From Actinomortierella ambigua (lineage: Eukaryota > Mortierellomycota > Mortierellomycetes > Mortierellales > Mortierellaceae), in NCBI GenBank assembly GCA_016098155.1, contig JAAAJB010000038.1, positions 43,523 to 107,522 of the forward strand: a stretch of 64,000 bases of DNA, read 5' to 3'. Below the pieces are notes generated by a model. That model saw only the letters and a program-made list of their open reading frames with translations. It was not told where the DNA came from and did not search any database. Both the position numbers and the translations under genes were made by a program. Each line of letters opens with the position of its first letter. Position 1 is the first letter of the stretch. Shown one piece after another: positions 1 through 64,000 of the stretch.

Positions 1-55
1 GGCCATCCCCTCCGCCTCCTGAATGGCATAGTCTACTCTACACAATGCTCACTAG

Positions 56-3000
56 AATCACTTTGGTGTTCCACCAACTCGCCACCTAGAATCTGATGTA
101 GCCAACCCAGTAGCTGGCTCGCTAGACAGCGCGCGATGGGGACTACCACCAGACCACGCATACTCTGTGGAGCAGGAAAACACAGGCAGAGCAAGCAGAG
201 GCAGTGGAGGCAACAACTTTAACAGAAATCGGCGTTCAGACCCCGAGAAGCTCGACCAAGCAGCTCCCCCCGAGCCAGACGTCGATGAAGACGTCAAAAA
301 AGCAAGGCGAAAAACAATGGATCCAGTACCGTTTCAGTTCCATACACCACCGAACCCCGACGGGTCGCCAGGTGACTGTACGGCGAAGCAGAACACAGCT
401 ATTCAAATATCCACACAGCTGGGCACCATGGTATCCAAGCTTGGCGGTCGTTATCCGGCTCTAAAGGATGTCGCGGGCGACCTCGCGCAGGCTGTCAGAT
501 CGATGCCAGCAAAAGACTCTAAACTGGAAGAACTGGTTACCCGATACCGAACTGTGATGTATGGCCTCATCGGACTTGACCACTACGTCCCCTACATGAG
601 CACCAGAGCCAAAGTAATCATACAGCCTCTCCTCAATATAACCGACTCAATGGAGACGGCCCTGAAAGATCTCATGGGTTGTCTTTCGGGAATCACGTAC
701 GACAATGCACCGCCACCGGCATTATTCAGAGTGAAAAAGGACGCTGATTGCAAAGTGCTCCGGGGTATTTACGACAAGCTCTACGTGAGGGCCACAGAAG
801 CAGCCTCCAAAACACAATCTTCTCGTTCCCACAAGATGCAGATCGAGGCGGCCTTGGCCAAGCTTCGGTTTCAGTCGGCGAGCGCGTATCTATCGGATCA
901 AGGTGCCCCTGAGGCAATTGAGCGGATTTCTATCGACGATGGCGAACAGTCAGAGCTAGACGACGACTTGGCCTTGTCGATGAGCCTTGCGCTTGCCGCT
1001 GGCGATGCTTTCCAGGCTTGCCAACACGGCCGCGCCTTGAAGGCGGTCGAGAAAGAGGCATCGGCATCGGAGATCCGACAGTATGAACAGGATATCTACG
1101 ATCGGCTCGGCAAATACAGTCGTAGCAGGGATCCCGCCGGTGCTCAGCCGTATTCGGGATGCGAAGAGGATCACCAGTCGCTTGTTGAGGCAGTAGGCTC
1201 CGCCCTCGAAACCCTTGCCTCTAGTCCAGACCAATCACAAACTGCCTTCAGAATGGCGGATAACATCCTTGAGCGCTTTCTTGAGCACATCCAGGGTCGC
1301 ATTATGGCCCCTTCAGCTCAAGGAAATTTCCATGTCGAGCTGCAGCAGCTCGATATTGCGTTTGCAGAGTTGCTTCGGACGATCGATAGGGTACCGAACG
1401 ACAACCCTTATGCAGCCATGAGGAGATTTTCGAGTCCACTAAGTCGGATCGAAGGTGGAATCTTCCAGCTGAACGTCTGCTTACTGAACAGAGTACAAAG
1501 TGCGCCTGATGTGTCCACCAGCAGAAGCAGCGGTGCCGATCATACGACTCTCCGCTGCAATTCTGCCGCTGAATTGTACCGAGGCATTCTCCAAGAAACG
1601 CTAGATGAACTCGATAGGCCGGTTCAAGATCAGGACGACACGGACACGCGCCGGAAGGCGATCGAGCTCTTGCGCTCAAGAATCGTACTGCTTGCAAGGA
1701 CGACAAACCTTTGGAACGATGACGCCAAGGGACTGGTGGCCGAGATTGATAGTGTTCCGGCTTGGCGAGGCGCGGAGCGCTCAGAGGCCCTCAATCTGAT
1801 TGGTGACGACTTTGTCGCTCAGTTAAAGGCCACACTTGCCGACGACCACAACAACAACAACAACAACGGCGCCGCTGTTGTTGGTGCGGTGGAGGCAATT
1901 CCATTGATCAGAGCAGGATCCGTCATGCTCCAGGCATGCAATAACGTCCAGAGGAAAACATCAGACGCAGATCCTTTCTTGGAGGAGGTGCGTGATGCCG
2001 ATCAGGGCTCAGAGGACAGCAATACTTCCAAGGGCCAAGTCGCGCACCAAGAAGAGCATATTCCATCAGAAGCAACCCGCGATGGCAGCGGAGCAAAACT
2101 GGCAGCTGTGCCGCGTGAGAATAACAACAGCGTCGATCACATCAACAGCGTCGTGGATGATGACGATGACCTAGAAATAGCATACGAGATGCACAAACCG
2201 ATCAAAGGCGCTGAGGACAACGGGAATCGACCGATCGTCAAACGCGCGACCGCTGACGCCAAAACGGACGATGGCAGCCCGATCACTGGAGTGATTGAGG
2301 CCATCGCCAAAGCCGCCGAATCTGCTATCAATGCTACCAAGGAGGCCGTCAAAGATGCACAGTCCGGGATTGCATTCGTCTTTGGCGTAGCAGGTTGGGC
2401 CGCTGACAAAGAACCGTCGAACCCTGGGTGTCCCAACCCAACGACATCGCCTACGGCTTGTCCCGCCTCCTACAGCACGAGTACGGGGGGAGCGACAACT
2501 GCCACTCAAAGTACTACGCATGGTAAGGATATTTCAAGATTTAACAACAGTGCTAATAATCAAAATCACCCCTCAATCCATGACATCCATGGGGGCGCCG
2601 GTATCAGATGATTGTGATTTCCCAGTGCCAACCAACTCTGGCCATCCTACTGGGCCACTATTGTCGCGATGTGAAGCTACATCAAGTACGGGGTCCAGAA
2701 GAACATCTAAGAATGAAGCCAACATAATCCAGAAGTGCCACTCCCTGCAAATCCATGTGGTTAATACACCAAAAACATCAAGCCAAGCGACATCAACAAG
2801 ATGCGGTGACCACAGCGGCATTTATCCTATGTACAACAACCTCCAGCACATGGATTGAGCGATTGAACGGAGTCAATTTTATGGGCAAGCATAGCAAAAT
2901 GCATTGAGCACTCAGGAGAACGTACCACACCACTAGAAACAAACCAAATGCAAGAAAGCATAAATGGCGATGGCCAAACGTCCATATTAACAAAATGAAG

Positions 3001-5189
3001 AATTGAAAACACGTTGTGAAACGACCTCCGAGTAGCCGAAGACATTTGACTTATTCATTTGAACTGGATCTCTGACAAAATAGAGAGCAGCGAGAGGCCT
3101 ACAACAACAGTATCCACTGAGCGCGAGACAAGCACACGAGCCTCTCCGACAACGAGCCCAGCCAGTGCCACCGGGTCAGTCACTCCATCTGGGCAGCCGT
3201 CTGCTAGCGTCTCCGCCACGGCATCTGGGCAGCCGTCTGCTAGCGTCTCCGCCACGACATCTGAGCAGCACTCTGCTAGTGCATCACCAGCGACTAGTTC
3301 ACCAAGTGTAACGAATTCGGCCTCCACATCTGCGCAACCATCTGCCAGTGCTTCACCGACGAAATCGGCTTCTGCATCTGAACATCCGTCTGCTAGTGTC
3401 TCCGCCACGACATCTGAGCGGTCCTCTGCTAGTGCATCNNNNNNNNNNCTCTGCTAGTGCATCACCAGCGACTAGTTCACCAAGTGTAACGAATTCGGCC
3501 TCCACATCTGCGCAACCATCTGCCAGTGCTTCACCGACGAAATCGGCTTCTGCATCTGAACATCCGTCTGCTAGTGTCTCCGCCACGACATCTGAGCGGT
3601 CCTCTGCTAGTGCATCCCCAGCGACTAGCAGCACGGCATCTGAGCACCCCTCCGCTAGCGCCTCGCCAGCGACTGTGACTACGTCGGCAACCGCATCTGA
3701 GCAGCCCTCTACCAGTGCATCACCAGTGGCTAGCCCGGCGACAACCAGCGGGTCGGCCACCAAATCGGCTTCTGAATCGTCTGCTAGCGTCTCCGCTACA
3801 GCATCTGCGCACTCCTCCGCCAGTGCATCGCCAGCGACTAGTCCGGTGACTACCTCAGAATCAACCACCACATCCGGACAGCCATCTACCAGTGCATCAC
3901 CAACGACCAGCCCTTCGTCATCTGGACAACCCTCCGCAAGCCCCTCATCAGCGACTAGGTCGACCGAATCTGAACAGCCCACTACCAGTACACCATCAGC
4001 GACGAGCACAGCAGAAGCTACAACATCGACACCAGAGACAAGTTCATCGACTACGACTACCGAAGCTGAGACGACGACCACCACTGAGGCCACAACCACA
4101 ACCACTACGTCTGCTTCCCCGCTACCGTCGCTTGGACCTCTGCCAAAGCAATCGACCTGTATTCGAGAGATGTTGGAGCTGGGCGACTCGATCATGCAAT
4201 TCCGACAGCTAGCCTTCCACCTTGAGACCATGAACGAGACGGCGTTCACGACGCTGAGCTGGCAGGTCGTGGCCCTGGAGCGGGTCAGCCAATCCTTGAT
4301 CCAACATGGCGCCAAGTACGCACGCCTGTACCTGAATGCCATCTGGACCATCTTCCGCACCATCCTCACCGAGCTCGAACAGTCCCAAGCCGACTTTGTC
4401 AACCCGAGCGAATTCAACAGCACCGTGCGCTCCTTGAGTGCCATGGTCCAATCCTCCCTGATTGCCAAGCAATGCTTCGCAACCGTACCCGCCAGGAACC
4501 GCGAAGGCAACAGCGCCTCCTTCGCCCGATTCGAGAGACCATCGCAACAGCATGAGGCCGTCGGCCACGGCAGCAATCAAGCTCAGGAGGCCCACCACAC
4601 CGAGGACGATTACTTCCAGGACGATGTGGACGAGAACCAGACAAAGGTCGCGAGACTGGAGCAGCAAGTGTTGGAGGGCGATGCCAAGAGCGACACGCTT
4701 GCGCAGGTCCGAGAGAGGCTCGAGGCCTGGAAGACCTTGCAGGACCTGTCCCTGGATGAAGAGGTTGAGAAGAAGGAGACCTGCTCCATCCTGGGCCCTC
4801 TGGTCGACGAAGCCGCGCAATCGAGCCAACGTCTCTGGAAGGCATCGCTCGCCGAGCTCGATCAACAGATAGACGAAGCCACTTCTGCCGAGGCGATGAT
4901 TTCCTCCACGACCATGCAAAAGCGTGCCCGAACCGAGCTCACGCTCAAGGCGATCGAGCTGTTCAACAAGGGTCTCAATCGTGCACGGTCCATCTCGGAC
5001 GCGAACGATATTACCTGGGCCGCCGTCGATCTGTCGGGCTTGATTAGCCAGCTGACCCCCGTCAAGGAGACCTTGAGTTTGACCTCGGCCAACACGGCCC
5101 CTGTGACCGCTTACAAGACCTTGGATGCCATGGCTCGCGCTATGCAGGCTTGTCGACGCGCGGAATGGAGCCATGCCACACACAACTGA
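56..5189 (+). CDS. Large helical protein with Ser/Thr-rich stalk, function unknown, 5' incomplete
   Basis: I do not recognise this protein. An open frame runs from 56 (just after a TAG at 53-55 that could be a splice acceptor) and has no ATG before 316, so the true start probably lies in an exon outside the window. The first exon encodes a mostly helical region with an Asn run, ending in a Ser/Thr/Pro-rich stretch. A donor at 2523 and an acceptor ending at 3083 are phase-compatible (phase 1) and would join that stretch to a long Ser/Thr-rich stalk (about 3084-4130), then a helical C-terminal domain with Asp/Glu-rich segments ending at 5189. The 561-nt intron is long for this locus, so two separate genes remain possible. 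The stalk contains a 10-N gap flanked by a perfect duplication that breaks the frame. Cell-wall or surface placement is only suggested by the mucin-like stalk; no signal peptide or membrane segment is visible. AATAAA follows at 5348. Confidence 0.6.
3084..4130 (+). repeat. Degenerate Ser/Thr/Ala/Pro tandem repeats in coding sequence
   Basis: The coding sequence is made of degenerate units of roughly 10-14 codons built on SGQPSASVSA-, SEQHSASASPATS- and SEHPSASVSATTS-like segments, ending in a Thr/Glu-rich section. This composition is typical of heavily O-glycosylated stalks, but attachment of sugars is inference. Such repeats also explain why the assembly failed here. Confidence 0.8.
3271..3616. 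repeat. Perfect 168-bp duplication flanking a 10-N scaffold gap
   Basis: Positions 3271-3438 and 3449-3616 are identical, separated by exactly ten N at 3439-3448. The reading frame before the gap and the one after it are out of register by 178 nt (3n+1). Removing one copy plus the N run puts the Ser/Thr-rich frame back in register. This is what overlapping contig ends joined without merging would look like. Confidence 0.9.
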
Positions 5190-5459
5190 GCGTTTTTTTT
5201 TATGAACCCCTAATGGGTTACTAGCTCATCTTTTTTTTCTTCTTTTTTCCATTCTCAAAGTTGTTCCCCCCCCCTCCCCTCTCTTGGTCTTCGCATATAA
5301 TTTTTTTTTCGATTCAGTACTCACTATTGCGATACCGTCTATACACAAATAAATACCCAAAGTTGAAAAAACGCAAGTTATATTATAGGAATGAATCCAA
5401 AAAAGGGGGCTGAGGAGCAAGGTATATATAATCCCGCCATTTTTTTTTTACTCTCCTTC
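5190..5459. other. Convergent intergenic region with poly(A) signal
   Basis: This short T-rich gap separates two convergent genes. It has several T8-T9 runs and an AATAAA at 5348-5353 in plus orientation, suited to 3'-end formation of the upstream gene. No coding potential seen. Confidence 0.6.
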
Positions 5460-8400
5460 TCAATCATCCTCCCAGCTGAGGCCGCCCAACAGATCGCTCA
5501 TACTGGTCTCCTCCACCGAGCTCTTTTGCCAACCACTCAGCGTCCCCTGCATGATCCGCTCGATATCCCCTTCCGAGATGCCGAGCGCATCTCCCATCGT
5601 GATACAGCTCAGCTTCCCACTCGTGTTGCGCAGCCGCGCAAGCGCATACAACGCCTGCGCCGTGATGCCCGAACACCCAATGATCGTCAGACACACCAGC
5701 GACGTCGCATGCTCCGACAGCAGCTCCATCGACTCGTTCGTCAACGAATGGTTGTAGCTCAGATCCAACAGCTGAAGCTGCGGACAATTCTCACACAATT
5801 GCCCTATCGTTGCGTCCGAGATCTCGGTTGACTCGTTGTCGCTTTCATCGTCGTCGTCATCATCATCATCATCATCACCTTGTTGTTGTTGTTGTTGTTG
5901 TTGTCGTTCATGCTCATCTTCATCGTCGTTGCGGTTTTGGTTGACGCCCGTGGACGATGTCGACGTGCCTGCTGATGCTACTCCTGAAAATGATTGAACT
6001 TCCTGTATAGGCGACGAATTCGAGCGCCGTCGCGGACGTTGTGGTTGTTGCCTCTTTAAGCTCGGGCTCGCCTCATCCGGATGGATACGAGCCAGGGTGA
6101 GCCATTCGAGCTGGTGACAATGGGTGGCCAGGGCTCGGACGGCTGCATCCTGGATCAGCCCGGTCCTCGAGAGATCCAGCCATCGAATCTTGGGACAGTG
6201 TTCCGTCAGCTCAAACACCGTCTTCCCTGTCACAAGCTCGCAGTTGGAGGCCCGAAGATGCGTCAGGTGGGCTCCACAGGCACGCAACACCATCGCCAGC
6301 CCTTCGTCCGTCACTTGCCAACATCCAGCAATATCCAATGACTCGAGCTTCACGTGAATGAGACGACGGTGGTCCATTGGCTCGGCCATCGCCACAACAG
6401 CAGCAGTAGCCGATACTGTTGTGGTTGGATGCCCTTCGCAGCATTGGACCACAGCAGCAGCAGCATCATCGTCGTCGTCCACACCCATCACAGGGACAGG
6501 CTGGACCAGTCTGGCCAGGCCCCTGTCGGTGATACGCCAGCAACCGGCCAAATGCAAAGACACCAGCTGCTCTCGAGCCACACACTCCGAGTCCCGGATC
6601 ATTTCAAGGCCACGGTCTGTGATACGCGTGCACTCGGACAGCGTCAGCCGGGCCAGATTGGGGCAATGGTCTAGAATGATTTGGAGCGTTTGGTCCGAGA
6701 TAAAGTCGTGTCGCGTCAGGGGACTCGTCTCCATGTCCTTAAAGTCGAAATCGGCGTCAGCCGCGAATTGGGGGTGGGGTGGCACTCCTTGCTGTTGTTG
6801 CTGCTGTTGTTGCTGCTGCTGCTGTTGTTGCTGTTGTTGCTGTTGCTGTTGATTCTGTGGCTGCTGCTGTAGAGTCGCCTGTTGTGGATCCAGATGGTCC
6901 TCATGGCCATTCGCTACACTCTCCTCGTCGAAATCGCTGATCGGTCGGTGGCCAAACAGGAACGAGAGATAGCTCCGACGACGCTGTGGCTCTTGGCCAT
7001 TACTGTTGTTATTGTTGTTATTGTCATTGTTGACATTGTTCGCAGGTGGAAAGGCCATTGCTGCTGCTGGGGCATTTCCACGAAGCTGGTCAATCATCCG
7101 AGAGGCTCGCCAACGAGGCTCAAGGTGTTGTTGAGGGTACAAACTGGTGTGGTGTCGAAAGGGGGTATCTTGCTGCAGGTTGACAACCTTAATCCAATGA
7201 CCACAGGTCAAAAGGGGGAGCGCTTGGGGCAGTCCGTCCAGAGGGCAAAGTTCAGAGAGCCGTTGTCGCCGTTCTCTGGCCCGTTGCTTCTTGCGGAGCC
7301 TTTCTAGCGTGCCTGCAAAAGGGAAAGTAAACGGTCGAGAGGCCGTCTCCAACGGCGACGACGACAACGAAGATGAAAAAGACGACGCAGACGACGATCG
7401 AGACCGCTGGGATCGATTTGCAAGGGATAGAGATGCCACATCTGGGTCTGCCTCCTCCATGTCCGTCTCGTCACCAGAGACACTGCTGTCCAAAGCACCC
7501 TGGTCCTTGTCAGGGTCCCGTTCGTCCTCCGACAGCGGCTGCTGCTGCCTCGGCGGCGGCGAAGGGCTAGCAGTGTGCAATTCGCGGGGCTGGGCAGGCT
7601 TGATGAATGAATGCAAAAAGTTGAATCCATTCATCAACATCATGAGGGGAGTCTCGTCCTCGGCCGAGTCATATGCTGTGCCCTCGCTATCGTCAAGCTC
7701 AAAGAACTCTCCCCCGATATCATCCAGTGTGCAGCTCACTGTCTGTTTCTCGAGCTGGGCAAGCTGTGACTGAATCTTGTTGAATGCTGCCTCGTGCTTC
7801 TGGACATCACGCGCAACCCGCTCGACCTCTGTACCGTCATCGTCGTCGCTCCAAAAGTAGTCGGCATAGCCAAGGCCCTCTCCCTCGTCGCCACTCTTCC
7901 TTTCGAGGTTGGCAAGATGATGCGATAAAAAGTCGATGCAAGCCTGCTCCTCCCGTGCGAGATTGTGCAGTTGACGACGTTGCCTCTTTCTCTCTTCCCG
8001 CCTCCTCTTGCGCTCGCGAGCCTTGAATCGCTCCTTGCGCTTCCACTCTAGCCACTCGGCGTACTCTTGTTGCTCCGCCTCTGAGAGCCGCTCGATTTGA
8101 ATATGGTTATGGTGAAAGGCCTGGATGCTTGAAATGATACGCTGCCTGGAGGTCGAGATGAGGTCATGTCCGTGTGGGTGGTGGTGATGGGCGTCCTGGT
8201 GGCAACAGACCGAATCGACTGTCTGAGGGTTGTGCTGTTGGTGTTGTTTGTCGACACTTTGTCTCCTCATTCTCTCACTTCTCTTCGCTTGTGCCTCTAC
8301 GTCATATGTGCAGCTACTCCGTGGTAATGATGAGGGCAGATGGACAGCTGTACTAACAGTTGTTGGCATTGGTGTACTGGTCGAGAGAGCGGTGCTCGTC

Positions 8401-8663
8401 AACGTCCTTCGCTTAGAGAAGCCTGGCGGGGACGCTTGGCTAAAGCGGGGCCAGTGGCGAGACCAAAGAATACGAGGGCTCTTCCAAATGACAGGGCCAA
8501 GGAGCCGGTACCACTCGTGGCAAACCAGCATGCATGTCAGCTGGCGCGACCGAGGCAAGTGGTTAAAGACGACGACCAATACTTCGGGCGGCAAAGCGCT
8601 GTTAATGGAGAGAGTCTTTCGCACCTTGCTCTTGGATCGGTGCTGCAGCGATGTTGATGGCAT
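5460..8663 (-). CDS. F-box/LRR protein with polyglutamine and acidic tracts
   Basis: A single-exon protein of 1067 aa starting at an ATG (8663). An F-box lies at about residues 22-67 (LPPEVLVVVFNHLP...LVCHEWYRLL), so it likely recruits substrates to an SCF ubiquitin ligase by binding Skp1. A very basic Arg/Lys helix (about 205-260) and a long Ser-rich linker follow. Cys-containing leucine-rich repeats of the Grr1/Amn1 type (LSECTRITDRGLEMI, LAGCWRITDRGLARL, IAGCWQVTDEGLAMV) fill the C-terminal half. The LRR array is interrupted by a Gln tract followed by a run of Asp. A Gln tract of about 20 residues (6790-6852) precedes the repeats. Related to Grr1/Amn1/FBXL proteins; at 1067 aa it is longer than Amn1, and the target is unknown. 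Confidence 0.85.
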   Translation of the reverse strand: MPSTSLQHRSKSKVRKTLSINSALPPEVLVVVFNHLPRSRQLTCMLVCHEWYRLLGPVIWKSPRILWSRHWPRFSQASPPGFSKRRTLTSTALSTSTPMPTTVSTAVHLPSSLPRSSCTYDVEAQAKRSERMRRQSVDKQHQQHNPQTVDSVCCHQDAHHHHPHGHDLISTSRQRIISSIQAFHHNHIQIERLSEAEQQEYAEWLEWKRKERFKARERKRRREERKRQRRQLHNLAREEQACIDFLSHHLANLERKSGDEGEGLGYADYFWSDDDDGTEVERVARDVQKHEAAFNKIQSQLAQLEKQTVSCTLDDIGGEFFELDDSEGTAYDSAEDETPLMMLMNGFNFLHSFIKPAQPRELHTASPSPPPRQQQPLSEDERDPDKDQGALDSSVSGDETDMEEADPDVASLSLANRSQRSRSSSASSFSSSLSSSPLETASRPFTFPFAGTLERLRKKQRARERRQRLSELCPLDGLPQALPLLTCGHWIKVVNLQQDTPFRHHTSLYPQQHLEPRWRASRMIDQLRGNAPAAAMAFPPANNVNNDNNNNNNSNGQEPQRRRSYLSFLFGHRPISDFDEESVANGHEDHLDPQQATLQQQPQNQQQQQQQQQQQQQQQQQQQQQGVPPHPQFAADADFDFKDMETSPLTRHDFISDQTLQIILDHCPNLARLTLSECTRITDRGLEMIRDSECVAREQLVSLHLAGCWRITDRGLARLVQPVPVMGVDDDDDAAAAVVQCCEGHPTTTVSATAAVVAMAEPMDHRRLIHVKLESLDIAGCWQVTDEGLAMVLRACGAHLTHLRASNCELVTGKTVFELTEHCPKIRWLDLSRTGLIQDAAVRALATHCHQLEWLTLARIHPDEASPSLKRQQPQRPRRRSNSSPIQEVQSFSGVASAGTSTSSTGVNQNRNDDEDEHERQQQQQQQQGDDDDDDDDDDESDNESTEISDATIGQLCENCPQLQLLDLSYNHSLTNESMELLSEHATSLVCLTIIGCSGITAQALYALARLRNTSGKLSCITMGDALGISEGDIERIMQGTLSGWQKSSVEETSMSDLLGGLSWEDD
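6790..6852 (-). repeat. CAG/CAA trinucleotide tract encoding polyglutamine
   Basis: Mixed CAG and CAA codons on the minus strand encode about 20 consecutive Gln in the F-box/LRR protein. The interrupted codon mix should make the tract less prone to slippage than pure CAG. A second, shorter Gln tract next to an Asp run is encoded around 5850-5905. Confidence 0.85.
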
Positions 8664-8879
8664 TTCTTGGAAACGCTGGGAAGCTGGAGGCTGGATGGGG
8701 CGTCAATATATAGTAGTAGTGAAGAGTTGGATGAGTGTGCAAGCGGGGGTTTGTGGGGTGAAGAGGAAAAAAAAAAAAAAAAAAAGCCAAAGGACCTTCC
8801 AAAAAAAAAAAAAAAAAAAAGTGACGGTCATTACCACATTTGGCCAGTACAAGTTTCTATTCAATCATATGAACCAGTT
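8664..8879. other. Intergenic/5' leader with long A runs
   Basis: This gap separates two minus-strand genes. It holds two long A runs (about 8767-8785 and 8802-8820) that are T runs on the transcribed strand. No gene seen. Confidence 0.5.
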
Positions 8880-11090
8880 TTACTTTACCTTGGGGTGGTC
8901 TCGGCGAGCTGTGCTTGCCTGCTGCGCGCCTGTTGCTACTGGTGCCCTTTGACCACGATATCCAAAGGCCCAAGAAAAGGCGACTGAGTCTAGAACACGA
9001 ACATCCTCCGTTGCATTCAACCGCTTTCGGCCCTGGGCACCACCATCCGCCGGCAAGGGAGAGAGAGGAGGAAGAGTGCTCAAGTGCTGAAAGCGGTGCT
9101 GACGGTGGTAGCTGCGCAATCTTGTTTGTCGTCGTTTGCGCCTAACCTGCAGCGCACTTGTCCAGAGGGCACCTGTTCCCGCTCTGGTTAAGGTTGCTGC
9201 TGCTTTTGTTGTTTTTTCTGCTCGATGTGCTGTTGCTATTGCTACCTTGCTCTCGCTCGTCGTGCCAAGCGTGCCAAGTGCTGGTGCTGGTGCTGGGCCG
9301 TACCTTTGGCGAGCATCATGGAATACTGCCGACAGTTGTGATGCAGACGATGATGCTGGCCCCTGAAGGGAGAGGGGTGACGTCCTCTCAAGTGAACATG
9401 GCCTCACCATAAACGATACCCCATGGGTCTCTGTTCGTGGGAAGTGGAGGCGATTCGGTGAGGCTCTATGACTCTTCGATCCTGCCCTCGCCATCCTCGC
9501 TCGAGGGCCATACTTGAGTCCTCCTCCTCTTGGTGACAATGATCTCGACAAGACTCCTGAGGAGATCACCGACCGGGTGTGACGCCTCACACCATGAATC
9601 GGAATGTACCATCGGTTCCTGTATCGTTGGTGATGGTGGGTATGACGGACTTGATGGCTGCTGCCAAGATTTTGATACGCCGATCGAAACAAGCCCAGCC
9701 GGCAGAGCATGTAGAGGCCACAAACGATACAAACCTTGATTACACTGGCAAAGTTTTTTCGCAGCCATTGGGCATATCCCCAATCCTCAGTGTGCAGCGG
9801 GCTCGAAAGTGGTGTTGTGGAAAGCCATAAGGCATCTGACCGGGAGGAATGAAAAAAGCACAGCGCCTGGTCCGCGTGTGCCCAACGAACCTGCTCTGAG
9901 TGCTGAGACTCATCTTGGTATGGTTGGCCTGGTGTGAGCGAACACGGCTGACTTCCTCCATCTTCACCTGCTGCTGCTGCTGCTGCTGCTGAAGGCTGAC
10001 CGTTGATATCCCTCTTTGTGATTGTTTGCTCGACAGTGGGCGGATACTTTTGAACGTGTTGGGGGGAGCTGGTATTGTGGTGAATGGAGTGTGAAAAAGG
10101 TAAGGCTGAATTATCTCGATGTGGCTGTTGTTGGCGTTTCTTCAACCCCTCGCCAGGCACGGCCATTAAAGCCACAACAATAGCGTCACAGCGTGCCACC
10201 AACCTGTCATGAACAAAAGATAATCGGCCCCTCCATCCTGCAACACTGGTGGTTGACAAGGTGCTTGGATCGCCACTCTTCTCACTCTTGCTGTGGCAGC
10301 TGTTGCCGTTGGTCAGAGCCTCGTTGACACACCCTCTTTCTCCATCTGCTACATCCGTCGGCGTGCTCCGTATACTCCTCCTGGCGCCTACTCCGTCACC
10401 GGTGCTCTCATGGCTCTTATTAATCGCACCTTTGACGGAATAGGTGCCGTAGTGGGAGTCACCGTGGTCTTGATTACCAACGCGCAGCAGACGGCGACAA
10501 TGTTGGTTTGGAAGCGACAAACTTGATAGCCAACTGCGCAGAGCTGGGCAAATGGTCCAGGCCAATCCCTCTTCCAAAATCAGCCGGATTGCGTCTCTTG
10601 CAGCGAAAAGCAAGAACCATGGCGAATTCCAACTGAAATGAATGCCCATCGTGGTATTGTGGGGGGTATCATGGAATGTAAGACTAGTATGAGTGGCTGT
10701 GAAATTGTGTGTCGGTGTGAGTGGCTGTAAGGGTGCAGCAGGAAGAACCTTCGTGGTATTGGAGAGGAGGTGTGAGGAAAGGCCGGTATCGCCCATTGCA
10801 ATGGACAGACCAACTATGCCAAAGAGCGCGATGGAGGCCACTAAAAGTGGTAGTGGCGACCCTGAAGCATGACTGAACTGGCTGTACAGATAGGGTTCAT
10901 AGTGGAGATCCTGATGAAGATGTGTCGATGGGGATGGCGATTGCATAGAGTCTGGATCATCTGAGGGCCAGGTAGCGGGGCCATGGGAATCAATGAGGAT
11001 GTCGGTGGTCTGCGAGAACGAAGCCGTGGGGTTGCTCTCTGCAGGCTGAGGCCCTGTGGATTCTCGTTGGAAGTGCAGATGAGTCAGCAT
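8880..11090 (-). CDS. Unrecognised multi-span membrane protein
   Basis: A single-exon reading frame of 736 aa from the first in-frame ATG at 11090; the frame extends upstream only with non-ATG codons. I do not recognise the family. A Ser/Pro-rich N-terminus is followed by a clear hydrophobic segment at about residues 79-100 (LPLLVASIALFGIVGLSIAM). Next come several N-glycosylation sequons, then a second hydrophobic stretch (SPWFLLFAARDAIRL...). A third lies near the middle (SVIKVCIVCGLYMLCRLGLF). The C-terminal third is strongly basic (Arg/His-rich) and low in hydrophobicity. Topology suggests a membrane protein with a large cytosolic or nuclear-facing basic tail. The lack of homology clues leaves open that part of the frame is not translated as read. 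Confidence 0.5.
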   Translation of the reverse strand: MLTHLHFQRESTGPQPAESNPTASFSQTTDILIDSHGPATWPSDDPDSMQSPSPSTHLHQDLHYEPYLYSQFSHASGSPLPLLVASIALFGIVGLSIAMGDTGLSSHLLSNTTKVLPAAPLQPLTPTHNFTATHTSLTFHDTPHNTTMGIHFSWNSPWFLLFAARDAIRLILEEGLAWTICPALRSWLSSLSLPNQHCRRLLRVGNQDHGDSHYGTYSVKGAINKSHESTGDGVGARRSIRSTPTDVADGERGCVNEALTNGNSCHSKSEKSGDPSTLSTTSVAGWRGRLSFVHDRLVARCDAIVVALMAVPGEGLKKRQQQPHRDNSALPFSHSIHHNTSSPQHVQKYPPTVEQTITKRDINGQPSAAAAAAAGEDGGSQPCSLTPGQPYQDESQHSEQVRWAHADQALCFFHSSRSDALWLSTTPLSSPLHTEDWGYAQWLRKNFASVIKVCIVCGLYMLCRLGLFRSAYQNLGSSHQVRHTHHHQRYRNRWYIPIHGVRRHTRSVISSGVLSRSLSPRGGGLKYGPRARMARAGSKSHRASPNRLHFPRTETHGVSFMVRPCSLERTSPLSLQGPASSSASQLSAVFHDARQRYGPAPAPALGTLGTTSESKVAIATAHRAEKTTKAAATLTRAGTGALWTSALQVRRKRRQTRLRSYHRQHRFQHLSTLPPLSPLPADGGAQGRKRLNATEDVRVLDSVAFSWAFGYRGQRAPVATGAQQASTARRDHPKVK

Positions 11091-12467
11091 TAGGCGAAAG
11101 ATGTAGGAGCAGGGCGGGGGCACATTGGAGAAAGGTCCAAGATGGGAGAGAAGAAAAAGAACAAAAAAAAGGAAAAGGTGAATCAGCGGGTACCGATGGC
11201 TTGGGCCACATGGCGATCCCGACCCTTCTCAACGATAGGACATGTTCTGCAACAAACGGGGGAAGTCACCTTCTCATCCGGGCGCGAAAAAAAAAAAGAA
11301 AAAATCAATACGCTCTCGCAACGGAAGTGTTGACAAAACCTAATGTGCGTTCTCAAAAGCGAGCAATTCTGTCATAGCTGCGTACAGCGTGAGTAATACA
11401 TCGTGCCCGACTTTGCATTCCTCCACGGATATGGGGATAAAATCGCGGTGCTGCGCGACATGGAGTGGATAAACAGGATACAAAAATGACGCAGAATTTT
11501 GCCACAAGGGTATCGGCGGACGGGCACGAAAGTGGAGATAGGCGGGCATGTTTGTGGCTATACACAGCTCACATTTTCAGGCACTGCGTACTTGCTGAAA
11601 ATGTGATCGTCCATCCACTGTACGAATGCCAGCATGACATGCTTGAGTAGCACCTGAGACCACCTCGACCAGCTTCTCATGCACCACCACGACTGTTCGA
11701 CCTTGAGTCACCCAAATCCACCAGAAAGTGGATAATGCGAGTTTCGCACTCAAAGGGAGAGAAAGGACCGTTGGTCCGTGGTGATAATCTCCATCTCAAT
11801 GTCCTGCTACGAAGAAGGGACACCCTCAGTCACTATGGGATGGCGAAGAGGCCCCTGCAAAATCGTACAATGGAGAACATCTGTGAGTCCAAGGATCAAT
11901 GTTTTCTTCTCTCTTGGAGAAAAAAAATACCTCGCTGCTTTCCTCTGTATGTAGGTGTGTGTGTGTGTGTATGTGTGTACTGTGCGGATGAGGTATCTTA
12001 TTTTTTTTGAGGAGGGCACTCTTAAGGTCTTGCCCGTCCACTTTTGGCCTCTGCTTGCTTTGTTGCATGTGTCCCCCTTGGCTATGTCCCTCCTCCTTAC
12101 CAAAGACTCCCAGCATGAGGGACAGGGTCTTAGTATGTGGATGGTTTTCTTTGTAGCAGTAACTTTGAAAAAAAAAAAACCAAAGGTCTTAGAAGAACAA
12201 AAGAAAATGTGCTGCTGCCAAACATAAGTTTTCTGTTATATAAATCATATTGGTACAAGAATAGGTGCCCATGCAATGTCAATCTACATAGGGCGAAGAA
12301 ATCGAAGAGTAGGGGATTAATGAGATAGGGTGAGGGGTGAAAGGGGAGAGGGATTATAAAACTACAAAAGACTACACAGAAAAAAAAAAAAAAAGAGAAA
12401 AATGGTATGAAGTGAGCGTGGTGGTATGGACTAAAGTAGTAGGGCTAACGCGTATCCTTTGAGATCA
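11091..12467. other. Intergenic region, no gene recognised
   Basis: This 1.4 kb separates two minus-strand genes. It contains A-rich runs, a GT-repeat near 11955-11975, a 12-bp perfect inverted repeat at 11569-11606 and a poly-A stretch near 12380. Short frames here show no family resemblance. Confidence 0.5.
11569..11606. repeat. 12-bp perfect inverted repeat, 14-nt spacer
   Basis: TCACATTTTCAG at 11569-11580 is the exact reverse complement of CTGAAAATGTGA at 11595-11606. It lies about 480 bp upstream of the start of the membrane protein gene. It could be a protein-binding palindrome or an RNA hairpin; the sequence alone does not decide. Confidence 0.7.
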
Positions 12468-15229
12468 TCAGAAGGCGTTGCCTTGGCCCTTGCCCGTGAC
12501 TGAACCATTGTCAATACGACTGCGAGCAGCTAGCCTCTCGCGGAAGTCGGGAAGGTCGATGCTCTTGTGCAAAGCAGAGCTGGTACCCAGGGCGATGGCC
12601 GAGGGTTTGGTGTCGTGATGGTCTTCTTCGCCATGACTGTCATTACCGCTGTTGTTGCCACTGCTGGGCAACTCGTCGCCCTTGTTCAGTGCCTTAACGG
12701 TGGCCATGCCCTTGGAAGCTGACTGGGTAGCAGCAGCAGCCAAGCGTGCCGCCTTGCGCTCCTCCTTCGCCTTGATAATGGCATTGGCCTCCTCGCGTGA
12801 CATGTGTGTGCCGAGAACATGGTCCCAGATAGTGCCAAAAGGTTGCGAGTAGTTCTTCTTGATACCAAAGCTCTGGTGGTGGATATCGTGGTAGTCGGCG
12901 TTGTTCCAGAAGAAGAGCTGCAGAGGATTGAAAGGGAGGTTGTAACCACAGTGATCGTCCACCGTCTTAAGGGTGGAGAATGAAAAGAAGGCCAGCGCGC
13001 CACGGTTGCCCAGGCCCGACAACAAGAAGCCCAGACTGGCGCCGACACTGTCCATCAAAAAGCCCTCAAAGGGATGGTTGTACAGAGCTCCAAAAGAATA
13101 CGTCACATAGAGGCGGTGGTGGCGCGAATGGAATGTGCGGTACAAGTAAGGAACGCTGTGGAAGAGACGATGGAGCCAGTACTGCCAAGTGTCCAGGAAA
13201 GCCCTAAAAAGAAAATAGGTTGAAATGAAACCCAGGTAGACTGTATGTCAATACCATTGATCGTTGGAATTCTTCCATCCACCATTCTTCCCAGATAAAA
13301 ATAAATAAAAGTCCACACATACATGGCGACCCAGAAGCGGAGAGCAGATTCAACATAGTAATAGCCACAATAAGCAAGTTTCTCGATGACCGACTGCGAA
13401 ACCGACAAGCCAACAGTGGCGAATGCGGACGCGATCCGGATCTGGTACTTGGCAAGACTCGCCTCATCGTCAAAGATCATCTCGTTGTCATCTGCAAGGA
13501 CAACAATAAAGCCGAGTGCCGTCTACGAAAGAGAATGGAGGAAGTGAAGAAGAATAGTCAGCAAACTGAAAGGTATTTGCAAACAGAGACACCCAGTACA
13601 CCATGGAGGTAGCTACAGCCATGGGCAATTTAGGTTGCAAAAGGCTGTATGTTTGGGCGCAGAAAACACAAAAATAAAACTCTATTGACGGATCTGGGTC
13701 ACAACTCTCCGTCATGTAAACACCAGCAGGAGGAGCCATTCACGAGCTAGTGAGCAATAATGCTGCGCTTGCCAGTACCTAGCTCCATTGCTCCAGCCAC
13801 TCCAGCCACCCAAGACGTAGATTCTGGACAGGGGTGCACCCCATGGGGCCGAGTGGCGACCAAGGGAGGTGGGTGGAGGTGTTACCAACGAGAAGGAGGA
13901 GTGCGGGTGTGGTGAAACGCCTCTGTCGTTCACACATTCCGGCTCTTCCACAGCCTGCATTTGTGTTTTTCGCCTATGCAGTACTTTTTGGTTTTTCCTT
14001 TTGCCCACAAAGTCTCGTTAATGCCACCATGCCCCCAAACTTTCTTCGTTCGACTCAACTGTTGAAAGTGCAACGGAACACAAGACCATCAACAAAAAAA
14101 AATCTGGTCCCTGAACGGATGGTGGTACTGTCTAGGTCAGTGCCAACTCACCCCTTTCACTCTTCCTTCTTTCCTTTCCTCCTTCCCTCGTTCCTTCAGT
14201 GCTCCCCACCCCCTGAAACCCACCCCCCAAGGAGCAACGAGTAGAGGCGTGCCCAATGCCCAGCGCTTCTTAAGGTCCAGTTTGCCGCGGTCGAGTGGCC
14301 ATCGATTGCATCGACTGTATGTGTACCCTGCTTCTCTCGTTGTCTTGCATCACAGTTGAATCATGGTGGGCCATCTTTGTTCCATGGGCACAAGGCTTCT
14401 CGGTCACTTGCTCTCCTTGCCTACATCGATCATCAGAAACAGGCTCGCTGGATGATCCACATTCCTCCCTCCCTCCCCCCGGCCCCTCACGCTACGATTT
14501 CTTCTTTTCTCCTCGCCATCTTCTTCCTCCTCCTCCTCCTTTCCCCCCCCCCTGGCTATTCCCCTGTCCTTGCTCACACCTATTCTCCCTTTCCGCATCG
14601 TCGCCATCACCGCAACCGCTCTATCTTTCTACTTTTGCTCTCGCTCTTTCTCTTTGTTTGTCCATCTTTTGTTTCGACAACAACCTCGCCGCAAGAAGTG
14701 CACAGTCAATTGACTCTCCTTTTTTTTCACCGTCCGACTTTTAAAAACCGTACACGCCGCGCTCCACTTCTTTACAAATCCGCAGGCATTAAAGGACAAA
14801 GATATCCAATTCCGCTGCTGGCTCTCAAGTGTCGTCATTGATTTCATCGGTTCAGTACACGCCAAGACAGGGAAAAAAAAAACAAAAAGGCGCATATATG
14901 TGCAGGAGCTGGGGATGGGGAGGGGGAGGGAAAGGTGCCAAGAGCTCCTAGGCCTTCGAGCTGCATCAGTTTTTTTTAAGATGCGCGCTGCAGCTTACCT
15001 GAATAATCTGTTGGATGATAACGGCCTTGATGACCTCAGGTAGCTCGACGCGATTGCGAGTTTCCTCTTCCCTGTCATGGAGCCTGTACTTTTCAAACCA
15101 GGGGAACTCTTTTAAAGAGATCCAGTGGAAGAGCAGTGAGTAGGTCCAGTAGACAATGATAGGCAGCAGCAGCGCCAGCGACTGGTCGGATATGAAGGAA
15201 AAAAGCGGTTCCTGGACTGTGGGTGCCAT
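12468..15229 (-). CDS. SUR2: Sphingoid base C4-hydroxylase (SUR2 family)
   Basis: Exons 14999-15229, 13323-13522 and 12468-13203 give 388 aa. The enzyme is a di-iron membrane hydroxylase of the fatty acid hydroxylase superfamily; yeast Sur2 makes phytosphingosine from dihydrosphingosine in the ER. Visible support: all three histidine boxes (HRLFH at 155-159, HSRHH at 169-173, HDIHH at 249-253), the family segment TLKTVDDHCGY, and several hydrophobic helices. The exon 1/exon 2 join (IIQ/TALGF) and exon 2/exon 3 join (FWVAM/AFLDTWQYW) both restore family-like sequence with canonical GTAAGC and GTATGT donors. Intron 1 is 1,476 nt, intron 2 is 119 nt. A hydrophilic C-terminal extension of about 100 residues follows the catalytic part. 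Start chosen at MAPTVQ; upstream codons look like leader. Confidence 0.9.
13523..14998 (-). other. Unusually long intron 1 of SUR2 homolog
   Basis: The donor GTAAGCTG (14998) and the acceptor TTTCGTAG (13524-13523) define a 1,476-nt intron. It is C/T- and homopolymer-rich. Frames inside show no recognised product. Confidence 0.7.
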
Positions 15230-17952
15230 GGCTGAGGTGAATGAGGTTGTTGAATGCAAAAGAGGAGGGGGGGGGGCTGAAGGTTGCAAGTGAACAGGGA
15301 CGGGGGCACAAGGCAACAACTGCGTCAGGACTGTTGTTTGATCGCTGGGTTGGAAGACAAGCGCTGAATAGAGGGGGGGGGAAGACTAGCGTGTGGGGGC
15401 GGGGTGTGGTTGTTGCCTGTCGTTCCTGAGAAGGCTGAACAGGAGAGAAAAGCGATAGAAAGAGAGAGAGAGAGAGGGATGGAGAATGACAAAAAAAACA
15501 AAAAGGTGGAGGAGGATAGTGAAGGAGAAAGAAAGGAAAAAGAGAAGGGTTGGGGGGCGAAGGAAGGCCTTTTATTCCCGATTCATATAGTGCCCAGGCA
15601 GGGAAAACTGTTGTGCGGTGTTGTTAAAGCGCAGGCGAAAAGAGAGGGAGACCGACAGCGGAGTGTGTGCACCAACCTCACGCACACGTTATTCTATTTC
15701 AATTCAATAGACCCAAAAAGCGGGCCGTGTCCTGTTCACCCTCACTCACACACTACAACCACCACGACCATCAACCAAGAAGCACACACCTGCAACCTTG
15801 CCTCACCCGCTCCCACATACGGGCGTAAAGGTGTGCTGTGGTGGTAATACGTATCCCCATCTCTCTATCCCGCTACTTCGTGACAATCTTTTCGTTACTG
15901 TTGACCCGTCGCCTCATCCAGAAGGTCCCATTGGAGAACTGCTCAAATATCACCTATTGGAAGAACGAAAAACTTTTTTTTTTCTTGTGTGCCGTGCTAT
16001 AAGTGTTTGTCATCGACAGGGAACAAAGCGTTTTGTGGTACAAGACCAGTATTTTTTTTTCGCGTGTATGTTGTTGCTGTTTGCTTTAGTGAAGTCCAAC
16101 AATTGCGCGTGTCGGTTAGAGACAAAACAGGCAGCAACAAAAAAATCACAACCCAAAAAAAAAGAGTACAGTACATGGTCGTCATTACTGTCTCTCTTTC
16201 TCCTTAGTCGCCTGTACAACCACTCCCCCCATTTGCTGTCGAGAGGGATGGCAGGAGGACGAGGAGGAAGCAAAGAGAGAGGAATGCAACCTGCTGCAAT
16301 GTAGCCAACAGTAACAGAGGAAGAGTGGATGCTGAACCTGGGTCCAGATGAAATGTAGGAGACAGCCATTTTGCTTCGCAACAACACAGGCAAGAAAAGA
16401 CAAACAAGAGATGGACTTGAATAAAGTTGGCAAGGGCACCCTTTCGCGCTGTCATCCAGATGGGTCTCTCGCCGCGCTCGTCTGTTGTCCCTTCCCCCTC
16501 CCCCCGTCTCTCCCCCTTCTCATTTCCCACTCCCCTATCTTTCTGCGCAGACCTGCTGCCGATTTGGTAAAAGAGAGGAAGAGGGAGTTTCCTCTTTACA
16601 TGGAAACAGCAACAGGTTCTGTTGCGCAGTGATGCGGTACCGACCTGTTGCTTAACAATCCTTGAAATAGTACCTGGACCTGCTTCAGACGCGCCAGCAG
16701 GTCTTCTTCGATGCACACCCCTTTCCAAGTTGTCAATGTTAACACCACCATCCCAAGGCACCTCTCAGTCAGTAACATCTAACCGCAAGAAACAAAAAGA
16801 AAAAAAAACGACGCGGCAATTCGATTTTCCCTTTTGTGCAAATTTAAACTTTTTGTCCAGCTGGTGCCATTTAGTCAATATGAAAAACACCGCTCCCCTC
16901 CCTCCCTTTCCCCCCCCCTCTGTCGCTCTTCCTCTCTCCCTCCCTCTCTCTCTCTTGCTCTCTTTTGAGGACGTCTTGTGGCCAATGTTGCCGTAGTCGA
17001 CCCATCTCTTCATCTTGGCACTTTGGACCTGTGGTTGCAAGGAAAAGACGCGAAGAAGAACTCATTCAACGAGTTGAAAAAAAAAAAGCCTTGCCAAGAG
17101 TACAGCCTCATACACATGCCATGTTTTCTCGTACATTGAATAGTACCATTGGAGCCAAGGCGAAAAAAACATCCGCAATATCATAACGGTCAAACATTGT
17201 CAACGCTGCAGCAGTAAACATTGGACCAACGTTTTTTTATTTGCTCAAACATGGGGTCAAAGGGAGTATGCCGTGCAGGAGAGGACTACCCTGCCAAGAA
17301 TACTATTTTTTTTTTTCATACCTGTTGACTTTACCCCACGAGCACAAACACGAGGCCTTTTACACACACAGACACACACACACTCTCTCTCTCTCCTAAG
17401 TGCGCCTTGTTTCCCCTTAGCCTCTCTTCATGTTGTGTTCTGTCTCCCCATGGGCGATCGCAGTAACATGGATCTGATAAGAAATCGACTTTACGATGTT
17501 GAGCATCTCTCGACTGTCTAGGCATGCCTTTTCGGTTCAGTCTCTCCCTCCTCCCTTTCCGCCGCTGCCCCATTCCTAGGTTCAAACCCTCAACACGAAA
17601 AGGTGGGGTTGGGGAAGGCAGGGGGCGAGAATGAATGCACTTGGAAGCTCACCCCCACCACACCCTTGTTCCTAGACGTAAAACAGGAATGTTGCCAAAT
17701 CTGGGCATCCCGTTTGAACAATGCATCTCTACCGAAACCTGGCAACAACCCAAACATGACTTCTTGGCCAAGTGTTGGCATGAGTCAAAAGGGAGGGAAT
17801 AAAAAGAAAGTGAGCCACGCCTAAACAACAACTACTCAATTCTCTTTTTTTTTTTTGTCCAAAGGTCACGCCATAGCTTCCTTTCGCGCTTCTTCTTTTC
17901 AATTCGAAACCTCCTGCGGACAGGGTACGTCTCACTTTTATTTTCGCCGGCA
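15230..17952. other. Intergenic region, no gene recognised
   Basis: This 2.7 kb lies upstream of the SUR2 homolog and downstream of PARN. It is rich in A/T runs, GA repeats (about 15460-15476) and CT tracts (about 16920-16970, 17383-17397). Several frames of 100-185 codons exist on both strands but have biased composition, mostly non-ATG starts and no motif. Confidence 0.5.
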
Positions 17953-20765
17953 CTATTGTGCCTCGTCCGTTGGAGCACCGGCAGTGACCTCGATGCTTTC
18001 ATCCTGACTACCTTCGTCGCTGCTGGGTCGCTTTCGTTTCGTGCCTGCTGCTGTTGCAACATCGTCTTCACAAACAGACTTTTGGCCATGGCTGGTCAGG
18101 GCACCATCTGAGTGAGTTTTTAAAAAAATAGAAGAGGGAAATGATAAATAAAAAAACCATAAAAAGTCAAGAAAGGCAGATCGGGCGTATTTCCGGTTTG
18201 AAGAAAAAAAAAAGTTGCCTAATATCCTGCATCATGACCAATCACATACAGGAACATCCGTGCTCCTTCCAGAAAAAAAAAACTTACCTGTTGTGGCGGT
18301 CGAAATAGTAACCTGCGAAGAGGGTTTGGGCGGTAAACTATGCGACGCGCTTAGTGATACTGCAGCAACTCCTGCCTCGCCCCCTGTAGACATCGTAGAT
18401 TGTCCCTTTCGGGGCCGCTCCTGGCTTTCGGTGGCCTCACGGTCGTCATGCCACTTCTTCCAAGAGATAATCTCGATTTTGGCCATCTCCAGTGTAACAC
18501 CTGCCTCACGGCCCCGAATGGCCAGGTCGTCCATGCCAACACACAACGGCCGCACATGCCCCTCGCCGAGAAAGCCCGGTGTCAATTCATCGCGCGCTGC
18601 TTGGCTAGGTTCTGTCTCGGATGTTGGCGCAGTCTCTAATGAGGCAGATGTTGCTGTGCCATCTGAGAGTGTCGCCTTGGCAACCGGTGAGACTGCAGCA
18701 GGGCTATCAGTCGCGCTTACTTGAGCGTCCTTCAGCATGATCCAGCAAGAAGTGTCGTCGATCCAAATGAATCGCTGAGGATCCCACTTTCCAAAAAGGA
18801 CAAAGAGCGCCGAGGTCTTGGTACTGGAGGGTATGTTTCTAACCATAAATTGCAGTGGGCGATCCTCGGGCTCTGGCTCTGGGCCATCAAGATGCATGAC
18901 AGTGATGTCGGACCGCATCATGTGAAGGCGGTTAAAGTAAGGTCGGACTTCATCCGAATGCAGAAAGTCGAATGTTGGGTTGCTTAAGATTGTTCGCTTC
19001 TCCTCCTCACTCTCGACAATCTCGCCATCCTCATCCGACTCCTCCTCCGTGCGGTTGCCTGCACTGCTGTCTGCCGCGCTGTTCTCACTCTGACTCTTGT
19101 CTTGACCATCCTGCTCATCAGCATCAGAGCCACCTTCATTAGAGTGGTGGGTTTTGCGACGCTTCTGGCGGTGTTCTTCCTGAATCGAGTGCTCTTTTGT
19201 CTTGATTGCCAGCCCAGCAAACCGAAGGAACGCCTGCCCAGTGATAAACGCGTCGTATCCTGCCTCATGATAAGCATTCGAAAGCGACTTTTTATCCTGC
19301 TTCTTGGCAGCGGCTGCGCTGTCCTTCCCTTGTTGGTTGCCATCGACAGACGAATCTGGCGTGGACGGCGTGCCTTCCGCAGCTCCATATCGATCAAACC
19401 CATCTGCCATCACTAAAGTTGTACAAGAGTCAAAGTGTCATTTTCAAGGTTAGATGCAGAAAAACGCCTGTAAGATATACATGACGCCGTGCATATTTGC
19501 ACCCTTCAATTTTCATCGATCGCCCTCACAAGACTTACCAACTCTCGGGCCAACGGTCGTGAATGGATCCTTGCGGACAGCTTCTGAAACATTCTCCAGT
19601 CCTGTGTTGCCTTCCATAAGCGGCGCAATTGTAGGGTGATTGGCAAAATGCTTGGTGTCCATAATCCTAAAAGGAATAGTGCAATTCGGATGAGTAACAA
19701 AGTCACGACAGTACTCCGGAAAGAGACTCTTTGCAGCTTTGTTGCTCATTGAAGGGGTGTACGTACATGTCCCATTCTACGCTGAGCATTTCCTTCCATT
19801 TGGAAAGCTCAGAGGGAAGCTCCCATAGATACTGCTCGGTGATCTGCATCAGATCAAGGAAACAATTGTGGCCAATCAGCGGTTTCCTTGCCTTGGAGAT
19901 CATGTCCAGGACCCGGCGAAGGTTGAGCATCGGTGGTTTAGGTACTCGCGCCTCTTCGATTTTCTTCCTCAACTCATCAGTCATGCGCTGAAGCGTCATA
20001 GTCCGTGCCTGTGGGTTGGCGGTGACATGCAAGTTGTCGCCATGATCGATGCGGACAATCTGATGCACAAGTCGTCTAAAGAAGCTGTTTGGCGCAAAAA
20101 CGGTGTGGGTCGCCTCGGTTGATGTCTGGAGCCACTCTTGAATGGATTTCCTAGAGGAGAGGGGTGAATACGACAAGAATGAAAGCTGGGTCAGTATACT
20201 GAAGGGAAGGGCTCTAAATGACCACCCATCCTTCTTGCTCCAATCTCCTGGGACTTGCACACCACTTACCTGGTATTCTCGTAAAACTCTCTGTTGCGTT
20301 CGTCAATCTTAATGTCGGTCAGTTGAGATCGAGTAGTTTCCTTTTCCGCCTTGCGGGTCAAGAATTGGGACTCCTCGAGGCGCGTCATGTACGGAATACC
20401 ATGCTTAATCCACTTGTTAAAGTCAAAGCCATTCTGAATCAGAAACTCGAGACTGGTGCTCTGGCAGCGGAAAAAGCGCTCACCGGCGCGTCCTCCGTCC
20501 GACGATGCAGGAAAACAAGGAAAGTTGAAGGGACGTGCGATGTAGGCCTTTTTATCGTCTGACCAGGTGAATGTGCATATGCCGAGTTGTATCACTAAGA
20601 AATTGGCAGCATTGGCGGCGACTTTGTTGTAGCGCGTGTGCAGACTGTCAATGTTCTTTGGTATGGCTCCAGGGGAGGCAAGACCTACATGGACGACAGT
20701 GATAAATGATGAATGAGAGAAGATAGAGACATGAGTAACGCTGTTCGCCAACTGACCACCCTTAT

Positions 20766-20800
<35 letters not shown>

Positions 20801-21014
20801 TAGATAGATAGCAAAATACAGCAAACTGGGAAGTGACATGCCATGCCTTTCGAGCCCAACCCGACGTTTGATGATATCATCGTCACGACAAAAAGTAAGA
20901 GAGAGAGAGCGCCTCACCCGACATCTCTGTGTCCATGGCCACAAAGTCGCATTCGGCGACAGCCTTCTCGATGTCCGGCAACCAGCGCTCAAACTCGTCG
21001 CGGAGGATCTCCAT
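17953..21014 (-). CDS. PARN: Poly(A)-specific ribonuclease PARN
   Basis: Six exons (20918-21014, 20270-20684, 19767-20150, 19539-19666, 18288-19412, 17953-18107) give 767 aa. PARN is a DEDDh 3'-5' exoribonuclease that shortens poly(A) tails and trims small RNAs. Catalytic residues are in place: D28 and E30 (FVAMDTEMSG), D270 (GHNCFLD), H390 and D395 (HEAGYDAFITG). The family block GFDFNKWIKHGIPYM is present, and a R3H-like insert lies between the second and third exons. A cap/RNA-binding RRM-like part follows (LFGKWDPQRFIWIDDTS). Lineage oddities are Lys/Ala-rich and very acidic inserts around residues 355-470 and a C-terminal tail with a KRKRP nuclear-import-like motif. All five introns have matching phases. 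The start ATG sits 467 bp from the divergent Hsp40 gene. Confidence 0.93.
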
Positions 21015-21481
21015 GGTTTGGATTGGTGAAGTGCTTGGTTGGGTTGAAAGTCGAAGGGAAGGGGAAGGTGTACACAGTTACAGGGGAGAATGAAGCAAAG
21101 ATCCAAAACAAGGTGATGAAGAGAGAGATGTGGCTTGCTCACTCACTCACTCACTCACTCACTCCAAAAAAGGAGAGTTGCTGCTGCTGGTGTGTGAGAA
21201 GTTGCTCGAAGGAGCGAGAGGCTTCTTTCTGAGACCTTTTTTTTCTGTTCTGAAAAGTTAAAAGGACCCGTGTCCCCACCTGCCCTCCCTCCCACCCCTT
21301 CCCACGACCCACCACCATAGACGACACACTCGCTACATAGACACACGCACACTCCTCTCTCTTTCTCTCCTCTCATTCATTCATCGCCCATCCTTCTTTC
21401 CATCCTTTCCTAATTCCATCTCTTCCCCACTCTCCTACCCACAACCCTCGCCTTCACTTCACCCAACTCTACTAATATACC
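21015..21481. promoter_or_regulatory. Divergent intergenic promoter region PARN / Hsp40
   Basis: These 467 bp separate the PARN and Hsp40 start codons and must carry both promoters. They contain a (CTCA)n microsatellite at about 21138-21164 and a long C/T-rich leader just before the Hsp40 ATG. I could not pick out a convincing heat-shock element. Confidence 0.6.
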
Positions 21482-22097
21482 ATGGGGAAGGACTACTACC
21501 AGATCCTCGGTGTGGCCAAGGACGCCGACGACAACACCCTCAAAAAGGCCTATCGCAAGCTGGCCCTCAAGTACCATCCTGACAAGGTAAAGAACCTCAT
21601 TCCCTCCATCGCCCTCTCGTCTCTCTCATGTCCTCTCTCTCACACCACCCTTACTCACCCTTTATCTTGTCCAATTCTTCCCTTGACAACAATAGAACTC
21701 GTCCGATGACGCAAAGAAAAAATTTCAAGAAATCTCAGAGGCATACGAGGTCTTGAGCGATAAGAACAAGCGCGCCGTCTTTGATCAGTTTGGCGAGGAA
21801 GGCCTCAAAGGTGGCGGTGGCATGCCTCCTCCAGGCGCCGACGGTGGTGCCGGCGGCTTCCCTGGTGGCTTCCCTGGTGGCTTCTCTGGCGGCTTCCCCG
21901 GCGGCGGTGGCACCACCTTCTCCTTCTCCAGTGGAGGACAAGGCATGGGCGGTGGTAGCGCAGGATTCCGACCCTCAGACGCCGAAGATATCTTCCGACA
22001 GTTCTTTGCTGCCTTTGGTGGCGCTGGTGCTGGTGGCGCTGACGACGACGACATGTCAGGCGCCGGCTTTGGCTCGCGACCCGGCATGCGCTCCAAG

Positions 22098-22128
<31 letters not shown>

Positions 22129-22778
22129 GTGGCATGGGTGGTATGGGCGGTATGGGCGGTATGCCGGGCATGGGTGGCATGGGAGGAGGTGGTGGTGCTC
22201 GTCGCCAGCATTCTTCACATGCCGCTCACCCTGCCGAGAAGCCCCCAACGCTGTCGCGGAAATTGCCCGTCTCGCTCGAAGATCTGGCAAAGGGCGTTAC
22301 CAAGCGCCTCAAGGTGACGCGTAAGGTGACCGACGGCTCCAGCCGCCCGACGGAAAAGATCCTGACTGTCGACATCAAGCCCGGCTGGAAGGCTGGCACC
22401 AAGATCCGCTTCCCGCGAGAGGGAGACGAGTTCCCCGATGGCCAGATCCAGGACATTGAGTTTGTCATTGAAGAGAAAGACCATCCAATGTTTAAACGAC
22501 AGGGTGATGACTTGGTCGTCAACCTCGAGTTGACCCTCCTCGAGGCGCTGACAGGGTTCTCTAAATCGGTCCGAACCCTCGAAGGCAAGACACTACCCAT
22601 CTCGTCAGCAGGCACCCGAGTCATCGAACCAGGCCAGGAAGAGCGCTACCCTGGCGAAGGCATGCCCATTTCCAAGAAGGCTGGCCAAAAGGGTGACCTT
22701 ATTGTCAAGTATGTTGTAAAGTTCCCCAAGAGCCTGACTTCCGCGCAGAAGGAAGGCCTCCGGAAGGCCCTCGCCTAG
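21482..22778 (+). CDS. SIS1: Type II Hsp40 co-chaperone, Sis1/DNAJB1 type
   Basis: Two exons (21482-21586 and 21696-22778, intron 109 nt) give 395 aa. The J domain carries HPD at residues 32-34, which stimulates Hsp70 ATPase. It is followed by a Gly/Phe-rich region (repeated [10 protein letters not shown]), a Gly/Met-rich region (repeats of [10 protein letters not shown]) and two beta-sandwich client-binding domains. No Cys-rich zinc finger is present, so this is class II. The order J, G/F, G/M, CTD matches Sis1, an essential cytosolic/nuclear chaperone in yeast that acts on misfolded proteins and translation. The intron falls directly after HPDK inside the J domain. AATAAA at 22950 lies in the short convergent gap to the next gene. 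Confidence 0.95.
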
Positions 22779-22986
22779 AAAAAATGTCGCCTGGTTTCCA
22801 TTTTTTCTTCTCATGCAAACCACCCCACCCCCCCTTTGCTTGCATTCTTTTCATCACACACGCACATGCACTTGTAACTGTGTATCAAGGATGCGCACGC
22901 ACAACTGTAAATACTTTTCATCTTTTTTCAGAAAAAAAAAACAAAAAAAAAATAAAACAAATACTCTACAATACTACTTCTAAATT
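22779..22986. other. Convergent intergenic gap with poly(A) signal
   Basis: Short A/T-rich gap; AATAAA at 22950-22955 serves the plus-strand Hsp40 gene. No coding content. Confidence 0.55.
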
Positions 22987-24203
22987 TCAAAAATCATCGA
23001 TATCGGCGGGAAGGGAGTATGATTCAAAGTCAAAGTAGAACATGACGGCGTCAACATAACCCTCGTCATCCTTGGACTTTGTAGGACCTTGGCCTCGGAG
23101 TCGACCGGCCTGGGGGATACGACCAATTTCACGGAATCCCAGGCGCTGCCACAGACGGATCGAGGCTTGGTTCGAGACAAAGACGAGGTTGAACATGGAG
23201 GCCTTGTAACCCAGGACAGGGGCCACACGCAAGTAGGCACGTGCCATGATCCCACCCACGCCCTTGCCACGGTGGGTAGGGTTTACCATAAAACCACCAT
23301 TGCAGATCTGCAATGAGAACACAACAACAAACAGACAAGGTCCAAGGTAGTACCAAAATAGAGGAAGAGGTACATCGGCAGGTTGTGGAGTACATTTGTG
23401 TACAGTACGAAGAAGGCAGTGGAAAGAAACAAGAAAAAAAATCGTGAGTCAGTGGTCCAATTGCTCCAACGTACAATTACCCGATCAAAGGGTCGCTTCA
23501 AGGGCCTCAACAGTCTCAACAGCCAATACACCACTTACATGCCCGCAACGACCCTGTTCAAGAAATAGTAGTGCGAAGAACAAACCAGTTTCGAGTTAGC
23601 GCCCTTTGTCGGAGGATTGATTCTCGGTGCCACATTATTAGCTCTGTGTGTCCGTGGAGTGCGAAAGCAAAGGGGGGAAATGCTTACCGGAAAGTTGGGT
23701 TTGACATAGAAGAAGCCCAGCAGGCGCTCGTCCCAGTCCTCAGCCTTGGCAAGAGGGACCACATCGCTCGCATACGCGTACCGGCCACGCAGCAAAACAA
23801 AACCATCGCCGCCCATAAAGTACGAAACAAAACCCTCCTGATCGACGGTAAATTCGTGAGGGTAGGTGTCACCAGCCTCCACCTCATCATTAAAGATCTT
23901 GCTCATCGCCTGCAGCAGAGCTGGCTGCTGACCGCTGTTCAGCGTAAAAGCACACTCGCTGTCGGGATAGGGTCTGTGGGTGATACGGAACAGGGTCGCC
24001 TCGTTGCCCAGTGAGTCTGTGTAATCTGGACGAGCAGGGGCGGGCGAGTGAAGAGAGTCATTCGAGGAAACGCTCGCGTCGTCACCGACTCGCTCCTTCT
24101 TGGCAGCCAAAAGACTGGAGGACAGGCGTGCATAGCGAGGCAGGACGGTGCCAAGACTGGCCTTTGACTTGGGCTTGGCCATGGTTCCGTAGGGCGATGC
24201 CAT
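22987..24203 (-). CDS. GNAT N-acetyltransferase, Mpr1-like
   Basis: Exons 23688-24203, 23539-23553 and 22987-23307 give 283 aa. The middle exon is only 15 nt and encodes GRCGH; without it the conserved block around KPNFP-GRCGHICNGGF is broken. Family signs: the acetyl-CoA loop region NPTHRGKGVGG, followed by YLRVAPVLGYKASMFNLVFV and NQASIRLWQRLGFREIGRIP. This matches yeast Mpr1, which acetylates the proline analogue azetidine-2-carboxylate and proline/arginine pathway intermediates and protects against oxidative stress. An N-terminal Ser/Lys-rich extension of about 70 residues precedes the catalytic part. Substrate is inferred from family only. Confidence 0.85.
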
Positions 24204-24542
24204 TGTGATGCTGAAATGAATGAGAAATGAACTTTGGAGGACACTCGTTTTGAGTGGTTCACATTTATACTTTTTTTTTTTGTAGTGGGTGCGGAGAGGA
24301 CAACCACCAAGCCGATTGGCCTCCTTTTTTTCCTCCAGAAACAACCCCCCACCTTACGCCGCATCATTACATGGCAAGACCAATAAAACAACCCCCGATA
24401 TCCATCTTTTCTTTCCCCTTTTCCCCTTCCTCTGTCTCACACACACCCTTCCTCTGTTCAGTGCAGCCTAGGAATTGTTGGCCTGAATGATTCGGCAAGC
24501 TGTTGCGGGTATACAAATTACAACAGAGTTTTATGCTGAAAG
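24204..24542. other. Intergenic region upstream of acetyltransferase
   Basis: Contains T and C runs and the 3' flank of the carrier gene. No gene seen; presumed promoter of the minus-strand acetyltransferase. Confidence 0.5.
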
Positions 24543-26002
24543 CTATGCTGAAAGTGCCCGCATCACTAACTCGTAGGTTGTAAATGTCGCTGCTGCTGCT
24601 GGGACGGCACGGATGATAGTCGGGGTGAATCCACGGAAGAAGGGCGTAATACCGCCCTCCCTATAAACCTTCCTGGCGCTGTCCACAACATAGAAAGCAC
24701 CTTTGAGTGGCACGTTTTGATTTTGAATCTATACCAGAGAAGAAAAAGAACACAAGATTGAGCAAGATTGATAAACTCGACCGCAGATCACTCGAGATCA
24801 CCTCACAGACAAGACGAGATACTCTACCATGGACTTGAGCATATCCAGCGGGTAACAGGCGAACCAGTACGAGACACCACCTGTGGCACCCGACGCCATG
24901 AGAGTCAACAAGCTATGAGGATATGTTCTCGAGTCCTCGCCATCCGGTGTCAGTGCTCGCTTCATGCCTTCGAAGCCTGCGTAAAAGCCTGCATAGCCCG
25001 GGATCTCACGAATGACCGTGATCCAGTATCCACGCATCAGTCCATTCTTCACGCCATATTCCCGGATCAATTGCCTAGCGCAGTCGACTGGACCCTTGTA
25101 CAGAACTGCTGACCCTGATCCATATTGAGCCTGCATCTTAATCTTGAGCATCTCCACAGGCGACGCCAAGATGGCATTCACAACACCGGCTCCTGCTCCT
25201 GCGATGGCGATCTGGCCAAGTGTTAAGGGAGCGCCTGGGTACGCTTCCTGGATCAGCTTGAGGTTCGAATAGGCTCCAAACAAGAGAGCGTTCACAGCCG
25301 CAACGCCCACCAAAGGGCTCGCCATACCTAACGCGAATCAGCGCACAAAGAGAAAGTCAGTAGCGAGTAGGCTGACATCCGTAGGAGAACCTTTTTTTTT
25401 TTCTTTGGAAAATAATTTTCCCACCCTCTCTATCCGTCCACGTTAATTTCCGTGCTCTCTCCCTCTCATCCCTGACTTTTTCTTCGCAGCAAGGTAGAGA
25501 ACCACTCCTCCATCCTTTGCTTCCTTACCCTTGTACAATCCCAGGAATCCTTCGTTGCGGATCGTTTGGCGTAAACAGTCCATAGGTCCCGCAAAACGTC
25601 CAGACTGTCCTTCGATCTGTAGACGGGTTTTGATTGTGTCCATTGGCTGTCCGACCGTGACTTGAGCCTGTGGATGTGGAGAAAGTGCAACGTAAACACA
25701 CAGTCGACACAGCATTCATTAGTAGACGCGCCGCCTTTCTATTTTCCAAAGTGTTTGCCTCTCGTTGATAGTATCTATTTGAAATATAATTCATACCATT
25801 CCTGCCAAGCTAGAAAGGAAAAAAGAGAAAGAGAGAGAGAGAAGGACCCCTCGGTCAGTTTCAGTGCCACAGTGAAAAAAGATAGATATCAATCTCGGAT
25901 TTCGTAGCGTTGCGCAAATCCAGTTCACTCCCGTTCGTCAACATACGTTCCAGCGACAAAGTCGTGCCAGGGGACAATCTCTTTTTGTTTCGTGTTGGAC
26001 AT
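24543..26002 (-). CDS. Mitochondrial carrier (SLC25), carnitine/ornithine/YMC-like
   Basis: Five exons (25947-26002, 25797-25809, 25529-25667, 24828-25327, 24543-24728) give 297 aa, the usual carrier length. Three tandem carrier repeats are visible through their signature motifs: PMDTIKTRL, PVEMLKIKM and PLDMLKSM. They are followed by the usual Gly-rich matrix helices (LYKG, GYWITVIREIPGYAGFY, FFRGFTPTIIRA). The second exon is only 13 nt and encodes the LAGM part of DFVAGTLAGMAQVTVGQP; the split codons match on both sides. The pattern REIPGYAGFYAGFE in repeat 2 resembles the subgroup containing Crc1, Ort1 and Ymc1 (SLC25A20/29/15), which move carnitine esters or basic/neutral amino acids across the inner membrane. 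The exact substrate cannot be read from the sequence. Confidence 0.9.
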
Positions 26003-27081
26003 GGCGAATGTGGGAGGAGTGAAGTGAGTTGCAATGCAATGTCGAACAAAGGAATCGAGGTGCCTGAACTTTGTCGTTTGAGCCAACCAATTGTGACCGT
26101 TGACAAATCTCGGTGGAATGGCGCCATCGAGAACACAAACTACAGCACTGCGCGCCATCTTATCCCTCGAGATAGCCAAACCTTTCCTGCGCTTCTTGCA
26201 GAGCACAGACAGACAAGAGAACAACTGTATCTCTCGACAACGTCATTTCACCAAATATGAGGTTTTTTTTTGAGAGAGAGAGAGAGAGTGAGAGAGAGAT
26301 CTCGCGGTAGAGTTCAGATCATCTTTCAATCGCAGCCTTATATTGTACCTTCTCGAACCGGTCAACATAGTTTTATGTTTTCGTGACCAAGCAACATACC
26401 GGACAGAAATTGAAGATAATTGAGAGAGGGGGGGCTAAGAACACCAAGGAATGCCCCAAATCCACGCACCAGAACGTCCCATCTGACGAACAAGGAGCGT
26501 GTCTACACGGCCCTTAAACTACGAGAGTGGTGCCCTTCTACCCCCACTCACCTACTCCTGTGAGAAGAATCCGATTGATAAACCGTTGTCTTGGCCTTGC
26601 CATCACAACCGCCGACTGCCTCATGGAACTACGGATCCTCATCAGTTTGTGGCCTTAAGGAATCCGGCCCTCCCCATCCTCTGCACCAGCGTGAGGTGGC
26701 GATGGACGAGCATTGCCTTGTACAACGTCCACTTCTGTGTGTAGACTCGGACCCAGTCCCATATTTCATCGTGGACCTCCGGTTCCCTGTAAACCTATGG
26801 CAGAGACGTGGTGCATGTCGTAGGCACCCTCGCCAACTAAACGTTAATAGCTCCAACATTCTCCATCATACTCCCCGTCTTCTCTCCCGCCGTTGGCCAG
26901 TGTTTGCGTCCCCCTCTTGGCCGGCTATCCTCGTCACATCGTCTGTGGGGCACGCACTTCTGCAAAAAGGCGGCCAAAGGGCAGCAAAGGCGATTTTGCC
27001 CATACGATGATGATGGGTAGCTCGGAATCGCCCTTCTTGCGTACTGCTCCATCAGGTGACCTGGATCCAGATTTCTCTATA
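26003..27081. other. Intergenic region, no gene recognised
   Basis: About 1.1 kb between the carrier start and tRNA-Tyr. It contains a GA repeat at about 26271-26299. A 139-codon frame (26591-27010) has no motif and is probably chance. Confidence 0.5.
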
Positions 27082-27164
27082 CCGAGAATAGCTCAGTTGG
27101 TAGAGCGGGAGACTGTAGCTTTAAAGTTATCTCTAGGTCCCTGGTTCGAATCCGGGTTCTCGGA
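27082..27164 (+). tRNA. tRNA-Tyr (GUA) with 10-nt intron
   Basis: Acceptor stem CCGAGAA pairs with TTCTCGG, discriminator A. The D arm is GCTC...GAGC. The anticodon stem GGAGA pairs with TCTCT, with loop bases CTGTAG before a 10-nt insert CTTTAAAGTT and A38 after it. The T arm contains GGTTCGAATCC. Anticodon GTA reads Tyr codons. The intron sits at the canonical place one base after the anticodon, as in other eukaryotic tRNA-Tyr genes. A TTTT tract at 27168-27171 fits Pol III termination. CCA is not encoded. Confidence 0.95.
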
Positions 27165-28468
27165 TACTTTTGCTGGTCGAAAACCAACACAAGTTTTTTG
27201 GACTCCGAAAAAAAAGGTTTCGTAGACACAAACTCCGACACAAGGACCCACCCACCCACCCGACTCGAATGAAAAAGACGCGCAGATCGCGGACAGGTGC
27301 GCGCCCGAAGAATGAAACTCTCTTTTGAGGCCCGTGAAAAACCCCCCCGAGACGTGTCGATGTTGAGTTCAATGTCCTTTTTTGTTTTTTTTTTTTTTTT
27401 TGCCAGACTTCAAGAGAGGGTTTCATTCTTCGTCCGTAAACTGCGAGACGCAACCGCCCAACAAAATGCAACAGACCCAGAAAGTATGAGCTAAAAATAC
27501 AGGTAGATGGGAGGGTAAAAGAGAAAAAAAAAATCCCGAGGCGGCATGTCTAAGGCAGGTTTGCAGGAAGGGTTAGAGATCAGAAAAGGAAGCCGACGTT
27601 TAGGGAGGCGGCGGCAACTCATCCAAGTGCTAGACATGGTCGGTGCTAGCCCATGGGGATGAAAGCTATCGCTCTGAAACTGCCCATTCCGCTTGAGACA
27701 ACTTTGTTGTTTTGCTTTAGAAGCACATTGTATTCAATTCGTCTGTGCAGTCCTGCCAGGGCAGGGTAAGTAGTAAAAAAAAGGGGGGGTACGTTGCATT
27801 CCTGCCCTCGTAGACACGGCCTACATCTCTTCCAAGCCATTCCCTCCAACGGTCGTCCTGGCTTTTGGCCCGTTTGATATGGTCTGTCGTCATCCATGCT
27901 CTTAACCAAGCTTTAAGATCAATTCTGTTGAGCTTGTCGTGCCTTCGCGTTTTTTTTTTTTTTTTTTTTTTCATTGGGCTTTTGATGTCGTGATCAGGTT
28001 CTGTAACGTCAAGATCCCATGGGTGTGGCTGGATTTCGCAGGCGAGTTTTCAATATGGAGAGGCGCAGCCTTGGCCAGGAAGTATGTATCAAGACATTCA
28101 TCAAACTATCTAGGTCGAAGTGGCAAGGCACTCACAGTTTCTATGTCTGTCGGTATTGTGATTACTCTCTCGCCATACACAGTCCTACCCTCACGAGGAG
28201 CTTCGGGGGGCAATTCCCGACAAATCCCCCTGTTGACAGGGGTGAGAAATGGCAACTTCTCTTCCTTGTTATGTATGGTAGAAGAAACAAGATAGGCATA
28301 GAACGTTTGCGGAGGCCCCTAAAAAATAGGGGGTCAAACCTTTTTATGCAAGTAAATGTTTTTTTTTTTAAAAAAAAAAAAAAAAGAGCTGGTCTACAAA
28401 AGTCGTGACTGGATGCTGGCTGGAGGAGCCGAACTTCTCTCTCCTTTCACTCTCTTTCAGGAGGTAAG
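27165..28468. other. Intergenic region, no gene recognised
   Basis: 1.3 kb between tRNA-Tyr and the 3' end of a secreted protein gene. It holds an imperfect 25-bp inverted repeat (27306-27432), long T runs (about 27384-27401, 27951-27971) and a T10/A16 block near 28355-28385. No coding support. Confidence 0.5.
27306..27432. repeat. 25-bp inverted repeat flanking a T-rich spacer
   Basis: 27306-27330 and the reverse complement of 27408-27432 share 22 of 25 bases, and all three differences would be G-U wobbles in RNA. The common core is CGAAGAATGAAAC. The 77-nt spacer contains a long T run. It sits about 140 bp beyond the tRNA-Tyr gene. Confidence 0.65.
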
Positions 28469-29426
28469 CTAAATCAGCCACATGTCATTCCAGGCCTTGC
28501 GGAGGCGCTCGAGCAAGGGGGTCTGGCTCTCGAGATGGAACCACAAATCGTCAGAGTCAACGTCGCTGTGGTGGTGGGAGGCAGAGGATCCGTCACCGCT
28601 CTTGGAAGTGAAGTACAACTTGAAGCCCTCGATATCGGCCGAGGGAACCTTTTCTGCAAGAGTCTCGGCATGCACCATCAAGTAGTCAGCCTTGAGCTCA
28701 TACTCGGAGACGACAAAATTGGCCTTCTGGTCGGCGATGATCTCAACGTTGTTGTCCTCGTCCGTGAAGAGGTGAAGGGTGAGACGGGCAAGCTTGATGG
28801 TGACGGTACCAGACGTGTCACGACGGATGACGGGAACGCTGAGGAGCCAGAACCTGCTGTCACGGCCGACGGGGTTCTTGGTAGGAACCAAGTTGCGGAT
28901 GGTAGCAGCAATAATCTTGTTCTCCACGCCAGAGTAGGCATTCTTGACCGCCTCGTACAAGTCGCCCCGGTCGCTGGACTTTATATCGATCTGTCCTCTG
29001 GATTCGCTGAACCTGAATCCTGGGAATCTCCTCATTTTCGTCTCAAAAGACTGGTAAGGGTACAGGCCTTTCAGCACATTGCTTGTGTACGGTTCATACT
29101 GCGATTTTTGGGCCGCTTGAACCACCAGCGCAGCGGCTGCAGAAGGAAAATTGTCGAGGTGCTTGTAGATATCGGCACCTGTGTCATCCCAACGCGTAGT
29201 ATCCTTGCCAGAGAAGACGGCCTTGGATACAATTACGTGCTGTGCAAGTGCCATAGCGGCTACCGACAAAGAAAAATGGGGATGCGCTACGTTAGAGAGC
29301 TGTGAACCTCCGACGGGACCGATGTGAGGTTGACGAGAAGAGCACAGAGTGGACTATGATAGGGGGGGGGAGTATGCCTCTACCTGAAGCAGCACAGAGG
29401 AGCACCTGGACCTTGAAGAGACGCAT
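28469..29426 (-). CDS. Secreted protein of an undescribed family, copy A
   Basis: Exons 29384-29426 and 28469-29259 (intron 124 nt, phase 1) give 277 aa. The start MRLFKVQVLLC plus AMALA forms a signal peptide with predicted cleavage before Gln. The first exon codes only for the front of the signal peptide. The mature protein has no cysteine that I can see. It shares blocks with two genes at 60849 and 62376: SKAVFSGKDTT, an IYKH...AAAALV segment, a central LVPT...W segment with beta-like TVTIKLARLTLHLF, and FKLYFTSK near the end. I do not recognise the family and assign no activity. A 256-codon antisense frame over this gene is a shadow. Confidence 0.85.
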
Positions 29427-30088
29427 GGTTTCGAGTTGTGAGGAAGGGGATTCTGGGTGATGGCGAGGTGAGAGAGAGGCAAAAACGGAAGCCCCCCTCC
29501 ACTCTTAAAAACGTTCCAAGAGCACCTCAGTGGGAATTTTTTCCCTTTTTTCGCGATGTGGTTCAAGCCCATGCCGCGATGATCCAACCAACAGCAACAT
29601 CTTAAATATTTATTTGATTTTTTTTGTTCCCATCATGCAGGGGCACGAATGGCCCATTTTTTGCTTGTCGACACCCGTTGCGGGCAAGGCGAAAAACGTA
29701 TTTTGCACTTTTTTTTTTTCTTTTTTTTTTTCGCACGCAACAAACTGACTGTCAAGTCCTACTTCAAAGCGAAGTGGTACCTTCTCCCTCATTTACTCAC
29801 GAACGATTTGATATGGACCATCGCATCGTCCTCTTACACGTCCAATTGTTCGCATATACCAAGTACAAATTTATTGGTGTAGATAATGTAGAGAGAATGT
29901 GTGTGCGCGAGTGCTGCCGAAGAAGCACTTTCTTCTAATGCTTAACATACAACTACTACACACGATCTACTCAGGTATTGATGAAGGGGGAGGAGGAGGA
30001 AGGGAGGAAAGTAACAAGATATCCATTGCCACCTCTTATCGCCTGATTTGCCATTTTCTCTCCAGCAGATAACGAAGGGGGGGAAATA
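29427..30088. other. Intergenic region
   Basis: 0.66 kb between two minus-strand genes, with T runs around 29709-29730. It presumably contains the promoter of secreted copy A and the 3' flank of the zinc transporter. No gene seen. Confidence 0.5.
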
Positions 30089-32177
30089 TTAGCGTTTAAC
30101 AGGGGGGGTACAGCAACTGGCGACATCACAGGCTTCTTCTCCGTCGATGCACAAAAGACGGCAATTGGAGCCACTGTCATCCGTGTCGTTGCTATCGTGG
30201 TCGTTGTTGGATACGTCTTCTCCCGTGGTACCATCACTTGTGCCAGCAGCAGCACCGGTCGAGGTAGGGCCTTGGTCCATGACGACGACTGTGGAGTTGG
30301 AAGGTGCCAGCGGAGAAACAGTCCGACTCGTGGGAGAACCAGCCGCTAGTTGATCATGGATCTGGAAGGCGGAGGGCTCGACACGCAGGCCAACATTGGA
30401 GGCGATGGTGTCTTGATTTTGCTCGATACCCGAGGCACTCATGACAGAGTCCGGGTGAATCGAGTCTGGCAAGGAGGTGGAGGAGTTGATGAGGAAGGCG
30501 GAGCTGGGGAAGATCTTGCGAGCGTCCTTTTCGTTGTGCATGCCGGGGAACTCGGGCTGGATGGTGGTGGAGTGAACACCGGCGGCGTGCATGATTTTCT
30601 TCACTTGGCGTGAAACGCGCTCAAAGACGGCCTGGTTAGTGACGACCACGTGCAGAGAAGCGACAATCTTGACAGAGGTGAGCTGCCAGATATGAAGGTC
30701 GTGGACAGAGATGACGTCTGGGATGCTCTTGATCTGCTCGCGAATATCCTCGATTTCGACTCCCATCGGGACACCCTGCAGCAGGATAAACGATGTAGTG
30801 CGAACCAGCGGAATCGACGAGTAGGTAATAATGGCAACGATAACCAAACTAAAAACAAAGGGAGAGCTCGCGTGAGTAAAAGACAGACGACAGCAGCACA
30901 TCAGCAAACTATAGGATAGAGAATGGCAGACTTTACATACCTCATAAAAGGATCGACATAGTACCGCCACTCGCCCTTGGCGTACAGCATGACAAGCGCA
31001 GCAATAATGACACCCACGGAACCAAGAGCATCACCCAAGACATGCAGGAAGATGCCATGCATATTCAGGTCACTTCCGTGCGCAGGTTTCTCTGCCTTCT
31101 TTTCCACATCATCGTGCGTGTGATCATGATCGGCATGCTCGTCACCATTGGTGTTTGAGCCAGGCTTCTGTTTCTTGGAGTGGCTGTGACCGTGACTGTG
31201 GCCATGCCCGCCGTGTGCGTGGCCGTGTTCGTGGAAGAGGGCAAGTCCAAGAAGGTTGGTGCCCAAACCCACGGAACCGACAATAAGCACCAGCATGGGG
31301 TTGTTGATCGCTGTACATCATGATGGTTGCATGCAAAAGAGGATAAGAGAAGGGGCGCACAAAAAAATGTCAGGGTCGCTTGTCAAACATATATAGACAG
31401 CATTTGTACATCCCTCTCCCCCTCCACTATCTCCTCTTTTTTTTTTTGTTTTGACAGCTCCAGGAACAAATCGCGTGTTCGTACACACAGTTTTTCCATA
31501 TTGCCAACACGAGCAAAGTGCCCTTTCCCCCGCCCTCGCTCCCCTTATCCCTTCGCCTCCTTCTCTTTTACCAGACCCGCTTCCCAAGAATAATAAAGAG
31601 AAACAAGAGATATTGCTTACGTTCTACATTAGTGAAGCGTTCGAGGGCATCCATCGTGATGGAGAAGCAGAGAGCCAGGAGGAAAATACCGTTGTAGAGC
31701 GCACCCAGCAGCTCTGCGCGCTGCCAACCGTATGTGTATTTAGGAGACCAGTTCGTCTTTGCTGCTAACTGTATGGACAGGAATAAATGCGTTGTGAGTA
31801 ACCATGTGACTTTGTGAAAAATGTGGATTCTCTTTTTTTTTTTTTTTGTGTGGGGGGCCACTTTTCCACCACACCACAGGAAACAAAGAGGACCACCTTT
31901 GTCAATGCTGTCAACCCGAAGTGTGGTTTTATCCTCCCCAGCCTCTCTCTCTATATTTATGACATTCAGTACGTCAATTTTTTTTTTGGCTAACTACGCT
32001 TACCCGAATGGCATAAAGCGCAATCACTTGGGATGCACCGTCTGAAAGCTGGTGGAACGAGTCGGCAATGAGAGACAGCGACTGTGTCTGGTAACCGACA
32101 ATGATCTCGACCAAGAAATATGTGATATTGAGACACAAGAGGAACTTGATGCGTCCCGAGCGAGAGAGTTTGGCCAT
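30089..32177 (-). CDS. ZRC1: CDF zinc transporter, Zrc1/Cot1 type
   Basis: Exons 32004-32177, 31621-31768, 30941-31310 and 30089-30848 give 483 aa. Cation diffusion facilitators exchange Zn2+ for H+; Zrc1/Cot1 load the vacuole. Evidence: N-terminal TM helices with SLSLIADSFHQLSD (metal-site His and Asp), YGWQRAELLGALYNG, and a second metal site HVLGDALGS (the HxxxD pattern). A His-rich cytosolic loop of about 35 residues (repeated HGH/HSH) lies between helices 4 and 5. The join DPFM/SLVIVAII restores helix 6, and the C-terminal domain contains VHDLHIWQLTS. A long Ser/Thr-rich C-terminal tail of about 150 residues ends with several Cys (CRLLC, CDVASCC). Intron lengths are 235, 310 and 92 nt. 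Confidence 0.93.
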
Positions 32178-32864
32178 GGTGAAGCAGAGAACGCGGGGGG
32201 AAAAAATGCTACTGCCAAGAGGGAGAGAGCGGACGGGTATGTAGTTCAAAAACGTCCAAAAATGTTTGTTCTTGGCTGTTAACTGTTACAGCCAAAACCA
32301 GTGGAATGAAGAGAGAGAGCAAGGGAAGAGCAAAAAAAAAGATATAGAGAGGGAGAGAAAGGGAGGAGGACAAAAATGAAGATGGGAACAAGAGTATGGC
32401 AGTAACAAAGATGGGGACAGGAGAGGGGGGGCTTTCTAAGATCTTTTATGTGAAAAAGACAAGACGGCCGGCAACAAAGAAAAACATGCGGGATATTGAA
32501 CCTGTCAACGAAAAAAAGTTCAATGTCCGACAGCTGTCAAACGCATTTGAGACCTTGTCATTCTTTGGAAAATCCCTCATTGTTTGTGGTATCATCGACA
32601 TGTACACAAATCGTTCAGTTTTTTTTTCCTGCCCGTTTTTGTAACGCATGGCGCTCTTCTTCTCTTTGTTCTTCTGGTGGTTTCTATGACATACATCCAA
32701 GCTGCTCTCCTCCCTCCCCCCCTATCGATATCCCTGGTGAAGGTAGGTGTTGGCCAAGACGGAAAGTCATTCGTTGATGGAGAGACAGAGATATGCGTAC
32801 CCAAAAAAAAAAAGAGAAACCTCCCCCCTCCCGCTTCATTCCTTTCGCTTCCTAGCAGAATGTC
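32178..32864. other. Intergenic region
   Basis: About 0.7 kb between the zinc transporter start and the RecQ stop codon. It is rich in short A and G runs; no gene or clear element was recognised. Confidence 0.5.
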
Positions 32865-35800
32865 TCAGACGTTGGCTCTCTTTCGCTTGAGTGCTTGTGG
32901 CGGCTCATGTTCGTCAGAGTCGTACGGATCGTACAGGTCATACTCGGGTGCGTCGTAAAAGTCTTGGTAATCGCTGTCACTATCGATTTCATAGACATCC
33001 TGTGGGGGTGGCGGTGGTGCTGCTGCTGCACCAAATCTGCTGCTGATTGTACTAGGTTTTGACGACAATGCGGTGGTCGATACTGCTGTAGTGCGTGTTG
33101 CTGTGGTCGTTGTGGTGCTTGAGGTAGTGGTGTCCATTTCGTCCAACATCAACATCTCATCATTGTCGATGGGATCGTCAAAAAAGTCCTCGTTGACGTT
33201 GGTATTCTTGGACTTGACAGTCGACTTGCGTGAGGCGATGGTTGTGGTGCTCTTCGTTGCCCTGGTACGCTTCTTGTTTGAGGACCCAGCACTGGATGAA
33301 CCGATGGCATCCTAGATAGCAAAGATCAGAGTACGTTTGGGTACGTACAGGTATCAGCGGCAATCCCGAAAAAGGAACTTCGTGAGGCACGCCCTCTCTC
33401 TTTTTTTTTGGTTTATCCATTCTCAAATGGCATGATTTCTTCCCTCTTGCCAAAAATAACGACACGGGTTTTTTTTTGCATATCCGCATTCTTACCTTGA
33501 CGTTCGCAGCAAACTGCATGTCGATCTTGAGGGAGCCTCCCAAGACCTTGGGCGCTTCGCGGCCAAGGAATACATAGCTAGCAAAGCCCTGCCCACAAGG
33601 TTCTACCCGCTCCTGCAAGACTCCCCTGGACACCAACAGGCGGGCCAGTCGCTCGACATCAGTACGGTTCCAGTGCTTGCCGTCGCCATGGTTCTGGAGG
33701 CGATCGTGGGCATTCTCAACAATCTTTTTCTGCTTAGATCCCAAGAAAAGATGCCCTAGATACACCAAGGTGTATCGTCCACTGTCGCGCACAAGATGGC
33801 CATTGGGTGGGAGGTAGCCGTGGAGGGACGTCATAGCCGCTCTAGGGTCGTCTCGGTAGACAGCCTCGCGGATGAGGCTGATCATGGCTCTAGCCTCGGT
33901 CGTCACGTCCTTGATCTCGCATTTCTGACCTCGGCGACAATTATCACATGTGTTGGCGCAGTCGATCGGCGAGAAATTTTCGTCAAAGTAGCTGAGCACT
34001 TGTGTGCGACGGCAGTCAATCTTGTTCTCGCAGTACATGATCATCTGTTGCAGGTTGGCGCGCTGCCGCTGCTTCTGCTCCCAATTGCCCTCGCCACGTT
34101 CAATCATAAAGTCGATCTTGGTCTTGTCGCGGTAGCTATAGAAGAGCAGACAGTGCGCATTCTCGCCATCTCGCCCAGCACGACCAGTCTCCTGGTAGTA
34201 GCCCTCGAGTGATTGAGGAAGTGACTGATGGATCACATAGCGGACGTTGGCTTTGTCGATGCCCATGCCAAATGCCACAGTGGCGACAATGATCTTGGTT
34301 TGCCCTTCCTGCCATGATTTTTGGATTGCTGATCGGTCCTGCTTGTCCAGTCCTGCGTGGTAGTGTTGGGCACTCAGCTGGTAGTCGATCCGAAGGCGGT
34401 CCGCCATCTCCTCACAGTCGCGCTTACTCGTGCAGTAGATGATTCCACAGGCGCCCGGAAACTGGGTGGTGATAAAGGCATGGATGTCGGCATACAGGCG
34501 GTTTAGCAGCTTGGGGCGGACCTCATAGTACAAGTTCCGACGATTGAACGACTGCTTCAAGACCAAGCAGCCATCCATCTTGAGATTGTGCAGGACATCT
34601 TCTTGAACCTTGGCATTCGCCGTCGCCGTGAGTGCTATGAGCGGTACTCCTGGGTAGCTGACCTTCAGGTTCCCGAGCTGCTTGTAATCTGGCCGGAAGT
34701 CGTGTCCCCACTGACTCAGACAATGTGCCTCATCAATCACAAATCGCGCCAACAGCCCTCGCTGGTGCAGTGATGAGAGCGCCCGTTGCGCCTGCGCGCT
34801 CTTATTAAGCATCTCTGGAGTCAGGTACACGAGCTTGATCGTCGGTCTCTCAGCACTGAGACCATCAAAGACAAATCTGCGCTGCTCGGCCGTGCAGTCT
34901 CCGTGGACAAAGACTGCTGGAATCTTCTTCTGGACCAGATGCATGACTTGATCCTGCATCAAACTCAATAGAGGTGAAATGACCACTGTCACACCTGTTA
35001 ACCCGCCCTTGACTCGGGGCACTGTCGCTGGTAGCTGGTAGCAAAGACTCTTTCCACCGCCTGTAGGCATCAGCACAAATACATCTTTTCCGGAAAGAGT
35101 AGCATTGATAGCGGCAAGCTGATTCTGGCGGAAACTCTGAAGCTTGAATATTGTCTTGAGCGACGTCATGACACGACCAGACCAATCATACTGAGACTCG
35201 TTGTCGCTTTGCCTGGCTGCTGGCGAGGCGGTCGGCGATCGCTGGCTGCTACTGCTGCTGCTGCCGTTAAACACAGCTCCACCATAATTGTTCTGGTCGG
35301 CGGACAAAAAGGTCTGTTGTTGAGTCGCCTGGGAAATCATCCTGCTCAGCTGGAAAGGTGTCGTTGATACTGGGGTTGGGGCCGGCGCGAGAAAGCCTGG
35401 TCGTGTGCTGTGGCCCACAGTGCCGCGTTGTTTGGCCGCCTCAAGCCGTGGCTGCAGGTCATTGATCCGGTCACGCATGTCACGCCATTGACTCTGCAGA
35501 GTCGAGATGTCCCCATCTCGTTCCAGCATATCCGCAAGTGACTCGGCAAGACGGTGCTTTTCTTCCGAGGCCGATTGGAGCATCGCCTCAAGCTCTTCTA
35601 CCGTCTCGCCATCCTCTCCAAGCGATTGGTTGGTCGTGGGAGACGAAGGATGGCTGGCAAAAGTAGGTGCAGTCGGAACAACCGCACCGGTGGATGGAGT
35701 TTGTACCAGTGATTGATGATGGTTGGTCGATCGCGAGGCAAGGAAGGCGCGGTTATCTTCCTCGTCCTCTATCAAGCTCTCCAAATCAAAAGCAGGAAAG

Positions 35801-36466
35801 TCGAGATCTGTATCGTCGCCAAAGCCCGCGTCGAGAACAGGAACTGCCTGTTGTGGCGCTGCGCCAACACTCGTTGTTGTTGTTGTTGTTGTTGTTGGTG
35901 GACGTGGTGGTGCAAACGAGCGCTGTCCCTGCCATGAACGGTTATCCTGGGTGTCACGAAGTGCCTGAGGGGCACGGGAGGTCGCTGACGACGGCGTCGG
36001 CTGAGGAATCGATTCATTACTAGTAGGTCGACTTGCGCCTCCCCATACTGAAGTGTTGCTGCTCTTTGCAGAATAGCCCGCCAGCACAGGGGTGTTTTCC
36101 TATCGGCGTTCAAAGGCGGTTATTATCCCAATGTTAGCGATACTTGTCTCAACTTAGTGGCAAACGCTGTCAAGTTGCAAGATAGCCCCTTTCAAAGCCA
36201 TAGAGGATGCTCACCTTGTCGACTCCATCGGTCATTTTTTTCGACGATTCGATGCTTCCTGTAACAGGCATGTAGATGTAATTGCTGGACTTGAGACCAA
36301 ACTCGTACTTGGAGGGCGGATTGACCGCCACCAATTCCAAGCCGGCCATGGAACCCAGGGATGCCTGTTTTCTGCGCGCATTCGGGTTCTGTAGGCTGGT
36401 TATTTCAGGATGCTTCTTGGCGACCAGCCGCCGCATTTCCTCAATGTTGGTACGCGGAACAGACAT
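32865..36466 (-). CDS. RecQ-family DNA helicase (BLM/Sgs1-like) without visible HRDC
   Basis: Exons 36215-36466, 33496-36099 and 32865-33311 give 1100 aa. RecQ helicases unwind DNA 3'-5' during recombination and replication repair. Motifs: Walker [16 protein letters not shown] (near residue 430), [17 protein letters not shown] with the RecQ aromatic loop, [40 protein letters not shown] and [12 protein letters not shown]. The Cys of the zinc-binding subdomain (CENKIDCRR...CANTCDNC) and a winged-helix RQC domain follow. The N-terminal third is low-complexity with an acidic patch and a short coiled coil ([20 protein letters not shown]). After RQC the protein runs into a Ser/Thr/Asp-rich tail ending KRKRANV; no HRDC domain is apparent. 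All splice phases are 0. Shares a 236-bp promoter interval with NDUFA1. Confidence 0.93.
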
Positions 36467-36702
36467 GGGTGCATGTGAGAGAGAGGTGAAGGCTTGAGAA
36501 GGACAAAAGGTGAATGAAATTGCAGGGCACAGAAAGCTCTTGTGTGCGCGAGAAAGTTGGACAACCAAGGTAAAGGAAAAGCCACCGAAATCTCCGCTCG
36601 CATGTCGTGCGTTCGGCAATTCGGATTCTCTGGACCTCCTCACCCAAATCACATCTCCCCCCTCCTCGTCCTCCCTACTCACACCCCACACATATATCCA
36701 TC
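36467..36702. promoter_or_regulatory. Bidirectional promoter RecQ / NDUFA1
   Basis: Only 236 bp separate the divergent start codons of the helicase and the complex I subunit, so both promoters must lie here. No TATA box is obvious; C/T-rich leader sequence precedes the NDUFA1 ATG. Confidence 0.65.
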
Positions 36703-37520
36703 ATGCCCGTTCCTTTTGAGGCCCTCATCCCCCTCGGCATCATCACTGTCATGTTTGGTGCCTCGGGTGGTCTGTTCAACATGCTCAAGACCTCCGTCAA
36801 CGAGGGCCAGGTGCGTCACTTTCCCTCTCGTTTTAGATTCGGATCATGTGCAGCAAAAATCTCGGAACATGCTGAATTGATTGCCATGCAAGAGAGGCGC
36901 AGAGTGCATTCAAAGATGACTACTACACCTCACACTGCTGTCGCCACACCATCATGCAGTATTCGGCATCGGCAACCGATAGGCAACCCCGCCCCCGATA
37001 ATACTGGATGCCAAAGCAATGTTATGGGTCTTCTGTGTCGGATGCACACCGAACGCGACGCTTAGCGCTCTCTTAATAGCGAAAGGGGCTCACAGCAACA
37101 GGGAGAACAAGAGTCCTCCTCTTCTCGTCCTTCAGCTACCTCACCCGCTCCGATGGGCAGTCTCTTCTGTGAATGCAGCCTTTATCTCTGGATGCTAATC
37201 CTCTGCTGGCCTTTTACTTCTCACTATTAGCCCGCACGATATGGTCTGGATCGTTGGGATCGCGCCATGATGGAGCGCGACTTCCGTTTGACTGGCACGA
37301 AGCGAGGACAATCGGTGAGTGAGATCAACAAACACCATGGACTAATCTCAAGGGAGATAGGGGTGCTGATATTCTATGATCGTGGTGGATTACCTACAGC
37401 TAACAGCATCACAATTTGGTAACTTGCCTTTCATCTTTTTTTTTTCTTTAGCATGAGGCAAAAGCACCAGAATCGTTCTCGACAAGTAGCGCATGGACAT
37501 TGGAGTCGGAGCACCTCTAA
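36703..37520 (+). CDS. NDUFA1: NADH dehydrogenase (complex I) subunit NDUFA1/MWFE
   Basis: Three exons (36703-36810, 37231-37314, 37452-37520), all phase 0, give 86 aa. This is a small single-span accessory subunit of the inner-membrane arm of respiratory complex I, needed for assembly. A hydrophobic helix near the N-terminus (ALIPLGIITVMFGASGGLF) is followed by the conserved RYGLDRWDRAMMERDFRLTG segment. Introns of 420 and 137 nt occupy most of the locus. Presence of complex I subunits shows an organism with full oxidative respiration, unlike Saccharomyces. Confidence 0.92.
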
Positions 37521-38775
37521 GTCACACAACTGAAGGAAGCATGGACATTTATTCCGGCGTGCCCACCCTTATTTTAGAAGCCGGAAGCGCGACGCGAAGA
37601 CACGGGAAAAAATCTCATAGAATGGTGGACGTGGATCAACAGAAACATTCAACGCAATGAAGGCGTGCTTTTTTTGTGTGCGTTTGTGTGTTTGTGTGTA
37701 TGATTCCTGCACCCGTTCTACTTTTTGTGAGCTATTGGGAGAGGGACACCGTGGTATTGGAGTGGACACATCGCGTCACTGGATGGACATCATCATAAAA
37801 GTCCGCAATATGACCCGTGTATATGAAGAGCATTCAGGGTGTATTCCTGCCGCCCTTTGTCTCCTTTTCTATCCCCCCCTGTCTTCAAGAACAATCGCTC
37901 CTCCTCGCTTTGGCTAGTTTGGTGAGTAGATGAATTAGTGGGCAGACCCACATCAAGACTGAGTGAGGGTACTTGGCTTGAGCGGTGCAATACCGAGGAA
38001 AGCCACGGCAAGCGATGCTCGGAGGGAAAGGAGAGGAAAAAGGTGAAGTTCTCTCTCTTTCACCCTCACTCTCTCCGCGCATCCCGCGCTCTTCCGTTTC
38101 AGGCACCTTCATGCTGTAGAATGATGAACCTGCCCGTTCTACCAACCAGGCCCTTTGTAGAAAGTATGAAACCTAGCTGCTCAGTCCACTATGTTGGTAG
38201 CCAGCAACCACGGATTAATTGAGAGCCGACATGGATCCAGTGTCCAATATACACCACCAGTAGCTGGACAGGTACGTAGAGTGAGCATATGGTTTGAGAC
38301 CTTGGACTTTAAAAAACCAACCCTGGAGCAAAGAAGCCGATGTACTGTACTTGGAACGGACGACGAAGGAAGGAGAAGAGCCTCTCCAAAGGAAAAAAGT
38401 TACGGCATCTGGTGTGTAGCAGCGCAGTTACCCGTGACAACGCTAGGGACAACGGCTGTTCGCAAATGCAGGCTGAGCCAGGTCAGACAGGCCCGGAGGG
38501 AGGGTTGGGACTCAAAAGTCTCATCCCAGGTACGAGGGTGGCGACATGACGTTGTTTCAGCACACAAGATGTGCTGGTAGACGAACCATGTGTAACCATG
38601 ATAATGGCACCTCCCTCCCCCCCAGATAGACACAAAAGCCAGGCTCTGAAGCGATCCTCAAGGTGATGGAAACATTCGTCTGCTCACTTGGTCGAAGTGC
38701 TCTCTTGCTGTACATGAGCAGCACGCACACATTAAAGACTCTAGCAGCGCGCCACCATTTTCCCTCTGTTGGGCC
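37521..38775. other. Intergenic region, no gene recognised
   Basis: About 1.25 kb between two plus-strand genes. A 129-codon frame at 38191-38580 lacks any motif. Presumed 3' flank of NDUFA1 and promoter of the next gene. Confidence 0.5.
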
Positions 38776-40491
38776 ATGCGCCCAGTGTCGTACTGGTTGA
38801 GAGAAAAAGGCCTCGCAACAACGACGAATGCAGGTTCATTAAACCCTTCCCTCATTCTTTTCATTTACTACCTCATGTGGCAGCTCTTCCGATCAGATTC
38901 GCTTTCGTCGCCCACCACTGCAGCGCCTCACCGTGCCCTTGCAATGCAAGAGATTCGATTGGCAATTGGAAAACACCTCCATCACTCTGACCTTCTGTCT
39001 TGCTGTCTTGTATGCCGCGAGTGGGCAGAAGGGTTTCGTCTACTGCTGTGGGAGCGGGTTGGTTTCCACCGCCAGACGGGGCCTTCGACAACCATGGCCC
39101 CACGCGTGCCTTCCCGCACCCATCTCCGGCAGTACGCACACTTGATCCAGGCCCTCTACTACCGGCCGTATCGAGAGATGGGCGAGGAGGTTCTCACGCT
39201 GTGCGTTCGCCTGCGAGAGCTGGTTCTCGATGCGTATGCGGGTGGATATGCGACCTCGCTTGGTCGAAGGATAATGCAAAGTTCGAGCGCATACACACCG
39301 TGGATGCAATTGATTGCCCACAACAAGGGGCTCGAGGCGCTGACGATCCTCCATGGGGGCGACATTTTTTCTTGGCTGCATGTGGCACATCACAGCCACC
39401 TGAGGTCTCTGACGATACAGCACGGAAGCATAGGCGCAAGCGGCGTGGAGAGTTTCATGAGCCTTGGTGGCCAACTGTCGACCCTTATTCTAGTACAGAC
39501 GAACCTGGCAGGGTTTCATCTGCCACCCGGCATGCAGCTCGTCAAGCTGGAGTGCCTCCACCTGGAATATGTCAAGAACATGAGTGTCCTGGGTCAATTT
39601 GACTTTATCCAGCGGTGCCCGAGGTTGAAGGAGCTGGCGCTCTTTGTGCATGGTATCCCTCAAGTGGTTTTTCAATCTTTGCCTCAGATTCTGCAGGAGT
39701 ATTGCCCCAAAGTTTCCTCCTTAAGCCTGGCCGCCACACCGAGCAATGGTCTGGAGGACTATGGCATGGACACCATTCCTACGTCGCATATGAAGACACC
39801 GGCTGCACTAAGGAGTCTGACTCTGTACACCAAATGGGTCGACAATGCCATGTATCAATTGGTTGTCGAGCACCGGCAGACTCTCACAAGGATCAACTTT
39901 CAGACGTGTGCAAATGTTACCCGGCAACAGATCCGGGCCATCCTTTCTGACTGCTCTCACCTTGTCGAGCTTGCAGTCTTGTCTGCGTATGTGGACGATG
40001 TCATTGATCGGCCATGGGCATGCCGGCACCTGGAGAGCCTATCGATCTGCTTTGTCGGCTTTGATGGCGACCGAGAAGTGCCCTCGAAGGCACGGAACCT
40101 GCAGTTGAAGGTCCTGCAGCAGCTCTCGGAGCTAGTGCATCTACGAAGGCTAGATCTCGGGTATGCACGACAGTCGAGCAGCGGCCAGCTGGTGCTCAAC
40201 TCGCTTCGATTGACGCTCAAGGGAGGATTGGCCAAGTTGGCGACGCTTCGGTCGCTGGAGCACTTTGGATGCCTCGGGATCGAGCACGGCCTCCACAAGG
40301 AGGAGCTGCGGTGGATGTTTGAACGATGGAAGGACCTGACACTCCTGCGGGCCCAGTGGGTCGACTGCAAGGGGCGACAGGACAGCCGAATGCTCGAGTG
40401 GATTGAAGACCGACGGCCGCGGCGCGTGTTGCTGGACACACGGTCGTACGACAGCGTCTTTCGTCGTCGGAGCCATGTGGAGCCACTCTAG
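38776..40491 (+). CDS. F-box/LRR-like protein
   Basis: A single-exon frame of up to 571 aa; in-frame ATGs at 38776, 38875 and 38944 make the start uncertain. The F-box-like segment IRLAIGKHLHHSDLLSCCLVCREW begins right after the third ATG. It resembles the compact N-terminal F-boxes common in large fungal F-box families. The rest shows irregular leucine-rich repeats (LRELVLDAY, LTILHGGDIFSWL, LSTLILVQTNL, LKELALFVHGI, LVELAVLSAYVDD, LRRLDLGYA). It probably acts as an SCF substrate receptor; target unknown. No relation to the longer F-box gene at 5460-8663 beyond the domain type. Confidence 0.75.
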   Translation: MRPVSYWLREKGLATTTNAGSLNPSLILFIYYLMWQLFRSDSLSSPTTAAPHRALAMQEIRLAIGKHLHHSDLLSCCLVCREWAEGFRLLLWERVGFHRQTGPSTTMAPRVPSRTHLRQYAHLIQALYYRPYREMGEEVLTLCVRLRELVLDAYAGGYATSLGRRIMQSSSAYTPWMQLIAHNKGLEALTILHGGDIFSWLHVAHHSHLRSLTIQHGSIGASGVESFMSLGGQLSTLILVQTNLAGFHLPPGMQLVKLECLHLEYVKNMSVLGQFDFIQRCPRLKELALFVHGIPQVVFQSLPQILQEYCPKVSSLSLAATPSNGLEDYGMDTIPTSHMKTPAALRSLTLYTKWVDNAMYQLVVEHRQTLTRINFQTCANVTRQQIRAILSDCSHLVELAVLSAYVDDVIDRPWACRHLESLSICFVGFDGDREVPSKARNLQLKVLQQLSELVHLRRLDLGYARQSSSGQLVLNSLRLTLKGGLAKLATLRSLEHFGCLGIEHGLHKEELRWMFERWKDLTLLRAQWVDCKGRQDSRMLEWIEDRRPRRVLLDTRSYDSVFRRRSHVEPL

Positions 40492-41163
40492 CAAAGGCCG
40501 ATGTTCCGACATAAAACCTTTGTTGTGGGTAGGAGAATAATAATAATGTACACCGACGAAGAAACCGACCGACCGAAAGACTGCTTGTTTTGGGACAGCC
40601 ATTGTCGGACGTCTCTTCTCTCCCATCGGTGTTGTTATTTTATTGTTGTTGTTGTGTTGTTTGTTGTGTGCAGTTGCGCCAGAAGAAGAGAGAGAAGAGT
40701 TTAGTTGTGCGTGTTTAAGCTGTGTGTCCTGACTGTGCTCCTGTCCCCGCTTGCACTTGCACACCAAAGAAGTCGCCTCTCATTCCTTTGTTTCCCATTA
40801 CGCCCCATCGGCATCTGTTTTCCTCTCTCCCTCCCTGCCCCCCCCTCTCTCTCTCTCTTCTCTTTCCCTCCTCCCTTGCACTCGCCCCCCCCTCCTCCTC
40901 CACCACCTCCTCTTCCTCCTCTTCCTCCTTCTCTCTCTTCCCCATTCCGTGTTAGAGGTAGAGAGACAGAACTCGCCTGTCTGTCTCAGAGAGTGAGAAC
41001 ATCCTCCTCCTCCCTGTCGTCGTCGTCGTCGTCGTCTTCGTCGTGCTCCCCTATTCCTCAGGCGACGATTCTTTCTTGACCTCGCTCGTGATTCTCTCGA
41101 TTTGCCACTTGCCTCGTTCCCTTCTCTCCCCACCCTCCCCAGAGAGAGAACTCGCACGCAATC
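40492..41163. promoter_or_regulatory. Pyrimidine-rich intergenic region upstream of Cdc6
   Basis: 0.67 kb, strongly C/T-rich on the plus strand, with a (CGT)n tract at about 41017-41043 just before the Cdc6 leader. No E2F/MCB site (ACGCGT) was noticed. Confidence 0.5.
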
Positions 41164-44100
41164 ATGGCTGACGACTTTCCCAAATTCCTGCGGAAGCGTG
41201 CATTCTCAATCTCCTCGCAGGATGAAGATTTCTTTGGTACGCCTTCCATGCCGAATCTTGGACACCTCTTGTATTGTGTGCAGGTTGTTTCGTTGCTGAG
41301 ATATCTAACAGCATCCTTATTCTTCTTCCTCGCTGCAATTCTTGCATCCCAATGCTCCAACTCGCATTCATCTTGTTCACACCACATCTTTAAAAAAAAA
41401 AAAGAGTGCCCGCCCACGCCGACAAAGCGGCGCTCGGGAGCTGCCTTCTTTATGAAAGTCCAAACGTGTCCACCCCATGGCAGCAAAGCAGGCGCTTCTC
41501 CTTCTGATACTGTTGCAGGTGGTGATGGGGACGACGGGTTAGAAGAGGACCAGAGCACACCGGATGGCATCCTAGAGTCCCCCCTTGCTCGCAAGACGAC
41601 AACCACCACCTCAGTTGAGAACATTACACCCCCACGCACACCAACACGGCGCAGTACACGACAGACTGCAGCTGTTGCTGCTGCTTCCAATGATTCCAAC
41701 GGTGATGCACCAGAGAGCCTTATGGAGTCACCACCACCACAATCAACATCGTCCTCCTCATCACTGCCGCGTGGCTACACATCTGTGCCCCGAACTCCAC
41801 GTCTCACTCGCGGTATGACGACACCGACGATGGGAGGCCGACGTACGACCAACCTGCCCTTGGGTGCGTCGTCTCCTTCGACGCGCAACAATCAGAACAG
41901 CACAGGGCTGACGCCGTCGTTGACTCGTGTGTTCAAGGAAATCAAAGGTATCAAACAATAAGCTTGGTGTGTGGTGTGGTGTGCTGGCGCAAGAAAGTTA
42001 TCGTGATACTAGTGAATCGATGGTACAACAGACCGACGACACACACTATTTAGCCCTTTCGGGTTGTTTGTTGATTTGTTTATTTTTAAGACGCGTGTGG
42101 GTTTCTGCTCTCGCCACGCGTTTTAGCAACAGCCACCACTCACTCGAATATTCACAAACCATTCCCCCCCCCCTCTCTCTCTCTCCCTCTCTCTCTCTCA
42201 TCTCTAGATGCTGAAAATGCGGTACCCAACAGTAACAGCAACAAAAAGTATGGCAAAGGCAATGGATCAACCGCTGCGGAGCAAATGAAAGGCGGTAGCA
42301 GCAAAGGTGACAAGCAGGACAAGACACCGTCTTACAGCACGCCTCGACGACTCGGCAGGACCATGTCTGGATTGCAAGGCATTATACCCCCCAAGGCAGG
42401 TCTGGTTGTCAGCGGTGGCACGTTGAAGCGAAGTGTGTCGAGCCCGGCGCTGGCCGGTAGTTCCTCACTGACTGGGACTGCTGCCGCGGTCTCGTCATTG
42501 CCACCCCCGCTCAACTACTACCAGGAGGCCAAGTCGCTCTTCCGCCGCTCGGCAGAGCCCCACCGACTGATTGGACGCGAGGCGGAGCGGGAGGTGATTC
42601 GGACATTTTGCCGGAAGCATATGCTGACCGCCCATGCAGGATCACTCTACGTCTCTGGACAGCCGGGCACGGGCAAGACGGCGTTGCTGAAGGAGATCAT
42701 GCGGGAGATGGATGGCGAATTTTCGGCAGCGGAGCACAAGATCCAGGTGGCGACAGTGAACTGTATGACGGTCAAGGATCCACGCCAGATCTACCAACGC
42801 GTTTTGGAAGAGATGCGATTTGAAACAAAGACCGTCAGTGATAAGGACAAGGATGCCACTACGAGGGCCTTGGAGACGATTGTGCTGGATGGTGGCAAAC
42901 GCAAGACGATGTATGTGCTGATTCTGGACGAGATTGATCAGTTGGTGACAAAGGACCAAGACGTGCTGTACAAGTTGTTTGAGTGGACGACGCGAGACAA
43001 GTCGCGACTGACGTTGATTGGCATTGCGAATGCGTTGGACATGACGGATCGGTTCTTGCCGCGATTGAAGGCCAAGGATGTGGAGCCGCAGTTACTCAAC
43101 TTTAACCCCTACCAGGTGGCTGATGTCCGAAACATTATATTGGACCGCTTGTTTTCGCTTGAGGAAATGTTTCCATCTGGTGGCGCTTCGACGGCAGCAG
43201 CAGCGGGAGTCGAGGATATCAAGAAACCACGCATCCCGCCACTGATGCAACGACCGGCCATTGAGCTCTGTGCGCGCAAGGTTGCTGCAGGTACGGGAGA
43301 CCTGCGCAAGGCTCTTGATATCTGCCGTCAGACAGTTGAGATGGTCGAGATGGAGTACAAGAAGAAAGGGAAGCTTGGTGGCGGTGTAGCCACTAGTAGC
43401 CCATTGGGACTGTCGGGATCGTCAAAGGGACTGTCAGGATCGACCGCACCACAGCCACCGCGACTCGTGGGGAAGATGCCCCTTCAGGAGATTGACGTGG
43501 GCGAGCTCGAGAACCGAGGTAGCGGTCGCCTTTCACTTACCAAGAGCCACCAGAATCCGTATCAGCCAGCCAGCACACTGTCGCCACCTCCATCCCCGTT
43601 GTTATCGTCCACGTCATCATCGTCGTCATCACCACTCTCCTCGTCATCGAATATGGGCACCAACCCATTTTTGGCCATGTCATTGCAGGATGCGCCCAAG
43701 GTGACGATTGCGCATGTGAACAAGGCTTTGGCGGCAGCCTTTGGTTCACCGGCCATCCAGATGATGCGAGGCCTGAATCTTCATCAGCAAATCCTGCTTT
43801 CCGTTCTGGTGATCCTGTTGAAGGGTGGCAAAGGTGGCGACTGTACTGTTGGCAAGGTAAGAACACCCCGCACACACACACACACGGATGCTCGTTGGCT
43901 AGTCTTCGTTTCTAGAAAAGTCGTTTTTTTTTCACGATTTGCTGTACTGACTCTCCCCACTTTTTATCGACATCTGCTGGACCTTTAGCTTTTGGATCAG
44001 TACACGGCTTCGTGCAAGACCTCCAACAAGATTTTGGCCGTGAGCAAGAGCGAGAGTCAGGACTTGATCAACATGCTCGAGGCCAACGGGCTCTTGACAG

Positions 44101-44234
44101 TCGGCAAGGCGAAAGAGGAACGTAACCGAAAGATTAGCCTTGTACCGCGCGAGAGCGAGGTTGTTGAGGCCGTTAAAGGCCAAGAAGTCGTTCGGGCCAT
44201 GTTGGCGCGCGCCGGTGTTGCCATTGAAGGATGA
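41164..44234 (+). CDS. CDC6: Replication licensing ATPase Cdc6/Cdc18
   Basis: Four exons (41164-41236, 41405-41947, 42208-43856, 43989-44234) give 836 aa. Cdc6 loads MCM helicase onto origins together with ORC and Cdt1. The AAA+ core has Walker A SGQPGTGKTALL, Walker B LILDEIDQL, a sensor 1 segment LIGIANALDM and sensor 2 GTGDLRKALDICR. A C-terminal winged helix (exon 4, LLDQYTASCK...) follows. No BAH domain is seen, which argues against Orc1. The N-terminal 250 residues are disordered with many S/TP sites followed by basic residues (PPTPTKR, TPPRTPTRR, SVPRTPR, YSTPRR), as expected for CDK control. A Ser-rich insert of about 110 residues splits the lid region. Intron 1 is 168 nt, in frame and stop-free. 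AATAAA lies at 44404. Confidence 0.92.
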
Positions 44235-47200
44235 AATTGGTACTATAGCAACAAGCAACAGCATCAGCAGCATCAAGCAACAACAACAATCTGACAAGAT
44301 GAACTGATAGCAAGCTCACCTCTCCCCCAAAGTATACTTTCCCTCACCTCTCCTTTCCCCCCCACCCCACCCCACACTTGCCCACATTCCACCACAAAGG
44401 GGAAATAAAGCAAATTCCAGCCAACAATTTCGTTGCAAAGTAGCAAGTGATTGGATACCGTGAGGTATCGAAGGTCGAGTAGATTCTGGAAACTGTGTAC
44501 AATACGTAGCCCAAAGCGCGTCGGAACCAATCAAGAATAGAAGATGTTTGAAACAGCCCAATCGGACAGTATCCAAAAAGCATACGACGGTTCGCCATAT
44601 GGCACTCAACACTGCTGCTGAATGTTTGGAGGGAAAGAATACATCAACAGCCCCGCCTGTTGGAGGACAAAGTATCTCCAGAAGGGTAATGACCCTTTTT
44701 TATAGAACTCTTGACCGTCGTTCCTTGACGCCCAAGTCGGGCATTTGACTTTTTTTTTTTGTGGAGAGTGACAACCGAACATGTGAGGAGCTCAAAGTGT
44801 CAAGCCGACTGACTTTTTTTTTTCTTTTGGGGCAAAGCAAAAAAAGAGGGAAGAGGTTGGATGTTGGTACAGCTCTTAGACATGATCCCTCTTCCTTTTG
44901 ACTGACTAGAAAGACCCGAGTGGCACTACACCGCCGTCATGCAACAATTAAAAAAAAAATCACGAGCAAGTGAGAGGACAAACAACCTCGATAGTCCAGA
45001 CAGATGCAAAGCAAAAAAGTAGCTCTATATTTCGACCCCTAACAATGCTTGGGGGGTTCTTCGATTGGAGACACTTGATACGAGTCTCTAGTCTGATAAA
45101 AGATAGTGTGGAGGAGTCCAAACATGCACGGCCGTTTTTTCTATCCAGACAATTCCTGACGGTCAGAGAGATGTGTACAACACACAACTGCAGTTTTTTT
45201 TCCCAATGAATGAACTTTTTTTTTTAAGGGAGAGAAAAACGAAGGGGAACAACAATGGGAAGGGGCGGGGACTCGATGGGGGGGGGGCGTTGCAACGCCT
45301 TAGTATCACGCGACGAAAAAAGGTTAAAATAAACAACAACGGACAATGACAACAACAGCAAGAAAAGAGGAGTGATGGGATGGGGGGGGGGGTCTTTGAA
45401 ACTGAAGACTTGCACGACTCTTTAACCAGACAAACTAGCAGCAATGTGCACGACCCCAAGGTCAAAGGTCAAAAGGGAAAACGTTGTCTTGGAATGAAAA
45501 GACACTCATGCCCTCCTATCTTGTTTCTGCATTTCGGGTGGACAAAAAGCAAAGGGTGATATTCCCTTCCCGTCCGTGTGCAAGGTTTTGGGACTATGAC
45601 TTTTTGCACAACCATGCCCAGTATGCTTTTTTGGTTTGCGTACCCAAGAGTTAGAAAGGGCATTTGCATTCCCCTCTCTCCCATGCAAAACATCCACCAA
45701 AACTTGGTGCTGTGTGTGCGTGTGTTTTCCTCCTCTCTTGCAGCTCGCATTCGCGGCACATTTCGATGCAATGGACGGATGTGTTTGCACACCCCTTTGA
45801 CTTTCTCCAGTTCCCACCAGTCCTCAGTCCTCAGTCCTCAGTCCCCACCCCCTCCGTCCTTCTTCCGCCTTCCACATCCACTCTACTTGTTCCTCTCTGT
45901 CTATGTGTCCCTCTCTCTCTGTCTGCCTCTCTCTCTCTCTCTCTCTCTCCTGAGAGCAGCCTTTTGCTCTACAAACAATCAACATTTGTGGACGTAGTTC
46001 GTTTATTTTTTCGAACATGCCGAAATGATGCGCCCTAAATTACTATGTGCCACAATCAACTCCATAGCGGATGACAACAAGTTGGTGCTCTTCTTGGGGA
46101 GAGGAAAGAGAGGGCCATGCCCCCGTGGGACTATGAGCAAAAAGATACACTATTGCGCCCTCACAAGGCGAAACCTGAACCCAACAGGGGCGTGCTTGTC
46201 AGGGTATCGTCAGTCCACACACACACATACACACAGAAGGAGGCGAGAGGAGGGGGGATGTTCCAACACACATACGACACCAAACTGTGTTTTTCCCCCG
46301 CCCTTTTTTTTTTATTGTCACTGTAATTTACTATTTATTATCGTTATATTATTGTCCACTTCCTCCTTCTCAGCGTCGTTTGCATGCTGCAATATGAGTT
46401 TAGGGAAGGAAGGGAAGGAACGAGGTTAAAAGAGATATGGGAAAGGGGGGGGGGAGGATAGAGAGGAGGGGGGAGGGGACCCTGGTTCAGTCTCACACAA
46501 AAGTCCACTCTCCAAGAGACCAAAAGCGTAGTCTATATTTTTCTATAAATGGCTGCAAAGACAGAAAAGAAATCGAGGAATGAGAAGGATTTTGAACAAC
46601 AGCAGCAGCAATGAAGGTAAACTCCAATACGTGTACTTTTCTCTTTTTTGGGTCAGCAACAATCACTCAGCCAGGCTTTCAGCAACCCAACAGCAACCGT
46701 TCTTGAAAGAATGATGATGTAACGAGAGGGTGCGCGCAGGGATGCGCTTTGGTCATGGCACATGAAAAAAAAAAAAAAATAAGGGTCCACCTTAGCAGGG
46801 TGCCCCCATTCCCCGTCAAACTGAGCGGGATAAAAAGTCAGTCTGACACACCACCTGTTTTGGGGAATGAAGCTAGTTCATATCCCGGTAAAAGCGAAGA
46901 AAAAAAAAAGAATGGGTGTGAGGGCTGAGATGTATGAGTACACAGTGTTAGTACTATCTGACCCGGTCATCATTTGCCCGAAACCCAACCCTTTCAAGAA
47001 GAAGAGCAGAAGAGGTGAGGGGGGGGGATATCAATAGCCACATTTTTTCCTAACACCTTGACACTCCTATGACACTTTTTTTTTTCGTTTCTTTTGTTTT
47101 AATGAGAGGAAAGGGTGCGCTTTGTCTGAATGAAACAAGATAAACTACAAGAAGAAGAAAGGGTATGTGCATTTTGAAAAAGAACGAGATAGAAAAGGGC

Positions 47201-47812
47201 GAAGTAAGAAAAGAATAAAAAGTTGTACATGGTGCATGAGCGAAAGTGACAGAGAGCGAGCGAGGTCGTGTGAGCAAGAGGGGGAATACGAGGACACAAC
47301 AGAGAAGAGGAAAAGAGAGGAGGGGAGGGGGGGGGGAGAGCAAGAACAATGGATAGGGTGGGTGGACGTAAGCCGGGGCGCCAAAGAAAGAAAGAAAAAA
47401 AAGGGCTCCCCTTGTCATCATGCCTCCCCCCTCCCCTCATCGCCTCAACTTCTCCCCCGCCGCTTTCGCTCCCTCCCCCCCAACATCCTTTTGAGGCATC
47501 AATCCGTTGGGAACTGGTGATGGTTGTTGGGTGATGGTGTTGTCATCCTCGTCATCGCCCTATCTCTCCTCTTGCAAAAACTTGTTCACGCCCGACTCCA
47601 ACATGCTTCGTCATTTGGGTTGCCTAACGCCTTGCTTAGCGAGAGAGAGAAAGAGAAAGTGTGTGTTGTGTGTGTGTGTGCGAGTGTGTATGTGTGTGTG
47701 CTTTTTTTTTTTTTTTTTTTTTTTGTTATTGTTGATAATGTCGATATTGTTATTGCTGCAACATTTTTTTTTTTTTTCTGTTCTGGTACACGGACGGAAG
47801 GGGTAAACAAAA
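44235..47812. other. Large intergenic region, no gene recognised
   Basis: 3.6 kb between the end of Cdc6 and the end of a minus-strand gene. It is filled with C/T and G/A homopolymers, a CT repeat at about 45920-45950, CA repeats near 46219-46237 and GT repeats near 47663-47700 next to a T23 run. Frames of up to 139 codons are compositionally biased and lack motifs. I also saw no tRNA, snRNA or transposon ends. Confidence 0.5.
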
Positions 47813-48562
47813 TTAGTTCGGGCTGAACCAATAGTTCTCTGGCGCGGGCTGCTTCAGCGATCCCGACCGTTTCAGGTTCTTGTAGTCCCTTGACCAGCTC
47901 TGGAGCAGTGTTCGTCGCTCCTTGATGATCTGGTCCAGCTGGGAGACGAGCGCAGCCTTTGACTGCTGCAGCTCTGCAAGAGGACGCATGCCCGGCAGGG
48001 TAGCATCGGCAGGAACCTTGGAGGCGTTGTTGCCCTCCGAGTCAAAGAGCGATTGCGAGACGCCATCGGTCGGCGAGGAGATAATCGTCGTGCCCGTCGC
48101 AGTCGTATAGTGGTGGCCGGGCTGGTACTGCAGCATCTCCTTCGTCAGCGCAGCAAGGGACTCCTCGATCTTGTTCTTTTGGCGATCCAGGTCCTCCAGC
48201 GACTGCTCCATCCGTGAAGCTGTGCGGGGCGACGTTGCCGCGTCAGGCGAGCCAGGTGCATCTGATGTCGTGGTGTTGGTGGTCTGGCTGTTGCTGTTGT
48301 TGGTCACGATCTGGATCGATTGGCGCTCCTTGAGCTTGTGCTTGTTGGCCAGGTAGGCCTTGAGCGTGTTCTTGCGGCCAAGGGCAGCACCACCGCTTGG
48401 AGGAGAAAGACCCGACGGCGACGCAGCACCGGACGAGGCTGCAGGTGGGGGTGTCCGTGGCTCGACCGACGAGGACGACTCTGAGAACGAGGTCGTGCTC
48501 AGGGGATCGAACGCCGAGGCGATGGAGTGGGAAGGAGAGGCAACTGGGCTGAGAACGTTCAT
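47813..48562 (-). CDS. Small Ser-rich coiled-coil protein, function unknown
   Basis: A single-exon frame; the ATG at 48562 (MNVLSPVASP) gives 249 aa. I do not recognise the family. The N-terminal half is Ser/Pro-rich with several SP/TP sites and a basic patch (LGRKNTLKAYLANKHKLKER). Two helical, coiled-coil-like segments follow: MEQSLEDLDRQKNKIEESLA and LAELQQSKAALVSQLDQIIK. The C-terminus ends in NYWFSPN. Composition and codon use look coding. The frame stays open upstream to 48859 but that part is Leu/Ser/Phe low-complexity from microsatellite sequence and is not included. Confidence 0.65.
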   Translation of the reverse strand: MNVLSPVASPSHSIASAFDPLSTTSFSESSSSVEPRTPPPAASSGAASPSGLSPPSGGAALGRKNTLKAYLANKHKLKERQSIQIVTNNSNSQTTNTTTSDAPGSPDAATSPRTASRMEQSLEDLDRQKNKIEESLAALTKEMLQYQPGHHYTTATGTTIISSPTDGVSQSLFDSEGNNASKVPADATLPGMRPLAELQQSKAALVSQLDQIIKERRTLLQSWSRDYKNLKRSGSLKQPAPENYWFSPN

Positions 48563-50322
48563 GTTGTCTAGACGTCTATGTGGTGTGTTGCTTGTGGATG
48601 TAAATGTGTGTGTGTGTGCGAGCAGAGACGTGAGTGCCTTGTCTTGTATAAATGTCCGCGAGTTTGAGAAGTCGTATATATGCTTGGCGGGAACGTAGGA
48701 GGAAGGAAAGGAACAAAGAAAGGAAGAAAAAGGAGAATGATAGTTAAGAGTGTGAGTTGGGGGGGAGAGGGATAGGAAGAGGCAAAAAAGAGTGTGGGAG
48801 AGACGAAAAAGAAAAAAGGAAAGGAGAAGAAGAAGAAGAAGAAGAAAAAAAGGCGTCAACTGTCTTTATTGCCCCAATTTCAAGGTTTTCTTTTTTATAC
48901 ACACTGAGGTGGGGGAAGAGGATTGAAAGGCAGCAACATTGGTCATTGGTACAAACCAATAGTACAACTGTACCGGCAGCAGGACGAAGGGAAGGAAAGG
49001 GAAGGAAAGGGAAGGGAGAGGGGGGGGGAGAGACAGAGAAAGAGCAAGAGAGCTTGCTGGTTGCAAAAAAAAAAAAAAAAAAAAAAGAGCTCAGCAGGAC
49101 AAGACAGGGCAGGCAAATATAGTATAGGTCGTGTGTGCTGTTGTTGTTTCTGTGTGGGTGGACGATGTTGAATAAATGGGTGCTTTGATGATGCTGTTTG
49201 CAACTGCTGGCTGTCTGGCTGCTGTTATTGTTGGTTGTGCAGCAGAAAAAGGGAACAGGTCGGCCCAAACAGAGTGCTGGAACTTTGCACTCCCTCTGAG
49301 CAGACGCATTCGTTGGCTGGAATCTGCCTCCCCACGTGAGCCATCCTATCCATCCATCCACATATTCATCCCCCTCGCCATGGGCACACACAGACAGACA
49401 GACACAGACAGACAGACAGGCATACATACATACACTCTCTCTCTCACTCTCCGCTCTCCTCCACTCTACCCGCAACCCTCGCTCACTCTGCTTCACACTC
49501 TGCGAGTATGTATGCGTGTGTGTTGTGCGTGCATTTACCTCTCTCTCTCTCTCTCCTACTCGATCTCTCTTTCTTTCTTTCTCTCTCTCTCTCTATATCT
49601 TTTCTCTCTCTCTTTCTCGCTGGCTCCCCTTTCCTCCCCCTCCTCCTCTTTCTTTCTTTCATGGAGATCGCCCTGAACTACGAACGCAACACAAAAAAAA
49701 GGGGCGGGAGGGAGGGGGGGGGGAACGAAGCAAGAAGAGAAGAGAGTGAGTGAGAGTGAGGGACAACACACGCCTTCCAATCATTCTCGCGCGCTCTCTC
49801 ACTCTTTTGCCCTCTTCCTCCTCACGGGTAAGTGGGTTGCGTGCGTGGGTGAGCACAGTGTACAGCAGTATTCTAGTGGAGAGGGGGTGGGGTGGAGAAA
49901 GCACAAGGTCATCCTGCTTGCTGCTCAATGTCGTTATGTAGTAGATGTCTCTGCTGTTGCTGCTGCTGAGCCAACATCAGTACCACCTTAGAGCAGGAAA
50001 TGAGAGCTCAAGAGTGGACAAAGAGTCGCCTTGCTTTGCACCCCTTTCCTCGCCCAACCCCCTCCCTTTCCCCACTCGAGCCCCTCGTCCTTGGTGTCCT
50101 CTCTCTCTCTTTCTCTCTCTCTCTCTCTGTCTCTGTCTCTTATGTCTCTCTGTCTCTGTCTCTCTCTCCTTGCAACGGTTTTTTTTTTGTAGTTGTGGTT
50201 GTTGTATCCTTTCCGCGGACTTGAGAAGAAAAAAAAAATAGATGAGACTGGCAACAGCCACGGGGCAGCAGGGCATCTTCTTGCCCTCTTGTCCCTTAAC
50301 GTGTGCATGTTTATGCTTCGAG

Positions 50323-50355
<33 letters not shown>

Positions 50356-51358
50356 ACACCGACTGGGCGCAGGCAGGCATCTACCAAGAGAGTGGACGAG
50401 GCTGACCTATCCTGCGACAGATTGGAACCAACGTTTCTGGAGGGGCAACAAGGGGCAACAGAGATGAAAGACACCCATCGCCATCACTCCATCACCTATT
50501 TATCAGACCCACGCGAGAATATATTGCATTTCATCTCGGCTGTCTGCTCAAACACTCGTAATTATACAGGGGAGGATGCAGAAACATCGTCAAGATAGAG
50601 ACGTGTCTGTGCAGCACTTTCCACGCTTTGCAGTTCAGTTGGGTACTCTAACTACGGGATAGGTCTATCAGCTGGTTGGCAAATGTGCCGCGTCTGCAAC
50701 TTTGAAAAGAACGGCAGCCAGTGCACAGCCCTCCCTCCCAGAATCCTCGTCCTATCATACCAGTCGACTAGATGGAATGAAACAGAGCGCCGTCTCTTCT
50801 CAATCTATCCCTTCTTCCTGTCCTCCCGAGCGTCGAGGACAATGACGGGTGTGAGTGGAACGAGTGCGCTCAGGCTGCCTTTTTTGGGCCAAAGTAGAGA
50901 GAGAGAGAGATAGAGAGAGAGAGGAGACACAGGAACAAAGCACATGCTCACTGGTCAGATTTTCACGCGCCTGTCTCTTTTCAGGTGCAAAACTATGCTA
51001 TGGCAATGTTTGTTCCCGCAGTGCCATCTCTTCTCACCTGGACTAGCTGCTGTCAGCATCACCAATTTTGCATGCATCCATTTTTCATTCGCATTCTCAT
51101 TTCGCCCTTCTCCCCTTCTCTCTCTTTTTTCTTCTCACATCCTCTTGTCTCTCCCCTCTTCATTGGCTCTTCCGCTCTCTCCTTGTCTGTACCCATGCGA
51201 CAACTCTGAGTGAACGACGACCCTTCGTTACCCAACACAGCCCCACCATTACAAAGCATTCAAGTCCACTTCCCAACAAAATTAAAATCAACACGACCCT
51301 TCTCCCCATTCGGCCTCTCTCTCGCTCTCGCTCTCTCTCTCTCTCTCTCTTCGGTTGA
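48563..51358. other. Large intergenic region with microsatellites
   Basis: 2.8 kb between divergent genes. It contains a 22-nt A run (49065-49086), ACAG-type repeats (about 49389-49422), several CT tracts (about 49537-49600, 50101-50168, 51317-51350) and GA repeats (about 50331-50354, 50897-50922). Frames here mainly translate microsatellites. Presumed promoters of both flanking genes. Confidence 0.5.
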
Positions 51359-54300
51359 ATGGAAGACACTCTTGCACCCTCACCACATATCGCAGACTCT
51401 GTAGAGGGGTCTACCGTCACCAGCGGTGATCCTTACTCAACAGCCCTGGCAGCCTCGAGGGCAGCCACAGCCTCGTTAGACGGACAACCCTCCGACCCAT
51501 GTGCCCCTTCAACACCACATGAAAGGCAGCATGGACAGCAGGCACAGGAGGAAGAGTCAGTCCCCCCTGACGATACTACTGCTGCTTCTGTTGCTGCCAG
51601 TGTTGCTGCCAGTACATCGCCCAGCGGACCCTCTCCTCCCTCGAGCCCTCTGACACAACATGTGAAGACCGATACCAGCACTGCCAGCGCAGGGGCATGT
51701 GCAGGCAATGCGGTCAATGCGCCCCCAACCCTCCTGTCCCCTCAGACCACGCCCGAGATCTCTGTCACGCCGAGCGATCATGGCTCCCCATGGTCGGTGT
51801 CTAGCGACTATGCTGATCCAAAGACACCGTACAATCTTACACCAGACAGGAACCAGGCCTACATGGACGACCACCATGCCTCCCTCTCCAACAACCAGAC
51901 CCATCATCGTTCACCCTCCGATTCAGACATCATCGACCGTCTGCGCGCCTACCGCGAATGCGAGGTCACCACCCCGACCTTGGAACAGATGGGTCTCGAC
52001 CAGCTGGACGAAGCAGACCTGCGCATGCTCCTCCAGAGCGCATACGAGGTGATCCAAGAGAAAGAACGAGGCAAGTTATCGTACACTCTCACACATATAG
52101 ACACGCACTCTCTATCTCTCTCTTTTTTTTTCACGGGAGAAAGATAAAGCATGGATGAAGGAGGAGAGGACCGTATCTCCCTTGCCCATCGTGAAACGAG
52201 ATAATGCTGCACATCATGCTGCAGATGTTCAATCTCTCCTTGTCATCTCTCATGTGTGTGTGCCACACCTCTCTTCCTCTCCCCTCCCCCTTCCTCCTCT
52301 CTCTCTCTCTCGCTCTCAACTTCTCGCCCTCTCTTTGTATGCCCTTGACCTTCTACCCTTTTTCCTCGACAGATTGGAATGGCCAGTGCTAGGTTGCAGC
52401 AATGGAAGAGAAAAAAAAAAGGGGAAAGAAAGGGCGTGAGCCACTTCTCTCCCCTCCCTGATCCTCCTCCTCTCGCTCTCTTTCTCCTTCTCCTTCTCCC
52501 ACGCATGATTTCGCAACTAGCACGCTCCTCTTGCTCTCTGCCTGTCAGTGCTCACTTGCAAATGGCCATATGGCCGTAATAGTCCCTCCCTGCTGACATC
52601 TTGTTGAAAGTGTGGCTCTGATATCCATCACACGTCTGTATCTGTAATAATATACCCATATTTGATCGTCCGATGCTAACCTTGTGTACATACACACCCC
52701 CCACACACACCACACAAAACCACATGCTAGACCTTGACATGGCTGCCATGATGGGCAAGGACTTGGTCGAATCGAACGCCACTCTCCAGGCAAAGTACGA
52801 GCATATCCTATCGCAACTCCGCCAACAACGGGCCAGCCGGTCCCGCCAGCTTACTCCACCACGACGCATCATCCTCTCGCCAACCCCTGACATGATTGTT
52901 GTCGAGTCAGCGGAGGATGGCACTCCCTTAAGCAGCGACGACCAAGACTGGATTGACTTTGAGCCCACAACGAGGCCTCTGCACCACAGCTTTCCAAACT
53001 CGCCAGCCCACGGGAGCTCATTCCCCTCAGTGAGCTTTCGTCGGAGCGCCAGCACCCACTCTGGTCTCTCCCGATCACGATCCAGAGCCGATATTGAAAA
53101 AATGAGCACCCTAGAGAACCTCAATTCGGAGCTGCAAGCCAAGGTCGAGGCCGCCACCAAGGATCTCAAGCAAGGACGTCGACAGGCCTTTAAGCACCAT
53201 CGCAAAGCAGAGAAGGAGCTCAAAGCGACCAAGGATGAACTGGATCGGACCATGGTCAAAGTACAGGATCTTGAAGAACAGAATCGCCGGTTGATCGAGG
53301 CAAGCAAGATGATCCGTATGCGGAGAATCATGCTCAAGAACCAGCTGCCAGCACCTGGTTCGATCCCGGGCTCGACCATGGCCAATATGGCCGTCGAGAT
53401 GCAGGGCGACGAGGCCACCATCCAGGAGATGCTTGCCGAGGACAACCGCATCTTTGAGGAGCTCAAGGAGAGACTGCAATTGATGGAGCGCACGAATGCA
53501 CACCTGACTCAACAGAAGCAAGAGGCGGAAAATAAGACCCACAAGGCCACAGAGGATTTAAAGGAGTTGCAGAAGGAGCGTGAAGAACTCTACACGACAC
53601 TGTGCGAGCTTTCAGATCTGCAAACCGCCTATAACAAACAGGAACAGCATGTCAGGGAGCTGGAACAGAGCGTCACCGAACTGCAGTCAACCATCAGCAC
53701 CATGACTTCGCGCCTCTCCCAGGCCAACTCGCAGGCCAACTCACCCCTGCTATCGCCGGTCGAGCCCTTGTCCCCAACCCAATCGCTGTGGCGACGGGAC
53801 GATGCCGATTTTAAGGCGCTCAAGACGATTATGCATGGCTCAAATCCGCAGCCTGTCGCATTAAAGTCGCCGGGCCTGCGAGGCAAACGCCAACCACGTC
53901 GGACACTATTGGCAGAACTCGAGAGCGAGTGGTTCCGGGATTTGTCATTCTTTGGTCTACCACGTGTTCTTCAACAACAGCAGCAGCAGGATCACGAGGG
54001 CGCATATGACCCCCATCACAATCCTCCTCAAGGTCGCCGCCACAGCAAGGGACCCAAGGCGATCAAAAACACGTTCGACTCGGAGTCAGAGTCATTTGTC
54101 AGTGACGTTGGGGGGCGTGTCAAGGGCTGGCGCGATGGTCTGCAGCAGGAGATGGATACCGAATCGGCATGCGAATCAACCCATTGCATCCGCAAGCGCC
54201 GACGTGTATACCAGTATGGCGGAAGTGACACGGAAGGCAGTATGGGCCCGCGCGACAATGAGCTCCCCAGTGGTCGATCACCTTACGGACGTCATTCCCC

Positions 54301-54844
54301 ATCACCTGGCCAGGGTCGGGAGGAAGTTGTCGTTCACGATGATGATGACGACAGTGATATTGAGGCGTTTCAGCGTGAGCAAGAACGGCGTCGCCGACTT
54401 CGCCACCACCGTCGGATCATGGATGTTGGCGAGAGTGGTGATGAGGGTGTGATGTCAGACGCCTCAGATCCACACATGTTGCATCACCAGGGCCGACCTC
54501 GCCGGCCATCGACGCCTGGTTGCAGTTGTCATCTGTACGAGGACGACTATCACGGTGGCTACGGCTACTCAAGCTACGACGATGTGATGTCCGAGGAAGA
54601 GAGTGTGACTGGCTGGGCACACTTTGAAGACTTTGATGCGTCGTCGCATGGATATGACAAGTACCGCGACGGACACTACTTGGGCTACCGCCGGCGTCGC
54701 GGCATCATGGGCATGGTCGAGGGCGTGTTCCTGTTCCTCCGACTGGTTTGGCGATGGTGCCGGTTCATGGTCATCCTGTCGACGGCGTTGGGCATTGCCA
54801 TCTACCGTGGACCCGACGCTCTTCTCACGGACGGCCACTATTAG
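51359..54844 (+). CDS. Membrane-anchored coiled-coil protein with dynein-adaptor CC1 box
   Basis: Exons 51359-52070 and 52731-54844 give 941 aa. The intron (660 nt) uses a GC donor (CGAG/GCAAGT) and a TAG acceptor; codon phases agree. The join creates EKERDLDMAAMMGKDLVE (residues about 233-250), which fits the CC1 box (AAxxG core, then LxExN) that binds dynein light intermediate chain in BICD, BICDR, HAP1 and TRAK adaptors. Before it lies a Ser/Thr/Pro-rich region of about 200 residues. After it come a linker and a long coiled coil (about 362-590) with heptads such as LEEQNRRLIEASKM. A possible Spindly-like site IFEEL is at 478-482. The C-terminus has acidic and Arg/His-rich segments, then a tail-anchor-like hydrophobic helix (about 901-929). 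The role as motor adaptor is inferred from the motif. AATAAA at 55280. Confidence 0.8.
52071..52730 (+). other. GC-AG intron of the CC1-box gene
   Basis: The donor reads CGAG/GCAAGTTA, the usual context of the minor GC donor class, and the acceptor CATGCTAG. No GT donor nearby preserves both frame and the conserved motif. The intron is long (660 nt) and CT-rich. Confidence 0.75.
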
Positions 54845-55878
54845 AGGGAAGATTCTTCTCATTCTTTCGAACAAGGCGTGCGTCTATCCGACTCTTCGTT
54901 TCCCCGCCCCCGCCCCCCTCTCTCTCACTCTCTCTTTCCTGTCTCTTCTGGATGTTAATGATACCAAGCCTTTTTTCGTTTTTCGTTTTTCGTTTTTCTT
55001 GCCTCCGTCAACACGTATACCCTTGTTCAAACCGTACGATTCTCCATCTATCTTCCTGAAAAAAAAAGAGACGAAGAAACCAATCATTTTGTATGCCCTT
55101 ATCGTTTTTATGTCCATTGCATCGTCAACCTTTTCTTATTTCTTCCTTTACACCGCATCCCGATATCACGACCCATGTTAACGACTTGCCCCTGTCCTCC
55201 TTTCTCCCGCCGCCCCTTTTTGGCGTTGGCCAGGGGTCCCCTCTCCCCCCCCCTTTTTTTTTCTGGAGAAACACAAGAAAATAAAGACAAATCATTATTG
55301 CAATATGTAAGGGTACGACTACCTTTTGACAAGTAGATCACAAGAACGGAAGTCTCCGCTTACCATACCCAAAAAGAGTTTACATCTTCATATTGCTTGG
55401 TAGTACCAATAAAAATTCCTCACAAATTTGTCAGACGGGTATTTTTTTTTGTTTTTGTTTTCCTTGCTGGAGTCGAAGCTGATTGCCTCAGCCCCTTCAA
55501 GGGCCCGCCTCTTTTCCCTCCAAGACTCTAAAATGATTGACCAGCAACCAATAGAGAATGGAAAGTAGAAAGGGTAGGTATCCTTGAGAGGCCTGCGGCC
55601 ACTTTCTATCCGAGCAAGTTTTTTTTTTTAATTTTTATCTTTCTTTGAGAAGCAAGAAGGAAATATGCGCTATATCCTTCAAATGAGATGGTGGGAGGGA
55701 GATGCAAAAGAGGATAAGATGTTTGAAATGCATAAGGTGTTTCTTGTGAAGAAATGTGTGGATGGTATAAGATGGTACAGGTGAGTCATGAGTCGTCCAT
55801 ACGCGACCCGTGGGGTAAAGGGGATGGAGGTGTGATAGAAAGATGTTATCTTCTCAGGACGAGCGAAGAAGAAACACT
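54845..55878. other. Convergent intergenic region
   Basis: 1.0 kb between two convergent genes, T-rich with a plus-strand AATAAA at 55280-55285. No gene seen. Confidence 0.5.
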
Positions 55879-56787
55879 TTAGTTCTTCTTGCTCTTGCTG
55901 TTGCTCTTCTTGCTTTTGCTGTTGCTCTTCTTGCTCTTGCTCTTGGGAACACGAATGGTGACTGACTTGCGGGCCTTGGAGGTGAAAAGCTGACTGCCAG
56001 CATTGCTGTTGGGAAACTCGGCGAGCTTGATGGACTTGGGGCCATAGTTGATGATGAGGAGCTCCTTGCCCTTCAGCTCGCCACCGTTTTTACCCTTGAT
56101 CTTCATGTCAACGCAGTTGGAGTACAGCTCACGGTTGCCGACGGCGTTGTTCTGTAGATTTGAGGAATGATTAGATTGAGAAAGACATGTGTGTGTTAGA
56201 GGTGGGAGCTGTATGAAAAGAAACAAGGGGAGGGGGGGCAGAGGAGGGTTGTGGGACGAGAAAGGAGTAAAAAAAAGTAGATGCAAAACGAGGAGGAGGT
56301 AAACGACAGAAAAAAAAAAAAGACTTACCCAGAGCCACTGGAAGATGACGGTGCCCGAAGGAGCGTTCGAGGGGATCTTGACAGGGATGGAGTAGGTGGC
56401 AGAATTGACGTTGCCGCGCAAGCACGAGCCGAGGACATCCTTGATAACAGCCCACTTCTTACCACCATCGTACGACAGAGCGAACTGGCAGTGTCCACCG
56501 CCGTGAGGCGCACCAATGTCAAACTTGACATTGATGGTCTGGCCAGCTTTGTAAGTGGGGATGTTCTTGGTGACGGCCTTTGTGTGCCTGCACATAGGCA
56601 TGCCGATCTGGCTAGCGGTGCCGATGGGTGCACGGATGTTGTAGTCGATTGACTGGCCTGGTGGAGGGGCAGGGCAACCTTTATACGAGCCATAGCGGGG
56701 GCAGGGCGATGACACCGAGACATGGGCCTCGGCGGTGATGGCGGCGAAAGCCACAAAGGCAGCGATGAGGGTGGACTTGAACAGCAT
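55879..56787 (-). CDS. Secreted lytic polysaccharide monooxygenase, AA11-like
   Basis: Exons 56329-56787 and 55879-56151 (phase 0) give 243 aa. LPMOs oxidatively cleave polysaccharides with a copper held by a histidine brace; AA11 members act on chitin. A signal peptide of 21 residues ends AEA, leaving His22 as the mature N-terminus, the first brace ligand. The second is His95 in GAPHGGGHCQFALSYD, and the axial aromatic is likely Tyr163 in GNRELYSNC. Other family signs are FQWLW just before the intron and paired Cys. The domain is followed by a C-terminal tail of SKSKKSN repeats instead of a chitin-binding module. The family call rests on resemblance to AA11 motifs; another AA class is possible. 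Likely roles are remodelling of own chitin or attack on foreign chitin. Confidence 0.82.
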   Translation of the reverse strand: MLFKSTLIAAFVAFAAITAEAHVSVSSPCPRYGSYKGCPAPPPGQSIDYNIRAPIGTASQIGMPMCRHTKAVTKNIPTYKAGQTINVKFDIGAPHGGGHCQFALSYDGGKKWAVIKDVLGSCLRGNVNSATYSIPVKIPSNAPSGTVIFQWLWVSLFFFSVVYLLLVLHLLFFTPFSSHNPPLPPLPLFLFIQLPPLTHTCLSQSNHSSNLQNNAVGNRELYSNCVDMKIKGKNGGELKGKELLIINYGPKSIKLAEFPNSNAGSQLFTSKARKSVTIRVPKSKSKKSNSKSKKSNSKSKKN

Positions 56788-59700
56788 GATGAATGAGAGT
56801 TTTGAGCGGAAAGAAGGTGTTGTTGTGGAGGAAAATTAATAGATTAAATGCACGTTCAGGCGAGGAGGGGAAGGGCACAGAGTATGTCCTTGAGGATGAG
56901 TGTGGAGAGAAGACTGCTGTTGACTGAGGATGCAAATGGTGGTAAAGGACGAGGGGGGGGGTTTATATATCCAAAGATGACAAAGAGCTGAGAGCGGTCA
57001 AGCTGCAATGTACATCCGAGACTTTGCAGGAGAGAGTGAGGAGAGGAGGGGGAGGGGATCGACGTAGCCCTCCAGTAGCTGAAGGGGTTTGAGTGGACAT
57101 ACACTTTCTTCCATGAGCCACTACAAGGGACTGGGTGCTGCTGCCCGGCGTGGATCAATTAGCCCTCTGCCCTGTGGTGTAGTTGAACCTTGATAAACCT
57201 TGAGAATAAGGTTGATGTTAGTGGGAGGGGGGGGGCAGGAAGGCCGCCACTGCTGTTGTTGAAGACTGACAGACAGAAAGAGGGCTGCCAGACCGACTGA
57301 TGGCTGACTGCGCGGCAACGTATGATGTTTCGAGCTGTGTCAAAGAGAGTTATGTACACTCCTAAAGGTACCCGCCACATTCGTGAGCTTGCTGGTTTTC
57401 CTTCCTCACCTTCTCAATCGGCCATAGAGTGAATTAGGGTGCAACAAAAGCAAACAGCAGAGCGAGAGAAGGGAGGGAAGAAAAATAGAGAGCCGCGCAA
57501 TATACCTTGTGTCAATTTCGATCGGATATTGGGTTCATTTACACAAGCGTTTATTGCAGCAAAGGCTAAGGCTATGGAGGAGACCCTGAAGCTTGCCTTG
57601 GAAAAATCTTTTTACTTGATATGCGTACACGGGATTCATCCCACTGCTACCATACATGCAAGCCCGACAGGGTTCGGTTTCCAAACATATTGACGCGTAT
57701 GTCTCTGCCTTGCTTGCGACTTTCAGACAAACCCGCCTCCAATATCCGTGTTGTCGTGGGTGGCCCCCCTGGATTCAGCCCTGCCTTTTTCTTCCCCAAA
57801 GTCCAAAGCCTGCGCAGAGGCAACACATTCCGACATGTTGATGCTTGACTCCATCCCTCACACCCTGTATCTGATTCTTGTCCCCCCCCCTCCCCTGCTG
57901 CCAGGAATCCAAGACAAGGGGAGGGGGTCATTCTTGGTCACAAAGGAGCAAAGGAACAAACAGGGTGAGAAACTTGGAGTAACGACAAGTTGGACGTTTG
58001 TACCTTGCAGCCCCTTCCCTTCGATTTTTAGCCATAGTCCAATTCCACTTTGTGAATGACCACATGGACTCCCAAAGCCAAAATCTTGAAACGATTGCAA
58101 ACCTCCCATTTTGTGGTCATGCCTCTGCTCCTGTCTCCTCCACCCCCCCCCCTCTTGGCCATCTCCGCGCGGCTGAACCCCCTGCATGCACTGCTCTGAT
58201 GCTGATAGGAGCCAAAACCTTTTCATTTCTCCTCTCTGTGCCACAAGAATTTGCGAGAAACTGCAGGTGTTGGCGAGCGAACGATAGATGGAAAAAAACA
58301 AAAGAAAGAAAGAACATAGAAGGAAGGAAGCATCTACGTAGTTCAAGGCAAGTAACGACGTTACTGCATTTCACCCCGTACCGTACGCACTGCCTTTGGT
58401 GGCATGTTTACCCTGCAGGTGCTCTGTGTTATCGTACGCCATCGATAAGACACATTGCAATAACACAGTACTGTACTCTACTATACAGTACAACCCTGCC
58501 TGGCGTCTTCTTCGCTCCACTTCCACCCTCCCCTCCCTTCTCCATGCATATTGCTCACTGCATGGAAGTACAATGTGCAGTACCAGTTGACCTTCTCTGA
58601 ACAAAAAAGGGTGGAAAAGTCGACCATAGACTAACATTGGCACTGGCGGACTCCCAAAAGAAGACCTTTTTTTTCCGACATGGATGACCCATCCTCCCTC
58701 CTTGCACCACATTATTATTGTGGCCTTTACTAACACGTCCAGCACTTCGATCGGAGACGAACATCGAGACAAATTGAGGGGATGTGCTACCTCGACACTG
58801 GGGCTTCTCCTCTCCGAGTTTCGCTTTGACTCTCCGTCCATTGGGATCCCAGTGGGAGCTGCTGAGGGTTATGGCGCCATAAGAACCCAGAGCAGAGAAT
58901 TTCAATCTCCTCAATGAGCGACTCTCGCCTCTAATAATTACCACAAGCCATTAGACGAGAGAGTAACGCATCCCCGTGGCAAACATGTAGCTAGAGGAAC
59001 ACACCCCTCCCTTTGCAGGTAACATAGATGATCCGCCTTCAAAAACGGCTCTCCCCTCGGATGATCCTTTCCGGAGTTGACTAGCAGATAGGAGGGATAG
59101 TTGATAGCATGATTGGCTGTCGATCATATCATTGCTTGGTTAGAATAGCTGTGGGCGGTAGTCTATCTGACCTTTTTTTTTAACCTTTAGCTAACGTGTT
59201 GCCTTGTTCAAGAGATTGCATGGCCAACCACAACTATTCGTCTCTCCAACTCACTCTTTTTGTTCGCCTCTTGTTTAGTAGCAGAACAAGGTTCTCGCTA
59301 GCAGTTTGTCGCATGTTTGTCTAAAGTTTAAGACCAAATGACAGCAAAGGTAGCCTTTCGTGAGGCCAGACCGAAAACACAGGTTCCTGAGTTGTTTTTC
59401 CAATATGGGACAAGGACTTGGCTCTCGGCCGAATGACCTAGATTTTTTGGCGCCACTTTCCATAGGGTGCCGCCACCACAAATAAAAAACGAAACCTAAA
59501 GCCTTAATGATAGAGTTAGGGCTCGACAGTGGGTGAGAATAAACGCAATTGCCTGTTTCTTCTGTTTCCATACCCAGGCTCAGCAAGAAGGTCAACAGCA
59601 GCAATCGAACCACTCAGCGATCGATTGGAGGTAGTGGGATGAAACTACAACCACGGTAACCACCACCACCACTGGATAACCGGGCTACCACCACCACTAG

Positions 59701-60848
59701 CTATCCACCTAGCGCTTCAACATTAGGTGTATAGCAGCAAAATCCAGGCTCAGCACATGCCTGCCATGTTGGAATGATCTGAAACGAGCAATTTAGCGTC
59801 GACACCACCATTCAAGTCCGCAGAATGTACCTCTCCATAGTTACAGCACAAGACACAGTGCACCTTTGCTATGCAACATGCACTAAGCGTATTCAGCATA
59901 GATGAAATTTCGAGTTTAGGATAATTGTGAGACCGCGTCTGTTGCCGTCTATGTCCTGTTTCACTCGGATACACGTACCACGACGTGAAGTACTAAAAGG
60001 TGCCTTGGGTCGTACTCGAAAGGAATGGAACGCCCAAAAGCGAGAGTGAGTTTGCGTCCGCAAGATAAAAGATGGGGTATCGAGTTCTCAGCCTTTGCTC
60101 CTTCGAATGGGCGAACTTTGCTCCTAGGATCAAGGCTCTCCACTCTCTCTTTCCTCTTCATGACATAGGAGAACCACTTGCCAGAGACTCGTCTCCTTCC
60201 ACCAAAGTCCATCCCTTCCCTAGAGTTCTTTATCACGCCTCATGAGCCCACACCGCCGACCACTCAGTCCAGCCGATACCCCCAAGATCTCGGTGGGCAG
60301 ATTTCGAAGGCACAACATTCTGACGCTGATTCTTCTCTGCCCTTGCTTGATGCAGTGGGACACGTTGTCCACTTTACATTAAGTCTGTGCCTGTGGCGTC
60401 TGCCACGCCGACAAGATGGGAGAGGGGATGTAGTCAAAGCTGCAACTCCCCTGTCGTGATTGCCCTAGTTTGATCACATCGTACCTCTTATTGGCCCAAT
60501 GTTTTGTAGTCTGGGAGTTCTGGAGGATTGTTCTTCTCTCATGAACCCCCCTGCATGACAATGGAGGGAAAAAATTGCGTTTTTTTTTTTTTGGACCGTA
60601 CACAATGGTATGCACAAGAGACGTGTGAACGAGAGTGGTCCCTCCCTCGGACCGAGACCTAGCAAAAGCAGAAAGATATTCCCACACGGCAGAGATTGTG
60701 AGGCAAGGCTTGCAGAGCGAACGTTATGTCATCAACGACTTAAAAGACGCACAACGGTCTTTTACGAGTTTTTCCCCTCTTCTTTCTTCTCTCGCCGCTG
60801 CTCGCCCCTTTTCCCTGCACCTCAACTCCCCCCTACACCCTGCACGAA
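56788..60848. other. Large intergenic region, no gene recognised
   Basis: 4 kb between divergent secreted-protein genes. A small palindrome with GTACTGTA/TACAGTAC arms is at 58468-58491, and CCA-rich imperfect repeats occur near 59655-59700. Frames of up to 200 codons (57998-58600) and 162 codons (57858-58346, minus) overlap each other and have no motif. A minus-strand frame at 59275-59613 begins like a signal peptide but shows nothing further. Confidence 0.45.
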
Positions 60849-61774
60849 ATGCGTTTCTCCAAAACATGGCTCATCCTCGCTGCGTCAGGTAGCCCTTTTT
60901 CCTCTCTCCGCTAACCCCCTGTATATCCATGAGCTACATTGACACCACAAAAAAAAAAGAAGCTAACAGAAGAAATACATGTTGTCGAGTAGTTTCTCTG
61001 GCGTATGCGCAGAATGTGATCCTCTCCAAGGCCACCTTCTTAGGTGAAGATACCACCAACCCGAAAGCCCATGGCGCCAAGATCTATCTTGATCCGGCCA
61101 ACCACGCGACCGCGGCGGCATCAATCCTGCACTATGCAGCCAAGTGGGCCGACTATGCGCCAGCTTCGAGCCCACCCCCAAAGTCGACGGCCATCTTCGA
61201 AAAGTACGAGGAGAAGGCTATCTCGTTCCCCGGCTTTAAGACAACTGATCAGTTATATGAGTTTCTATTGCTGCACGGCGGACTTGACGATCTTGAGAGC
61301 AAGATCTTGGACGGCTACCATGGGTTTGGACGTCGAGAAATTGCCAACGGCCTTCGCAGTCTGATCCCCAAGACGAACAAGGACCCCACGCTGCAGCAGT
61401 GGATCCTGACGCTGCCCATCATCATCAAGCGCCACAAAATGGACGAGGTGACGGTCAAGCTCGTCAGCCTTGCGTTGCACCTCAAGACCGACGACAATGG
61501 CAAAGTGGAGCTCCCCGGTGGCCAGATTGCCAGCCTGAAAATCGTGGAGCTGCAGATTCTCCCCGAGGAGCTGAGGGGCCATGCGGAAAAATTGGCTGAA
61601 AAGTTTGAGCAGACGTCGATCGCAAAATTCGAGGCGTACTTCACCTCCAAGTGGGACGAGGGTCACCACGACGACGATAAGAAGAAGAAGATGCTGAGCG
61701 GACTCGAAGACTGGCTCGAGCTTGTGAATTGGGACCAGGCAATCTTGCGTGAGGCACCCGGAACGCTGTGGTAG
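60849..61774 (+). CDS. Secreted protein of an undescribed family, copy B
   Basis: Exons 60849-60888 and 60993-61774 (intron 104 nt, phase 1) give 273 aa. The signal peptide MRFSKTWLILAASVSLAYA is split by the intron, with predicted cleavage before Gln. Shared family blocks are SKATFLGEDTT, IYLDPANHATAAASIL, LIPKTN...W, VTVKLVSLALHLKTDD and HAEKLAEKF...FEAYFTSK. The C-terminus has a DDDKKKK patch and ends with a short acidic/aromatic helix. No cysteines are seen in the mature part. It is the closest copy to A at 28469 in the central and C-terminal blocks. Function unknown. Confidence 0.87.
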
Positions 61775-62375
61775 ACTAGACCAACGTTTTTTTTTTTGTG
61801 TGTGTTTATTTATTTCTGTTTGTGTATGCTACTTTTTTTTTTCTTGAAGGCGGCCCGAGCAAACATTGAAATACAATCAGCATTGTCGTTCACCCCCATC
61901 TTTTCGTGCCCATAAGAACATGTGTGGCGGTCATGCTGAAGAGAAAGAAATCCCGACGGAGCCCTCCATTTTTTTCCCGTCAGAAACATCGTCTATCTAG
62001 GGTACATGTGCCAACAGGACAACCGTGCGTTTCAATCGCTTTTGATGAAGACATCCTCCTCCTCCCCTCTCTCTATCTGTTCACCTCGACTTTTGAAAAA
62101 TGCCATGTCGCGAGAAAAAAAAAGGGGGGGAGGAGTGAGATTTCTACCCCTGCATTCTCACTGTGCACTGACCCACATTGACAATGCAAAGTGCAGCCCA
62201 GCACGTTTTTTTTTCCCACTGTGAGTGAATGAGAGCAAACCACACAAGAGGCAACATTTCATTGCTTTCTCTGTATAAAGAGATTGAGAAAGTGTAAAAA
62301 CAGATGCAAACGAACCCCTGTTCACCTTCATTGATACCAACACCATCGTCGTCCCACAAGTCTATTCGCCGCAAA
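61775..62375. promoter_or_regulatory. Intergenic region between tandem secreted genes
   Basis: 0.6 kb holding the 3' flank of copy B and the promoter of copy C. T and G runs are present; no distinct element was identified. Confidence 0.5.
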
Positions 62376-63383
62376 ATGTATCTCTCCAAGGCTGTTTTAC
62401 TCTTGGCTTCAGGTAAAATCGCGATGTCCTTCATTTCAAGGTTTCTTTTCGCTCTTTCTTTGCCTCACGCCCTAACACTGAAAACATTTACAATATTATA
62501 AAATATTCAAGTCGCTCTTGCTCTTGCTCAGGATGCTGTCCAGTCCAAGGGCATATTCCTGGGCAAGGACACAAGTGATGAAAAGGCGACGGGCAAAGCC
62601 ATCTTCTCGGAGGTCAAGAACCACCCCACAGCTGCAGCGTCCATCATCACAGCCTTAGCCAAAACAATGAATTTCAAGCCGCACGAGGATGGCCCTGTGA
62701 AGAGCGGTCAGGAGTTTACCAGCTTTTCTCGCAAGTGGGAGAGTTTGCTTGCCTTCCAAGTCGTAGAGAAACCCTTCTGCCTCTTGGTCTTGCCTGAAAA
62801 AAGCAGTCGAGAGGATCTGTTGCGGGCCCTGCATTACGCCGACCTACGTGATCCCGAGAACCAGGACGTGCTGGCCGAGACGTTGGCCGGGTTGGTGCCG
62901 GAGACGAGCCACATCAAGAAATCCAGGCAAGAATGGGTGATGCTCTTGACTGCCATCAAGAAGAAGGCCAAAAAGGAAGAGCCACAGAAGCCACCCAGCT
63001 CTGGCGAGGGCGACTCGTCGTCCTTGTTCTTTGGCGACTTGGAGGCGCATCACGATCCCGAAGATGTTGTGACCGTGGACTTTTATGTCTTGAGGCTGAA
63101 GCTCAAGGTCCACGGAGGCGGCAAGGCTGGCGGCAAGGTGGAGATTGAGGAGCAAGAGGCGGTCCTGCAACTGGTGCGGCTGGTGAGCAATACTGAGCTA
63201 CTGATCGAACTAGCAGAGGAATTCGCCAAGGAGGTCAAGAAGGCGACAGTGTCTGACTTTGAAAAGTTCTTCACAACCCCACCACAAAAGAAGCGCCTGT
63301 CGTGGCTCGACAATGAGTGGTTCCAGGCCTTTGGCACCGCTTACAACCAATACTACAAAATGATTTACTCCTCGTGGCTGTGA
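62376..63383 (+). CDS. Secreted protein of an undescribed family, copy C
   Basis: Exons 62376-62412 and 62512-63383 (intron 99 nt, phase 1) give 302 aa. The signal peptide MYLSKAVLLLASVALALA is again split by the intron at the matching place. Shared blocks: SKGIFLGKDTS, IFSEVKNHPTAAASII, a LVPETS...W segment, VTVDFYVLRLKLKV and LAEEFAKEV...FEKFFTT. It is more diverged than copies A and B, with an extra Lys/Pro/Ser-rich insert before the beta segment and one visible Cys. AATAAA at 63449. Function unknown. Confidence 0.85.
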
Positions 63384-63951
63384 TATCAAATGAAGAACAC
63401 ACTTCTCCTCACGTCCTCCTCCTCCCTTTGCATTTTTTTTCAAGCAAAAATAAAAAAACAGTGCCTCTGAAAGTATTGAGAAAATGAGTATAGAAAGCGT
63501 CCGAAGCAACTCTTGTCTTTGAACCACCAGCAACGAACAAGATCCCACCGGTCACCGGCTGCCACCTTGGGACATCGTAGCTTAGGAGAGTGACCAGAAC
63601 ACCCCCTTTTTTTATTTAGAGAACAGGAAAGCATTTTGGGTGGGGCCCCAACTACACTAATTTCACACGCGAATCGAAAACGTGTGCGGTTGTCTCTAAA
63701 TACCAACACCATCGGTGGAAGAGAGAGCTATATCTACGACTGTCTTGGAGGTAAACAGCTTGTTTGTAGGCGTCCTCCAAATTACCGTGTTGGCTGGCTT
63801 TTTTTTTTTTTGTTCTTCGCCCCCTGGCACCTGGCATTTCGCGCCTAGATCACGTGCGCGCTTAAATCACGTGCGCGCCTTGGTCACGTGCGACCATTTC
63901 GGAGGTTGGAGGAGAATCCATCATGTCTCCAGAATGAAGACCGATATGAAC
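63384..63951. other. Intergenic region before tRNA-Arg
   Basis: Contains the 3' flank of copy C with AATAAA at 63449-63454 and, near its end, three CACGTG boxes upstream of the tRNA. No protein gene seen. Confidence 0.55.
63851..63901. promoter_or_regulatory. Three CACGTG boxes in 17-bp tandem repeat
   Basis: CACGTG occurs at 63851, 63868 and 63885, exactly 17 bp apart, each preceded by T (TCACGTGCG). The first two units also share GCGC after the box. CACGTG is the E-box bound by bHLH factors such as Cbf1 in fungi. The array lies 50-100 bp before the tRNA-Arg. Confidence 0.8.
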
Positions 63952-64000
63952 GGCCGCGTGGCCCAATTGGAAAGGCGTCTGACTACGAATCAGGAGATTG
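63952..64000 (+). tRNA. tRNA-Arg (ACG), cut by window end
   Basis: GGCCGCG begins the acceptor stem, followed by TG, a D arm (GCCC...GGC with AATTGG loop) and an anticodon arm TCTGA-CTACGAA-TCAGG. The loop places ACG (ICG after modification) as anticodon, for Arg. The T arm and 3' acceptor strand lie beyond the window, so the identity rests on the 5' half only. Confidence 0.85.

Follow-up and report, generated by a model that had tools for sequence, protein, structure and literature searches.

The window (the whole 64,000-nucleotide stretch of Actinomortierella ambigua DNA analysed here) carries a two-exon gene for a protein of 941 residues, whose features are collected in Table 1. The frame opens at the ATG at 51359, breaks at the donor AG/GCAAGT after 52070, resumes behind the acceptor TGCTAG ending at 52730 and closes with the stop codon at 54842-54844. 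Joined in frame, the two exons read EKERDLDMAAMMGKDLVESN across the junction; if the DNA is read straight through, in-frame stops occur inside the intron. A search of the genome (33.8 Mb, 846 contigs) with P0002, an A. ambigua protein model identical to the window protein at 790 of 941 residues, found a single locus. Another A. ambigua model from NCBI, P0001, is identical to the product of exon 2 at 696 of 704 residues but has no exon 1: it begins MLDLDMAAMMGK, as translated from an intronic ATG at 52724 of the window.

Table 1. Features of the candidate adaptor gene (positions in the window).
Feature	Position	Strand	Residues	Description and basis
Exon 1	51359..52070	+	1-238, last codon split	S/T-P-rich N-terminus and upstream half of CC1-box coil; open frame from ATG, GC donor, match to residues 1-239 of orthologue P0002
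CC1-box coil, exon-1 part	52001..52070	+	215-237	Coil estimate, heptad register; HAP1_N match starts here
GC-AG intron, 660 bp	52071..52730	+		Splits CC1-box coil in codon 238, four residues before both alanines
Exon 2	52731..54844	+	238-941 and stop
CC1-box coil, exon-2 part	52731..52840	+	238-274	HAP1_N, PDB profile match to TRAK2/BICDR1, heptad register
AAxxG core AAMMG	52742..52756	+	242-246	Predicted site for dynein light intermediate chain helix
Linker without predicted coil	52841..53083	+	275-355	RQLTPPRxIILSP and acidic WxDFEP patch; conserved blocks
Second coil	53084..53347	+	356-443	Coil estimate
Coil break with LPAPGSIPGST	53348..53422	+	444-468	Near-invariant in 29-row alignment
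Third coil	53423..53743	+	469-575	Coil estimate
IFEEL	53450..53464	+	478-482	Near start of third coil; pattern in 30/30 orthologues
LLAEL	53906..53920	+	630-634	After coil; pattern in 29/29 aligned orthologues
Hydrophobic C-terminal stretch	54701..54805	+	895-929	Probable membrane anchor; hydropathy
Short C-terminal tail RGPDALLTDGHY	54806..54841	+	930-941	Conserved up to last residues

The sequence-only reading had called for orthologues to be sought, and searches by shared 5-residue words, in which 8000, 7997 and 282 candidates were scored, found 30 proteins, all of one orthologue group. The 29 with source names (all but P0023) belong to genera that we take to be Mortierellaceae, a placement looked up for A. 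ambigua; distant relatives may exist, since the method needs shared words of five residues. The orthologue models are predictions, compared as proteins. Sequence upstream of the two alanines is present in 26 of the 30, the others being P0001, P0016, P0023 and P0029; P0016 and P0023, like P0001, start just before the alanines. The spacing at the join is the same in 25 models, and P0018, joined differently, is two residues shorter. At the level of these predicted proteins, conserved sequence thus runs across the exon join, in agreement with the proposal that splicing over the GC-AG intron recreates the motif described below. The position of that motif on a GC-AG splice junction may explain why it went unseen.

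The CC1-box coil

The residues around the join had been read as a match to the CC1 box of animal dynein adaptors, and profile comparisons bear this out in both directions. On the whole protein, the Pfam family HAP1_N matches residues 231-272 (E=3e-5) at 23.8 bits, under the curated cut-off of 33.9 bits; on the CC1 fragment it scores 30.7 bits (E=2.4e-7) over profile positions 71-112. For comparison, the CC1 fragment of BICDR1 (BICD family-like cargo adapter 1, BICDL1) scores 29.3 bits at positions 74-108 and that of TRAK2 59.3 bits at 73-109. Of 29 orthologues, 20 have a HAP1_N match at E<=0.01 and the remaining nine have none at that level. Bit scores for five orthologues range from 18.7 to 27.5, all under the cut-off, and three of these five are among the six of 30 orthologues labelled PF04849 in the precomputed Pfam column.

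In the reciprocal direction, a profile of 15 rows (the window protein and 14 of the 30 orthologues, one shortened by hand) was compared with 177,635 PDB sequences. The top five matches were TRAK2 (E=0.0014) and four BICDR1 sequences (E=0.0027-0.0044), followed by a single further match at E=0.31, so that every PDB match under E=0.3 is a CC1-box adaptor. The best four alignments place AA on AA and G on G, and the reversed profile, used as a control, gave a sole match at E=0.79. The single-sequence search was weaker: the window fragment alone ranked BICDR1 first but at E=0.02, with TRAK2 at E=0.55. BICD2 and Spindly chains in the PDB were matched neither by the orthologue profile nor by the BICDR1 fragment. 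A profile of the whole family (A1) found no adaptor in the PDB at E<=1 and matched unrelated chains only, and the CC1 region therefore had to be cut out. The earlier reading had named the lack of a significant match between the protein and HMMs of CC1 boxes as grounds for giving it up; a match was found, and the claim survived.

The coil also agrees with known CC1 boxes position by position. AA, G and the following L are invariant in all 29 sequences that reach the site (one of the 30 does not). In the best heptad register of the window protein, the first alanine (A242) occupies position d and the glycine (G246) position a, the same core positions as in the BICD2-LIC1 crystal structure described in PMC7655957. 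Of 26 orthologues tested, 21 have this register as their best or as one of equal best; another is preferred in the remaining five, namely P0018 with its different join and four Linnemannia proteins that carry an insertion behind the box. The core residues read IKLAGLNLYIL in the window protein, IKLAGLNMYML in BICDR1 and LRLAGLNLNLL in TRAK2, and 9 of the 11 core positions are identical to BICDR1. Over the CC1 coil as a whole, 16 of 39 residues are identical to BICDR1, at the same HAP1_N positions. As a sequence assignment, the CC1 box is well supported.

Coils, Spindly-like motifs and the C-terminal tail

Coils were estimated with the COILS matrix, a piece of Hook serving as positive and a piece of LIC as negative control. 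Three segments were predicted, the first running over both parts of the CC1-box coil (215-274), with a dip in the score at 243-246, the AAxxG itself, which predicted coil flanks on both sides. The CC1 coil is predicted in 8/8 orthologues with a scoring window of 21; with a window of 28 it is missing in three of the eight (P0003, P0007 and P0013). It ends about 32 residues after the alanines and is basic there; HBS1, a Gln plus an acidic patch expected in the first coil, was not recognised in the sequence. Between this coil and the second lies a linker of about 80 residues with several prolines, in which LTPP is kept in 24 of 30 orthologues; its proline-directed sites near the CC1 box might, at a guess, regulate the box. 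For the WxDFEP patch in the linker, a W-acidic kinesin motif came into question but was dropped, the spacing being unlike LEWD.

In canonical adaptors, as described in PMC9481740, a single coil spans the 35-39 nm between the CC1 box and a break that precedes the Spindly motif. No such uninterrupted coil of ~35-39 nm is predicted here, the linker 275-355 interrupting it; counted from the CC1 box, the predicted coil up to IFEEL adds up to about 150 residues. The ‘long coiled coil’ of the sequence-only reading is, in this prediction, three segments split by the linker and the PAPGSIPGS break. The break precedes IFEEL near the start of the next coil, and in this resembles the adaptor layout of PMC9481740.

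The earlier reading also placed a Spindly-like IFEEL about 230 residues downstream of the CC1 box, and counting from AAxxG (242 to 478) gives 236 residues. The corresponding distance in BICDR1 is 231 (116 to 347), a match of spacing that is not itself evidence, since across the orthologues the distance varies from 222 to 286, mostly owing to the linker and to the insertion in Linnemannia. The Spindly consensus is given as LxxE-hydrophobic in PMC11623564; IFEEL has Ile at position 1 where the consensus has Leu, and LLAEL fits exactly. Conservation of AA, G and L in 29/29 and of the IFEEL pattern in 30/30 sequences is more than chance. Such patterns are common, however: with L, I, V or M allowed at the first position, the window protein holds six: MAVEM (457) and IFEEL (478), both conserved in 30/30, LLAEL (630) in 29, LESEW (634) in 27, and two others in 16 and 1. 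Several being conserved, conservation alone does not single out a Spindly motif; LLAEL is the better fit to the consensus. Neither segment matches BICDR1 by phmmer, the LLAEL segment giving no match at E<=10. By eye, LLAEL looks like SLLSEIE of BICDR1.

The C-terminal hydrophobic stretch is divided by RWCR into a piece of 17 residues and one of 14. Its highest mean hydropathy over 17 residues is 1.64, within the range of 1.42-2.07 among the 27 tail-bearing orthologues; the tail is missing in the models P0009, P0010 and P0030. The terminal residues differ among orthologues (GHY, GH, GQ, GR, R, EQ). ‘Tail-anchor-like helix’, the earlier description, is fair for a segment that is borderline in hydropathy and in two pieces; we prefer one short transmembrane helix followed by a 12-residue tail, with an amphipathic piece before it.

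Partner genes and known adaptors

The same genome holds several of the expected partners. A gene with a dynein light intermediate chain (DLIC) domain is present, and the next long open frame downstream of the domain reads QTEAISQFFQSLMNRK, containing ISQFFQSLM (an FFxxLM helix); this frame is probably part of the DLIC gene. By its sequence, ISQFFQSLM fits the adaptor-binding helix of human LIC1, in which, according to PMC6336354, the binding of adaptors depends on F447, F448, L451 and L452. A p62 gene is present, and a p25-like family matches at 103.9 bits, a repeat family that also passes its cut-off in one of 14 control genomes. Hook and a Num1-type cortical anchor (Num1/Mcp5) are the fungal dynein adaptors named in PMC7649786, and here Hook and a Num1-type PH gene are both present as separate genes. 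At the Num1-type locus, the sole open frame longer than 300 aa (three forward frames, 3,339 bases) contains no AAxxG, and no BicD was found at the cut-off in the genome. A genome search with the BICDR1 fragment gave no match, which says little, since the intron presumably splits the match; presumably for the same reason, the HAP1_N genome search missed the gene. The best HAP1_N match in the genome was dropped, since by eye it resembles a nucleoporin-like protein with FG repeats and a coiled coil, and three weaker ones lie at E 0.17-0.71.

The CC1-box subfamily, as listed in PMC7655957, comprises BICD1-2, BICDL1-2, Spindly, TRAK1-2 and HAP1. Unlike BICDR1, the window protein has its coil split by a linker and carries a C-terminal hydrophobic tail, and PDB searches gave no further significant BICDR1 alignment beyond the CC1 coil. 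With TRAK1/2 and HAP1 it has the HAP1_N match in common, and TRAK2 is the best PDB match of the orthologue profile; yet only 42 of the 307 HAP1_N positions are matched here, under the cut-off, and no other TRAK/HAP1 domain appears among the Pfam matches of the window protein. TRAK is tied to mitochondria through Miro, whereas the candidate seems to carry its own anchor. A transmembrane segment of its own is shared with the dynein adaptor KASH5 (PMC12581424), which has EF-hands instead of a CC1 box and a KASH tail; EF-hands and a KASH tail were not seen here. A BicD domain is absent among the 10 Pfam families listed at E<=10 for the window protein, as are Hook and PH domains among its Pfam matches.

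A putative membrane-anchored dynein adaptor

It is probable, in our judgement, that the gene encodes a dimeric, membrane-anchored CC1-box adaptor of dynein-dynactin. Docking of the LIC has good sequence evidence; dynactin docking, activation and membrane placement are proposed on weaker evidence. By its docking coil, the protein should work like a CC1-box adaptor, without being assigned to the BICD, TRAK/HAP1 or Spindly type. In the proposed mechanism, the CC1-box coil would bind dynein via the LIC, and a flexible linker rich in proline-directed sites would join it to two further coils lying along dynactin. IFEEL, after the coil break, or LLAEL, after the coil, would contact the p25 pocket at the pointed end of dynactin, and the hydrophobic segment at the C-terminus would hold the protein in a membrane, at its cytosolic face. 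In that case cargo and adaptor would be one chain. Behind the last hydrophobic piece follows a short, slightly acidic tail, which by general rules for such tails hints that a membrane of the ER, endosome or nuclear-envelope type is likelier than mitochondria. A more specific version, in which the Mortierellaceae possess a CC1-box activating adaptor that is an integral membrane protein, its LIC-binding coil on a flexible, phosphorylatable tether and detached from the dynactin-binding coil, is advanced tentatively and may well prove wrong. The sequence-only reading is thus confirmed in what it observed and only partly supported in how it interpreted it.

With a well-supported CC1 box, a short and broken coil up to IFEEL and no recognised HBS1, the protein could bind the LIC without activating dynein alone. 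As a membrane-fixed recruiter, it would be comparable in effect to the short-coil adaptors RILP and JIP3, or to Nesprin-2, handing dynein to, for instance, the fungal Hook, whose gene is present in the genome. Precedents exist: adaptors with coils of ~20 nm are described in PMC9481740, and Nesprin-2 has a disordered region between its CC1 box and Spindly motifs and still needs BicD2 (PMC11310688). We nevertheless regard this as unlikely, because two Spindly-like motifs are conserved (30/30 and 29/29 aligned), one of them placed behind a coil break, like that of activating adaptors, and because the motif order is canonical, unlike that of Nesprin-2.

Two other readings start from the membrane anchor. 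Golgins generally combine a coiled coil with a C-terminal membrane anchor. The window protein follows that plan, and its other Pfam matches are mostly generic coiled-coil families, so that it might be a golgin-like or tethering coiled-coil membrane protein with no dynein contact and a CC1-like segment arisen by convergence. This is improbable: searches in both directions link the CC1 coil to CC1-box adaptors, the atypical core of the coil (Lys, Gly, Asn, Tyr) lines up with that of BICDR1 residue by residue, and AA and G are invariant in 29 sequences. A nuclear-envelope (KASH-like) adaptor, whose tail RGPDALLTDGHY would bind a SUN protein in the perinuclear space, is less plausible still and hardly to be expected. 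A PPPX ending is the KASH hallmark; the window protein has none, its terminal residues vary among orthologues, although the tail is strongly conserved before them, and no EF-hand was found among its Pfam matches. KASH5 does set a precedent for a membrane-anchored activating adaptor (PMC12581424).

Judged by titles and the starts of abstracts, no open-access paper on a fungal CC1-box adaptor was found, and open-access literature searches likewise gave no paper on a Mortierella dynein adaptor or on Num1, CC1 box and dynein together. The candidate suggests that CC1-box-type cargo adaptors are not confined to animals, and such a protein in a fungus would point to an origin of this docking mode before the animal-fungus split, or else to transfer or convergence. 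If the reading of an integral-membrane CC1-box adaptor is true, the CC1-box module would predate the split, and the Mortierellaceae would hold a cargo-in-one-chain adaptor of the CC1-box class. Such a membrane-anchored version would offer a one-chain system in which to test how an adaptor works when its two docking sites are separated by a flexible gap.

Conserved segments of the candidate adaptor

Of the two Spindly-like motifs, the second, LLAEL, is a closer match to the Spindly consensus than IFEEL is; it lies within a conserved block, RRTLLAELESEWFRDxSFF, C-terminal to the coil. Directly after the CC1 box, the Linnemannia orthologues P0017, P0019, P0020, P0021 and P0022 carry 28–35 additional residues, made of LEATNxHL-type coil repeats.

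Features located in the window
Feature	Position	Strand	Remarks
LLAEL motif	53906-53920		past the coil; kept in 29/29 aligned orthologues
Linker blocks RQLTPPRxIILSP and acidic WxDFEP	52841-52960		conserved; residues 275-314
Lytic polysaccharide monooxygenase-like gene	55879-56835	minus	neighbour of adaptor candidate; Pfam LPMO_10
tRNA-Tyr (GTA)	27082-27164		ARAGORN call

Neighbouring gene

The product of the neighbouring gene matches LPMO_10 at 29.8 bits (Pfam cut-off 23), and its N-terminal start resembles a signal peptide.

Truncated public gene models

Three public orthologue models, P0001 (an NCBI A. ambigua model), P0016 and P0023, start at a methionine inside the intron or shortly upstream of the CC1-box alanines (window 52724-52760), and are missing the N-terminal part; in P0001 some 240 residues are lost. 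A possible cause of these shortened models is the intron's unusual GC donor.
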